Assembly: GCA_023052935.1 (NCBI GenBank)
Contig: CM041297.1
Span: 94,813,484-94,877,483 of the forward strand
Reading direction: 5' to 3'
DNA length: 64,000 nt
Source: Piezodorus guildinii
Taxonomy: Eukaryota > Arthropoda > Insecta > Hemiptera > Pentatomidae
The notes beneath the pieces are model-generated. The model had not been told where the DNA came from, searched no databases, and was given only the letters and a program-made list of their open reading frames with translations. Positions 1 through 64,000 of the stretch are shown piece by piece; within the stretch, counting starts at the first letter, position 1; every line of letters starts with the position of its first letter. A program made the translations under genes and the position numbers.

Positions 1-780
1 ATGTCAGCTCTCATTCAGCTTCTTTTTGTATTTATGATTGTCAGCTGATGCCATATCATTTATTATCTTGTTGGTATGTCTGTGAAATTTCATAAACTTA
101 TGATGGAACAGACCGTTCGTGTTGTCCTATTTCATCAAGGCAATGAATATGTAAATATACATTTTTCATTTTAGTCAGATTGCAGTTTCTATCGTATCGA
201 TAATCTTTTTACTCTCGGAAGGACCACATTTTTTCAAGTAACGTTGTTAAAGTTGAAATGGGTGTCAAATATCTTTAAAAAAATTCATATTTGAGATGTT
301 ATTTCATATTAAAAAATGATGAAAATTATTACACACTGATTTATCATTTTCAAATTATTACATAAGGCTATAAAAATTTATATACATGTTTACAGACTAT
401 TAACTTATATGTATAGCTATAAATTAATCAAAGGAAAAAAGCCAATCACCACTACTAGGCTGACAAATTTATATCTCCGCTATTTCTTAACCGATATCAA
501 TCAATCTCTTTTCTTTTTTCTTTGTAAGGAAATTAATTCTTTATCGAGACTAGCACTGACATTGTTATTCTTTAATTCGTACGGTGAACAGAAGGATTAT
601 TCGTTATTCGGGATCTTCGTATCTTGAAACAGAAGACCTCACATTATGAAGTAACGAATTCGGCTTAAGTATTTATCTCTGACTGTGGAAAACATTAGAT
701 TAAAGATGTCTATCTATTGTTTAGTGCTATTCTCATTCATGGATAAATTAAGTTTGCTAACGGTTCGATAAAGTATGGAA
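1..780. other. AT-rich stretch without a recognisable gene
   Basis: No convincing coding region is visible. The part from about 404 to 640 resembles sequence at 47140-47300 (shared phrases such as a CTATATCTC-like run, CTTAACC, and GATTATTCGTTATTCG), so it belongs to a dispersed repeat. The short open frame there has low-complexity composition and no family match I recognise. Confidence 0.5.
404..640. repeat. Dispersed repeat C copy (related to 47.1-47.8 kb)
   Basis: The segment shares an ordered series of short matches with 47140-47300 and 47690-47770: a run about tissue-neutral AT-rich sequence, 'CTTAACC', a long pyrimidine run followed by 'GTAAGGAA/GTAGGAA', and 'TTATTCGTTATTCG'. No coding potential or terminal structure was recognised, so the repeat class is unknown. 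Confidence 0.45.
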
Positions 781-2060
781 GTTAAAGATGGTACTCCTTG
801 GTAAAGACGCCGAAACTATTCTATTAATGAAAACCGTTAAAGAGATATGGCTTGAAATAAATAAGAATAAGACGAAATATATAATAAGTAATTTAAATGG
901 TGACGATCTTGGTGATATTACGTATCTAAATTTAAGTCTTTAGGTTCAATCATAGGTAGAAAAAACAAAATCCAGGAGGAAATAAAGTCGTGGATAAAGG
1001 CGGAAAAGACGTGCTTTTATTCAGCTGCGTAATTACTTAGCTCGCGGCTTCTGTCAAGATACTTAAAGGTTACAAGTTATTAAACTAATATTATTCCGAC
1101 GGTTCTTTACGGTTTTGAAGGGTAGTCACTTACTCTAAAGGATCATATACGCCTTAGGGGTTTCGAAAATAAGGTAAAATACTTGGTCTATAGAGGTATC
1201 AGGCTTCTGGAGGATTTAGAACGCTACAGAGCTTTAATAACTCTTTAATATAAGTGATGTTGTATTATCACAGCGGCTGAAATTGGTGTTTAATGTAGTT
1301 TGGCTAAATTTAAGTCTTTAGGTTCAATCATAGGTAGAAAAAACAAAATCCAGGAGGAAATAAAGTCGTGGATAAAGGCGGAAAAGACGTGCTTTTATTT
1401 AGCTGCGTAATTACTTAGCTCGCGGCTTCTGTCAAGATACTTAAAGGTTACAAGTTATTAAACTAATATTATTCCGACGGTTCTTTACGGTTTTGAAGGG
1501 TAGTCACTTACTCTAAAGGATCATATACGCCTTAGGGGTTTCGAAAATAAGGTAAAATACTTGGTCTATAGAGGTATCAGGCTTCTGGAGGATTTAGAAC
1601 GCTACAGAGCTTTAATAACTCTTTAATATAAGTGATGTTGTATTATCACAGCGGCTGAAATTGGTGTTTAATGTAGTTTGGCTAAATTTAAGTCTTTAGG
1701 TTCAATCATAGGTAGAAAAAACAAAATCCAGGAGGAAATAAAGTCGTGGATAAAGGCGGAAAAGACGTGCTTTTATTTAGCTGCGTAATTACTTAGCTCG
1801 CGGCTTCTGTCAAGATACTTAAAGGTTACAAGTTATTAAACTAATATTATTCCGACGGTTCTTTACGGTTTTGAAGGGTAGTCACTTACTCTAAAGGATC
1901 ATATACGCCTTAGGGGTTTCGAAAATAAGGTAAAATACTTGGTCTATAGAGGTATCAGGCTTCTGGAGGATTTAGAACGCTACAGAGCTTTAATAACTCT
2001 TTAATATAAGTGATGTTGTATTATCACAGCGGCTGAAATTGGTGTTTAATGTAGTTTGGC
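781..2060 (+). pseudogene. LINE reverse transcriptase C-terminal fragment (RTE-like), internally triplicated
   Basis: Translations in this segment give degenerate but recognisable C-terminal reverse-transcriptase text of a common arthropod LINE: 'LLGKDAETI' and 'LEINKNKTKY' at 790-880, then 'SIIGRKNKIQEEIKS', 'LLSSRLLSRYLKV', 'PTVLYGFEG' and 'RLRGFENKV'. Stops and frameshifts break the frame, so it is not functional. The same family recurs at 7756-8150 and 58258-58760, and its 3' end appears at 3126-3260. Assignment to the RTE clade is from the general look of the thumb/connection region and is not certain; a non-LTR origin is. Confidence 0.75.
926..2059 (+). repeat. Tandem repeat, 3 x 378 bp
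   Basis: Three head-to-tail units start at 926, 1304 and 1682, each beginning CTAAATTTAAGTC and ending GTAGTTTGG. The only difference noticed by eye is one C/T change (TTTTATTCAGC in unit 1, TTTTATTTAGC in units 2 and 3). Each unit is a piece of the LINE reverse transcriptase described at 781-2060. Near-identity of the units contrasts with the decayed coding content, so the amplification is much younger than the LINE insertion, or it is an assembly artefact. Confidence 0.95.
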
Positions 2061-3125
2061 TTACCTCCGTTAATAAAATTAACTCAAGATGTTTTAAATA
2101 CATTTAGAGATGAAAATAAATTTCTATAGAATTAATTACATTGAGTTTCAATAAACACATGTGGGATACTGTAGTATAATGGCTAGCATACCAGCCTCCT
2201 ATGCCAAAGGTCGCGGGTTCAAACCCGCAGGTGGTCTTAGGATTTTTTAATCAGAGTAAAACATCCTTAGTTATGCCGTCCTTTAGAGGGGACGTAAAAA
2301 AGGTGGCCCCGAGCCTATGCGATGTCAAGTACTCGTTTAAAATCTCTCTCCTGATTAAACTTGGATAGCGAAAATTTAGGACTCCCACTGTAGCATCTTC
2401 CGATAAGCCAAAGTAGCATAAAAAAACGAACAAACAATAAAAATACATGTTTTATTAAATAATATATTATATCATTATCTACGACAATTAGCTAGTTTTA
2501 TCGGTTTTTCATCACTCTCCATTAACGTTTACAATTTTGTCAGTGAGATAATATTTTTTTCTAAAATCTTTAGCTTTCCAACGGTGTAATATACGTCTAT
2601 ATAACAAATATAAGGAATCTAATGTTCAAAACCCGCATAAAAAAATATTTTTGCCCATTTCTCCTTTAGTTGGATATCGTATTCATTCAAATTATATATT
2701 CATCCGTTTTTTATCAGTGCTAAAAAGATCAGAATGAAACCTATTAAAGAACATTAAATTTTACACGGATATAGGGAGTTAAATTAAAATCGTTAAAGCC
2801 GTTTTTTAAAAAATCATAAAAAGGTGCTAAATGCTCAGTATAAAGTGGCTCTTCTGGTTAGCTGATTTAGATGAAAATATTGCTGTAACCTCTCGAATAG
2901 CTGTTTTATTTATATAATTTCAGTTTCATACGACTTTTCGTTTTTGCTCTAGCCTTAACACACACGGAAATACACACACACACAGACCTTCTTGCTGGGC
3001 TTGGTTATTTGGACTCAAGCGACCCTAAAACGTTTATCTCCGTTGATAACTGGAATTAGAAAATTTTCAAGATCGCAGTACTTTCCCTTACTATAAATTT
3101 CATAGTAAGTGAAAGTAATAGTAAC
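2061..3125 (+). repeat. Repeat A copy, interrupted by a SINE1
   Basis: Repeat A is a dispersed family of roughly 0.7-1.1 kb seen repeatedly in the window. It begins near ATCTGGTGCGG..CACTTACCTCCGTTG and ends near GATCGCAATACTTTCCC followed by AGGTAAGTGAAA. This copy begins at TTACCTCCGTTAA, is split by a SINE1 at 2162-2440, and runs to the AGTAAGTGAAAG end near 3122. Internal landmarks are GGACTCAAGCGACCCTAAAA and the ACACACACAC run. No protein is recognisable. It sits between two parts of the same LINE family, so it may have inserted into that LINE. Confidence 0.75.
2162..2440 (+). mobile_element. SINE1 (tRNA-derived)
   Basis: The copy has an RNA polymerase III box B-like GGGTTCAAACCC, a box A-like region around GGCTAGCATA, and the family body (GGGAGT/AGAGT..AAAATCCTTAG, CCTTTAGAGGGGACG, CTCCCACTGTAGCATC). 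It ends in an A-rich tail (AACAAACAATAA). The flanks AAACACATG (2153-2161) and AAATACATG (2441-2449) form an imperfect TSD. The family recurs at about 5.97, 10.7, 18.2, 42.3, 42.6, 50.0 and 55.2 kb. Confidence 0.85.
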
Positions 3126-3260
3126 CGCTGAACCGACTGGTAGGCATCCGAGAGGTAGGCCGAGACGTCGGTGGGAGAATTGAGTCTTATCTAAGGGCTT
3201 GGGCGATGTTCATTGGACGGATCTGTGTAGGCAACATTTGGTAGAATCGACATTTATATG
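3126..3260 (+). pseudogene. LINE 3' end fragment (same family as 781-2060)
   Basis: In frame, the sequence reads 'AEPTGRHPRGRPRRRWEN', one stop, then 'GLGDVHWTDLCRQHL'. This is the typical extreme C-terminus of the arthropod LINE whose upstream portion is at 781-2060 (the GRPRxRW motif near the end of the polyprotein). It directly follows the end of repeat A. Confidence 0.75.
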
Positions 3261-4180
3261 ATGTAATCTTTTTTAATACTGTCCTAGTTTTAAGCAAAGA
3301 ACAGTTGTCGTTCTCCTCAATTCTATTCTCATTTGCATATATTTCCCATATCATATGAATGTTATTTCTATTTAAACCTCATCTAACGGTTAAGTAAATA
3401 TAAGCAAAATAAACAATTACTTTTCCAGCACGCTGTGTTGTGCGAAAAGTGAAGCCATTCGAAATGCATTTGAAAAATCCAATCCTCTGTGCGGACACCT
3501 TTGTGAAAAACATACACAAAGCTTTAACATATAAAACGAGGCCTGAGAGACGATATAAATGCTGATGGAACCAGGCGGCGGAAACAGCAATTATCCCATG
3601 ACTGAGGGCCGGCGAATCGTGAAACATTCGCAACTGTCTCGCTTAATTCTCTCAAAGAATCCACGTGTTAGGGCCATTTCATGAAATTTTCAACCTCTGA
3701 GTACCCATAAAGAAACGAGGTTACAAAAAAAAAAATATTCCAGCATTCCCCGCCTTTATGGCCGGCATAACCCAGTCCCCCTGTGGCAGTGAGTCCTCGG
3801 AATGAATTTTTTCCAAGAATCTGAAATTATATCGTAGGGTGTTTTTTCGTGTCTTCTTTTGGTCTGTTTTCTTAACATTTTCTACCCTTCCAGCCTCTCT
3901 GGAAAGCTCTTCTTTCCCTTGTACCACATAGTTAGTTTCTCAGTAACTTACATGATTAATTATGGCTTCATGAAATTAAGTCGTTATTTAATTTATCTAT
4001 TATGTAAGCTATACTATGTTTCGGCCGCTACTTTTCTAAGACAGCGGTGACTCCGAAACTGTATTAATTAAAATATAAATTTTCGCTTATTAATTTATAA
4101 AACTATAGGATTTATTTTCCTAATGTATCGTTTTTATCAATTCACTATTGGGATGAGGTGGCATAAAGGGGAATAAAGTA
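3261..4180. other. Unassigned stretch, partly GC-richer
   Basis: No gene could be supported. The parts at 3420-3640 and 3730-3930 are noticeably less AT-rich than their surroundings and hold short antisense open frames (84 and 68 codons) with no family I recognise. These could be decayed transposon sequence or an unrecognised exon. No matching splice sites or domains were seen. Confidence 0.35.
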
Positions 4181-4510
4181 ATTAACTTATAATACAGATT
4201 TATTTATAAAATAACACATATCATTACACATAAAAATACAAAATGAGGCATTATTATTATCGATAATACTGAGGTTCAGATTTACCACATAATATAATAT
4301 GAAAATGGTACCTTTGGACATAACTGCATAATTGTTCTCTGGTTTGAACCCCCGACCTCCTCCGTCCGTGGCTGGACATCCGCTTACTTTCCTGTCCGGG
4401 CTAAGACTCATCGCAGGGATCGGGCTATCCCTGCTCTAGGAGTGGAGGGGTGCGTTTTTTGTGTAGCCCTTCTTAGAAACGTTTTTGCTTGTAGCCCGGA
4501 AACTGTTTTT
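4181..4510 (-). repeat. Possible SINE or other short interspersed element (-)
   Basis: On the minus strand the segment has a GC-rich head with GGGGGTTCAAACC, a box B-like sequence, preceded by AGTCTTAGCCCGG and TGTCCAGCC, and an AT-rich 3' part ending in ATAAATAAATC. The layout fits a tRNA-related SINE, but no second copy was found in the window and no box A is convincing. Confidence 0.35.
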
Positions 4511-5040
4511 TTTAAAATTATTCTCCCAGTGTTCTCGATACATAGCAGCTGTTATACAAAACCTTGTGTAACTCAGTCTGAGGCTGCTACACTTAATCAC
4601 TTATCTGAATAAATTGTAGCCTACTAACTACAATAGATGGATTTTAAACTTGAAAGTTTGAAAAATTGTATTGTACAGCCTGAAACTGACCGTGCAATCT
4701 GAAAAATTGAACTATATATTGTTAAAACAACAGAATAAGTAAAAATATACTTCCCAAATAATATTAATTTTACTGGACCTTTTAGTGACGTTTTCTTTTA
4801 AAAACACATAATTTATAAAGACGTCGCCTGCTAATTTTTTAGAGACACAAATTACACATGTCGATAATTTCTTTCGTGGGTATTTGTTTATTGTTTTCAA
4901 TAATGAACATTTGTAATTGACCAAAGGCTCATTATTTAAGATGCAGATTATTTTACAACTGTTTATTATTTCCAACTAATTATATCAGGGGATATAACAA
5001 TTTATATTACTTTTTATTCAATTAAGTTATTTATATGGCA

Positions 5041-5325
5041 ATAAATTAATCAAAGCAGCAACACTATCAATTTATATTCAAGGAAAATAGCCTGTAACAT
5101 CTATAGTATAGTTGTCTTCAACATGAAATTTTAGTATCATAGGACTTTTCACGTTTGTGCTTGACTTACCACATGGACACATGGAACTTTTTTTGTGACT
5201 TGGTTATTTGGACTCAAGCGACCCTAAAACGTGTATTCCGGTGAAACGTAGAATTCGAAAATTTTCACAATCGCAATACTTTCCCTTTCTATAAATTTCA
5301 TATATACTTACCTATATAAGTAAAA
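5041..5325 (+). repeat. Repeat A copy, 3' part only
   Basis: The segment carries the terminal third of repeat A: ATCTATAGTATAGTTGTCTT, GACTTACCACATGGAC, TTTGGACTCAAGCGACCC, and CAATACTTTCCCTTTC. The 5' part is missing. Confidence 0.7.
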
Positions 5326-5489
5326 GCCAAAATAAAAGGTTTTCAATATAAATATTATCTCAATTAAGTTGCTATTGCTGGAATATTCTCATTTCCTGCT
5401 TTCTCAGGGTTATCGGGTTTCAAGATCCATTTTACTTTTGTTATAGCCCTGATGTAAACATTAGCTTTATTAGTTCGTTATCTCCCTTC

Positions 5490-5735
5490 CGATTAACCAA
5501 AGATAGGTTCATTATTTCCGATTTTTGATGAATTTCATTGATTTGGTTTCGATACGACTCGGCATTGATCGTTTATCCAGGATTTAAGAAGCTGTGGTGT
5601 ATCAAACCAGATGAAGCCCGCCAAACAGTAACCATTACTTTTTTTGGATGGATTAGGGACTTTGGAAAATATTGTGTTGCTTCTCTTATGTCGAATCACT
5701 AAAAGCTTGTAATGTTATCGTAAGGTGTTCACTTT
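5490..5735 (-). pseudogene. mariner transposase fragment
   Basis: The minus strand encodes '[19 protein letters not shown]' followed by 'LNPG' and, after one stop, 'YRNQINEIHQKSEIM' and 'LSLVNRKGD'. These are the central part of mariner-family transposases (the VTVWW..GLIHY..FLNPG block and the following NRKGP block). The DD34D catalytic residues are not all present and the frame is broken, so this is a relic. Repeat A sequence abuts it on the right. Confidence 0.8.
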
Positions 5736-5737
5736 TT

Positions 5738-5960
5738 ATCAATTAAAAAAAAATCTGGTGCACTTTACTTAATTTACCTCACTTACTTCCGTTGTTAAAA
5801 TCAATTTAAGAATTGGAAAGCACGGTAAGGCATGAAATATACAAGTAAAAAAAAGGAACAAAGTTGAAGAGAGAATTAAAGTGTGTTTCGAAAGAAACAT
5901 GTATTTGTTATATCTTTTATTAAATAATGTATTATATTATTATTAACAAAAATAGTTTTG
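5738..5960 (+). repeat. Repeat A copy, 5' part only
   Basis: It begins AATCTGGTGCAC, then has CTCACTTACTTCCGTTG and TTAAAATCAATTTAAGAA, the family 5' end. It ends where a minus-strand SINE1 starts. Confidence 0.7.
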
Positions 5961-5971
5961 TTTGGTTTATT

Positions 5972-6530
5972 TATTCAACATCACTTAATGCTACAACGGC
6001 TAATCGGACGATGCTACAGTGGGAGTCCTAAATTTTGCCAATCCTGGTTTAATTAGAACAGGGATCTTTAACGAGTACCTGATATTGCACAGGCTCGGAA
6101 CCACCTTTTTACGTCCCCTCCGAAGGATTGCATAACTAAGGATTTTTTACTCCCATTAAAAAATCCTAAACCTACCTGCTGGGGAGCCCGTGGCTGAGTG
6201 GCTAGCGCGCTAGTTTCTCATGCTACAGGTTCTGAGTTCGAATCCCAGTCCCGGCGGGGCTTTTATAAGGATGTAAAAAAATGGGGATTCACTCACAACC
6301 TCTCCCCCGGGTAAGTGAGACCCGTCAGCCAAAGGGTGGCCACTCGCAAAATTAGTCGTAGGGAGTGATTACCCTGCACTAAAAATTGCATCGTGAAACG
6401 TGTGTAAACTCGCATGAGTTTATTACACCGCGAGGCCCAGGGCCTATACGGCATGTCGCGCCACAGGAAGAAGAAGCCTACCTGCAGGTTTGAACCTAGA
6501 ACTATCTGATTCTATCTTGTGTCTGATAGT
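5972..6530 (-). mobile_element. SINE1 (-), split by a SINE3 insertion
   Basis: The SINE1 body in reverse orientation covers 5972-6179 and resumes at 6477 with the head (GCAGGTTTGAACC, the reverse complement of box B). The interruption is the SINE3 at 6180-6476. The head after 6500 is degraded. Confidence 0.8.
6180..6476 (+). mobile_element. SINE3 (tRNA-derived), nested in SINE1
   Basis: The head reads like a tRNA: GGCTGAGTGGCTAGCGCGC (box A region) and GAGTTCGAATCCC (box B) 40-50 bases later. A GC-richer tRNA-unrelated body ends with GCATGTCGCGCCACAGGAAGAA. The TSD CCTACCTGC is perfect at 6171-6179 and 6477-6485. Decayed antisense pieces of its 3' half lie at 47018-47115 and 59115-59215. Confidence 0.88.
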
Positions 6531-6539
6531 TATGTGGTA

Positions 6540-7338
6540 AAGCTTATTACGTAATATGGACACCATTGTGAATAAATAGAAATTATATCGTGAAAGTGTA
6601 AACAATACTTTTATGTAAATTTGTTATTGTGAGTAGAGGTCTGTGTTTTTCCATTATTATCGGTTGTAAACGCAGTTATTTTGATTTTCTCTATAAATAA
6701 TTTAAATAATACCGCTTGTTGTTTTATTTGGATGTTTTTTAAAATTATAAATAGGTAAAAAACAAGTAAAAACGTCGATCTATGTTGTCTCATCATCAAT
6801 CACAAAATTTGATAGTCGAGCCAAGTTTGTTATTAATCGGAAACTTTGAACACATATTTCACATCTCGGAGTGAAAGGTAAAACTTCTGAACAACTCTAT
6901 ACTGACTGCGTGACTAGGATATGACTTTTAAGGAGTTGAGTGTAGCAAAGTTTACCCAAGCCTTCCTCTCCACTTGCTAAACATTGGAATAAGGAATAAC
7001 ATACTCATTTTAAAGCAACTCTAAGGAATAAGTAGTTTTTATAAATCTTTGGAATAAATTATTGAGACTCAATAATTGTTATTTTTATTACAAAATACTT
7101 AATTAATTAAAGTAATAAAGTATTTATATGTGAATCCTCTTTATTTATAGCAAAGTAAATCATCTACCACAAATTTACTATTTAAAAAAAACTCGAATCA
7201 CATTCGATACATTATTGATTTTTTTCTGCAATTCTGGCTAACCCGACAGACGATATCCTGTCTTGACAATAAATTAACAAAATCAATCAAGCCGTTTATG
7301 CGTGATGCGATCAACAAAAAAAAAAAAGGCCATTCATT

Positions 7339-7393
<55 letters not shown>

Positions 7394-7500
7394 TTTAGTT
7401 GTTTTCTTTAAATAATTAAAATTATATGTAAATTTAGAATAATGTTCTTTAGAGCAGATCTGTCTACTATATGATTCAAAGAGTTGAAATTATAAATTTT
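6540..7500. other. AT-rich stretch with a (TA)n tract, no gene seen
   Basis: Nothing coding is recognised. A dinucleotide TA tract runs from about 7342 to 7388, just after a short A-run. The remainder is AT-rich unique-looking sequence. Confidence 0.5.
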
Positions 7501-7755
7501 AAAATGATATGTGGAACCATCAGGAGTAAGTCTGGTAAACAATATTTTAATTTTGCCGACGTTTCGGCTCAAACATTTGAGCCATCTTCACGGTTGAAAA
7601 CAAAAGAGATACACATCAATAAAGTATGACAATGAAAATTATGAATGTAAAGAAGATAGGAATGACAAAATAAAATAATGTAAACATACAAATTATAGAA
7701 ATAATGATGACTTTGAAATTAAAAATATACATTATATGACACAAAATAAAGTCCC

Positions 7756-8150
7756 GGTTAAAGGTGGGAAGTGTTGGGAATTATTATTCAGTTGCTAAGT
7801 TACTTAGCTCCCGGCTTCTATCTATAAACTTAAAGGTTAGAATTTATAAAACTATTATTCTTCCGACGGTTCTTTATGTGAAACGTGGCCGCTTACATTG
7901 AAGGATGAACAACGGCTTAAGGTTTTCGGAAATAAGGTACTGCGTAAAATATTTGGTCCGAAGAGAGATGAGGCCACTGGGGAGTTTAGAAGATTGCACA
8001 ACGGGGAATTGCGGAACTTGTATCCTGTGAATATAATGAGTTGATAGCATCGCGGAGAGTGGTTGAGCTCGGTGAGGAACGGATTCCAAGAAAGTTGGTA
8101 CTCGCTGAACCGACTGGTAGGCGTCCTTCGGGTTCGGTAAGCCTATTATT
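7756..8150 (+). pseudogene. LINE reverse transcriptase C-terminal fragment (RTE-like)
   Basis: It aligns by eye with the triplicated LINE at 926-2059: 'LSSRLLSINLKV'-like, 'LFFRRFFM', 'DEQRLKVFGNKVLRKIFGP' and 'KRDEATGEFRRLHNGELRN'. It ends with 'KKLVLAEPTGRRPSG', which matches the 3126 fragment. Frameshifts are present. Confidence 0.78.
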
Positions 8151-8164
8151 ATTATTATTATAAC

Positions 8165-8880
8165 ACATGATACACCAGTCTGTCCAAACACAATACTAGC
8201 AACTTACGACACGCACTATACTGACGACACGCAGTACTCAGGCTTCAATGACTCCCCAATTTTACCTACTACAGCAACAGGACTATTTTAAACATTGGAA
8301 GATAAAACTCAACAATGACAAATCTCAACACATTACCTTTACTCTCAGACACGATACCTGTTCTCCAGTTTACACGAAAAATGAATCCATTCCACAGACT
8401 GACATAGTTAATTACTTAAGACTCACTTTTGAATGAAGAATGACCAGAGGCCCACAAGTGAAATAGAAACTCTTAAGTCTAAACAGGAGGCTAAGACTCT
8501 ATTCTTCATAAACGATCCACACTGAAAATTAGACAACGACTGAATACGAGTACTTATACCTACCTTTTAAAACCCTTATGAGCATATGCATTTCAAATTT
8601 TTGGAACCGCTAAAAAGACTCATATTCAAAAAATAAAGATTTTTCAATCAAAAACGTTGAAAATAATAACACGCTCAACCTGGTACGTCAGTAACAAAGC
8701 TTTACATACAGACTTGCTACTTAAGAGTGCATTCCATGACAAACTTCAAGGACATTATCACATACTCATTTAAATCTTAGCGATAACAGGCATGCCGGGA
8801 CTCACCAGAAGGCTGAAAAGGAGCTGGTTAAGGGATCTTCTTGTTAGGGGGAGGTTCCGCTAGGTTCTGACTTTCCTTAT
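8165..8880 (+). pseudogene. Jockey-like LINE reverse transcriptase fragment
   Basis: The translation gives 'HWKIKLNNDKSQHITFTLR' and 'IVNYLRLTF' around 8290-8435, matching 'WRIKVNESKCSHVTFTLRR' and 'TVRYLGFLL' of the full-length element at 11170-15934. Toward 8800-8850 the 3' coding end reads 'RRLKRSWLRDLL'. Several frameshifts and stops are present. Confidence 0.8.
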
Positions 8881-8985
8881 GTTGGACTTGTATGCAGCCC
8901 TGATGAAGGCTCACATATTTGAGCCGAAACGTTGACAAAATTAAATATTGTTTACTAGACGGACTTTAATTTAATTTAATTTAGT

Positions 8986-9735
8986 AGGTCTCGATGCCTT
9001 TTTAATCACCTCGGATGTTTGTCAGGAATAGATGGGAATGATAAGTTGCGCACAAGAGGATTCTCGTGGGTCTGGAATATGTAGTTAAAAGAGGCATATC
9101 TGTTTTAGGATAGTTCTGCGAAAAATGGAATATTTAGGTCATTATGGATGATTTTATTCGTAACGAAATAAGAAGCATTTAGGATTTTGCGAAGGATTTT
9201 TTAGTACTTATTTTAATGCTCCAGTTCTAACACCAGTCCTCGATGGTTGCGATGTTGGACTGAAGGATTTGGGATGCAGCGGTTGGATCATTATGGATGA
9301 ATAACACACAAGTGTCATCTGCGTAAGTTCAGAGGACTGTGCTTGTACTAGTAGATATATTGGGATATCAGCTGTATATACTGTATAAAGGATGGGACCT
9401 AAGATACTACCCTGAGGCACACCCGCAGACTGAGAAAATATGGAAGAGTAGGGAAGGTTATGATTTACTTTGAAGGTTCTATAAGTGAGGTAGAAACGGA
9501 TTATCAGGAAGTATGTAGCGGGAAGGAATTTACATAATAGAAATTTTGATGTGGAGGATATAATCCACCACACGGTAGTATTGCTGAATTGTAGAATGGG
9601 ATGTCCGAAATCAAAACTGGTGGTCAGGAATTACGTGATTCATTTCTAGGATTGGATAAAGGCTTTTTAAAATGAGTTTTTCTAGTAACTTTCCCATGAT
9701 AGGCTAAATGGAGGTCGGACGCTCAATACATTTTT
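8986..9735 (-). pseudogene. Jockey-like LINE fragment (-)
   Basis: The minus strand encodes a palm segment with 'AGVPQGSILGPILYTVYTADIP' (9330-9450 region), and the C-terminal end near 8990-9020 reads like the DxxPRRxKR terminus. An internal deletion joins sequence near 9195-9205 to an upstream part, compared with the better preserved copy at 39243-41492. It is non-functional. Confidence 0.8.
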
Positions 9736-10670
9736 TAAAAAAATTTCAGAACTTTGTTATTATAAAAGGCTAACCGATAAAAACCACAAGTAGCAATTTT
9801 ATAAGAGGTTGAATTAGATGGAGAAGTTCTTGAGCTAGATTGCTGTGTGAAATATATAGCCTTTTTATAATTAGAAAAAAAAATCCTAACCCCTTAAGGA
9901 GCTTTGTTGCATTTCAGCTTTTATATCTTGAAAGGAATCGAGTCCTTTAATCTGGATTTTTTTTTTATTTCTTTGATAAGAGTGCCTTCTTATCTGAAAT
10001 ATATCCTACTTTATTTCTTCGTCTCCTCTCCTACAAAACATAAAAAGGAATAAATTAAAAAAAAAAAAAAAAGAGATCTGGAATACCTTATCTCTTCTTT
10101 ACGCCCAATTTTCTCATTCTGCCTACTTAAAAAAAAACGAAAAAAAAAAAATAAAAACGTGAAAATACATAAAGAAAGAAACAGTCAATAGGTACTTTTA
10201 ATTCCGTGGTTTTGAGTGACTATGATCAGAAAAGGTTTTCTACATATATATTTTTCTTTTTCTGTGATATCTACTGTGTCAGGAAGTTCAACAATGATAT
10301 ATTAATATTATTTTTATTGAAAATAAAAGCTTTATTACTTTATTTTTTTGTTGTCAATGTACTTCTTTACGTGTGCGTCTATATAAAAATCTAATCGACG
10401 TTTCGAAATTTCCAGATTATATTTTTCCTAATGAAATCGTCATAAATTAATTTTTTTTAAATTAACTACCGATGTATAGTTGAATCCAAGGTTTAAATCC
10501 ATCAATATGAGATTATCAATTATCAGATTGACATTTTGATGAAGACTCACTTAGTTAATTACTTATTCAACATTTTAATTATAGGATACATTGTGGAATT
10601 ATACAACACACAAAGAAATAATACATTATGGGCAAGCAACAAGACTTTTGGTCCCTAGTTGTAATTATTG
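9736..10670. other. AT-rich stretch, no gene seen
   Basis: The segment is dominated by A-runs and T-runs (for example 10050-10075 and 10130-10160). The short open frame at 10206-10394 is hydrophobic and low in complexity, and I do not support it as a gene. Confidence 0.5.
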
Positions 10671-10675
10671 AGGAC

Positions 10676-10910
10676 TATTGATTGCGGTCAACCTGTGGAA
10701 TTATTACTAGCGCACAGCCTTCAATGTCCAACTTCGCGGGATCAAATCCGGCAGATGTCCCAAGGATTTCTAAATGTAAAAAATCCTTGGTCATGCTGTC
10801 TTTCGAAGAGGGACGTGAAATTATGATTCCAACCCTATTTAAACCCGGACAGGCAAAATTTAGGACGTCTGTTGCATCGTCCGATTAGCCAGGTTTAGGA
10901 TAAAAGTAAC
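10676..10910 (+). mobile_element. SINE1 (tRNA-derived), diverged
   Basis: The family order is kept: a head with CGGGATCAAATCC (degraded box B), CCAAGGATTTCTAAATG, TTTCGAAGAGGGACG, GGACAGGCAAAATTTAGG and CATCGTCCGATTAGCC, ending at ACGTTAAATGAG. A poor-quality box A and many substitutions suggest an old copy. Confidence 0.75.
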
Positions 10911-11156
10911 GTTAAATGAGAGAGATACACTTTATTAACTAACAAAATGATACTCCCCAACTTAATTGGGTTGCTATAACATATAGATTTTTTTCCTATT
11001 GGGCTGTTTTTAACGTTATTATTTCAAAACCTTAATTAAAAATACATTTTTTTTTCCTTTTCTACTTTTTTAACAACATATTTTTTTCTTTATTTTTTTC
11101 CCTTCATAATAAACAAACATCATAATGGAAAACATTGGTAAATACTTCTGACAGTT

Positions 11157-11169
11157 AATTATAGACAAT
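11157..11169 (+). repeat. Target-site duplication, left copy (AATTATAGACAAT)
   Basis: The 13-bp sequence is repeated exactly at 15935-15947, immediately after the poly(A) tail. It delimits the Jockey-type element at 11170-15934. Confidence 0.93.
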
Positions 11170-11176
11170 GGAGTTC

Positions 11177-11188
11177 TGCGCATGCGCA
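11177..11188 (+). promoter_or_regulatory. Perfect NRF-1/EWG-type palindrome in the LINE 5' end
   Basis: TGCGCATGCGCA, starting 8 bases into the element, is a perfect palindrome matching the known NRF-1 (insect Erect wing) consensus YGCGCAYGCGCR. LINEs of this clade use internal promoters at their 5' end, so the site may drive transcription. Function is inferred from the sequence match only. Confidence 0.6.
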
Positions 11189-11503
11189 TGTGTATAGCAG
11201 TCATCTTTCAAATCGGCTCTTGGATTTCATGCTTTTTCAGTTTGAATTCTCTTCAGTGCAATCTTGAAAACATCACCAGACTTCAGGATAACAACAGCAG
11301 TAAATATTGGAGCAAACAACAGTAAGTTTTGTTACAATTTACGGTGTAAAGTGAATGCTGGGTAACCTCTTCACATCAGCTGATTGCCAATAGCTCGGCA
11401 AGGTCGGGATTGGTTTACTTTTCTTTAGTTATTGTTTTATTACCAACATCTAGTTATTTTCTTATTATCTTCTTCACATGAAATGCGATATTTTCACCAA
11501 GTG

Positions 11504-12801
11504 ATGTCCTCCAAAGCATCAACTAAAAGATCTAGATCTAGTGGTTCAATCACGTTTCCCATAAAACAAAGACCCCGCCGTGATACTAATAAAAAATTAA
11601 ATCAACAAGCAACCCCTTCAGGTTCTAATACAGAATCTGAACCACAGCCTGGCACATCGTCACAGGGGATGACTGACGAATCTCCGTTTTTCACCCCAAA
11701 TCCTTTTCAAATCCTACATAATGAAAAAGAAAACATGGAATCTGCTCCTACACCCAGTGAACCACGGCCTCCACCGATATTTGTCAAAAATATTAAAAAT
11801 TTCCAGTTGTTATGTGCGCAATTAAACAAGATTACCGAATCCACCAGCTACTACTGTATGAGTAGAATCAATGACACCAAAATATCACCGACCACCGCCG
11901 AGGCATATAGAAAATTGTGAAATACCTAACTGAAACTAAAGCGGATTTTCACACTTATCAGCTACGGCAAGAGAGAGCTCTTAGAGTTGTGATCAGAAAT
12001 CTGCACCCTTCAACACCAGTTGACGCTATCAAAGAAGAACTCATGGAGATGGGTTACAAAGTGCGACAAGTCACTAATGTCATAAAAGATAGAGTTCAAC
12101 TGCCTCTATTCTTCGCTGACTTGGAACCATTAGCAGGAGTAGAAAAAATTTATGATCTAAAAAGACTGTATTATACAAGTGTAAGAGTCGAAAAACCTTA
12201 TACAAAGAGAGAAATTGTTCAGTGTTACAATTGTCAGGCGTATGGTCATACCAAAAGTTACTGTCACCACATACCACGCTGCGTGAAATGCGGTGAACAG
12301 CACAAGTCTGTGGAATGTACAAAACCGAAGTCAACACCCGCTGTATGTCCTCATTGCCTCAAGGACCACCCGGCCAACTACAAAGGATGCCAAATCTATA
12401 AGGAACTAAGGACCAGGTATCAAAAACCCCAAGTACTGGATGAAACAACAAGACAGGCTAGAACTAGAAGAGAACCCTCAAAATTAATCGATGCCAATGT
12501 ATCATTTGCCCACTTACTTGGAGGTGGGAACCAATGTACTGAAGCCGAGGCCCTGCCGGAACTACAAAATGTACCTCAATATCCTCAATCCATTCCACAA
12601 ATACCTCTTCCTCAAAACGTAATCAGTCCTAAAAATCCTCATCCACAACAAATCTCTCATATTCCCCCTCCTTCAAATGCCACAGATCTTACCAGTTTGA
12701 TGACATCCTTCATTTCCGAAATCAAATCCCTTGTCATGCCCCTAATAACAATCCTCACGAATCTTGTATCAAATCTTATTCCTAACTTAAAAAATCCATA
12801 A
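11504..12801 (+). pseudogene. Jockey-type ORF1 (gag-like nucleic-acid-binding protein), one frameshift
   Basis: ORF1 encodes the RNA-binding gag-like protein that coats the LINE transcript. I start it at the ATG at 11504 ('MSSKASTKRS'), because the longer open frame upstream begins at a TTG. The N-terminal half is basic, Ser/Pro-rich and disordered. The frame ends at TGA 11918-11920 and the protein continues in another frame from 11917 ('KYLTETKADFHTYQL'), which fits loss of one G. The second part has the PRE_C2HC-type region ('RALRVVIRNLHPSTPVDAI', 'LMEMGYKVRQVTNV') and then three zinc knuckles: CYNCQAYGHTKSYC, CVKCGEQHKSVEC and CPHCLKDHPANYKGC. A Pro-rich tail follows. The stop TAA (12799-12801) directly abuts the ORF2 ATG. 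Confidence 0.9.
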
Positions 12802-15473
12802 ATGACCTCGCCTAACTCCTTATCTATTCTCCTATGGAATGCGAATGGTGTTAGAACTCACACTGACGAACTTACAGCCTTACTCCAAGACAAAAAAGTT
12901 GACGTTGCACTCATTACTGAAACTAGACTAACCACTAAACAGTACTTCAAAATACCTGAATACACAACATACCGGACAGACCATCCAGACGGCAAAGCCC
13001 ATGCCGGTACTGCTGTCATTGTCAACCGATCCCTCTCCCATCACTTACACCCACTTCCCGCCCACGATTTCCTACAAGCCACCTCTATTATAATCAAGAC
13101 CTTTTCCTTTCCGCTAGTCATCGCATCAGCATACTGCCCTCCTAAAAATTCTATTTCTATTACCCAATTTGGTTCCTTCCTCAACTCATTGGGGAATCAC
13201 TTTATTCTGGGTGCAGACTTAAACGCGAAGCACCAACAATGGGGTTGCAGAACCACAAATACTCGTGGACGGACATTGCAGTCTGCACTCAACTCCAGAC
13301 GCCTTAATCTCCTACCTCCCGATTCCCCTACCTACTGGCCAACAGATCCTAACCGTAATCCAGACATCCTCGACTTCTTCATCCACAGCGGATTAGGCTC
13401 CCTGAACTATTCCGTAACTCGCCTTGATGAACTATCCTCTGATCATAGTCCATTAATCCTAAATGTATCCATGACTCCTATTCCGAAACCTTTCCCACCG
13501 TCATTCATCAGAGGCCCCATCAACTGGAACCTCTTCCGCGAAATCCTCACCAATGATATCGACCTCAGAGTAACTCTCAAAACCCCTTCTGACCTTGATG
13601 ATGCCGTATATTCCTTTACAACCTTGATTCAACAAGCTGCCTGGACTGCCTCCTTTCCTAAACAATCCCAAATTATTCCTTACAAATGCCATTTACCACA
13701 ACACCTGACGGACCTCATCAACACCAAACGCCGAGCCAGAACATTATGGCAACGCACCCGCCACCCAGAAGATCGCCGTTCTTATAACTTTTATTGTAGA
13801 AAATTAAAGCGGGAGTTGGCGACCTTTCGTTCCCAATCCTACAATTCCTACCTCTCCTCTCTCTCGACTCGTGACAATTCTCTGTGGAATGTTACGAAGA
13901 TAATCCTGAATACTCACACGATTTCCCATCCTCTCCTGCGCGGTGATAGTTCCTGGGCTGCTTCTGACAAGGATAAGGCCCAGGAATTTGCACAGCACCT
14001 TTCCAAAGTTTTCACTCCTCATCCTGAGTTGAATCCAAACCATACTTCAACAGTTGAACAGTTCCTTACTTCACCAATACCACTCTCCTTACCTCCTAAA
14101 GCAGTTAATCCCTCTGAGGCCAAATATCATCTTAAAAAGCTTCCTCTCCGTAAATCCCCTGGATATGATCTTCTCACGCCTCAGATCTTAAGACAACTTC
14201 CACAGAAAGCCATTACATTCCTTACATATCTTTATAACAGTATCCTACGCACTACCTATTTTCCTCTCTTATGGAAACATTCAACTATCATCCTTTTCCT
14301 GAAACCAGGCAAACCTTCCAACAGCACGTCATCTTACAGACCTATTAGCCTACTTCCGATCCTCTCAAAAATTTTCGAAAAGCTCCTACTAAAACGAATC
14401 CTAGATAAATTTAAAAATTTTCCTTCGCATCAGTTTGGATTTCGTTCTCAACATTCCACAGTTCAGCAAGGACTCCGAGTTGTGGATCACATTTCCTCTG
14501 CCCTTGAGTGCAAGGAGTATTGTTCGGGTGCCTTTCTGGACATAGCTCAAGCTTTTGACCGGGTGTGGCCCCGGGATTGCTCTTTAAGCTCAAAACCCAT
14601 TTACCTCAATCCTTATACCTAATCCTCCGATCCTATTTATCAAACCGCTCCTTCCGAGTTCGCTGTGGTTCCGAATTTTCCAAACATTATACTGTTGAGG
14701 CCGGTGTTCCTCAAGGCAGCGTCTTAGGACCCGTCCTCTACATCCTCTACACCGCCGATATCCCTACCGATCCCGATACCTTTCTGGCAACATTTGCTGA
14801 CGACACAGCCATTTTATCATCCAATTCCGACCCTGAAGTAGCATCTCTAAATCTCCAAAGGCACCTTTCCCTTGTCGAAGACTGGTGTAAGGCTTGGAGA
14901 ATTAAGGTGAACGAAAGCAAATGTTCACACGTCACCTTCACCCTTCGACGTAAATCCTGTCCAACAGTTAAATTCAATTCCATACCGCTTCCTTCCTCAG
15001 ACACAGTCCGGTACCTTGGCTTTTTACTAAACAAAAGACTGACGTGGAACCCACATACGAGACTTAAAAGGATAGAACTCAACCGCAGATTCGGCCGGTT
15101 ATACAAATTACTAAACAGAAAATCTCATCTTACAGTCGACAACAAATTACTAATATATAAGACAGTACTGAAACCTATATGGACCTACGGACTTGAACTA
15201 TGGGGGACAACTAAACATTCTAACATCAAACGTATCCAATCCTTCCAATCCAAAGTGCTCCGAACAATAGTTAATGCTCCTTATTACGTTACCAACTGTA
15301 CCCTACACCATGACCTTAATATTCCATTTATTTTGAACCTGAGTACCCAATCCAAATTCCATCAGAACCTTCTTCATCATCCTAATCCTCTTGCTCAATC
15401 GCTTTCCAGCTTCACCCATCCCTACAATCCTCCTCGAAGATTGAAACGGCAGTGGCCCCGCGACGTTTTGTAA
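12802..15473 (+). pseudogene. Jockey-type ORF2: APE endonuclease plus reverse transcriptase, one frameshift
   Basis: ORF2 supplies the nickase and reverse transcriptase for target-primed insertion. It starts at ATG 12802, directly after the ORF1 stop. The endonuclease domain spans about residues 1-225, with 'LLWNANG' (Asn), 'LITETRL' (Glu), 'GADLNAKHQQWG' (Asp/Asn) and 'SSDHSPL' (Asp-His). The RT domain has 'RPISLLPILSKIFEKLL', 'HQFGFRSQHST', 'AFLDIAQAFDRVW', 'AGVPQGSVLGPVLY' and the catalytic 'FADD' at about 14795. The frame breaks near 14569 (TGGCCCCGGG), just after AFDRVW. Other copies read CAC/CAT-CCG there (W-H-P-G-L-L), so one base is missing. The frame then runs to 15473. Total length is about 890 residues, normal for the clade. 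No RNase H domain is seen. Confidence 0.92.
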
Positions 15474-15934
15474 ACATTTATCTGGAGTTCTGACACTGGT
15501 CAGATCTTCCACTCATGTACTGTATGTTTGTGGCTATTCCGCTCTGGCTCGGCCTCCACTGGCATACACCAGTGAAGCGCTGAGTGGGAGGCGCTGGGAT
15601 CTCTTGGATTTCGCTTCTCCCCCCACTTGTGGGGGGAGCAGCCGAGTCTAGGGTTCCTTTGGCTGATTGTATATATTGTATATAGTTAAGTTTGCTTGTA
15701 TGATTTTTATTTATTTCCCAACTTGTATTTATCTCTACTACAGGTTGTTGTTTTGATTTGTTTCTTGTTGTTGTTTTTTTTGTATATATTTGAATTTATT
15801 TATTTCCGATTTTATGTAATTTGACTTTATCATTATTGGCTTGTATATATTGTATGAATGTGTACTACATCTCTATTACTACTGTTCATTATGCAACAAA
15901 TTGTAATATTTCTCAATAAAAAAAAAAAAAAAAA
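15474..15934 (+). other. LINE 3' UTR, polyadenylation signal and A tail
   Basis: GC-richer sequence follows ORF2 (15540-15660, including a run of C then GTGGGGGGAG that can pair), then T-rich sequence, AATAAA at 15914-15919 and about 20 A. The hairpin-capable CCCCCCACTTGTGGGGGG at about 15620-15638 is a notable 3' UTR structure. Confidence 0.75.
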
Positions 15935-15947
15935 AATTATAGACAAT

Positions 15948-16018
15948 AAAAGGGACTGAATGGTAAACTAATATCCGAAAATGAAGGATAACTCTTGAAC
16001 GTAAGTTGTTATAATATG

Positions 16019-16055
<37 letters not shown>

Positions 16056-16523
16056 TATTAATAATAAAATTAAGTTAATAATTATATTATTTTCATTCAT
16101 AACAATTTTATTATATGTTTACACTTCTATAAATAGCAGAAAATATTGTGCCCTTTGTATTAAAAATAAGTCTCTTCTTGAAAAACTTGTATTAAAGTAT
16201 TGTTTTAAAAAAAAAAATAGATGAGAATATAGTTAAGCAGCTTTACTGGAAAAAAAATCATTAAAAAACAATTAAATAAGTGTACTCCAGTTATTCGGAA
16301 TCTCAATATTTATTTATTAAATGGCATAAGGAAACCTTTTAAAAATAATTACTTCTCCAACTTCCTCCTTTTTTCTTGCAGTATTTTAAATATGTTCTAC
16401 AAACACTAGAAATAAAAATTCAACCACAATTCTAGAAACAAACTGTATAATCCCTAATTATATGACACTAAGGTAAGACCCAACGAAACAAATTATTCTA
16501 AATATATTGTTCTTATGTTTCAG
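15948..16523. other. AT-rich spacer with a (TA)n tract
   Basis: No gene is seen. A TA dinucleotide tract runs from about 16021 to 16052. The last 20 bases before 16524 (TTCTTATGTTTCAG) form a good splice acceptor for the EGF-gene exon. Confidence 0.5.
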
Positions 16524-19500
16524 TTATCTCTGGAAACAGATGTGCTAAACTCAAAATAACAGTTAAATCTGAGAACTGCGGTGACAACGAAAACTGTTCA
16601 GGAAAAGGTGCCTGCTTCACAAACACATCAATGGTTAGAATGTACTTATAATTACCTATGCCATTAAAAATTTAGTTTTTAACTATGAAATAGGTTTAAA
16701 CTATACAAATTAAAAACTGAATATGTGTTTATTTATTTTAATTTTGTTAATATTTATGTATATTGTGTGATGTTTCTGACATTATAAGTGATGTTTATTA
16801 GCATTAATTATAGATCTAAAATATAATAATAAGATGGCTTGGAATGCAGTCGTAAAAAACTTCAATTACGCTTACTCATTTATTGTGCCGACTTTTCGGC
16901 CTACTAATCAGGGCTAAGAAAAAAATCAAGACAACAACCAATACAATTAAAAGAAAAATAATAAGATAACTGTTAAAAAAATATGAAAGAAGAGTAAAAT
17001 GAAATGACGACTTTGTTATAAAAATATTAAACAGTATTTAGAAGTAAGATGACAGTTAATCTTCTTAATCTTATTGTTACTAAATTAAATTTATTTATTC
17101 TACATAATATATCTCCACCTATAATTTACCTACTGCGCATACATTCTATTCATTTCTTGGTTTCTTACTATAATCTTCAAATAATTTCATACCAAAATTA
17201 TCATTTTATATTAGGTTGTTTCCTTATATTATTACTGTTATATTACTATTATTACTGTTATATTACTTATTATTATTTTTCTGTTAATTACATTGGTTAT
17301 TGTTTTGTTTTTTCTCAGCCCTGACGATGGCCAAAGATGTAGGCCGAAACTTCGGCAAATTGAGTTCACTTGATTTAAGTGTTTCTATGATTGCACTTCC
17401 AACCAACTCCTAATATTCTATCTTTTCAACTGTTTCTCCATCGTTATGCATACATCTAAAAGTTAGAAAATTATAAATTTTTGGATTGGTGTATTTTTCG
17501 TTCAATTTGTCACGCCTTGAAAGTTTTAATCGTAGGTTGAGCGTTTCTTATCCCATTTTGGATATAAGAACCATATGTCATGACTTCATCAGGCAAAAGT
17601 CAGGGCTGAATACCGTCTTTTGATCATGATAACTACGGACCGGTTCTGTACCACATTTGGTTAGTTATGAGTTAATGTAGTTAGAAAACTCAAATAAGAA
17701 ATTTATCCAAGAAACACGCTGATTCTAAACTACCGAAAAGATAGATAATTCAGTTTATCTGAGTTTTATATCAAGCTGAATAAAATTTTAATATCGGTTC
17801 GTTCCATATAGCATGTCTGTTTTCACAGGAAAGGTTATTTAGTAACTACTTGAGCGTATATGAAATATCTACCCTTCATTATTGATGCGTTATTAATTGA
17901 GTGTTATCAAATTTTCAGATCGAGAAAGGAAAAATGTAATTTAAGAAAAAGTAGAGATTTTTTTTTTTTACATGATAATCATATTCAAATATTTTATCTT
18001 TAAGGAAGTTGTCCAAATTTATAAACTGATGTAAATAAGTCTGGTGAATAAGCTGGGTGTGAAAGTGTGAAGGGGACTTTAAAATAAATTCGTTTGTTAT
18101 CTTTACTGCTTGTCATGAAACATAGGGTTCGGCGATATCGTTTAAGAGTATAGCTCCCTTCTTATTTACCTATGTTGGTTGTTTTTTGACACGTTTTGGA
18201 TGTATTATGTCAATGCCCCTGCAGTATATTGGGGTACCTGTAGCATGGTGGTTAGCTTAACTGCCTCCTATGCCCAAGGTCCCGGGCTCAAACCCGCAAG
18301 TGGCCCTAGGATTTTTAATGGGAGTAAAAATCCTAAAAAGCCGTCCTTCGAAGGGGACGTTAAAAGGTGGTCCCGAGTCTCTGCGATGACAGGTACTCGT
18401 TAAAGATCCCTATCCTAATTATACCTGGATAGGCAAAATTGAGGACTCCTACTGTAGCATCGTCCGATTAACCACAGCAGCATAAAATTGACGTTAAAGA
18501 AATAAACTGCAGTATATTTTTCTGGGTAATCCAAATCTGTGTCACCTGCCTAAAATTTTTAAATCCCCCGACGGATGGTCCGTTCGTTAAAATACTTTTC
18601 ACCAGTTAAAGAATCATCACTACTTTAGTGAACTGGAGTAAACTTTAATAACATCTCGAAATGGAACGCCCTGCCTCTAAAATTAGAGGGCTACTTATAC
18701 CTAGGGATTGTAGAGGGGATGAAGGAAGACGGAAAGAACTGAAGAAGAAAATTGTATTGTGGGAGATATTTTGTCGTTTAATTTAATATTTATCTTGTCA
18801 AATTAGTTTCTGTAGGTAAGATCTTTTATTGAAGTATGGGTATTGTACCGTGGCTGCAGGTAAGAGGGCTCGGAGATAAGCGATCTTTTTATTGAGTGAG
18901 AAAGCCCAAGATAAGCGGCATCCTTTTTATTTCTGAGGAATATTAATATTTTAAGAGACAAAGAGATTCTTAAATGTTTGAGTTTTAATGAAGTTACTTT
19001 TAACAATTACTGTAGTTGATGACTCAATCTCATTCTATAACCCCCGAATGTCCAAGCTTAAACTTTTAGAGGAGATGAAATATAATAAATAAATAGCCAG
19101 GTGCTGAATAATAATAATAATAAAAATATTCTTTACTGACTTTTTTATACACATGTTTAAATAAATAGGTGAAAATAAACGAAAACTAGAGAAAGAGACA
19201 AAATGAGGGGCGCACATAAACAACATATGATAAAAGACAACAGCTGGTGACAGGTTACAATGGATTTGCTACTGTAGAATAAAATAATATTTCTACAATA
19301 ATAAAAAACAGAAAATAAAATAAGAAATAAAAATTAGCTTCAATTAAATATGAAAAGAACAAAAGTATAATAATAGTGAAGCAGTGACAAATCCATTTGC
19401 CATAACATCTTTGCTCCCACCAGCCGTGTGCTTGTAACCTCACTCCATTACACACCCTTCACAAAATCATTAAAAAAATCTGGTGCGGGCTACACACGAA

Positions 19501-22500
19501 TTTCACTTACCTCGCTTGTTAAAATCAATTTAAGAACTATTAATAAACTTAAATTTAAAATTTTCAATGCTAATTTAAATAAAAAGTTAATTCAGGTTCT
19601 TTGGAAACATATGATTTATATTAAACAATATATTGAGGGCACATGTGCTCACTGAACTTGTGTCTCAGACCCTTTGGCAGACCTGCCTGGTATCTTGCCA
19701 TTGCCTGCAATTTCGGGCAGGGAGTCCCTTGCCTCTGGCTGCCACTAGATAACGTTGAACCCTTGATAATGATGCTGTCTGCTAGAGGGCAGCACTTAAA
19801 ATATGTTAAGAGCCCTGTTTCCTCAACATATTTTTGCAATTTTTTCCTTTAGTTGTTTGTCAAATTCGCTCAACTTTCATATTTAGCTGTTATTTATCAA
19901 TGCTTACAATTTGATGTGCCTATTTTTTTTAAATCTATAAAATTAAAAGTACTTTAGTTGAAGAAAATTTAAAATATCGGCATTTAAGCCCTGTCAGAGT
20001 ATTTCAATCTGAATAAAACCTATATCGTATTAAATCTTATCAAATTTCACATCGATATAGCGAGGTGCAAAATGCATAGTATAAAGTGGCTCTTCTGGTC
20101 AGCCGATTTTAATGAAAAAGTTTTTGTAACATCTCGAGCGTATATAGTTGTCTTAAATGTGAAATTTCAGTTTCATAGGACTTTTCTTTTACGCGCGGGA
20201 GTTACCACACACACACACCGACCTTTTTGCGGGACTGGGTCATTCGGACTCAGGGGACCCTAAAACGTGTATTTCCGTTGAAAACTAAAATTCGAAAATT
20301 TTCACGATCGCAATACTTTTGCTTACTATATATTCCATATATAGGTAAGAGAAACTAAAAAAAAAAAAAAAAAAGAGGATTAAAAAAGGACCATTATAAT
20401 CTGTAAACATGAAAGTAGTAAGCAACAGAACTCCTCTAATACTATTGTGAATTTCTTGAATAATAAAAACAGTTATTTCATATGAATGAAACCAATAAAG
20501 AGCGTTCGCTATTTCGCCAATCTTGAAGTTTCATCAGATAAAGGCTATAGAGGTCTGAGGACAACTGAATTAAATGTGGAGATTGGCAGGTAGAATATAG
20601 AAAAGGGTATCCAAAGATGGAGGGATAAAATATCGAGGAGTTAGTTTGGAGCGGACCAGGGCGATATATCATTCTGGGCTAAATAAGTTAGGAAGGCCTA
20701 ACAACTTGCCTCCCTCGGACACAAACTCGATTTAGCTTTGCGACCTTTAGGAATGTATTCACCGGTAATTTGATAAGGCTCCGACAGTTTGGACATTTCC
20801 TCTTCAGGTGCCCTCCCGTTTAACTTGGATAAAGGGATTAGTTTGTGTGCCTTCATCTTTGCCTCCCGTCAGTCCGATTTCGAATGGACATAAAATTATG
20901 CCCTTGTCATTCCTGTTGACTATGGATGATTCAATATTTATTTAAAACGGTTACAATTGTATTAGTCTAACGGGAGCATGTGTGTTCGTGAGTTTCTTCG
21001 TTAAAATCATGTCTATAATGAAATAATCTGGTTCGCGCTACATGCAGCTTTCATTTACCTCAACTGATGAAATATATTTTAAAAGTTTTTAATAGTGGTA
21101 AAGTTTTTAAAAAAATAGAGTGATTGTGAGTGTAGATTGAACATAAACATTTGTTTTATATATATTTTTTAATGTGGGTTTAGTATTTTTCCCTTATTGA
21201 CCATGTCTATGTCTATCAGTATCAATCAATCAGTAGCCTGCATTGGAGTTCACTCCGAACAAAAGGTTCTTAACATAGGATAAAATATATATGTAATAGA
21301 AAAAATGCATTATCATAAACATACTCTCTTCTAACGTTGTTCATTGCCAGGGTCCTACTTACAGAGTTTGGCCCAGATGTCTCCCTTCTGTACCAACTTT
21401 ACTTTAATTTTCCAATCTACTCCACTCCTCCTGCGTGCCTCCTCTACATTGTCCTCCTAGGAGATGCGAGTTCTTCCACTGGATGTTGTCTCTTCCGTAA
21501 GTCTTCCTGGCACTTCTGTCTGGATTCATCCTAAGAACATGTCCAAACCAGCTCAGTTTATGCTCCTCCAGAACATTCTCCGCTGGTTTGACGTCGAGAT
21601 TATCCCGTATAATGCCGTTCCGTATCCCATCTCTTGTTTCTTTCTTCCTATTTTTCGCAGATACTTCATTTCTATGGCCTTTATCTGACTCCTATGTTTT
21701 GTGACGAGGATCCACAATTCTGAAGAGTACGATAGGATATGGAGCAATGTCGATTTATAGACGGCTAGTTTGGTCCGTTTTAACATTTCCCTTTTCCCCA
21801 AGAAACCCCGTCTGACCATATTGAATATCTTCCCTGCCGCTCCAATTCTTTGGGCCACTTCTTCGTCTATGTAGTCACTCTTGCTGAGATGAGCTCGCAG
21901 ATATTTAAAACTCTCGCCCTACTCTAATCTCTGTCCTTCAACCCTATTCCCATTACCGTTCGGTGTTTCTTTCCAATCCCCATGCAATTAATCTTCTCCG
22001 AAATAATCTTCTTATTTGCTGTGGGCAATTCCTCTTGGAGGACATTTATGTAATCCAAGAAGAGGTCGCCAGCAAAGCCAGCAAGGAATATCTGCTAGAG
22101 TGCAGTTTCCTGTGCCCTAGCTGGAATTTTTTCTTTATAGGATTGGCCCTCCTTAGGGATGGTCTAAAACTATGATGAAAAGCTATTGACTCAGGCTACA
22201 GCACTGTCAGTGCAGATACCCAGTGTAGCCCCAAATTCTTTTGAAATATGGTTTATAAAAATAAAAAAATTATGAAGTAATAATTTTATATTAACCACTA
22301 AGGATACTAGAGACTAATCAGTGTTTTAATTTACTGGAGTATAAAAGCGTTTTTGGAATTGAAAAAATATGGAACACTTCTTGTTTGGATGTTCAAGATA
22401 CAGGCACACTGCAAAAAGCTCCCACATGTTTGGTGAGCTGGAGGTTACGTTTTGAAAAATAGATTACATTGTGTTATGTGTTACATTATAATAAATTATT

Positions 22501-23241
22501 TTCATATGTCTTTTCTTCAAATATAATTCTAAACACTTCTTTTTATTCGAAAACTCAATTAACTTGATTTATAAAATTTACCCATTTACTTAAAGGACAT
22601 TGTTTTTATCCTAAGGAAATCATTATTTAATACAAATATATTTCAAACAATAATCATCCTTAGACAAATATCAGACCATTTTTTTCTATTTTATTGTAGC
22701 TATAGGAAATTTACATTTTTAGAATCCCTCGATGCATGTCTTTTGTTTATAATGTTTCTTAAGCACACAGAAACAACCTCATTCGTTCGATTAGCCATAG
22801 TAGCATAAAGTGATGTTAAATAAATAAACAAACAACCCCATAAAAAAGAATTAAAATGGATCCTATCAAATCTTTTTTAGCCTTTATCTTCAACCTTATG
22901 ACATCTAATCAAACATTTTCTTATGCGATGATGTTTCTCTCTCACATCTCAATCAGATCCGTTTCCTTGGACTTTATCTTCACAAACAACTTTTAGAGAA
23001 GCCTTAAATAGACCGAAATAAATTGATGGTTGACTAATTGACTACGCATCCCTCGACATACAGTATTTCCTAGACTTCTTTTGCAATAACTATATCCACA
23101 GTACTCCATTTTTATTTCAACAACCCATAGCTTTTCAATGATCTATATTCTACATAAGTGATTATTTTGCTCCTTGATTTAAAGTATATTTTTCTGTCTA
23201 TAACACACATTATGTTATTTTTATAACATTCTAATCACCTA

Positions 23242-23323
<82 letters not shown>

Positions 23324-26300
23324 TATGGATTTATTAATGTTTTAAAATAATAATTACTCTAGCAACAGCTCTTACCAGAACAGATTTTGCGACTTAAGAA
23401 TATTTGGGTATTTAATAATATTAATTGTAGTTATTGGTTATTCATTGAAATAGTAATATTGTTGCATTAAGCAACATATTATTTTTTTTTTCATATTGGA
23501 TATAATTAGTTGACCATCGAGAATTACTAGAAGGAATTAGTCCGGGTGGTGGCCGATGAATGAAACCATTAGGTAGTTTCAACCATTTATTTTCTGCCAA
23601 CGTTTTTATTGTTTGCCAATCCCATTGTGGATCATCATCAGGGCGTATTATAGGCGAGTGGAAACTCACTTGCTACAATACGTTTCCACTTGCCCACAAT
23701 ATGCCCTGATGACGGCCCACAATGAGGGGCAAAACGTTGGCAGAAAATAAATGGTTGAAGCTACCTAATTATTTCATTCATAAATCAACCCCCGGACTAA
23801 TTCCTTTTAGCATTTTTTTTTCTTTTTAAATTTCCAGACTCTGGAAATCATAAACAGAAACAGCTAGCTGGATACGATTATTTTATAATTATACCCATAC
23901 AAGTCTTGAATAATTCATAAATTTTCTTAAAATTTTATAAGTTGTTTTGTTTCGTTTTTAAGTAAAATTGTTCAAGATCCATTTAAAAAAAAAAAAAAAA
24001 ATACAAATCTTTTTAACTTATTTTCAAAATATACACTTCCATATGAAAGTATTATAAATTAGTTTGAAGAATATTCTCACTTCATTATACTCAATGTCAC
24101 CCCTCAAATGCTCTCAAAATGAAACTATCAATTTTCATGAAATTTGTATATTGTTTTATATTTTTGCCTAATTATTATACTTAATTATGCTTAGTATTTA
24201 AGATTAAAACTAATTAAATTTTATCTTCTTTTTTTCCATTCACATATCTCTATGATGCTTTTATTTATTTTAATTATTAATGTAATAAATTATTTTATTT
24301 TCAGGAAGGTTATGAGTGTCTTTGTTGCGCTGGATATATTGGACCTCACTGCGAAGAAAAGGATGCATGTTATCAAAATCCATGCCAAAACAATGGCATA
24401 TGTGTTGACATTTCTCAAGGCCATGAGGGGTCTACATTTCAATGCCTCTGCCCATATGGTAACCACCTTAATAACTTCTACTCCCATTAATTATGAGTTT
24501 TACAGAATACTTATATTCTTGTTCTCATAGTTAATATTCTGAATTAGAAACTTATAATAACAATAAAGTAATTATTTAAAATACTATTTTAATATGCGAC
24601 TTTTTAAAACATCGCTGGGCAATTTTTAAAAATTCTGATTCCTATGCACTACTTTTTAAAAGTTTGAGACCACCTATGGTTTACAGCAATAAATTATGCA
24701 TAACCTCTATGAATACCTAAATAAAATATAAGTATCTTTTTATTATTTTTATTTATAAACAAATTTGCAGATTAGGTGTAAGAAAGTTTGTCAATATCGT
24801 AAATAACAAGAAATATTTTGATTAATTCCAATTATTACTGAGACTTCTTACTCGATAAAAGTAAATAAGAATAAACAATGTGATATTTGTGTCTGGAGCT
24901 TTAATTACGGTCTAGTAATCCCTTAAGGAGAATTGAGAAGATAAATTTTATTCCTAGTTTGATTTATTGATTTCTCAACTGCCAAATTTGTAACAAGTTC
25001 ACTACACAGGTAATTTTTTTCATTTAAGAACTGTTAAAAAGAATGAATTTTCAGTTGAACTGCATAGTGCAAACCACATAATAGACACAGAGAAAAACTC
25101 TGAGTGCCAAATGCCGCATACGAAATTCAAACAGATTAATCGATGTAAACCTTAGGTGGTCTCAAACTGATGATATATATGAGTTATTGAAGAACTATTT
25201 TCATTTTTTAATTCACATATCATTACTTATACTTGAAAATTATATGATTTTTGTCTGTATCCTGAGTATTGGGATATGTATTGGTATTAAATTCTGTTTT
25301 TTTTTTTTAAGGTTTCACTGGTAAAGTTTGTGAAGACACCTCAGATCCTTGCGAATCAGGACCTTGCCAACATGGTGGAACTTGCAGACCCAGCAACGAA
25401 ACAGCTAATCAGTTCAAGTGTATCTGCCCGCCGGGGTATACTGGACCGCACTGCCAGACACAGCTCGATGCCTGCTCGTCCGCACCTTGTCGTCATGGGA
25501 TCTGTGTAGATCAGAAGGAAGGGTACCGCTGTTTTTGTCAACCAGGTATAAGAAAAATTTAATTTAATAAAGTTAAAAGTTTTGATTTTACCCTTTAAGG
25601 ACCAACAGAGTAATGCAGCAGTATAAGATAGAGATGCTTGGTGATTGCTAGTAGAGTAAGCCAAGACTCGTTTGCGGGTTGTAGAGCTAAACTAATTAAT
25701 GAGATCTCAATCAAAATTTGTATTTTGTTTTTTAAAATTCCATTTTTGATTATGTATGTACTTGAAGACTTAATATACAGTTTGATAGAAATTTGGGATT
25801 ACAGAACTATTTTCTTTGTTTCTTTCTTTGTATACCCTCTATTTTCTGTCTCTAATCAAGACAGCAGTATTAGGGGATTGCTTCTAGAGCCTCCAGGCAT
25901 TCCACTTGTGCACCAATTATCTTATAGACCTCTATTTAATATCTCACAGGCCCTCATGGCTCATTCCTCCCGAGTCTTCCTAGGTCTGTCTCTTAGTCTC
26001 CTTCCTTCTGTAGTGACCCACTCGATAAATATTTTTTTATATTTATCTATAATATTTAATTATCTTATCGATAAATAACCACTGCAATAATTATTCAAAA
26101 TACCACATGTTTTTTTAATAAAACAAGGTTAAACAACAGAGTGAGTCCAGAACCGAGTGTGGCCTTATTAAGACATTTTATTTCAAGTTATGAGCATACA
26201 GTAAGTTGTTTGTTTATTATCTTTGGTTAGTCTGAATTTGTATGATTTTTTTTTTTTAGTTATTATCTTTCTGTTTGTATTATTTATTTTTAATTAAATT

Positions 26301-29300
26301 TTATTAATTAATTTTTTTTAAATTGTTCCGTTTAATTTTGAGTTTACTATTGTCTTTATATATAACCTTGCAAAACGAGGCTAAACTTCCATCACCATCT
26401 CATTATCGGCCTTACAATGTAATCCTCTGACATCCTTAAGCATGGCACAACCATCTCAGCTAAATGTCTAAAATAAGCTTCTCAGCTGATCTTACAATAA
26501 CATTGGATCTTATCGTGGCATTTCTAATTTTTTCCCACTACTTCATGCCCTCCACTTTCTTCAACAACCTCCATAGCCTGAAATTGGCAGATCTCCAAAA
26601 ACTATGCTAAACCAAAAGGTCTCGGGGCCATCTTCTTTTCAGACGCCTCGGAGGATTACCAGTGATTGTTTAGGTTGCAAGGTTTGAAAACTCTGGTGAA
26701 TTAGAGTGGGAATTGAGTTTGTCATGAAAGGACTGGTACCTGGTTCGGGCCAAATCAGCAACAAATGGAACATTTAAGTTCTTATGGATAGGTTGATTCA
26801 TAACAAACTAAGGAGCATTAAGGATTTTTCGAAGGATTTTTTATTGTAAGGATTGGAGACGGGAAGAATTTGATGGTGGTTTAGAGCCCCAAAGCTCTAC
26901 TCCGTAAGTCTATATGGCCTTATGATAGTAATGTAGGTGGATCTTTTGTAATTAAGCGGAAGCTTTGAGTGTTTGTCCAATAAGTGTTGCAGTAGTCGAA
27001 AACGTCGGGCAGTTTCTTGTCGTTTCAGTCTTGTGTGAGGATTCCAAGTAAGACGTTTGTCCAGATGAAGTCCTAGATATCGGATCTGTTTGACTAGGAC
27101 AAGCGGAGTGTTGTTGAAAGAAACAGTAGGGCAGGATGTCATCGGTTTACGACACAGGGTGAAGGTTATTTGGTGTGATTTATTGGAATTTATTTTTATC
27201 CTCCAATTCTGACACCATACTTTAAGTTCTCTGATGTGGGATTGAAGGGTTTGATATCATTATTTATTTTATTATTATTTTTTTTTCATTTAGCCCATAT
27301 TTGTTTCAGGTTTCACTGGCAGCCAGTGTCAGGAAGAGTATAATGAATGCGAAAGTAACCCATGTGCAAACGGAGGAACTTGCATTGACCACATAGACAG
27401 TTTTACTTGCAAATGTGCCAGAGGATACACAGGAGATACATGCCATATCAAAGTATGATCTTTTCCTTATGTTTTAATGAGAAATATCTCTCAGGGAGAA
27501 GTTGGTTCCAGATGCAGTCAAATAAAATTAAGTGGAAAATGAATTAATGTGTGCCTAAATTTCAGGCCTTCTTCAGCGCTATAAAAAAAAGATAACAACT
27601 AGTTGTAGAATACAATGTATAAAGATGATAAGTAAAAGAAATTTTGTATAATATTATATATATAGCAACTGGTTGTTATCTTTTTTATAGCCCGAAATTT
27701 AGGCTGAAACGTAGGCACAAATGAATAAAGTTTCCACTTAATTAAGTGTTTATTTGACTGCACCCGGAATCAACTTCTCCCCTATATGTACACTTTGTCA
27801 ACCATTCTCACTTTACAGAAATCTCTCATTTAACTGAAGTAATTTTTTTTTCTTTCTTTTTTTTAGATGAATTTGTGTGATCCAAATCCTTGTTCCCATC
27901 ATCATTATTGTGTCGATAAGGGAAACACCTACAGTTGTGAATGTCCCAAGGGTTTTACCGGTCCAGAATGCTTGATTCCTACAAGAGCTGTAAGATAATT
28001 TTTGCTAGTATTTTAATAAAACTTTTAATCAAATTAATCTCAGATCAATTTATTTTTAACTTAGAGTTATTTCAATTAAAAATTATAAACAGTAATGGGA
28101 AAATATAAAGAATAAAATTTAGGAAATTATTTTTTTCTTGTTTTAAAAAGACATTGTTAATGTCATATTGATTTATTTTTCTTTAATTTTATAGAAAAAA
28201 CTGTTTTATCCATTTCAATATTTACTAATAATTCGTTGCTATAAATTAGGAAAAAAACAACAAACTAAAGTAAGTAATGAAAATCCTCCTACATTTGTTT
28301 ACCACGGAACTGAATTAATGAAAAAAGAACCCCAGTTAGTAAATACTTCAAAAAGCCATTAGAAAATATACTAACAAGTAAAATCCTATAACGTCTCTTG
28401 TAAATCAAATATGCTTTTTACAAAAACATTTATAGAGAAAATCATAAAAATATTTGGAAAATTTATAAAATATTTTGAATAATGGAAGTAGTCTATTATT
28501 CAAAGGAGTCTTAATCACCCCATCAACGGGGACAATGATCCAATAACTATCTCCTTATAACATGTTGGATGTGTATAGTAAAGTATGAGTTGATGAAGCT
28601 CCATAGGGAGAAAGGATTTTACTTTTTTGTTGAGGTCATTACATTCACAATGATGAATCCACGAGGTACGGAGATGTTGCATTTCCCAAGAGTGGAAGGA
28701 TGGTGCAGTCACGATTTGAGAGTAGTAACCATGATCATACTAATAGATGGAAATAGAAAAAAAATTAATAGAAACAGATCTAAACAATAAAATAAAAAAA
28801 CCAAAACAAAAATTTATAACTCAATTTTTCAAAGATGATAAGATGATAGATAGGTCAGAAGTAAAAACCGATAAACAGCATATCAACAGTAATTGCAAGA
28901 AATACCACAAACTAACATATATCCCAAAATTGACAGAATCCATAAAAAGTATTTTTTAAAAATATGATCACCCAAACATATCATTTGGCCTATACAATAA
29001 TAACAAATTAGAAAAATATTTAAGCAAAATGAAAGACAAAATAGAAAAAATGGACAAGCAAAATGTAATATACAAAATAGACTGCAAAGATTGTGAAAGC
29101 ATATATATAGGTGAAACTTCTAAAAAATTAAAAACAAGAATAAACCAACATATATCCAACTGTAAAAATATAAAAAACACAAACGCAACAGCATTATCAT
29201 CCCATAGTTTAATAAAACAACACAAATTTAACTTCGAAAACACAGTAATTTTAGATACATCTCAAAATAATAGAAATAGAAAACTACTAGAAGCAATCCA

Positions 29301-32300
29301 TATAACCAAAAATAATAGCAGGACAATAAATTATAAAACAGATACAAAAAACTTAGGAACTCATTATACAGATATCATAAATAAGATACAATTTTAAAAA
29401 TAAATAAAACAATAGCCCAAGAACCATAATTTGGACAAATAATTAATAGAGGTAAAAATAAAAATAAATAAAAAGCAATAAGGATTACACCGGAATACTG
29501 AAAAGGTACAAAGGTTTAAAATAGAAATATAATGGAAACAGTGAGCCAATAGACAAGTAGCAGTGTGCTATAAGATGTAATGAATAAAGAAAAATGTAGC
29601 AAGGATTAAGGTAATTTAAATTAGTTAGTTTAAAATATTTTTGACAAATTGCTAAGCTTCATTTTTCAAAGAAAAATATTTAAACAATGTAATTTTATTC
29701 AATAATGTAAGTATAAAAAACAGTTTCAGTCTTGAAAATGGGGAAACAACCCCGAAACGTCGACTAAGATGGAATAAAAAAAAAGGTGTTAAAAGACTTA
29801 GGAAATAAAGTAACTGGATGATGAATGGAAGGTAGTGGGTGCTTTATTGAATGTTCCAAAAAAAATTAATTATTTGAGAAGTGGATAAATTGAACTTCCT
29901 GGAAGAGAAGTTCTGCGAGACCTTTGAAGAGATTAAGCTGACTGTGAAAGGTCTCTGATTTGGATCTCAAACAACAATAACGAGCAGAACAAGGAGCTTT
30001 CCAGAAAACCTATGTGTTAATATATGAGACTTGTGCGAATATGGTGAAGAATATTATTCTGGACTCTTAATCTAGATGTTATTTATGTATATTTCTGCGT
30101 GTTTAATAGTTTTCAAGATAAACGTCTTCAAGTAAAAAATTTTTTCACCTAAAAATCTGAAATCAATATTTTGTTACATTATTTTGCTAAATATATATTT
30201 TCACTTTGATATCTGCGCAACCATTCATTTTAGCAAAAACATCTAATAAATCATTTTTGTAGACATTTTAAACTACTTTAATTTTGTATAGAGTGATTTT
30301 TTCTATAAAGATAATACTTTTTGAGATATTCACATAAAACGAAAAACAAATTTAATCCCTCCAAAACCAGATGTGGAAAACTCTGGAACTTTTTAGCGGT
30401 AAATAAGGAAAGGATAGTAAACAATTCATGACAGGTTTCAGCTTTGTTTTTGAGATGTTTGGGTTAAACCTGATGTTACTGTACTATAAGCCTTCCATCT
30501 CATCTAAAAAGGTGATGGTTACTGTTTGGTGGGATTCATTTTTTTCGATTCACAACATCTTCTGGAATTAATGTTTAATTATCTGAAAGCAATTTAAGCA
30601 TCAGAAATTAGCGATGATGAAGCCAATTTTCATCAATCGGAAGATGACCATTTTTTGTATCACAACAAACTTCATGAACATTTTTAGAGCTTGGCTATGA
30701 GATTCTGCCACACCCAACCTACTCTTAAGACCTCTCGCCTACTAGTTACCATTTTTTTAGACACCTAAACCACTTCTTTCAATTTTTTTTTTTTTTTTTT
30801 TTGTATTTATATTTACAACTGTATTTTAAAATACATTCAGTAAATGTGATACAAGCTTAAACTGTCATGATTCACATGTAGAGATACTGCCCATTGGCAG
30901 ATCTCCAAAAACTATGTTAAACTAGAAGGTCTCGGGGCCATCTTCTTTTCAGACACCTCGGAGGATTAGCAGGGATTGTTGAGGTGGCAAGGTTTGAAAC
31001 TAGTGGATTAGAGTGGGAATGGAGTTTGACATGGAAGGACTGGTACCTGGTTCGGGTCAAGTCAGCAACATATGGAACATTTAGGTCTTTATGGATAAGT
31101 TAATTCGTAACAAACTAAGGAGCATTGAGAATTTTTCGAAGGATTTTTGATTGTAAGGATTGAAGACGGGAAGAATTTGATGGTTTAGTAGAACCCCAAA
31201 GCTATACTCCGTAAGTCCATATCAGCCTTATGATAGTAATGTAGATGAGTCTTTTGTAATTAAGTGGAAGGTTTGAGCGTTTGTCCAGTAAATGTTGCAT
31301 TAGTCGATAACATCGGGCAGTTTCTTGTTGTTTCAGTCTTGTGTGAGGATTCCAAGTAAGACGTTTGTCCAGATGGAGTCATAGATATTGGATCTGTTCA
31401 ACTGGGACAAGCGGAGTGTTGTTGAAGGAAACAGTAGGACAGGATGTCATTGGTTTAAGACGCAGGGTCTTTCAAAATAAAAAAATTATTGATAAAAAAA
31501 TTGTTTTTTTCTTTTTATAATTAAAAATGTAAACCTGTATTATTTTTTTTGGGATACCCAATAAAATGAAAGAGGAAAAATGCATTTATATTGTGTGTAG
31601 TGATGGAATGTCGAGTATTTTGTTTCTTACTGCAAACTTATGCGTTTGGTTAACTATTATTGTAATAATCATTCCTTACCCCTTACAGATTGCTTAAATT
31701 TTGCGAAAAACGGAGGCTATAAATATCAAGGAGGCTATCAAATATAATTGATGTTATGGATAATTATCATAAATAGCATTCGTGAGATTGAAATGGATCA
31801 AATAGATTCCTTTATATTTCATTAATTATTATATTACTAATTAATATTCAAGTTTGTGGTATTTTTTTTTTTACTTTTTGACTAGAGAATTTTGAAATAG
31901 ATTTGAAAATTATGGAGGTAAACAACATCCGAATAAGGTTTAATTTTTCTAATAAATGAATGGACTTGTTAGTTAATTAAAATAATATACAGAAACTCAT
32001 AATAGCAATAAATAATAATTTATTATAACAATTTTTCAGGCTTGTAGTGCAAACCCATGTAGAAATGGTGGCACATGCTGGAGTAGTGTTGAATCTTTCT
32101 ATTGTGCTTGCAGACCAGGCTACACTGGAAAGATTTGTAATGGTAAATTAACAGCAATTATTTCTAAAATATTCTATTTAGGAATTTTCTGAGCAGCTTC
32201 ATCCACACTTTTCAGAGGAAGTAATTTTTGAAGTAATACCACCAAGCAGTTCTTCTGATATAATCGATCTTAACGGCAATGAACAACCTATAGACCTGCA

Positions 32301-34880
32301 GATGCCAGTTTCAATCCATTTGGATCATTTCCACAATGTTTATGTTGCCGCAGGAACTCTCGCCTGTGCTCTTCTCATCGTTATCGTAACTGTAAGTTTT
32401 AATTTATTTTATAAAAATTAAATATTTTTAATTATCTACTATTGTAATTTTACTACATTATCTCTACTCTCAATGAATAATAAGACATTATCAAAAACAC
32501 TAAATATGTTTGATTTATAATAATATTATAATTAATATTGATATCATTATTTCTAGCAATAAATGGTCAATATATCAAATAAAAATGTCATGCGTAGCAT
32601 GAAAAAATAAATTATCTATCAAATAATATGCTACTTAAGTAATATTTGATGATGAATTTAAATTGATTACAGGTCATTATTTGCCACTGCAGAATGCATG
32701 AGACTTATAAGCATTGTTGTTTCAAAACTTCACCACTGTTACCACTCAACATCACACGCTTCGATTCTGTACTGAAGAAAAATTTGTAAGTAATAATAAA
32801 ATGAATATGGCTGCATAAGGTTTATCTTTGCATTATCAATATGCCATTGTGTTCTTCCATCCAAATTTTATATTTAGACTGTTTGTGGTTTAAATCATTG
32901 AGCTTCGATAATTAAAAACAATAATTTATGCTGTCTATATGAACGTGTATTTACTTAGATTACACTTTTTTTTCTCTCCTTTCTTTTACTGTCATGCTTC
33001 ATTATAGTTTTATTTTATTTTGTTTGTGAATGAAATTTGGTACCTTTTGTTGCTGGATTTTTGTTAAGAGGGGGAGCACGTAAGTTAAAAATATGTGTTA
33101 TATTTTTCAAACACTGTCTCTATTCATATCAAGTTGAAAATCAAGTACTTGGAAGTAAAAATAGTCACTAACCACACCTTTTTCTTTTCATAAATCTCTT
33201 ATTTTATTTTTTATCTTTTAATTATATTAATTCCAATAATTTTTAGCTTAGGCCACAGCTCTTTTTTTTTAATCTAGTCATCCACATTTCGAATCTCAAT
33301 TTATTTTTTATGAATGTTGTTAAATATGGTAATAGATCAATCAGAAAATTTATATCTTGGTCAAAGAAAAATATAATAGTATGTTCAAGTTTTGTTTGAA
33401 ATAAAGACTAATTATTATTCCATAAATAAAAATCTGGTGTAGGCAACCTCGGCTGTCAAAATCCATTTAAGAACTATTAAATAAACTTAAATTTAAAAAG
33501 TTTAAAGTTAATTCAAATGAAAAGATTATTCAGTTTCGCTAGAAACATATGATTTAGACTAAATAATATAGCAATATCAAATTGTTACGCATAATTATCA
33601 GTAATAATTTGTCACTTTAGTCACTCCTTTAGTTGGTTATCAAATTCGTTCAACTTTTATATTAAGCCATTTTTTATCAATCCTAATAAGACGATAGGAG
33701 TAATTTTTCTGAATCTATAAAATTAAAGGTACTTTAGAGGAAGAAAATTTAAAATATCTGTATTTAAGCCCTGTCTGAATATTTCAATCAGAATTAAACC
33801 TATATGATATTGAAGGCCATTAAATGTTACATCGATATGGTGAGTTTTATCATAATCGTTAGAACCGTTTTTGAGAAAATAGTAAAAAGGTGCAAAATGC
33901 ATGGTGTAAAGTAGCAATCCCAGTCAGCCGATTTTAGTGAAAAATTTGCTGGCACTTATCAGGCATTTCAAACAAATGCTAAAAACAACAATGTAACAGT
34001 CACAGGTTTTGATAGAACTTTCACTACCTTTGATGGTATTTTGAGTCGAACATTTATAAGTAAGTCCACTGCGTGTGGTTCCTGAAACCGTAAGCTTTTG
34101 TCCCACACCTGGCTAGATGGAGAGAAACCACCTTCTAGGCTTTCAGAATATGATGGGTTCATTGTGCAGAGTACTACAGAGATACTCCCTTCTCTCAGCA
34201 ACATCAACCAAAGGGTGCCTTGCCACCTTCTATGTTTTTAGAAATTTTTTTTCTAATCCTCCAAATTTATCACACCAAGCTCTAAAGATTTGTTTCCTTG
34301 ACAATCCACCAAAGTATGGAGTTTAGTCATATAATGGCCTTGTAAATTTGTAACTTAAGCCTCAACGATAAGTGCGGGGAGGTTAGCAGGTGGTAGAGTC
34401 CGTAGCACTTTTCTCCCTGGCCAGCTTGTTTCATTCCCAGACTTGACTGTTGAAGGTAAGATATCTATCAAGAGTCATGCCCAGGTAGATTGAGTTTGGG
34501 ACCAGCAGGTCCAAACTGCCTAATTTGAAGTGAGTGGGCAAGGAACTTTTTTCTTGCTAAAAAATTTTAGAACACACATCTTATTTTATTTATATATGTA
34601 TATACAAATAATATATATCAATGGATATTAGTATATTTATATTTTCTGACTACTGACTAGAAAAGACTCTAAATTACATTTTTTAAATATTTAATTTTTA
34701 ATAGTTTTGAAGAACTGAATTGATTTTTAAAAAATATTGTAAAACATTTTTTGCAGACACGGCCTGGATAAAGACAAGGAACCTTTAGCACAGTCTCGTG
34801 CCTTCCCAGGTATTGACAGTTCTGACATGTACTACGCACTTGATTTTAGCGACAGCCAGAGTTCACCATTGATCCAGTAA
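16524..34880 (+). CDS. EGF-repeat single-pass transmembrane protein, 9 exons, 5' end missing
   Basis: Joined exons: 16524-16633, 24305-24458, 25312-25545, 27310-27452, 27867-27989, 32040-32142, 32216-32391, 32673-32785 and 34757-34880 (stop TAA). All introns are GT-AG and phases agree throughout, giving 425 residues. The extracellular part has seven EGF-like modules, starting at '[14 protein letters not shown]' and ending '[10 protein letters not shown]'; module 5 ([16 protein letters not shown]) has a partial calcium-binding pattern. An acidic linker precedes a membrane span at about residues 330-350 ('[19 protein letters not shown]'), then a Cys-rich juxtamembrane stretch and a tail of about 75 residues ending 'SSPLIQ'. 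The first exon starts in phase 1, so signal-peptide exon(s) lie upstream, unseen. No DSL domain is visible. It resembles small Notch-ligand-like EGF proteins such as Drosophila weary, a weak suggestion. A role at the cell surface is inferred. Confidence 0.92.
16829..17418. mobile_element. Fold-back element with hammerhead-like motifs (EGF-gene intron)
   Basis: The arms are inverted copies. The left inner part CAACCAATACAATTAAAAG matches the reverse complement of ATTACATTGGTTATTG on the right, and the outer parts share GGAATGCAGTCGTA / TGATTGCACTTCC. The right arm has an intact core on +: CTGACGA (17321-17327), stem TGGCC/GGCC with loop AAAGATGTA, GAAAC (17346-17350), TTC, then GGC, with GCC upstream for stem I. 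The left arm (minus strand, near 16890-16915) retains GGCCGAAAAGTCGGC but has lost half of stem II. It is closely related to the element at 60069-60470. Confidence 0.78.
18231..18506 (+). mobile_element. SINE1 (tRNA-derived) with 12-bp TSD
   Basis: The TSD CTGCAGTATATT is exact at 18219-18230 and 18507-18518. The head has TGGTTAGCTTAACTGCC (box A-like) and GGGCTCAAACCCG (box B). The body and the GACGTTAAAGAAATAAA tail follow. It lies in the first EGF-gene intron seen. Confidence 0.92.
18540..19220. other. Intronic stretch, nothing recognised
   Basis: Mostly AT-rich with a moderately GC-rich part at 18660-18760 (CCTGCCTC, GGGGATGAAGG). No repeat family or coding match was seen. Confidence 0.4.
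19235..19450. repeat. Possible short inverted-repeat element
   Basis: AATGGATTTGCTACTGTAG at about 19259 is matched in inverted orientation by GTGAAGCAGTGACAAATCCATTTG at about 19377-19400, with GGTTACA/TGTAACC outside. The arms are short and imperfect and the interior is AT-rich. It could be a MITE or chance. No TSD was established. Confidence 0.35.
19478..20355 (+). repeat. Repeat A copy, nearly full length
   Basis: It begins ATCTGGTGCGGGC, has TTTCACTTACCTCGC within 30 bases, and ends TATATAGGTAAGAGAAAC. It contains an internal segment (19665-19800: TTGCCATTGCCTGCAATTT, GATGCTGTCTGCTAGAGGG) shared with the copy at 49238-49935 but not with others, so at least two subfamilies exist. No coding frame is conserved. 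Confidence 0.85.
20356..21325. other. Intronic stretch with a possible LINE 3' scrap
   Basis: At 20590-20690 the + strand reads '[11 protein letters not shown]'-like text, resembling the RWRDxI motif near the C-terminus of many LINE polyproteins, but it is too short and degraded to be sure. The rest (20700-21325) has no recognised content. Confidence 0.35.
21330..22180 (-). pseudogene. LINE reverse transcriptase C-terminal fragment (second LINE family)
   Basis: The minus strand gives, in order, '[20 protein letters not shown]' (degraded FADDL region), '[20 protein letters not shown]', '[19 protein letters not shown]', '[19 protein letters not shown]', '[19 protein letters not shown]' and '[14 protein letters not shown]'. 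The FKYLG, TKLxVYKS and LxYGSExW motifs define a LINE thumb region. Stops and shifts between segments show it is dead. It lies antisense within an intron of the EGF gene. Confidence 0.85.
22770..22832 (+). repeat. SINE1 3' end fragment
   Basis: Only the last 55-60 bases of SINE1 are present (CGATTAGCCATAGTAGCATAA, then GTTAAATAAATAAACAAACA). This could be a 5'-truncated insertion. Confidence 0.7.
22833..23525. other. Intronic AT-rich stretch with (TA)n-T tract
   Basis: A TA tract at about 23248-23290 runs directly into about 32 T (23291-23322). At 22950-23000 the + strand reads '[14 protein letters not shown]', which resembles the Jockey thumb motif (QIRYLGLQLDK), so a decayed LINE scrap is likely there. 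Confidence 0.45.
23526..23815. mobile_element. Palindromic fold-back element with hammerhead-like motifs (EGF-gene intron)
   Basis: The segment is one large imperfect palindrome: GAAGGAATTAGTCCGGG on the left matches CCCCGGACTAATTCCTTTT on the right, and AACCATTTATTTTCTGCCAA matches TTGGCAGAAAATAAATGGTT. The right arm on + has GCC-CTGATGA (23706-23712), stem CGGCCC/GGGGC with loop ACAATGA, then AAAACGTTGGC, the GAAAC box altered to CAAAAC. The left arm on minus has GCC-CTGATGATG with a longer insertion before AAAACGTTGGC. It could fold into a rod-like RNA of about 140 bp within the EGF pre-mRNA. Confidence 0.82.
26585..27260 (-). pseudogene. Jockey-like LINE 3' fragment (-) in an EGF-gene intron
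   Basis: The minus strand reads '[19 protein letters not shown]', '[19 protein letters not shown]' and '[18 protein letters not shown]', then degraded text to the C-terminal PRRLKR-type end near 26640. It closely matches the copy at 39243-41492. The RT thumb and C-terminus only are present; the splice sites of the neighbouring exon (27310) are unaffected. Confidence 0.88.
27497..27780. mobile_element. Fold-back element with decayed hammerhead-like motifs (EGF-gene intron)
   Basis: GGGAGAAGTTGGTTCC at the left matches GGAATCAACTTCTCCCC at the right in inverted orientation, and the match continues through CAGTCAAATAAA, AATTAAGTGGAAA and AAAGATAACAACTAGTTG. The left arm (minus) has CTGAAGA-AGGCC..GGC but lacks GAAACG; the right arm (+) has lost CTGANGA but retains GGCTGAAACGTAGGC. 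So each arm has lost a different half of the motif. It sits 45 bases after exon 27310-27452 and 87 bases before exon 27867-27989. Confidence 0.78.
28500..28746. other. Unassigned stretch before the PLE fragment
   Basis: A minus-strand open frame of 65 codons covers 28515-28712 and is less AT-rich than its flanks. I recognise no family. It may be part of another decayed element into or beside which the PLE fragment was inserted. Confidence 0.3.
28747..29397 (+). pseudogene. Penelope-like element: RT-endonuclease linker and GIY-YIG domain, one in-frame stop
   Basis: One reading frame runs from 28747 to the TAA at 29395-29397, with a single internal TAA at 28957-28959 where related proteins have Lys ([14 protein letters not shown]). 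The N-terminal part contains '[17 protein letters not shown]', the conserved PLE linker pattern (YIPGLSExIxxIF). The C-terminal part is a GIY-YIG endonuclease: '[19 protein letters not shown]' then '[11 protein letters not shown]' (Arg of the family) and a downstream '[15 protein letters not shown]' and 'LLEAIHI' with the catalytic-type Glu. In PLEs this domain nicks target DNA. The reverse transcriptase core upstream is absent, so this is a 5'-truncated copy. It is intronic and in the EGF-gene orientation. Confidence 0.9.
29727..29767 (+). ncRNA. Decayed hammerhead-like motif downstream of the PLE
   Basis: CTTGAAAATGGGG, a 4-bp stem GGGG/CCCC with loop AAACAA, then CCGAAACGTCGAC. The stem II, GAAAC and palindromic ACGT-C parts match the fold-back motifs, but the CTGANGA box is mutated to CTTGAAAA, so catalysis is unlikely. 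Its position about 330 bases after the GIY-YIG stop is what is expected of a PLE terminal repeat. Confidence 0.55.
29830..30475. other. Intronic stretch, nothing recognised
   Basis: AT-rich sequence with a modestly GC-richer part at 29880-30060. No coding, repeat-family or RNA match was seen. Confidence 0.4.
30476..30782 (+). pseudogene. mariner transposase fragment, target of a LINE insertion
   Basis: The + strand has '[11 protein letters not shown]' and 'SIHNIFWN' text near 30500-30560, and then, after an internal deletion, '[13 protein letters not shown]' and '[16 protein letters not shown]' (30690-30780), the mariner C-terminal block (EILPHPPYSPDLSPTDYHFF). Frames are broken. A LINE with an 8-bp TSD is inserted at its end. 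Confidence 0.82.
30783..31467 (-). mobile_element. 5'-truncated Jockey-like LINE (-) with 8-bp TSD
   Basis: TCTTTCAA is duplicated at 30775-30782 and 31468-31475. The T-run at 30783-30802 is the poly(A) tail of a minus-strand insertion. The minus strand then holds the 3' UTR, the GATGGCCCCGAGACC end and degraded RT thumb sequence matching 39243-41492. It is intronic in the EGF gene, antisense to it. Confidence 0.88.
31476..32039. other. AT-rich intron sequence
   Basis: Nothing is recognised apart from the pyrimidine tract and acceptor (ATTTTTCAG) of the exon at 32040. Confidence 0.5.
33429..33960 (+). repeat. Repeat A copy, 3'-truncated
   Basis: It begins AATCTGGTGTAGGC, contains CTTTAGTTGGTTATCAAATT and CATCGATATGGTGAG, and stops at about TGCTGGCACTTATC, without the family 3' end. 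Confidence 0.78.
33961..34570 (-). pseudogene. LINE 3' fragment (-), third LINE lineage
   Basis: On the minus strand, 34400-34560 reads '[18 protein letters not shown]' and '[17 protein letters not shown]', the LINE thumb YLGxTLDRxLTF motif. It then decays through '[12 protein letters not shown]' toward 33961. It differs from the Jockey-like copies elsewhere. It is intronic, antisense to the EGF gene. Confidence 0.72.
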
Positions 34881-37215
34881 TCAGGCAGTATCCCAACAGA
34901 TCAGCATTTGTATGTTACACCGTACTAAGATGAATAAATGTTTGGAATAGAAAATAACAATTTCGTAAATGTTTGATGTGTGTGCAAATATTTCTTTTGT
35001 TCATAGAGTATTTTTGAATGGAAAGAGAATTGTCGATTTTCATACTTTCTCATTTAGAGGATTGACTGGAGACCTATAGCTATAATAACTGTAGGTTCCT
35101 CTTCCAGTGCGTCATAGTTCTAAAAAATCTAATCTGCTTTTAGGTAAATTCTTTGAAATAGCAAAGAAATAATGGAAGATGAATCTGTGGAGTATATATA
35201 ACCTATAAATCCTCTAAATTGATTAGATTATGATGTTTTCTTTTCTAAGTCCTTGGTCTTCAGCACTTTATTTAGGACTGGTTTGGATCCCCTTTTGATG
35301 TTAGAATTGTAGTGATAAATGAAACTGGTTATGTTACTTTGTTTAAGTCGGTTATTTAGGGTACTTTTCTATTCTTTACCTGTTCTTATTCAACCTCTCA
35401 CATCAAAAATGTAATCCTAAATAATCGAGGTAGTCTGATTGTTCTTTTTGAATTTAGAAAAGTACCCTAATCGCAATCATATAATAACTAAGTACATAAA
35501 TGTAACCATAATCGATTTTGTCCATTAATTTAAATATAAATATATATTAAAATTTTTATATTGCTCAATACAGTTCATGAAACTGTGTCGAATTGTGCCA
35601 AAGAAACTTGGACTTATTTTATTTCCTATGATTAAATTTGAATTGTTTTGATGCTCAAATTCAGGATATTGATTAAAAATTATGACTTTAAAGTTGCTAA
35701 GTTGTTTTCAAAAACAGCTTTGCATCATCCAAATATCTTCGGGTGTGAATATTATTAAAAAAATCAAAAGAAATAAAGATGATGTTATGAAATCTACATA
35801 ATGTGTAAAAAACTCGAGAGTTTCAGGTTTAAGAACATGTTTAATTTCTTTGTAAATTAACAAAGTAAAGTCCTTTCTAAGTTAAGAAAATATATTCTTT
35901 GGAATTTCAAAACCTACAATGATGGTCAAAACTAAACGGCATAATACTGATCATAAGAAAATATTTGTCAAAATATAAATTCAACAAATGGAAAACATAT
36001 TTTAAATACTGAACATTTCATTAATTTATAATAAATAAAAAATGTTATCAAGTATTTATTCTTGAAAAGACCTTTAAGTTTTTTTATCAGACATGTGAGA
36101 TATAAGATTTTTAAGAGGAATTAAAAAAAATCTAGGAGCATATTTTTTTTTTTTTTTAATATAACCTATGGTGGTTGTAAAATGTGTTTCTTTATATACT
36201 GTGTGATAATTTTGGATGATAAAAATATAGAATCACTTTATTTCACTGTCAAAGTAGTAATTAAAAAAAAAATGTTTTTCTTATTAAATAGTTAATAATT
36301 ACATGGTTCTACTTCTTGCATAATTACTGGTATGACTTTGGTGGTTCAAGTTGATAGATGACAAGCAATCAACCGTTTCGTCACCAGCATGGGCTCGCTG
36401 GGAACGAAACGAGATTGATACATTTCGTTAATTTGAACAAGAAGTTTCTCACTTTTCTTTTTCATAATTTTATATGTTTTATTACTGGTAATGATATACA
36501 GAGTATTTCAAACGAAACCTGTGTCCACTTTATATATTTTGTTAAATAGTTGAATAGCATTCTTTCAGCTCTTGTGAATATCTAAATTTAAACACTATGG
36601 TTAAACAAGGTTCATTGGATAATCACACCATTAGTTGTAATATTGCTTCATAGTCACAGATTCTTACATTAATGAATGTAAATAATTTCTGCAAGTGACA
36701 ATTTGTTAAAGGTTATAGAAAACCACACAAAATGTAAGCATAGAAATATAAAAGGAAAAAAAAAACAAAAAAAAATTAAGCACAGTTTCTGAATTATGGT
36801 AACTAAGGTATCTGGTTTTCTGACAAAAGCCATTTGTAAAAATTTAATCTTTTTACTTATTACTATGTTGTTTTATTTGTAAATTTATAGAACGATTTAT
36901 TTTAAAAACTTATCTACTGTAGTGTCTTTAATGAAAATATTCATATAAAAAAAAGTGTTATGTAGCTCAGTTTTGTATTCTGTAAAAAAGTAAGTGAATA
37001 AAAAGTCTCACATTTCTAGAAATTCAAATTAGTTAGAACTTTTTTATTTGTTTATATTTTTTGTAGTCTTTATTATACTATACTTGTTAGTTTTACAAGT
37101 TAATGCTTCAAAATGAACAATCAATACATGTTGAATAATATAAAAATAAGATTTCCTGCATATTGTAACAAATTTGTATCTTACTGACCCTTACTGTTTA
37201 TGAAATTCTGAATAA
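34881..37215 (+). other. Probable EGF-gene 3' UTR and downstream AT-rich region
   Basis: AATAAA occurs at 34933-34938, 53 bases after the stop, and further candidates lie at about 36998 and 37211. No repeat family is recognised here, in contrast with the introns, which suggests transcribed 3' UTR or constrained sequence. The 3' end cannot be decided from the sequence. Confidence 0.45.
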
Positions 37216-37639
37216 AAGTTAAATTGTACATTACGAGTAAAATTTAAGAAACTATTTTTTTCCTTGATCAATCTTCATTATGTGAAAACTAATATGTACT
37301 CATAATTTTCCAAACTTAGATTGATAAATACCTCCTTTTGTAAGAAAGGATCTGATTATAATTATTAGCATGGATAATATTTTAATGAAGAATATTACAA
37401 TTAAAATAAATGATCAGGAAGAATGTCACTTAACAAAACATGATTGGGACAAAGATTACACTTCCACTTTTGGGATCTTTTTGGCATAGGATATGGTGGT
37501 TATGGAAGGCAGGGCTGCCACCACACCGTATATAATTTTTTCTGTTCAACAAAAAGGATGACCACTGTTTTGATTTGCTCTTCCTTAAGAGATTTACGAA
37601 AGTAATAATTTATTCCTAGATTGAAACATGATCCAATAT
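37216..37639. other. Intergenic stretch, nothing recognised
   Basis: AT-rich sequence without coding potential or a known repeat. Confidence 0.4.
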
Positions 37640-38265
37640 TTTATAAAAAAATTTAGTGAATTTCGTCTATCTTGGCTCTCAAATAAATGTGAATAACGAC
37701 ATGACAGCCGATATCAGAAGAAGAATAATGCTGGCCAACAGATACTTATTCGGATTAGGACACCTTTTTACATGCCACTACCTCACAAGAGCAACAAAAA
37801 TAAGGTTATACGAAACCCTCATTCCCTGAGGCCCTCCCTGTCTTTCTCTATGGCTCTGAAACTTGGACAATCTCAAAGTTGGACAAGCAACGACAATTAG
37901 TCTTTGAAAGAAAAATTCAATGGCAAATCTATGGTCCATTAAAGGTAGGTAAGAACTGGAGGCGGAGAAACGACCTGGAACTCTACACGTTATATGCTCG
38001 GCCGGAAATTGTGAGAGTGTCTGCATCGGGAGGATTAGGTGGGCTGGGCACATCGCTAGAATGTTAGGACAAAGTATTCCCAAGAGTCTGATTTCTGACA
38101 AAGTCTATGGACCAAGAGACATCGGAAGACCCAAACTGCGGTGGAGTGATGAGTCGCTAGAGATTCCAGAGCTCTTCTTGAGATGGAGAAAACTTCTGGA
38201 GGAGGCCCTGAGGCATGGACTGGGTTGTTGCATCATTGATGATTGCAAAACACACATTTGCAACT
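37640..38265 (+). pseudogene. LINE C-terminal fragment (second LINE family)
   Basis: The + strand gives 'NFVYLGSQINVNNDMTADI', 'RRRIMLANRYLFGLGHL', 'LTRATKIRLYETLIP', then in other frames 'LYGSETWTISK'-like text, 'IYGPLKVGKNWRRRND', 'LELYTLYARPEIVR', 'RIRWAGHIARML' and 'DIGRPKLRWSDE'. This is the standard arthropod LINE C-terminus order (FVYLGS, TKxxLYxTLI, RLRWAGHVARM, GRPRxRW). Several frameshifts are present. Confidence 0.9.
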
Positions 38266-39232
38266 GAAAATCTGTTACGCTATTAGGATTTAGTATCCTT
38301 TTACCCCTTATAAATTAAACCAGCATCAATTGTAAGAAAATTACAGAAACTCGAAACTGACACCTTTTCATATAAAGTCACCCAAAGACCTAAACAAATA
38401 ATGGTATCATTTTATACTACTCATATTTTAGTAATACTACAATGTCTGTATGAAATCATATAATTTTGTAAACATTAAAAAATATATTTGCATTCTGTAA
38501 CAATTTTTAACAATCTCATTGCTGTCTATCTCAAGGCTCATCAACTCTATGAAACTTAGGTGCCTTCCCAACCAATGAATACAATATTTCCCATGATTAG
38601 GACTGATCAATTTTCAATATACATTCTAGACATCAGGAAAGAAAATGATCACTGGAGAGATGGAGTAGTCATAGTTGTGCTGACAATGGGTAGCTTATTC
38701 ACTTGTCATTTTTGTTTGATAATATACTTTATTCAAGCAATTAATTATTTATTATGACTCGATAATTAGAGCAATTTGTTTTGAATATGCTGTAACTCCA
38801 TTATTGACAAAAAGTTAGTTGATGATTTAATTGAATGCAATCGGCCTTATGCTTTTTTCTAAAAACAGTTGCCATAAAAGATACTTTAAGATTTTCATAA
38901 TTTTGTCATCATAAATTTACGTAGTTAATGAAATTACAAATATAATTGCAATGAAAGTGGTGTAAACCCATTTTCTGCAAAGAATTTTTATTTAGTTTAA
39001 AAGTTATTATAAATAATTTACATTACTTTAATTACATTATTATATTCCTCTAATATATCATAACTACTTTCACCAACTTTCTCATGATGAAAAAAGTTTA
39101 AAATGGAAGATATTAATACAAAGTTATAATTTTTTTTTTTCTGACATGTTTAATAAGAACACCACTTTAAAAGAAGTAAATTTGTTATATACTTTTGATA
39201 AACTGTTGATTTTTTATCTTTATTTTTAATTT
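38266..39232. other. AT-rich intergenic stretch
   Basis: No gene or repeat family is recognised. It ends at the left TSD of the LINE at 39243. Confidence 0.5.
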
Positions 39233-39242
39233 TTAATTGAAC

Positions 39243-41492
39243 GTCCAGATATCCTTGATATATTTGTTTCCTCTCAGATATCTTCCTCCCAATCCACAAT
39301 CAAAACCCTAAATGACCTTTCATCTGATCATCATCTTACAGTTCTGCTTTCCTTGCACTCGAGCCTTGTTCCTAAACCCACCATTCCCACTCTGATTACA
39401 GGACGAGTAGAATGGGACGGATTCAGAAGTGACTTGGAAACCAAACTGGACTTAAAAATCTCACTTAAGACTACACATGATATTGATAAAGTCGTTGAAC
39501 AACTGACTGACTCAATTAGCAGTAGCATACTTGACAACACTTCGACCATTAAGACTACCAACTCACAGGAGACTACCCTGCCACAGCACATTCGAATCTT
39601 ATTAAGGGAAAAACGCAGGGCAAGATCGAAGTGGCATAGGATCAGATATCCATCAGACAAAACCTATTATAATAAACTGACTAACAGACTGAAAACAGAA
39701 ATCAGAAAAGCAAAAATCCAAAACTTACTTAACTTCACCGAAAAACTTACTATTACAGACAGATCATATGGATGACGACAAAAAAGCTACTGAAGTTCAA
39801 AAACTGTAATCATCCACTCCTAACAGAATCCCATGTCTGGACAAGATCTGATGAAGAGAAGGCCCAGATATTCGGTCAGCACCTTTTTCGAACCTTTAAT
39901 CCACATCCAGACGTCCATAATCCTGGTCACATTAAGTTTATAGAAGATGAACTAGATATTCTACTCCAAATGGCCCTTCCTCCTAAAGCGCTTCATCTGT
40001 CAGAAATATCTAACATTATTCAGAGTTTATCATCCCGCAAAGCTCCTGGGCATGATCTTATAACTTCCCATATTTTAAAAGCACTTCCTCGAAAAGCTAT
40101 CCTCTATCTCACTTACATATATAATTCCGTACTTCGTTCCACCTACTTTCCGGCCTCCTGGAAATTATCCATCATCAAAATGATACCCAAGCCTAAGAAA
40201 CCGCCTGAAAATCCATCTCACTTCTACCAATCATGAGTAAAATATTGGAAAAACTTATCCTAAAACGCCTGTATTCCATCCTTAATACTAATTTCATAAT
40301 TCCTGATCACCAGTTTGGATTCAGAACGTCCCACTCCACTATGTCATCGTGTGGGGGACGTTGTCTCGTCTACATTGGAGCGTGGCTTGTATTGTACGGG
40401 AGCCTTCCTTGACGTAGAACAGGCCCTCGACAGAGTCTGGCACCCGGGATTGCTTTACAAGCTCCGCCAATTCCTCTTTCCTACATACTTCCTTATTATC
40501 CAGTCCTACCTCACTGGCAGATCCTTCAAAATCAATCATAATAATTCATTTTCGTCCATTTTTAGACAGTCTGCTGGTGTCCCTCAAGATAATATCCTAG
40601 GACCCATCCTTTACACAGTTTATACAGCTGATATCCCAACCCATCCTAACACCTTCCTTTCTACTTATGCTGATGACACTTGTGTGTTATCAGTCAATAC
40701 TGATCCAACTATTGCCTCTCCAATCCCACTTCAGAGACCTTGAAGTATGGTGTCAGAACTGGAGAATTAAAATAAATTCCAACAAATCCAACCAAATTAC
40801 CTTTACCCTTCGTCGTAAACCTATGACTTCCTGCCCTACTGTCTCCTTCAATAATACTCCTCTTGTCCCGGTTGAACAGATCCGATATCTAGGACTGCAA
40901 CTTGACAAATGCCTCACTTGGAATCCTCATACAAGACTGAAACGACAAGAAGCTGCACGACGTTTTCGACTACTTCAACACTTACTAGACAAACATTCTA
41001 ATTTTCCACTTAACTACAAAAGACTCATCTACATACTATCATAAGACCGATATGGACTTACAGAGTTGAGCTCTGGGGCTCTACTAAACCATCAAATTCT
41101 TCTCGTATCCAATCCCTTCAGTCCCAAATCCTTCGTAAAATCCTCAATGCTCCTTACTTTGTCACCAACAAACTCATCCATAAAGACCTTAATGTTCCAT
41201 ATGTTGCTGATTTGGCCCGTACGAGGTATCAATCCTTCCATGACAAACTCCTTTCCCACCCTAATCCTTTCGTTTCAATCCTTTCTTCCTCTTCAATTCC
41301 TGACAATCCTCCGAGGCGTCTGAAAAGGAGATGGCCCCGAGACCTTCTAGTTTAGAATATTTTTAGAGTGCTTCCATTGGGAAGCTTCTCTACATGTGTT
41401 TCATGCCTTTTTATGTTTCATTCAAATTTACTTGTTGTATTACTTGTTATATAGTTGTAAATTCCAATAAATAAATATATAAAAAAAAAAAA
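39243..41492 (+). mobile_element. 5'-truncated Jockey-like LINE with 10-bp TSD
   Basis: TTAATTGAAC is duplicated at 39233-39242 and 41493-41502. The element starts inside the endonuclease domain ('RPDILDIFV', 'LSSDHHLTVLLS' region) and continues through the RT: 'RKAPGHDLIT', 'HQFGFRTSHST'-like, 'GAFLDVEQALDRVWHPGLL', 'AGVPQDNILGPILYTVYTADI', 'YADD' and the thumb 'IRYLGLQLDKCLTWNPHT'. It then has a 3' end with AATAAATAAATAT and about 12 A. Frameshifts occur near 39775, 40240, 40330, 40740 and 41045. It is the same lineage as 11170-15934 but a distinct subfamily, and the closest match for most antisense fragments in the window. Confidence 0.92.
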
Positions 41493-41599
41493 TTAATTGA
41501 ACAAACCTCGAAGAGGTTCATAACTTTTTTAAATTCTTCTAGAAGGGCCTTCAACATCTTTAACTACTCCTATTAAGCTAAAGGAGATGAATTATAATG

Positions 41600-42275
41600 C
41601 TAATCACCAATTCATTCTAGCTAAATTAAAGACTAAGGCGTCGGGAGCTGCTAAATTAAAGAAAACATTAAAGTACTACTAATTGGTAGTTTTTTCCAAG
41701 AATTTTTCAAGCATATAATTGTATATCTTAACATACACAGTTGTAGAGGTACATTATCTTTTTAAATATATTTTAATAAATTAGCTATTATTTAATACTT
41801 TTTTCTGCTATTATTTGGAGAATGTATTATACCCTCTTGAGGGACACAAAAATCTATACCACTTTGGAATGTATCAAAGTTAGTAAATAAAGTGATTTAT
41901 AAATGAGTGTATGAAGAAGTGGAATAGTTTTTTTGTTTCATTTTTTCATATGATATTAAATATATTTTGAAAATATAGGGCAAAGGATCATAGCAATAAT
42001 ATCATACATGTTAATTTTTAACCTGCACAAAAACATTACCAAATTCTCAACTGTTCCTCACTAAACATCTAATATTACAAAATGTTACCCAACTCCAAGT
42101 TCTCATGTTGATTACCAATGTATTCTAGCTAAATTAAAGACAATATCCTCTGGTCCAGATAAATTAAATAAAACACTGAAGTACTACTAATGGGTAGGTT
42201 TCCTCAAGACTTTCTCAAGCCCTAGATTGAATATTCTCACATTTTCTTATCTTGATTATACAGTTGTAAATTTAC
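41600..42275 (+). repeat. Duplicated degenerate segment, possibly LINE RT
   Basis: About 160 bases at 41600-41755 recur at 42105-42275: CATTCTAGCTAAATTAAAGA, TAAAGTACTACTAATTGG / TGAAGTACTACTAATGGG, and ACAGTTGTA. The second copy reads 'ILAKLKTISSGPDKLNKTLKYY', which resembles the RT start motif (LKxxKxPGPDxI). The copies differ considerably, so the duplication is old. Confidence 0.5.
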
Positions 42276-42285
42276 AATAAATTTG

Positions 42286-42540
42286 GGATCACCTGTACCA
42301 AGGTGGCTAGCATAAGAGCCTTCCATGCCAAAGGCCACGGGTTCAAACCAGCAGGTGGTCCTTGGAATTTTTAATGGGAATAAGATGTTATGCTGTCCTT
42401 TGGAGGGGTTAAAAGGTGGTCCGGAGTACTCTTTAAAGATCCCTATCCTAATCCAACCTGGATAGTCTAAATTTAGGAATCCCAATGTATCATCCATTAG
42501 CTACAGTAGTATAAAGTAACGTTAAATAAACAAACGAAAC
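42286..42540 (+). mobile_element. SINE1 (tRNA-derived)
   Basis: Family head (GGGATCACCTGTACC, GGCTAGCATAAGAGCC, GGGTTCAAACC), body, and tail (GTTAAATAAACAAACG). Flanking ACAATAAAT on both sides (about 42276 and 42553) is a probable TSD. Confidence 0.85.
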
Positions 42541-42616
42541 AGAACATACAATAAATAAATTTAAAATATCGCTAAATTATGAGAGTGACTCATTTATTAT
42601 ATGTAATATAATATAA

Positions 42617-42905
42617 GTTGTTTGTTTATTTAACTTTCCTTTATACTGCTATGGCTAATCGGATGATGTTACAGTGGGAGTCCTAAATTTTGCCTATCCA
42701 GGTTTAATTGGGATAGGGATCTTTAACGAGTACCTGACATCGCACTGGCTCGGGACCACCTTTTTACGCCCCCTTCCAAGGACGGCATTACTAAGGATTT
42801 TTTACTCCCATTAAAAAATCCTAGAGCCACTTGCGGGTTTGAACACGGGACCTTTGGCATAGGAGGCTGTTATACTAACCACCATGCTGCAGGTAATCCC
42901 ATATA
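42617..42905 (-). mobile_element. SINE1 (-), inverted relative to its neighbour
   Basis: The complete family reads in reverse: TTGTTTGTTTATTTAAC at the left is the tail, GGGTTTGAACACGGG the box B, and CATGCTGCAGGTAATCCC the 5' start. With the + copy 80 bases away it forms an inverted pair just upstream of the Hsp70 exon. Confidence 0.88.
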
Positions 42906-43181
42906 TAATAATTGTTATTTAGTATGAGTAAAGGTATTTTAATGAAAGGAGTGGCGTGGTCCAGGGAGTGGAGCAATAATAATGACCAAAATAATCCTGC
43001 TTCTATTTTCCCAAAAAAATGATATATTCAACACCCAAAATCAGAGGCAATCAGTCCCCACTCAGCATATACTTCGAAGCTTATTCATCAAGAGACTTTC
43101 TCCACCAGGCTGGAGGGGATACTCCCCCACCCCGAACATCGCAGCCAGCTCCCGCCAACAGTCACTACAAGGCAGTGAGAT

Positions 43182-43353
43182 GGGTAAGACACCAGCAATC
43201 GGTATCGACTTGGGCACGACTTACTCCTGCGTCGGGGTATGGCAGCACGGGAAGGTGGAGATCATAGCCAACGACCAGGGGAACCGAACTACCCCCAGCT
43301 ATGTCGCCTTCACCGACACCGAGAGACTTATTGGCGACCCCGCCAAGAACCAG
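43182..43353 (+). CDS. Hsp70: Hsp70/Hsc70 first coding exon (N-terminal ATPase start), rest not in window
   Basis: The exon encodes 57 residues from ATG 43182: '[20 protein letters not shown]' then '[18 protein letters not shown]' and ends 'LIGDPAKNQ' followed by the donor GTACTT at 43354. [12 protein letters not shown] is the Hsp70 ATP-binding phosphate-1 motif. Hsp70 is an ATP-driven cytosolic chaperone. An intron after AKNQ is also found in vertebrate HSPA8, so this looks like a cognate (intron-bearing) Hsc70 type rather than an intronless heat-inducible one. Codons end mostly in G/C, unlike the surroundings, as expected of a highly expressed gene. The open frame extends upstream, but that part (42982-43181) does not look like Hsp70 and is taken as 5' UTR or intron. 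No second exon (VAMNP..FDAKRLIGR) was found to 64000. Confidence 0.9.
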
Positions 43354-43635
43354 GTACTTATTGTCATTTTATTAAAAAAGGCAGATATTCTTTGATATAG
43401 GATGTTAAGAAACAGTTAACAATTCAGTAAAAAAAAACATGCATATGTTGAAAATTGACGTTCATCGTAGTATACATATTGTTTTGATCCTTCATCAAAT
43501 ATATTCAATATTATATGACAAAAAACTCCTTTTCCTCCACCCTACAAAAAAATCTTTATATGCCCATTTATTAATTATTTTTTACTTTATTTACTTCTAT
43601 GGCTGGAGTGGTTACTAGGATAAGTAATCAGCTGA
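43354..43635. other. AT-rich putative Hsp70 intron start
   Basis: No coding sequence or repeat family was recognised. Confidence 0.4.
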
Positions 43636-43636
43636 G

Positions 43637-43805
43637 CACACCCGGCCTCTATAAAATGGGTACCCAAAGATTGGTGGGGAAACCTGGCGGCTAAGTGTGA
43701 TCAAGACCTAATCACCTCATTGCACGGTGGTTGACCGTGAAACTGTACGAATCTCTGTATGTACTGAGCCCCTTCACGGGTTGTATTTGTTTTTTTACTT
43801 ATCTC
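43637..43805 (+). mobile_element. SINE2 3' part (5'-truncated)
   Basis: The family 3' body is present: GGCCTCTATAAAATGGGTACC, ACCTAATCACCTCATTGC and GAATCTCTGTATGTACTGAG, ending CTTCACGGGTTGT. The tRNA-like head is missing. Confidence 0.75.
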
Positions 43806-43919
43806 GACACATTCCAAAGTGCTCTATACTTCAGAGTCCCTAAAGGCGGAAATGTTTTCTCCAAAATAAAAAAGTAAATAATGGCTGTATTGAGAATGTA
43901 TAGTCGACTGTAGAAACTA

Positions 43920-44155
43920 TCATAGGTGGAAATAATCAGGGGGCAGTCTTTTGTTAAATATTTTAATTTTGCCGACGTTTCGGCTCAAGCTTGAGAGCCA
44001 TCATCAGGACATTACTGAGCCATGTCCAAGCATAACAGTTTATGCTTAGACATCGCTCAGTTATATCCTGATGATGGCTCACAAGCTTGAGCCAAAACGT
44101 CGGCAAAATTAAAATATTTAAAAGAAGACTGACTCCTGATTATTTCCATCTATAA
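43920..44155. mobile_element. Palindromic fold-back element with the best-preserved hammerhead-like motifs
   Basis: An almost continuous palindrome is centred near 44037. The outer arms GGTGGAAATAATCAGG / CCTGATTATTTCCATC and the inner AGGACATTACTGAGCC / GCTCAGTTATATCCT pair. On the minus strand the left arm (44010 to 43974) reads GTC-CTGATGA-TGGCTC-TCAAGCTT-GAGCC-GAAAC-GTC-GGC, which has every conserved hammerhead core position. The right arm on + (44068-44104) is the same except AAAAC for GAAAC. The left-arm copy is the most plausible active ribozyme in the window, as a dimer because stem III is only ACGT. Confidence 0.88.
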
Positions 44156-44177
44156 ATAATGGCTAAATTATATAGAT

Positions 44178-44490
44178 AAAAAAAAAAAAAAAAAAAAACT
44201 ATATCTTTACAACACATGAAGGGACTTCTAGTACATAGTTTAGTACATATAGAGATTCGTATTTCTTAGTATACGTTCTTGCAAGGTGATCATTACGGCG
44301 AGATTACGCTTAACCGCCTGAGTTTTCCCCAATTTTCATAGAGCTGTGTGCCTCAGAAGGGTCCCTATACCCTAGCATCGCCTTTCTGCTGAAATAACGT
44401 TGTAAATAATTACTCTGTCACTGCCGGGATTCGAACCCGAGGCCTAAGGAAGAATAGACTAGTGCTCTATCCACTAGGCTCTAATTAACT
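44178..44490 (-). mobile_element. SINE2 (tRNA-derived, -)
   Basis: The minus strand starts with a tRNA-like head (CTAGTGGATAGAGCACTAG, then GGGTTCGAATCCCGGCAG), then the SINE2 body, ending in a poly(A) (T/A run at 44178-44199 on +). Boxes A and B are well preserved. Confidence 0.85.
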
Positions 44491-44529
44491 CTTACTTCTT
44501 ACTTCAGTATTAGCTTTACTTGGGCCTGG

Positions 44530-45345
44530 GAAACTGATTTCTTTTCAATATGCGCGTTTCTATTGATTTGAGAGAGCTTATGGTTCGTTAGCAAATGCAG
44601 GGCTTATCTCATAGAAAAACTGCACATCTATTGAATATGTCACATGCTACTATACAGTATGAGCTAAAAATACATTGAAAGTTAAAATCTTCGGAGGATA
44701 GACCACTTTCTGGAAGACCCAGGTAACTAAGGAATCACCATAGGCGTGACATCCTTGCTGAAGTTCATGCAAATCCTCACATTACTGCAACCTCAATCGC
44801 CATAAAAATAAATAGAGACAACGGGAATAAATTCCAATCAGAAATAGTCTAAGAATGGAAGAATACAGTGGTCGAGTCGCAATAAGAAAACCCTTCTTCT
44901 TCATCAGTAAGATAAGCCGGCAGAAGTGGCTGCAATTTGCCAGAGAGTTTTTAAATAAATACGACAATTTCTGGGAAGCGGTCATATCCTCTGACAAATA
45001 AAAATTTAATAGTTTGGAAAATTGGGACGTGTGGTATCTTACTTTTTCCAACAATATAACGACCACAAACATAACGGTAAAAACTAAAATAATGGTTGAT
45101 CCAGAATGTTCCCAATCTACTAAAAACACCTCCACAGTCACCTGACGTAAACCCTATTGAACACTTATGGTATGAATTGAGACGGTGAATAAAAAAATAT
45201 ATTATCCAAACAAGAGAAGAGCTTAAAAGCTGCCCTACAGAGAGAATGGAGTGCAATTAACAATGAGGTAACGGAAAAACTGGTTTTAACTATGAAAAAC
45301 AGGCTACTTGAAATTCTAAGGGCGAATGAGGGTCTACATGTTATT
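44530..45345 (+). pseudogene. Tc1-like transposase relic
   Basis: Degraded pieces appear in order: 'RERTGSRPRxxTxE'-like at 44690-44740, 'KISRQKWLQFAREFLNKY' and 'FWEAVISSDK' (44905-45000, with the first catalytic Asp), then, after a deletion of the middle, 'PPQSPDVNPIEHLWYELRR' at 45130-45186, which is the conserved SPDLNPIEHLW block carrying the second catalytic-region Asp. The end reads 'TREELKSCPTERME'. Stops and shifts are many. Terminal inverted repeats were not found. It is sandwiched between two SINE2 copies. Confidence 0.85.
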
Positions 45346-45385
45346 AGAAAAAATATGTATTAAAGTTAATATATGTATATATAAA

Positions 45386-45710
45386 CTGCACCTCTACAAC
45401 CCATGAAGGGTCTTGGGTTCAGTACATATAGAGATTCGTACTGTTTCCAGTATATCTGAACGAAAGTTCAGACCAACGGCCGACAGTGAGGTGATTAGGT
45501 CTGGATCACGCTTCGACGCCCGGTCTTCCCTAATTTTGGGTACCCACTTTAAGAGGCTGGGTCTGCCCCAGTAGGGTCTCCATATCCTAGGATTGCCCCC
45601 GGCTGAATTAACATAATAAATAATATTCTGCCGCAGTCGGGATTCGAATCCAGGACCCAACGAATAGTAGACAAGTTCTCTCTCTATCCACTACACCATG
45701 CCCGCTCCCC
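45386..45710 (-). mobile_element. SINE2 (tRNA-derived, -), full length
   Basis: The minus strand has GGTGTAGTGGATAGAG (box A region) and GGATTCGAATCC (box B) near 45640-45700, followed by the body and the CATGAAGGGTCTTGGG 3' region. ATATATA sequence on both sides may be a TSD, but it is in low-complexity DNA. Confidence 0.87.
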
Positions 45711-46019
45711 ATATATACATATATATGTATATATATTTTTTTTCTCTTTTTCTCTTTTTTTTTTTTTGTGTGTAGATAGATGTTTTTCAAATTCATGACT
45801 AATTTAATGTTTTTTCCTCTACTATTCGGTTTCATCTATTTATTTTTGTAAAATAGATACAAATATACAAATAATTCTGTTGCAAATTTTTTGGAATTCC
45901 TTTGTTTTCATTTATCCAATTATATTTGAGTGTATGGACATTTTTTTGAGTGAGTGTTCGTAATACTAAGGAAATAGGAAGGTAGAGGTGTCCAATAGGT
46001 GATCGATCGATTAATGTCA

Positions 46020-46285
46020 GAGTGGAAAAGTCGTATATGTTTTGAAACGATATCCAACAATCGTTGAACGAGTAGTTTCTTGTTGTTTTAGTCTTGCATA
46101 ACTATTGCAAGTAAGACGCTTGTCAAGATGGAGTCCTAGGTAAAGAATAAGGAGGTTTTGTAACGAAGTGTAAAGGTTGTTCTGTTGGGATTTGTTAGTA
46201 TTGATTTTGATTCTCCATTTTGAGCACCAGAAAATTGTGTTACAAAGACAATAAAAGTACCTTACACGGCTTTTGCTTTTCATTC
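46020..46285 (-). pseudogene. Jockey-like LINE fragment (-)
   Basis: The minus strand reads 'CSKWRIKINTNKSQQNNLY' and '[19 protein letters not shown]' then 'KQQETTR', matching the thumb of 39243-41492 with internal deletions. Confidence 0.82.
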
Positions 46286-46289
46286 TTCT

Positions 46290-47010
46290 TTGACAATTTT
46301 AGAAAACAAGATGGGTATACTGAGCTGATTTTACATATGAGAAGATTAACAGCACGAAATTGTGGCGTATTTCGTTCGAAACTCTAAAAATATATTTGAA
46401 AAGATAACATTGAATACTATGTTATGATAATATAATAATGTCAATACAATTGAACATAGCCAACCGAAGTGTAAGTAGGAGGCTTTGATTAAGACAGAAC
46501 TCGCGGAATTAGGTTTTCACTGTAGCTGATAAACAAGGTATCCCTGCAGATTGTGGCATATTCCCATCAAACCTCAGACAACATTGAGAACATATGTGGT
46601 TGTTATTTAAATAATGATGCTGCAGTGCTTCAGGATTGCAGATAATCTTCCATTTGTCCTGATTTCAAAGTCAGATAACTGACAGTAACGTGCTAAATGG
46701 CTAGGTGTCCTTGGAAGTAGTTGACTATGCCATCGTGTTTAGAAAAACATCTGCATCTATCGTCTGGAAAATTCCTTCCTTATTAGGCGCAGTCTCATTC
46801 TCTGATTTTTATTGCGCTACTCTCCAGTGTTCCCTTTATATTTAGTAAAACTTAAAGCAGATGTTTACTATTTAACATGCTAATTTACTGATAATTATAA
46901 CATTTTATGAACTTTTGGCGGGTCTATTAAAGCCACAAAGTTAGTTTAAATAAGTAAAAAAGGATCCAAGAACAGCAAAGTCCTTCACAGAAATACATAT
47001 ATATATTTAT
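46290..47010. other. Intergenic stretch, nothing recognised
   Basis: The part at 46470-46760 is less AT-rich than its surroundings but has no open frame, family match or RNA structure that I can support. Confidence 0.4.
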
Positions 47011-47017
47011 TTTTTTC

Positions 47018-47115
47018 ACTGGCGCGACAGGCCGTGTATGCCCTTGGCCGCGTGGTATAGACTCCTGGGAGAATACTCACGTTTCTCGATGAAATGTTTA
47101 GGGTAGGGTCATCAT
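47018..47115 (-). repeat. SINE3 3' half fragment (-)
   Basis: GGCGCGACAGGCCGTGTATG, GGCCGCGTGGTATAGACTC and CACGTTTCTCGATGAAATG match the reverse complement of the 3' half of the SINE3 at 6180-6476. Confidence 0.72.
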
Positions 47116-47139
47116 ATAGCATATCACCACTGCTAATTT

Positions 47140-48309
47140 CAAAACGCTATATCTCTGCTAGTTCTTAACCAATTTCAATGATTCCTTTTTTGTTTTGTAG
47201 GAATTTATTGCACAGATGGGTATTTATTAATTATGAGAAACGGATTTTGTTTTTATTCGTTATTCGAGTTCTACGCATATTTAAACGTAAGCCCTCAAAT
47301 TTTGAAGGGGGTAATTTTTTTGGTCGATTACAAAAGTTCATTATTGAAAATAATAAACCAAAAACACTTATACTAGACTGCGTTACTATTTCCTATTCTT
47401 TTCTTTCGATTTTCATTCAAATAAAATTTCCTGATTTCAGAACACCTAACCTCTTTTTCCTACCTCTACGGCTATGCATTTTTATTGGTATATATGGAAA
47501 TAAATAACAGCTTTTGATTAATTATGATATTGGATTTAGTGAAATATTTCTTGTTGAACAAAGCAGCTCTATTTTATTCTGCGAATATTAAAAAAAAAAA
47601 ACGCTGCTAATTAGTACACAATGGTTAATTATTTCCAAATAACTATAATGGGTATAACTGTTTATAAAGCTGTTTATAGGCAATGGACTAATATGATAAT
47701 CAATAAATAATTCAAAGGAAAATCGAATATCACCGCTTCTTATATCTCTGCTAGTTCTGAACCAATTTTTTAGTTTTTTTTTTCTTTTTGTAGGAATATA
47801 TAGTTTTTTTCGTAATCGTGCTTTAGTGATTCTAAAACTCATTACTTTTTTTCCTCATCTTCAAAAATAACTCAGTTATTATGTGCGTGTAAATGGGCAA
47901 GATTTTAATTTTTTCCCTTTTCCTTTTTTTCGTCTATGATTTTCTTGTTTATCGCGCATTACTGATTCTGAAACTCTCTACAAAATTTTTCTCTATCTTC
48001 AAAAATAACTGAGTTATGAGCGTATTTTTGGATAAAATTTCAATTTGTTTTCTTTTATTTTTTATCTTTTTTATAATTATTCGCGATTTTTTGGGTAATA
48101 AAAATTCATGAATTTTTTTCTATCTTCAAAAATAAATGAGTTATTGAATTAAATCACTATTAATCAACCACAATTTTAAAGGTAACGAGCTGATATCAAC
48201 GTCTAGGTGTTAGGATCATCGTTGCATGCCCTAATATTTTTTTAGCGAATCAAACGCGGCGGACGGCGGACAAACGGTTTTTCTTTTTTAACCCTCAACT
48301 TTTGAGGGG

Positions 48310-48366
<57 letters not shown>

Positions 48367-48420
48367 GTCGATTACAAGGTTCATCATTGAAATAATAAAC
48401 CAAAAGTAAAACAATAACTA
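47140..48420. repeat. Repeat C cluster with a duplicated end segment and a 53-T tract
   Basis: CCCTCAAATTTTGAAGGGG, TTTTTTGGTCGATTACAA and AATAATAAACCAAAA at 47287-47375 recur at 48290-48415. Between them a unit with TCTATCTTCAAAAATAACT and GAGTTAT is repeated three times at about 47860, 47995 and 48120. A pure T tract spans 48313-48365 (53 T). The arrangement may be an element bounded by direct repeats or serial duplications. No coding sequence is recognised. Confidence 0.65.
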
Positions 48421-49235
48421 AGGAACCAAAGGAGCAGTTAAAAATGCACTCCTAAAAGGATTATTAGATCTCACATCGAGTTGATGAATTCTGTTTAGTT
48501 TTATTTATTATTTAGAGTGTGGAAATGAACCAGAGATTGAGTATTGTTTAAAAATGTTTTATTGTATAAGTGAATAAAAAAACATGTTTCAATAAAATTT
48601 CTTTATTGCAAAAAACGCCCAGCCTTTATTCATGTCAATAAAACTGTTAGGTACCACATAGTGCTCGTGCTTATCATTTATTCTCTGGGAATAGCTTAAT
48701 TGCTTTTAATGAGTGCTTCGATTGTTTATAGAAATGTGTTGTATATTGGACTATGCAATTACAGAGTTAAATAAGCCCCTTCATTAGGTTTCAGAAAATA
48801 ATTATTCCAACCACCGTTTTTCGCTAGTATGAAGGTCAAACATGTGATGCGGTCTGGTTTAGTGAGTCAGGATTGCACCCAATTGCGCTACGGCGACCTT
48901 GACTTTGTTTTCAGCCTTTGAAGTGGTCATCGATCCGTGTCGTTAATTCAAGTCTAGGAACTGAAATCAATGTTGTTTTTTTATAGGAAGTAAGACAAAA
49001 TGTTCTTTGTTGTTAAATAATGTAATTCTCTATAATGATAGTAATACTAACTATAATAATATTCCCCACCACTCTGTCTCTCCTCTCCTATACCTAACAT
49101 TATTCGCTTCCCTAAGTCACACAATTTTTATTCCTAGATCTAACCTATACTCTCCTCACCTCTACTTCTATCGTCATATTAGCAGTATCAAATGTTGTAA
49201 AGGCTAACATCTAGTAGTTGTCGCCTTCTAACAAA
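48421..49235. other. Intergenic stretch with a possible decayed tRNA-like head
   Basis: On the minus strand at 48905-48850 CGCCGTAGCGCAATTGGGTG resembles a box A, but no box B follows. Nothing else is recognised. Confidence 0.35.
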
Positions 49236-49237
49236 AA

Positions 49238-49935
49238 TAATATCTGGTGCGGACAACACACGGCTTACCTTGCCATTGCCTGCAATTTTTGACAGGAAGT
49301 CCCTTGTCTCTGGCTGCCACTAGATGGCGTTGTGCACTTGATAATGATGCTGTCTGCTAGAGGGCAGCACTTAAAATATGTTAAGGGCTTTGTTTCTTTA
49401 ACATATGTTTGCAGTTTTCTCCTTTAGTTGCTTATCAAATTCGCTCAACTTTCATATTTAGCTGTTATTTATCAATGCTGACAAGTTGATGTGCTCTTTT
49501 TTTTTTAAATATATAAAATTAGGGTCCTTAGTTGAAGAAAATTTAAAATATCGGCATTTAAGCCCTGTGAGACTATTTCAATCAGAAACCTACATAATAT
49601 TAAAACTTATCAAATTTTACATCGATATAGCGAGTTTAATCAAAATTGTAAAAAGGTGCAAAATGAATGGTATGAAGTGGCTCTTCTGCTTAGCCGATTT
49701 TGATGAAAAAGTTTTTGTAACATCTCAGGCGTATAGTTGTCTTAAAATATGAAATTTCAGTTTTAAATGACTTTTTGTTTACGCGCGGGAGTTACCACAC
49801 ACAGACCTTTTTGCGGGACAAGGTCATTTGGACTCAGGAGACCCTAAAACGTGTATTTCCGTTGTAAACTAGAATTCGAACATTTTCACGATCGCAATAC
49901 TTTCCCTTACTATATTTCTTAGACAGGTGTGTGAA
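49238..49935 (+). repeat. Repeat A copy, internal subfamily shared with 19478-20355
   Basis: It begins ATCTGGTGCGGACAACACAC, shares the GATGCTGTCTGCTAGAGGG segment with the copy at 19478, and ends AGGTGTGTGAAAGTAATAA. The match between the two copies is close through most of their length. Confidence 0.85.
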
Positions 49936-50027
49936 AGTAATAATACTAACACACCTAAGGGCAGGAGGTATTAGTGATGCATATATATAAACATTCACAT
50001 TTACAGGAAAATAGGTACATCAAAGGG

Positions 50028-50262
50028 GATTACCTGTATTGTAGTGTAGTGGCAAGCATAACAACCATTTATGCCCAAGGTAGCGAGTTCAAACCCAGTA
50101 GATGGTCCAAGGTTTTTTAATGCACAAAAAAATCATTATTTAGTAGCCGTTCTTCGGAGGGTGGTCTTGATAGAAAGTACTCGTTAAACCGGGATAGGAA
50201 AAATTTAGGACTTCCACTATATCATCAACCTATTAGTCACAGTAGTATAAAAGTGACATTAA
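50028..50262 (+). mobile_element. SINE1 (tRNA-derived), diverged
   Basis: It keeps the head GGGATTACCTGTATTGTAG, the box B GAGTTCAAACCC, and the ATCAACCTATTAGTCACAG 3' region and GTGACATTAAATG end, with several deletions. Confidence 0.78.
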
Positions 50263-51085
50263 ATGAATACAAAATACACAAGTTACACATTTTGCTTTCT
50301 CTTCCTATTTTTCTATCTTACAATAAGCAAATGTGCTCTATAAAACGTAAGTACCAGATATTGTAGGCATGGGGAAGGAAAGTGCTCAGCAGCACCCCTT
50401 CCTAGACTTTAATTTAGCAGTGGAAGTTTCTCATCCAGCTTCTCTTTAGCCTTCTTCTGCTGGGATTTCAGCAATTGACATGTCGTTTATAAGTCTATTT
50501 TCGTAACAAGTAATATATATAATTAATTTAAGTAGCACCGAAATTAAGGTAATCTGACATTAATTCAAGGAAAATCATCTGAAACACATCTATACATATA
50601 ATTAACATTCACATTAACGTAAACTACCGGCGTTATCAGTATTGAATGAATGCAAGTGGAGGCTGAGTTATTGCAACATAGTTGGAAGAAAAAGGTAATA
50701 TATTTTTTATTGAGGTCTGATTCATTCTACATGATTAAGCTATACATTTTGTACTCAACAAAGTGTCTTGTGATTATAATGACATCCAGTTTATTAAAAT
50801 GTTTTCATTGCTTTAAAAAACACATTAATATTTCTTTTTACGAATATTCAAATAATCTACCTCATTCCCTCAAACTATTAAAATAAATTATAATATTCTC
50901 GTTCAGTCCCGTTCCTTCTTATTTAAAAAAAAAAAAAACAACAACAGAAGATTCATTTGTTTACAATTCGAGGGAAAAATAGATGTTCTGTCCCTCTTCA
51001 ACAGCAAAAAATATAAAAAGTTAGTAATTTTTAAGTTTTTAGAATCTCCACCGAATTCGAAAATAAAAAGTTAAAACCCAAAACA
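50263..51085. other. AT-rich intergenic stretch
   Basis: No gene or repeat family is recognised. Confidence 0.45.
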
Positions 51086-51098
51086 ATACTTAGTATAT

Positions 51099-52172
51099 AA
51101 ATAGAATAGAATAGAATTTATTTGTTTAAGATTTACATTCTTGTACAAATCAATTCAAATTATAAATCTCTTCAATTGCCAACATGAGTCTAGTTAATAA
51201 TAAATGTCCATTTATTCGGCTCTTGAGAAAAACTTAAAAATAATAATTGTAAACTATTTAAATAATACATTTTATCATTTAATTGATACATAATAGAAAA
51301 ACGACACTGAAATAAAACATAAAAAAACAAACAAAAACAATTAACAACTTGAAAAATAAACTGAAAACATTCGCCGTACAATGAAAAATAATAAACAGTT
51401 AACCTTAGATAACTGGACACTTAATTGGTGTGTGGACCTTCACAGTTCAAATTATCCAGGGTATTACATGCTGACTTAGTGAACCAGAAAATGTTGTTCA
51501 GTTTTTCAATATTGTCTATTTGAAGATTTTTTTGAATTTTTTGGTCATCACTGGATCCTGATAAAAATGGTTGTAAATATCTTTCTCTGTCTTTCATGAG
51601 CTTTTCACAGTAGAGAAGGACATGAAACTGGCTGTTCAAGATAAACTGACCACAGAAAGTGCAGGTTTCTGGTGCTTTGAAGATGAACATTTTGGTTTTT
51701 CCATAAAGTGTGGTACGTTCTGGGCTCGAAATTCTTAACTGGCTCAATGATCTTATTTTTTTGATGTTGGCTGTATATGTCAGATAGGTCTCTGGGCTGG
51801 AGATATTGAAGCTGGAGATAGTTCTATATATGGGGTTATGGTTAGAATTGAGAGATCGGTGGATGTCTATTGAAAGGTTATGATTGTTTATCTTTTCCAT
51901 TATTGCATCTCTGCACTTTAATAATCCATTCGGGCACAATACACTGAATTCTTCTTCACAGCCATATTGAGCAGCCATCGATCTAACTTGTGAGACCCAG
52001 TTAAATTTTATATCAGGGTTCCTTGCATGCAGCGAAATCAGTCTGTTAAAACAAAGTCTTGGCAGCCTCTCCTCCGGCATGATTGACAATCTGGACCAGT
52101 AGTTCACAGCTCTCTTCAGAACACTGACGCTCAATGGGTTTCGGCCGGTTTCAAGACGAACTATGTAGTAAT
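51099..52172 (-). mobile_element. 5'-truncated LINE (-) with 13-bp TSD and microsatellite tail; C-terminal ORF intact
   Basis: ATACTTAGTATAT is duplicated exactly at 51086-51098 and 52173-52185. The 3' end (left side) is a short (TATTC)n-type tail (TAGAATAGAATAGAA on +), not poly(A). The minus strand has one uninterrupted frame from the 5' edge at about 52170 to the stop at 51421: 'VRLETGRNPLSVSVLKRAV', 'NYWSRLSIMPEERLPRLC', and a C-terminal zinc motif CTFCGQ..FHVLLYC. This is the polyprotein C-terminus of a non-LTR element, following the RT. The intact frame and perfect TSD suggest a recent insertion. The clade (CR1/L2-like or related) is not settled. Confidence 0.88.
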
Positions 52173-52327
52173 ATACTTAGTATATGATGTGCGTTAAAAT
52201 ATAGATTAATGAATGAATCTTAAATCACTATTATCAATGTTCTCACTGGGACATAATGCAATGTTAGTGAATATATAAATTTCGATATGACGTGTTTTAA
52301 TTGAAAAGAGAATTATTTTATGAGAAT

Positions 52328-52657
52328 AAAAAAAAAAAAAGAAAAAAAGTCTGTACCTCTACATTCTCCACGGAAGGCCTTAGATTTATTACTGATAGAG
52401 GTTCGATTTTTTTAATAGCCTGCGGCCGTGCAAGAAGGTGATTAGGCCCAGATCACGCTCAGCCACCAGTAGGTTTTCCCCTATTTTAGAGTACCCATTA
52501 GATAGAGGCAGGGTGTGTCCCAGGAGGATTTCCATACCCTAGGGTCGCTCCATGGATGAAATAATAGAATAAATAATTCTGCAACAGCCGGGTTTCGAAC
52601 CCTGGAACCGAAGAACAGTAGTCTAATGCTCTAGTCACTAGACCACGCCGCTCCCCC
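52328..52657 (-). mobile_element. SINE2 (tRNA-derived, -) with 13-bp TSD
   Basis: ATTTTATGAGAAT (52315-52327) and ATTTTATGGGAAT (52658-52670) are a TSD with one mismatch. The head on the minus strand has TGGTCTAGTGACTAGAGC and GGGTTCGAAACCC. The A-rich tail lies at 52328-52348. Confidence 0.9.
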
Positions 52658-52899
52658 ATTTTATGGGAATGTAGCCAATTTATTCGTGGAAAAATTTAGA
52701 TTTTTATAAGCTCTATTTTACGAACGTCGTTGAGTTTTTCTTATCTATGACACCTTTTAATTAGTAGCGTCAAAATTATTTAAATAAATCCCATCGTATC
52801 ACAACTTAAATATCACCTACCGATATTTTCTAGTGCAGTTCTCCATTGCGCTGCGATTATGTTAGTTGATTTGATCAGGTAACTATTGTGTTAAGTAAA

Positions 52900-54275
52900 A
52901 CTTGATCTTGATGTACCTTTAAATTTGTTTTTTCTAAGAGATTAACCATAAATTTAATGACATTTACTAAGTACGGCTAAATATACAAGTTGGACGAATT
53001 TGATAACCAACTAAAGGATAAAAGAGCAAAACTATTTTTATTTTTTTTATGAAATTTTGTTTTTTTTGATAATAAGAATAGTCATGTGGACATATAATAT
53101 ACCGTCGGAAAGAGAAAGATTTTAGAAACAAATATTATCTGATACATAAAGTTGTAAAAGGTAATATAAAGTGACGAATAGGAAATAAACTTATTACTAA
53201 TTGCCCTATATACATCATCTTATCGCATCGATACCATAGTTAACAGGTTACAGCTAAACTTCAAAAAAATCAATAAATATTGCAATATGTGGAAATTAAA
53301 AATAAATGCAAACAAGTCAGAAGCTATAATCTTTACTAAGCGCAGACCGAATATAAATCATCACGTTTTATTAAACTCAGTCCACATTAACTGGTCTAAA
53401 TCAGTTAAATACTTAGGCTTAACATTAGACAAATCATTAACTTATACCGAACATATAAATAGAAAATCCGAAAAAACAAAAAAATGTATTTATAAAATGT
53501 TCCCTATTTTAATAAAAAATCCAGTTTAAGCACTCAGAACAAACTACTACTATATAAAACAGTCATACGTGCCCAGATATGTTATGCATCGCCCGTCTGG
53601 AGCTCGACTTGCAATACCAATTATAAAAAAACTGAAACAATACAAAATACATGTATGCGAATCATTAACAACTACCCACGATATACTAAAATTTCAAAAA
53701 TACTCTTTGAACTAAATCTCCCAACATTAAAACAGTATATCTACACAGTAACCAAAAACTATTTTGATAAAACCACAGCTTCTGAAAACCCATTAAAACT
53801 AGAAATTGGTAATTACAACAAAACATCACTAAAGCGCTACACGCACAAAAGAACCAAACATGTACTATTAAACTAATATTGTAATTTATATTGTGTAGGT
53901 TTTTTTTTTTTTCATGTTTCTTTTCCTACTGTCTTAAACAAAATATTGTATAATCATTTGTAAATTCAAAGGATGATTGAAACTCTGTTATCATGAAAAA
54001 AGGTCTACTGAAATCATGAAACCAAACATGTTTGTATTGAGTGTACATTGTAAATATTATGCAAATAAATAAATCTTCTTCTTCTTCTTCTATTACTGAT
54101 TTAATATAGTTATATTATTTAATCTAAATCATATGTTCCCAACGAAAAAGAATACACGTTTTATTAAAAAAAACTTAAAATGTTTTTCGAATCGAATAAT
54201 ATTTAATAGTTTTTAAATTTATTATAACAGTCGAGGTAAGTGAATTTCGAGTGTTGCCTTCACCAGATGTTTAAA
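52900..54275 (-). repeat. Repeat A copy (-), split by a LINE
   Basis: The reverse complement has the family order: ACATCTGGTGAAGGCAACAC and TTCACTTACCTCGAC at the right end (54275), and CTTTAGTTGGTTATCAAATT and TATATTTAGCCG at 53030-52975. The middle is interrupted by the LINE at 53199-54090. Confidence 0.72.
53199..54090 (+). mobile_element. 5'-truncated Jockey-superfamily LINE (different lineage), 7-bp TSD
   Basis: TATTACT flanks the insertion at 53192-53198 and 54091-54097. The coding part reads 'LYTSSYRIDTIVNRLQLNF', 'MWKLKINANKSEAIIFTKR' and 'KSVKYLGLTLDKSLTYTEH', then after a shift near 53525 'LLYKTVIRAQICYASPVW' and 'MRIINNYPRYTK', 'LFELNLPTLKQYI'. It ends with AATAAATAAAT and (CTT)n rather than poly(A). 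It is very A-rich compared with the 11170 element, so it is a separate family. Confidence 0.85.
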
Positions 54276-54289
54276 TTATTTTTTCATAG

Positions 54290-54860
54290 AATCACTATCA
54301 AAAGCCCTTTTTCGAGTAATAACTTTTTTCTGGAGTTTTAAGTAGGCTAACCAGTGCCCGTTACTGAATTGGGGTCATTGATATACCATATTTTGGTTTT
54401 CAGAAGTTATAGAGACGACACAAAGATTAATGGCGACAAGGCTCCGCCATTTAGAATAATATTACCTCAAACGATATTTCAAGTCGAGCTCCTAACGTCT
54501 TAAAAAAAAATCCACTCATTTCAACGAGTTTAACTATTTGAATGTGATCCAAGAAACATATTTCTGGCTAACTTGACCCGCTCTTATGACAAGCATATCT
54601 TTTTTGATGAGGCTAATGTTTAACAAAAAAGCAACCCGCAAATATTTTTCTTCGGTTAAACCAGGTCACTCAACTACTAGAGGGTCGAAGACTTATTCTA
54701 AAACGAGGTGCAAATGATCAACAAAAGTTTTGGCCTACATTGCATGCCTGAACAGTGTGAACAGAACATGTGCACTGAATCCCGAGTTTATATCTCATGA
54801 CTCAGAGCTGGTGTTCGAAGTCGAGAGAAGAAATAATGGAATCAGAGCCGCTATTATTAT
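54290..54860. other. Intergenic stretch, nothing recognised
   Basis: Mixed composition with no coding, repeat or RNA signal I can support. Confidence 0.4.
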
Positions 54861-55205
54861 AAAAATCTGGTGCTCACAAAACACTTCTTACCTCCGTCGT
54901 TAAAATGAATTTAAGAAATTTTATGTAATGTGAGTGTTGAAAGATCTGATGGGTGCAACACACGACCTTCACTTACCTCCGATGTTAAAATCATTAAGAA
55001 CTTTTAGGAATAAAAACTGGTCGATGAAATTACAACGGGTTTCGTAAGAAATATAGGTTTCATTAAAATATCTATTATATTATTATCTACAACAGTCCGT
55101 TAGTTTTATTGGCGTTTCATCACTTTTCATTACCTTTTAGGAATAAGATATTATTTTTTCTATAATCTTCCTATTTCCAACGAAATATTAATTAAAATTA
55201 CATTA

Positions 55206-55491
55206 TGGGATCACTTGTAGGTGGTTGGCTAGCGTAACAGCCTCCCATGCTAAAGGTCACGGGTTCAAATCTGCAGGTGGTCCTAGGATTTTTTAATGGG
55301 AGTGAAAAATCCTTAGTTACGCCGTCCTTCGGAGGGGGCGTTAAAAGGTGGTCCCGAGCTTGTAAGATGTCAGGTACTCGTTAAAGATCCCTATCCTAAT
55401 AAAACCTGGATAGGCAAAATTTAGGCCTCCCACTGTAGCATCGTCCGATTAGCCAAAGCAGCAAAAAGTGACGTTAAATAAATAAACAAAC
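55206..55491 (+). mobile_element. SINE1 (tRNA-derived) with 12-bp TSD, well preserved
   Basis: AAAATTACATTA is exact at 55194-55205 and 55492-55503. The copy has GGGATCACTTGTAGG, GGTTGGCTAGCGTAACAGCC (box A region), GGGTTCAAATCTG (box B), a complete body and a TTAAATAAATAAACAAAC tail. It is the best reference copy of SINE1 here. Confidence 0.93.
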
Positions 55492-55941
55492 AAAATTACA
55501 TTAAACAAATTTTTTTTCTATTTTCTCCTTCAATTGGTCATCAAATTCGTTCAACTTCTATATTTAGCCGATCTTTATTAATGCTAATAAGATGATATGG
55601 TTAATCTCTTGTAATGTACATAATTAAAATTACTTTAGAGGAAAAAAATACAAAGATTCTCACTTAAGCACTTTCAGAATATTTCAATTAGAATGAAACT
55701 TATATCATACTAAAGCCCATTACAATTTCCATTGATATATAGAGTTTAATCAACGTTGTTTTTGAGTAAAATTGTAAAAAGGTGTAAAATTGATGGGATA
55801 AAGTAGTCCGGCCAGCCGATTTTAGTAAAAAAGTTGCCGTAACAACTAGGGCGTATATTTGTCTTATATGAAATTTCAGTTTTGTACACCGTTTCGTTTT
55901 CGTGATGGACTTACTACACACACACAGACCTTTTTGCGTGA

Positions 55942-56154
55942 CTTTTTTTTGTATGTTCACCTCTTCCTCGCCTTTGAAGTCTATACGGGGGTTTCTCGGA
56001 CCATGGGGTGAGGGCGGTGGGCTAAATGCCGAGATAAAAGTCCCCCCCGGACAGAGACGCGAACTCGTAATTTTTTGGTTTCAAGGTTTTTGGTAGCGAG
56101 GCAACGCGCGTTTAAAGTAACGCACACTAACCCACTCAGCCACCCCGCAACTTA
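55942..56154 (-). mobile_element. SINE4-type tRNA-derived element (-) with 14-bp TSD, nested in repeat A
   Basis: ACCTTTTTGCGTGA is exact at 55928-55941 and 56155-56168. The minus strand starts CGGGGTGGCTGAGTGGGTTAG (box A-like, tRNA-Ser/Leu style with a long variable part) and has GAGTTCGCGTCTC (box B-like). The T-run at 55943-55950 is its A tail. GC content is much higher than the surroundings. No other copy was seen. Confidence 0.88.
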
Positions 56155-56350
56155 ACCTTTTTGCGTGAGTTGGTTATTTGGACTCAGGGTACCCTAAAAC
56201 GTTTATTTCCGTTGAAAACTGGGATCCAAAAATTTTCACCATCGCATTGCTTTTCCTTACTGTATTATATTTCACATATAGGTAAGTGAAAGTAAAAATT
56301 GTATAGTATTATATCAGTTCGTTTAAAACTGATATAATAATCGTTCTAGA

Positions 56351-56953
56351 TCAGTTGTTCCCAACAATAAATCGGACCCCTTCATACATTTAGTACAGTG
56401 ACAAAGACCTCGATATTTAAAAAATCGTAATATATATTTATAACTTAAGCAAATAAATATGAAAAGTTATTAATGTATTATTTAAAAATTTCTCGATTTT
56501 CATAGAATAATAACAAGTACGTTCGTTCATACTGTATATTTACATGAATGGATACAGTTCCTAATCCAAATCATTGTGTTAATTTTAGGATGTATCCGAC
56601 TGACAGTAACTTTTTGTTCACTGACAGTTAGACTAAATCGTTCTATAAATAATGGGCCAACGATATTATTTGCTGGATCTAGGCTCAGAAAACCAGCTAC
56701 AATCGGCGAAACATTGTACGCTGAAATTAACTAAAATTTAGAAATATATTAGTAATAAGTAATTATTTTCCCTCAAATACCACAAGAAATAAAATGCATG
56801 TGTGCAATGTGAGAGTGACTTTTGTAACAAGCTAAGGCTTACCAAATATATTTCATTAAGGTTGTTTAAAATAATTTTCTAACGGCATCTCGCGGAACCC
56901 TTGTACATCTGCTGAACCCCAGGGGTGTGCGTACCATTAGTTAGGAACCACTG
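56351..56953. mobile_element. Non-autonomous hAT-type DNA transposon, 603 bp
   Basis: The 8-bp TSD TTCTAGAT is exact at 56343-56350 and 56954-56961. Terminal inverted repeats are CAGTTGTTCCCAAC (left) and CAGTGGTTCCTAAC (right, reverse complement), 12 of 14 matching, in keeping with the CAGNGGTTC ends of hAT elements. The right subterminal region is GC-richer (GGGGTGTGCGTACCATTAG). No transposase is encoded. Confidence 0.92.
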
Positions 56954-56999
56954 TTCTAGATTAGAATGCGCACAAGCCCTTACTTTCCCATTATTTCTG

Positions 57000-57340
57000 T
57001 TTCTGAGAGCAAAGCACTGGTGCCACAGTTGTAGCCAGCTAGGAACACCCTTGACACCCATATGATGAGTTCTTGGACAGGAGATATATAAAAGGGCCGG
57101 GAGTGCCAACGCGGAGCCATATTGGGAGACCGGGTATGATTCAAGTGGAGAGGTTGGCCTCTCCGGATTTGGTCCGCGGCTTGTGTGGCGACCTCCAGGC
57201 TGAGCGGTTGTCCTGGCGCTTTCGATAATCGTGAGCTACGGAGGTCGTCCATCTCGGAAGGGAATCTGAGTGATGATGGTTAAGGTGTAAGAGCTGACGA
57301 GGACAGGTTAAGTTCACCTTGCTCTAATAATGGCGGGGCA
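57000..57340 (+). promoter_or_regulatory. GC-richer TATA-containing segment, possible solo LTR or promoter
   Basis: TATATAAAAG at 57085-57094 is followed by GC-rich sequence (GGGCCGGGAGTGCC, GGTCCGCGGCTTGTGTGGCG). Such a layout is typical of an LTR U3-R boundary or a Pol II promoter. No reading frame with homology follows, and LTR ends and TSD could not be fixed, so the class is open. Confidence 0.4.
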
Positions 57341-57489
57341 TGAATGTAAATGTTAAGGTCCATAATTGCAGGGCGTTCATGTGTCGCAAGAATAGTTACT
57401 ACTTAACTAGCTATGCGCTTAGAAAGGTGAAACAAAGAAGGGGAGATGCACGGTCCTCTAAAGATTATTGGGACAAAGAAAAACAAAAG

Positions 57490-58256
57490 ATAAAAAATGT
57501 GACGCGCTCGAAACACATCCTTCACTTACCTTGGTTGTTAAACTCAATTTAAGAATTTTTAAATACAGTTAGAGTTAAAAAAAAGAATCACATTGTGCTT
57601 CGCACTAAACATATATTTTACATTATATAATATAATAGCATAAAATTGTTCTCTACAACAATCAAGTTTACGCCCTATTTGTCACTTTACATTTTCTTCC
57701 ACAACTTTTTACATACTGAAATCTTTAGCTATAATTAATATAAAGCCGGTTTTAATCATGGTATTAGCATTGAAAAGAAACGGCTAAATATACAAGATGA
57801 ACGAATTTAAATTAGGTAATTTTTTTTTTTTAATTTTTGTTAAACATGAGAATAGTAATATAGATGTGTAATATACCGTTAGTAAGCTAAAGATTTCACA
57901 AGTTATAGTATGTACAAAGTTGTGGAAGGTAATGTAAAGGTAATTTTTGTACACAACACTTTATACTGATTGTCTTATAGGTCTTCTTTCGGTTTGATCT
58001 GGTAACAGGGAGGAAGAAATGGAAGAAACAAGTTGATTTGGGTTGTGATGTGCCGATCAATGAAACGAGTTATGTTTGTCGTGAATGTAATTATTATTAT
58101 TTATTTAATGTGAAATATATGTTTTCTACGAAGGTCAATGAAATTCATTTTTGAAGAAGAAAATTTAAAATAGCAGCATTTAAGTTCTGTCAGACTGTAT
58201 TAATAAGAATAAAACTTGCATGATATCAAAGCCCTTCAACTTTTACATCGATTTAG
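57490..58256 (+). repeat. Repeat A pieces
   Basis: It begins AATGTGACGCGCTCGAAAC, CTTCACTTACCTTGGTTG. Middle segments GGCTAAATATACAAGATGAA (an inverted piece at 57782-57960) and TTAAAATAGCAGCATTTAAG (58165) follow. The inversion of the central part indicates rearrangement. It ends abruptly at the LINE at 58258. Confidence 0.62.
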
Positions 58257-58257
58257 C

Positions 58258-58760
58258 CAGCGAAGCAAAGTAGCTGTTAAAGGCGGGAAACGCGTGTTAT
58301 TATTCAGTAGCTCAATTACTAAGTTCGAGGCTTCTGCCAAGAAATTTAAAAGTTAGAATCTACAATACAATTATTCTCCTAACCTCCCAACGGTTCTATA
58401 GGGATGTGAATCGTGGTAACTTACTCTGAAGGATAATCAAAGCCTTAAGATTTTCGAGTTTAGGTCAAAAGAGAGATAAGGCCTCTGGAGAATTTAGAGG
58501 GTTTACGGTATCGGAATTATTATACGCCAGATCTTTTATTATTCCACCAGTATAATTATATATAATATAATTATATATAATATAATGCGGCGACTCAACT
58601 GGCCATGTAAAATTGTCAGGCTCTGTGTACAACGAAGCCGAAAAACTGGTAGGCGTCCGAAAGGTTGGTGGGAGGACTGTGGTAACTCTCATTTCGAGTA
58701 GTTGGGATTGGACGAATCTGTGTAGAACACATTTAATGCTATCAGCATCAAGAATACTTT
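58258..58760 (+). pseudogene. LINE reverse transcriptase C-terminal fragment (same family as 781-2060)
   Basis: Degraded frames give 'LLKAGNACYYSVAQLL', 'SRLLPRNLKVRIYNTIILL', 'QKRDKASGEFRGF', and at the end 'KTGRRPKGWWEDC'-like and 'DWTNLCRTHLMLSASRIL', matching 'HWTDLCRQHLVES' at 3230. A short palindromic ATTATATATAATATAATT block interrupts it at 58550-58585. Confidence 0.78.
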
Positions 58761-59676
58761 TCTTCTCCTATAGTAATTTAAAAAGCTCAATAAAGTTAAA
58801 AAATAAAAGGAACCTTTCTATTTTATAATATAATTCAATGATATCTAATTACATTAGATTAAACGGAAAAAATCAAATTGTATACATTGATTGTAATCAA
58901 TTCTTAATCGCAGAAAGTATTCTATTTTTCTATTCGTAGTTGACGTTATCTTGCATGAGTCATATTGCCGCATTCGCGATCATATTCCATGACCTTCTGC
59001 AACCTTAATCTTGAATACTTTCTAGTATCTCGTTGCCAGGGACCAACATAACAATACATCTAGGGATTAGGAAGGGCATAATTCAGGAATAAATAATTTA
59101 AAATAAACAAAACTTTTTTTTTTCTCTGACGCGAAAAGCCGTGAATTCCTGAGAGAATTTACTCACCGCGTTTCTTGATGAAATTTTTATATGTTAGGAT
59201 CATCACTCCCTAAACAACACATTAATAATTTCAAATTGCATTAATCAATTACCAAATATATAATAAAGCTTTGGCAATCCCGACATTTTATTCATTACTC
59301 TCTTCTTTAGGGAACGATGTATTTATTTATTTATTTTTTTTAATGAAGCATTGCGTAAAATATTTTTCCCAACTAAGGGAGAGTCTGCTAAACAATGCAG
59401 AAAATTTTACAATGCGAGGTATGACTTGCTTTGGGAAAATCTGATCAAATTCACAAATTCTGATACTGAAATGGGCCAGTTATTAAATTGGATAACGAAC
59501 AAATAATTCACATTTCAACTGATATCTATTAAAGTTGTGGAATGAAATGTTTTAGTATGATTTGGAACGAAACTAAATGCGTAATTAGTACCTTTAGAAA
59601 ATAATTGCTCGAAGATTAAGATTCGAGATGGAATCGAATTTCACTAGATAAAATCGAAAAGAAGATTTGGATACAA

Positions 59677-59680
<4 letters not shown>
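58761..59680. other. Mostly unassigned AT-rich stretch
   Basis: A SINE3 3' fragment in reverse lies at 59115-59215 (CTGACGCGAAAAGCCGTG, GCGTTTCTTGATGAAATTTT). The remainder has no recognised content. Confidence 0.5.
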
Positions 59681-59681
<1 letters not shown>

Positions 59682-59727
<46 letters not shown>

Positions 59728-59890
59728 GTACCACTACAACCCAAGAAGAGCTTGGACTCAGTACATTTAGGGATTCGTACTGATTCTAGGCCAATGGCCG
59801 CCAAATTTTTGGGTTCCCACTTTATAGAGGCTGGGTCTGCCCCAGGAGGGTCTCCATACCCCGACTGAATTAACAGAATAAATAGTGAAA
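59682..59890 (-). mobile_element. SINE2 (-), 5'-truncated, 11-bp TSD and 47-base A tail
   Basis: ATACAACTAAA is exact at 59671-59681 and 59891-59901. The uninterrupted A run covers 59679-59725. Only the SINE2 3' body is present on the minus strand side to 59890 without the tRNA head. A long pure tail and exact TSD suggest a young insertion; the A run lies on + because the copied element is antisense as written, with the tail on the left. Confidence 0.85.
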
Positions 59891-60068
59891 TACAACTAAA
59901 TTATGAGAAAAGAAATTTGTCAAAAAACCGATTTCATAAAAAATATCCTTTTGTACCTTTTGGAAATCAATTTCTCAATTGCTTACAAGGAAACAAGATT
60001 GTAAACAGGCGATTTATCTGCTCATAATGATGGAGTTTGTGAATATATGTTGACCGTTGAGAATAAAT

Positions 60069-60470
60069 AATGGAGTACGGTCATCAAGAAAAACACACTA
60101 TAAAAATGTTCCGACGTTTCGTCCTACATTTTGGACCCTCATCAAGACTAAAAAAAATACTGCAACCAATACAAGTAAAAGAAAAAGTAGTAATAAGTTA
60201 ATTACAATAATATAATAACGGAGATAAAATATAGAACAAAGAGTAATATAAAATGATTATATTGGTAAGAGAATATTTGAAGAATATAATGAGAAATTTA
60301 TTCATAAGTTGCTTAATTTATTTTTTCTTTCTTTTAATTGTAATGGTTGTTATCTTGTTTTTCTTAGCTCTGAAGAAGAGCAAAAACGTAGGCCAAAACT
60401 TCGGCTCGCAAATAAAATAAGTCTGTCTTATTATTGAGTTTTTCTTGATTACCGTTCTATTACCCAACTT
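60069..60470. mobile_element. Fold-back element with hammerhead-like motifs
   Basis: TACGGTCATCAAGAAAAAC (left) matches GTTTTTCTTGATTACCG (right), and inner CAACCAATACAAGTAAAAG matches CTTTTAATTGTAATGGTTG. The left arm (minus strand) has TTGATGA, stem GGGTCC/GGAC with loop AAAATGTA, GAAAC, GTC. The right arm (+) has CTGAAGA (60370-60376), AGAGC, loop, GGCC, AAAACTTCGGC. It is the same subfamily as 16829-17418. Confidence 0.8.
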
Positions 60471-60944
60471 CTGCATTATATGATCTATTTTTTTATATTA
60501 TTATACTTGGGTTGTTATCAATATTCTACAAAGTAATTATTCAGATCGAATAAATCAATAAAACTCTATATTTAAAATATACAAAAAATTATTATTATTT
60601 TTTAAAAAATATTCTTCAAGAATAGATCATTCAACTAAAATCGTTTACGACCAAAACAACATTTACTGGCCCAAGCATATTTATAATAACGTTCTCTATT
60701 AGGAACTGGCCAATATTCTAAAAAAAGATTTAAGTATCCGATTTATTTTTAAATTGTTTGTAATACGATCTAGAAAACTTCAAACACATCTCGAACAAGG
60801 GCAAACTGAGCAAACAAATAAAAACCAATGGGGGATTCCTAAGCCAAAGCTGACCATCTCGAAATCTGACTCACATAATTGTGATATTTTTTTTAGCACA
60901 AACAGATATGTATATTGTTAACGCCACTTTATGATATTGTGGTT

Positions 60945-61115
60945 AATCGCCTCTATAAAGTGGGTACCCAGAAATGAGGAAAAACCTGGCAGCTGGACGT
61001 GATCACGGCCTAATCACCTCATTGCACGGCCTTTGCCCTAGAAACAGAGCGAATCTCTGTATGTACTGAGTCCAAGACCCTTCATAGATTCTAAAGGTTC
61101 AGATTTAAAAAAAAA
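60945..61115 (+). mobile_element. SINE2 3' part (5'-truncated)
   Basis: CGCCTCTATAAAGTGGGTACC, GACGTGATCACGGCCTAATC, GCGAATCTCTGTATGTACTG and AGACCCTTCATAG, then an A run. No tRNA head is present. Confidence 0.75.
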
Positions 61116-61815
61116 ATTAAATAACTTGTTTTACCTAATTACGTGTTTATAAATATATACATTATCTCCAATTCCACAACTAAACACGATATTCCACTCA
61201 GAATCATATAATGTATGTAATATGCGGTTATAGCTTTGGCATTTTTAAAATAATATGTATTTAGGTTGTGAATGCATTGAAGGAAATGGTTATGCGTCTT
61301 AGTATTCCAGAATGTCCACTGATGGTTGCAAATTCTTAAAGGTATTTAATTATATTCAACATACACTTGTATCCGTCAGACATAAGCAATTACTTTCCTA
61401 TGTCTTCGGTTGAGGATTCGGTTTCAACGAATGGCATGCCGCATCATCAGTTTTAGAAACAAGTCACCGAAGCTAAGACGGAAACTTATTATGCAATTGA
61501 GACAGGCTCTAGCCGGCCGCGGCCAAATAAGGCAAAGATGACTTGGAGGCTCTCAAGAGGTTAAGAGTGATATATGTTTTAGCCGCTTCCTTAAATGGAA
61601 ATATTCATTTATTTACTTGTATTTCCTTCCAGAGATGGACCAAATGCAAATTAAGCCAAACTCTAATTAGGCAATTAATCACGAACATTAAAAAAAAAAA
61701 ATATATATATGGTTTATTTCTAGACGAGTTTTCTACCACCAGAAATCTATTGTTTCAACAACCTCATCTATCCGTCAGGCTGTTTGATACTATTTATTAA
61801 AATTTACTAATATAT
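61116..61815. other. Unassigned stretch
   Basis: AT-rich with a somewhat GC-richer part at 61400-61550 (CTAGCCGGCCGCGGCC). No gene is recognised. Confidence 0.4.
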
Positions 61816-61819
61816 AGTT

Positions 61820-62445
61820 TTTTGTTTTTTTAAAAATTTATTTATGGAAATTTAAAATTGTATTTATTCATACAAGTAAATATGCTACAATGATAAAACA
61901 AATAAAGAGAAACTACCTATTAGCAGCACACTATTAGTGAATCTAAACAAGAAGGTCACGAGGCCATCTTCTTTTCAGACGCCTCGGCGGATTGTCAGGA
62001 ATTGAAGTGGAAGCAAGGATTGAAACTAGTGGATTAGAGTGGGAGTGGAGTTTTTCATGGTAGGAGTGATACCTGTTACAGGCCAAAGCAGCAACATATG
62101 GAAGATTAAGGTCTTTGTGGATGATTTTATTGGTGACAAAGTAAGGATTTTTGATTGTAAGGATTGAATACGGGAAGAATTTGATGGTTTAGTAGAGCCC
62201 CAAGCTGAACTCCGTAAGTCCAGATGGGCCTTATGATTGTCATGTAAATGAGTCTTTTGTAGTTAAGTGAAAGGTTAGAGCGTTTGTCAAGTAAATGTTG
62301 AAGTAACCGAAATCGGCGAGCTGTTTCTTGTCTTTTCAGTCTTGTATGCGGATTCCATGTAAGACGTTGGTCAAGAGGGAGGCATAAATAACGGATCTGT
62401 TCAACCGGGACAAGCGGGATATCAAGGGCACTGTAGGACAGGATT
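61820..62445 (-). pseudogene. Jockey-like LINE 3' fragment (-)
   Basis: On the minus strand the coding end (GATGGCCTCGTGACCTTC near 61960) and the RT thumb (ending near 62440 at CCGGTTGAACAGATCCG) match 39243-41492. The left flank is T-rich, with a 3' UTR-like region at 61850-61955. TSD not established. Confidence 0.82.
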
Positions 62446-64000
62446 AATAAATAGCTAAATTAAAATAATAAAATATTACATGCTAAATATACCACAGTAA
62501 AAACAAAACAAGTTTTAACTCTTTGAATTAGTAGGAATATAAATTATAGCCTCTTCATATTAATTAGTCCTGAACTATAAATTTCGTACTTCAAATAGAC
62601 AATCAGTGCAGAGTTTAAGAGAAGCACCGAACGATTCATAGTAGAGGTTGGCAAATATCCAAAAACAAAAAGTACGATTAAGGAAACAATTGATTTCAAA
62701 CTCAATAATATGACAAAATGACATCCTGAATAAATTATTAATAGACCTCGAAACAGATAGAAACGAATTAATGAAAAATATTGAGGATGAAAACAGATTA
62801 ATAATAAGTTAATTTTAAAAATTAAAGATTTTTTAATCTTACACGAATGACAGTTAAAAAACGGTGGTAGAGCCAAAAGACATGTTTCCGGAAAAGGGCT
62901 GTGGCGAGATTTTACTTGTCTTTCTATTTTTGGCTTTGGCTATTCAGAAATCGGGAATTCCAGTGGGCGAAAATGCTTTCGTCAGATGATACAAAGTTGC
63001 TTCATTTTTGACGGTTTCGGCATATTGTCCTCTAATTATGTCTTTCAAAAATGTCAACAATATTAAAAGTATCAACAAAAATGATTGAAAACAAAGTTTC
63101 ATTGCATTTATTTATTTGTTTTTTCTCGATTATGCTCTTTTTTTTTTTCTTGTGCATTCGGTTTGAACGTAATCCTGCAAGTCCTGTTATTTTACAATAG
63201 GAAAGTAGTAGATTGCAGGATTATTCAAGTTACATAATTAAAAGATATTAAAGTACAAAAGAAAAGAAATTCTTAACTTTCTACGTATAATATAATTCGG
63301 AGATACTTTGGTGAACTTACCAGAAGCCCGGAGGAATATCTGGAATAGTTTGGGAATAAAGGACTAAATTAAAAATTTAATATTCATGCTTTTATGAAGA
63401 ATTTTATTTGCTAACTAATTGGTTGCATTGATGATTTCGAATTTCATTGGGGAAATTTTCAAAGGTTTTGTTGAGTTGAAAAGCACGATTCTGGAAGTTC
63501 AAAGAGGGTTAATTTACGAAGCTTTTCGTACGAACTAGAAGTTTTGAGAGATTGCAAATTAAGTGTTGTCTAAAAGGAGTAGTGTATGATTATTCCTTAC
63601 ACATTTTTCAAGACGAAATCCTAGATAGGGGATCCTTTTTTGAGCCTTATAAAACTAAGATAGAATCTGTAATGACCTATGTTTGACTATTGTAAATATT
63701 TCATTATTGTAATAGAATCTATTTATTTGCTTTATTATATATTGATTATAATACATTTGATTTCTCTTATATTTTAGTTTTATAACTTGATGTTTTTCTC
63801 TGATTTTTTGGGGCATTTATGATTATTTAATTTAGTATCGTGTTTTTTTGGAATTGTTAATGAATTTATCTATTATCTAAATTCATTATTAATTTATGTG
63901 GATCGTGATTTATTGCAGTGATGTTTTTTATAAAATTGGAGACTGATAATTATACTTCAACATTATTTTATTTCATTATAATGTAATTTTCTTAATAATA
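62446..64000. other. AT-rich end of window; small antisense LINE scrap
   Basis: The minus strand around 63600-63660 reads 'KKRIPYLGFRLEKC', resembling the Jockey thumb motif, so a decayed LINE covers roughly 63450-63665. The antisense open frame of 110 codons at 62544-62876 is hydrophobic and has no recognised family. Nothing else is supported. Confidence 0.42.

Follow-up and report, generated by a model that had tools for sequence, protein, structure and literature searches.

How does a near-perfect palindrome with a hammerhead-ribozyme motif in each arm come to lie at positions 43922-44153 of the window, by which we mean the whole 64,000-nucleotide stretch analysed (C6:94813484-94877483 of a 1.2-Gb eukaryotic genome)? 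A preliminary description took it for a non-autonomous fold-back element, linked to Penelope-like elements (PLEs), whose two arms might each supply the other with a ribozyme partner in cis. We consider it probable, with a likelihood of roughly 0.8 on the sequence evidence, that the palindrome instead represents two back-to-back copies of a short hammerhead-bearing RNA of PLE type, target-primed from both strands. The parts of the locus are as follows.

43875..43886 (+): left target-site duplication, TAAATAATGGCT; direct repeat with 44153-44164, 12 nt with 1 mismatch in the aligner
43888..44035 (-): main unit copy, 5' end at 44035 and tailed 3' end at 43888; matches unit positions 3-149
43888..43920 (-): tail, about 32 extra nt on this side only, from the family alignment; a like asymmetry marks 35/40 palindromes
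43906..43948 (-): predicted stem-loop GACTG/CAGTC, from RNA folding of the family unit
loop CCACCTAT of that stem-loop: site of the tail-less 3' end of partner arms (partner ends at unit 115-119), putative reverse-transcription start 1
43970..44011 (-): minimal hammerhead motif of the left arm, core letters intact; 27.4 bits, E=1.4e-5 with covariance model R1
between 43974 and 43973 (-): predicted hammerhead cut, left arm
44036..44037: joint of the two copies, here with a 2-nt filler, from the unit alignment
44038..44152 (+): partner copy in opposite orientation with tail-less end, unit positions 1-117
44064..44105 (+): damaged hammerhead motif of the right arm, with AAAAC in the place of GAAAC and a weaker stem I; R1 17.2 bits, E=0.021
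44153..44164 (+): right target-site duplication, TAAATAATGGCT; direct repeat with 43875-43886

The palindrome first described is real, its arms (43922-44035 and 44040-44153, 4 nt between them) being 114 nt long and 90% complementary, and the computed fold of its RNA, at -169.6 kcal/mol (z -26.9), was equalled in stability by 0/200 shuffles. The whole element reaches beyond it to 265 nt, adding the unpaired tail at 43888-43920, and has the 12-nt direct repeats on both flanks; the alignment of the partner copy extends to 44155, into the right duplication. Within these 265 nt there is no frame of at least 150 aa and no room for an open reading frame encoding reverse transcriptase (RT) and GIY-YIG, so that the element is not an autonomous PLE. 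Sub-threshold microRNA matches from Rfam at 43850-44220 were set aside as a by-product of the long hairpin. By eye, unit positions 16-28 hold an A-box-like TGGCTCAGTAATG, a candidate for an internal pol III promoter, which we do not claim.

A complete hammerhead core had been read in both arms; both do carry a core, and that of the left arm is intact. Its letters are canonical, the combination CTGATGA..GAAACGTC occurring once in the window, at 43974-44007 (-), and in 0 of 100 shuffles, and its stem I is TGTC/GGCA with one G-U. The right core lies on the opposite strand and reads CTGATGATGGCTCACAAGCTTGAGCCAAAACGTC at 44068 (+); the change from GAAAC to AAAAC noted earlier is therefore genuine and hits the base that we take to be G12 in the conventional numbering, and stem I is reduced to ATC facing GGC. 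The absence of stem III is likewise supported: the ACGU is self-complementary and unable to form this stem alone. The idea that both arms supply the partner in cis fails on the damage to the right arm and on the orientation of the cores, since any one transcript would contain one sense core and its antisense, pairing with each other.

Is this motif related to the hammerheads of PLEs? Rfam gave no match in the whole 64-kb window at the gathering threshold, and no hammerhead at 43850-44220 at E<=10. It also found no hammerhead in L057, L062, L063 or L069, four PLE-borne loci of the same genome that all carry PLE-associated motifs by pattern; its silence at the palindrome is thus uninformative, and we dropped it as a judge of hammerhead identity. 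We built the covariance model R1 solely from these four loci, which lie elsewhere, leaving out a fifth, L065, that was misaligned in the initial alignment. In the R1 alignment 6/8 pairs change on both sides, with a covariation score of 0.708 that 0/500 shuffles reached, for four sequences of which two come from one family. Run on the window with no filters, R1 gave 28 matches at E<=10, led by the window's own PLE (29728-29765, E=1.6e-11) and the left arm; then came 7554-7595 (-), 17317-17357 (+), 8896-8937 (+) and the right arm. The covariance-model match asked for in the preliminary description came for both arms from the PLE-derived model, and from no Rfam model. These matches support both the hammerhead motif and its kinship with PLE hammerheads, with catalysis as a prediction, and the left arm contains all that defines the minimal PLE type (CUGANGA ... 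GAAA ... UH, with stems I and II). The match at 17317-17357 (E=2.3e-5) is a lone PLE-type motif in which GAAACTTC replaces GAAACGTC.

In all nine hammerheads that we compared, as parsed here, an additional base separates CTGANGA from stem II, and 8/9 retain the self-complementary ACGT. Conservation of the core in other copies of the unit, also anticipated, is partial: it is intact in 67/108 gap-free arms, and its 11 non-CpG sites mutate at 0.027 against 0.047 elsewhere, which in this weak test is not significantly slower (P=0.07) and is not counted as support.

What, then, is the mobile unit? A search with the 236-nt palindrome, a query lacking the tail, returned 2970 first-look candidates; the 40 that were scored, at 40 distinct places, form set A, a sample selected for complete palindromes. 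Searching with an arm and its tail returned 2087 candidates, of which 40 were scored; six were already in set A, and the remaining 34 comprise set B (33 copies selected for a complete tailed arm) and a tandem array, L098. Copy number looks high, judging from the best 40 of 2970 candidates. Across the 73 copies compared, the unit is a single arm of ~150 nt, to which a second, inverted arm is joined at the 5' ends in 62. The main arm of set B copies ends in the tail and starts at unit position 1 in 27/33 (at 2-5 in the others), the preceding base being mostly A (..A followed by GTTTATGCTTGG). Its partner is full in 7/33, lacks the inner part in 11/33 and consists of the inner part alone in 4/33 (L071, L072, L088, L103); a convincing partner is absent in the other 11 (score under 35, with weak matches in L077, L078, L094 and L096).

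The joints between the arms are equally variable. Fillers of at least 5 nt occur in 40/62 partnered copies and all 40 are different (23/23 in set A, 17/17 in set B), the other joints having shorter fillers or small overlaps; the longest are 186 nt of other DNA in L092 and, in L024, a 154-nt extra arm. The 186 nt of L092 bring to mind the pLTRs of Adineta vaga, which have captured host DNA between them. Since fillers and joints differ from copy to copy, most palindromes were made at insertion, and the fold-back element of the preliminary description, with most joints different and partners of varying length, finds no support as the unit that moves.

The palindrome could nevertheless itself be mobile, as a fold-back DNA transposon or MITE or as an RNA palindrome copied whole. 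Its high copy number (on the same 2970 candidates and 40 scored), long inverted repeat and flanking duplications would suit such an element, and in set A a one-base centre is common to 10/40 palindromes, three of which belong to a young subfamily of five near-identical copies; L004 and L008 have a common centre, GTA. It is possible that these ten were copied as whole palindromes, and they do not decide the mobile unit. Against this stand the differing fillers, the varying partner length and the existence of copies with no partner, as well as a tail usually confined to one outer end. DNA transposons make a target-site duplication of fixed length, whereas here the duplication length differs between copies; with neither a conserved inverted unit nor a fixed-length duplication, the element does not look like a fold-back DNA transposon or MITE. 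We regard mobility of the palindrome as a whole as very unlikely.

The two arms of a copy also resemble each other beyond the consensus. They share 65 non-consensus letters where 16.4 are expected (maximum 41 in 2000), an excess driven largely by the five near-identical young copies (L037, L038, L039, L041, L048). With these removed, the arms share 9 letters among those seen at most three times (1.4 expected, maximum 7 of 2000) and 5 among those seen at most twice (0.5 expected, maximum 6).

The outer ends are more regular than the joints. In set A, one arm is tailed and the other tail-less in 35/40 copies, both are tailed in 1/40 and neither in 4/40; independence predicts 20.1 mixed pairs, and 20,000 shuffles never gave more than 31. 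The ends of tail-less partners are concentrated at unit positions 115-119 and those of main arms at 147-149, the query unit ending at 149. The 11 partners of set B that lack their inner part still end on the outer side at 115-125 in 10 cases and at 147 in one. With one mismatch allowed, 40/62 partnered copies lie between duplications of 10 nt or more, against 3.3% of swapped flanks; such duplications are found in 7/11 inner-truncated copies, 0/4 outer-truncated copies and 1/11 copies with no partner. With head-to-head pLTR copies, a tail on one side and a target-site duplication, the element has the hallmarks of a non-autonomous PLE; this anatomy and these end statistics are read directly from the copies. 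L042, a tail-less copy, has a palindrome that runs ~35 nt into the flanking DNA on both sides, either an inverted target duplication or an assembly artefact.

The position of the two ends coincides with a predicted structure. In the predicted fold of the unit's tail region, a stem GACTG/CAGTC encloses a further stem and an 8-nt loop, and it is in this loop that the tail-less end lies. A PLE family of this genome, family B, has a like predicted fold although its letters differ, and there too the end is at the loop; for another, family A, the equivalent fold (-5.5 kcal/mol) is only about equal to the minimum (-5.7 kcal/mol). Both target strands are cut and extended by a purified PLE enzyme, whose synthesis begins internally in an AC-rich stem-loop; it has two start sites there, and the genomic tail lies between them (PMC11167929).

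Does the genome contain elements that could provide such an enzyme? A GIY-YIG search gave 103 matches among the 150 scored of 2216 candidates, with open frames of at least 900 aa listed for seven of the 103. Pfam recognised GIY-YIG in 3/4 PLE fragments tested and an RT domain in 0/4; relatives of a family B fragment carry RVT_1 and GIY-YIG domains, the best-scoring at 38% identity, and one comes from the beetle Onthophagus taurus. The link to Penelope made in the preliminary description is well founded, for the GIY-YIG-bearing PLEs of this genome share with the unit the type of hammerhead, whose stems covary between families, the head-to-head layout, the tails and the duplications. GIY-YIG neighbours within 12 kb are head-to-head in 13 cases, tail-to-tail in none and on the same strand in 8. 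Nine of the 13 head-to-head clusters were inspected at both ends (at C7 2.04 Mb the outer copies of a four-copy array were compared). Seven of the nine are tailed on exactly one side; the two tailed on both, at C1 53.13 Mb (L051/L054) and C5 130.51 Mb (L061), belong to family A. In six of the one-tail clusters the copies align over 640-1010 nt at 99.7-100% identity, and in the seventh they are 100% complementary over 2029 nt; a duplication is clear by eye in 6/7, the exception being C7 3.45 Mb. L054 and L061, on different chromosomes, have ~60 nt of 3' flank in common.

Among 20 GIY-YIG loci with 1.5-kb flanks, in which the 5' ends lie mostly outside, no PLE with the unit's own pLTR was found, and the unit resembled only 53 nt of L065 (83%). 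The window's own PLE (28768-29845, of which 28768-29394 plus a 3' part was considered) was rejected as the source, its hammerhead and end being those of family A. This PLE shares 99% identity with a further copy across 209 aa, has the hammerhead core TTGAAAA, and stops at its 3' end at the tail-less site.

Two-strand target-primed reverse transcription is, in our judgement, the best explanation of these observations, and a better fit than the self-priming published for PLEs. The element would be a non-autonomous retroelement of ~150 nt, derived from or parasitic on PLEs. Its RNA would begin at a near-constant 5' end, carry a minimal hammerhead motif and form a stem-loop from which reverse transcription could start at two sites, in the loop and ~32 nt further 3'. 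A PLE-type GIY-YIG/RT enzyme would nick both strands of an AT-rich target, and each target 3' end would then prime a cDNA. As a rule one cDNA would begin at the 3' site, which gives the tail, and the other at the loop site, which gives none. Both cDNAs would run to the 5' end of the RNA or stop early; joining of the two at their 5' ends, in many cases with filler, would leave a palindrome within a target-site duplication. We infer that the enzyme acts in trans, that the template is sense RNA and that two templates serve each event. Two strand-primed cDNAs beginning at two sites on sense RNA would account for the fixed outer ends, the single tail and the inner truncation, and their joining at the 5' ends would account also for the filler, the duplications and the letters shared by the arms.

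Under self-priming, a single cDNA or antisense RNA folds back and copies itself into a head-to-head palindrome; as far as the accessible part of PMC3846280 goes, self-priming on an antisense template was proposed for the Penelope elements of Adineta vaga from palindromes at inverted junctions. It expects equal outer ends, which are seen in 2/9 PLE clusters (both tailed) and 5/40 set A palindromes (1 with both tails, 4 with neither), yet 35/40 palindromes pair a tailed with a tail-less arm. It also expects truncation on the outer side, as in the 4/33 set B copies that hold only the inner part of the partner; these four, however, have no duplication of at least 10 nt, and the 11/33 partners that lose their inner part but keep the start-site end are not explained by self-priming alone. 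We therefore think self-priming unlikely. Two-sided priming has its own exceptions, namely the 4/33 outer-truncated partners and 11/33 missing ones, the two both-tailed PLE clusters and the 10/40 palindromes with a common one-base centre. Some inner truncations could be later deletions at an unstable palindrome centre, given that a complete main arm was the criterion for entering set B.

What part does the hammerhead play? Its predicted cut falls after unit position 64. The starting point of the copies lies 64 nt upstream of this, near unit position 1, and not one of the 11 truncated partners stops at the cut (positions 64/65), their ends spanning 28-91. Taken together, these positions indicate that cutting apparently does not define the ends. 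The same facts bear on whether the unit is a metazoan retrozyme, that is, a tandem unit cleaved by its hammerhead, circularised and reverse-transcribed by some non-LTR enzyme. The array L098 (388-1613), in which a 20-nt spacer separates the repeated units and shorter pieces are scattered among them, fits that scheme and could be a source locus or a local expansion, and the length of the unit falls within the 150-300 bp given for animal retrozymes in the available part of PMC7761336. But copies that start 64 nt upstream of the predicted cut, truncations that avoid it and a minimal PLE-type hammerhead with no stem III are not what retrozymes would leave; the units are neither hammerhead-defined nor circularly permuted, and the element is not a metazoan retrozyme in that sense. 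We find this origin most improbable.

Recently amplified PLE families differ in their core letters. Family A, with near-identical arms, has TTGAAAA, a change that we take to be C3 to U with G8 to A, retaining the 3-8 pair; family B, also with near-identical arms, has CAGAAGA at 2/3 places seen (C1 83.78 Mb and C4 72.2 Mb), presumably U4 to A, and CTGAAGA in L062. These altered cores, with the ACGT kept in 8/9 motifs, leave room for a role in RNA pairing. We raise, as a doubtful suggestion, that PLEs retain their minimal hammerhead chiefly for pairing and not for cutting, the ACGU joining two RNAs so that each target strand has its own template. If so, this would account for the frequent head-to-head insertions, for the one-tail rule and for recently amplified families that retain the fold despite altered core letters. 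The published PLE ribozyme needed protein in order to cleave, and insertion in vitro did not depend on it (PMC11167929).

The closest known systems are PLEs of the GIY-YIG class (Penelope/Poseidon; PAc of Anolis; Pen2a of Adineta vaga). They resemble the unit in the minimal hammerhead of the pLTR, AT-rich targets and internal start sites (PMC11167929), and in target-site duplications and an inverted pLTR head-to-head with a direct one, where one inverted copy has an optional tail, of ~31 nt in PLEs; the accessible text of PMC3846280 describes inverted pLTRs with an optional 31-bp tail and head-to-head as the commonest layout. Unlike them, the unit consists of the pLTR-like piece of ~150 nt alone, with no open reading frame, and the palindrome is its usual product (62/73 copies, in samples selected for the arm). 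Minimal type I hammerheads with no helix III are dispersed by the thousand in animals, mostly in non-coding DNA, according to passages of PMC7761336 and PMC7229834. The unit's motif differs from these in having defined element ends, tails, duplications and partner arms, features that suggest how dispersed hammerheads spread; at least some of those in animal genomes may be short passengers of PLEs. With metazoan non-LTR retrozymes it has in common a short non-coding hammerhead unit and one tandem array, and it differs in the lack of stem III, in copies that are not permuted at the cut and in insertion ends that are PLE-like.

LINE-1 twin priming, in which the second target strand primes on the RNA to give an inverted piece, offers a further parallel. 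Here too an inverted piece would arise from second-strand priming on RNA, except that the event is apparently common, its start site is near-fixed and the second arm is often full-length. As to the insertion mechanism of PLEs itself, self-priming was proposed in 2013 (PMC3846280), and cutting and extension of both strands were demonstrated in vitro in 2024 (PMC11167929), the later steps remaining unvalidated. Because the unit is only ~150 nt long, every copy shows both ends and the joint, and a genome-wide set of copies would thus be a ready record of the mechanism; the present sample favours two-sided target-primed reverse transcription. Titles and abstract beginnings of the open-access literature yielded no description of such a short, high-copy, head-to-head unit.

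Other parts of the window hold related arrangements. Hammerhead units at 7504-7603 (-) and 8888-8965 (+), 82-87% like the unit of the palindrome, lie head-to-head 1.28 kb apart. We considered them as a truncated autonomous relative and rejected this, as there is no PLE protein match there; the stretch before the 8888-8965 unit is LINE-coding-like, being similar to the 3' coding end of the LINE present in the window. That LINE, which we take to be Jockey-like, has long but broken open frames at 11429-15473, with a further fragment at 39230-40236. A second head-to-head pair of hammerhead-like units, of another family, occupies 23522-23815, with arms of 85 nt (86% complementary) and 43 nt (84% complementary).
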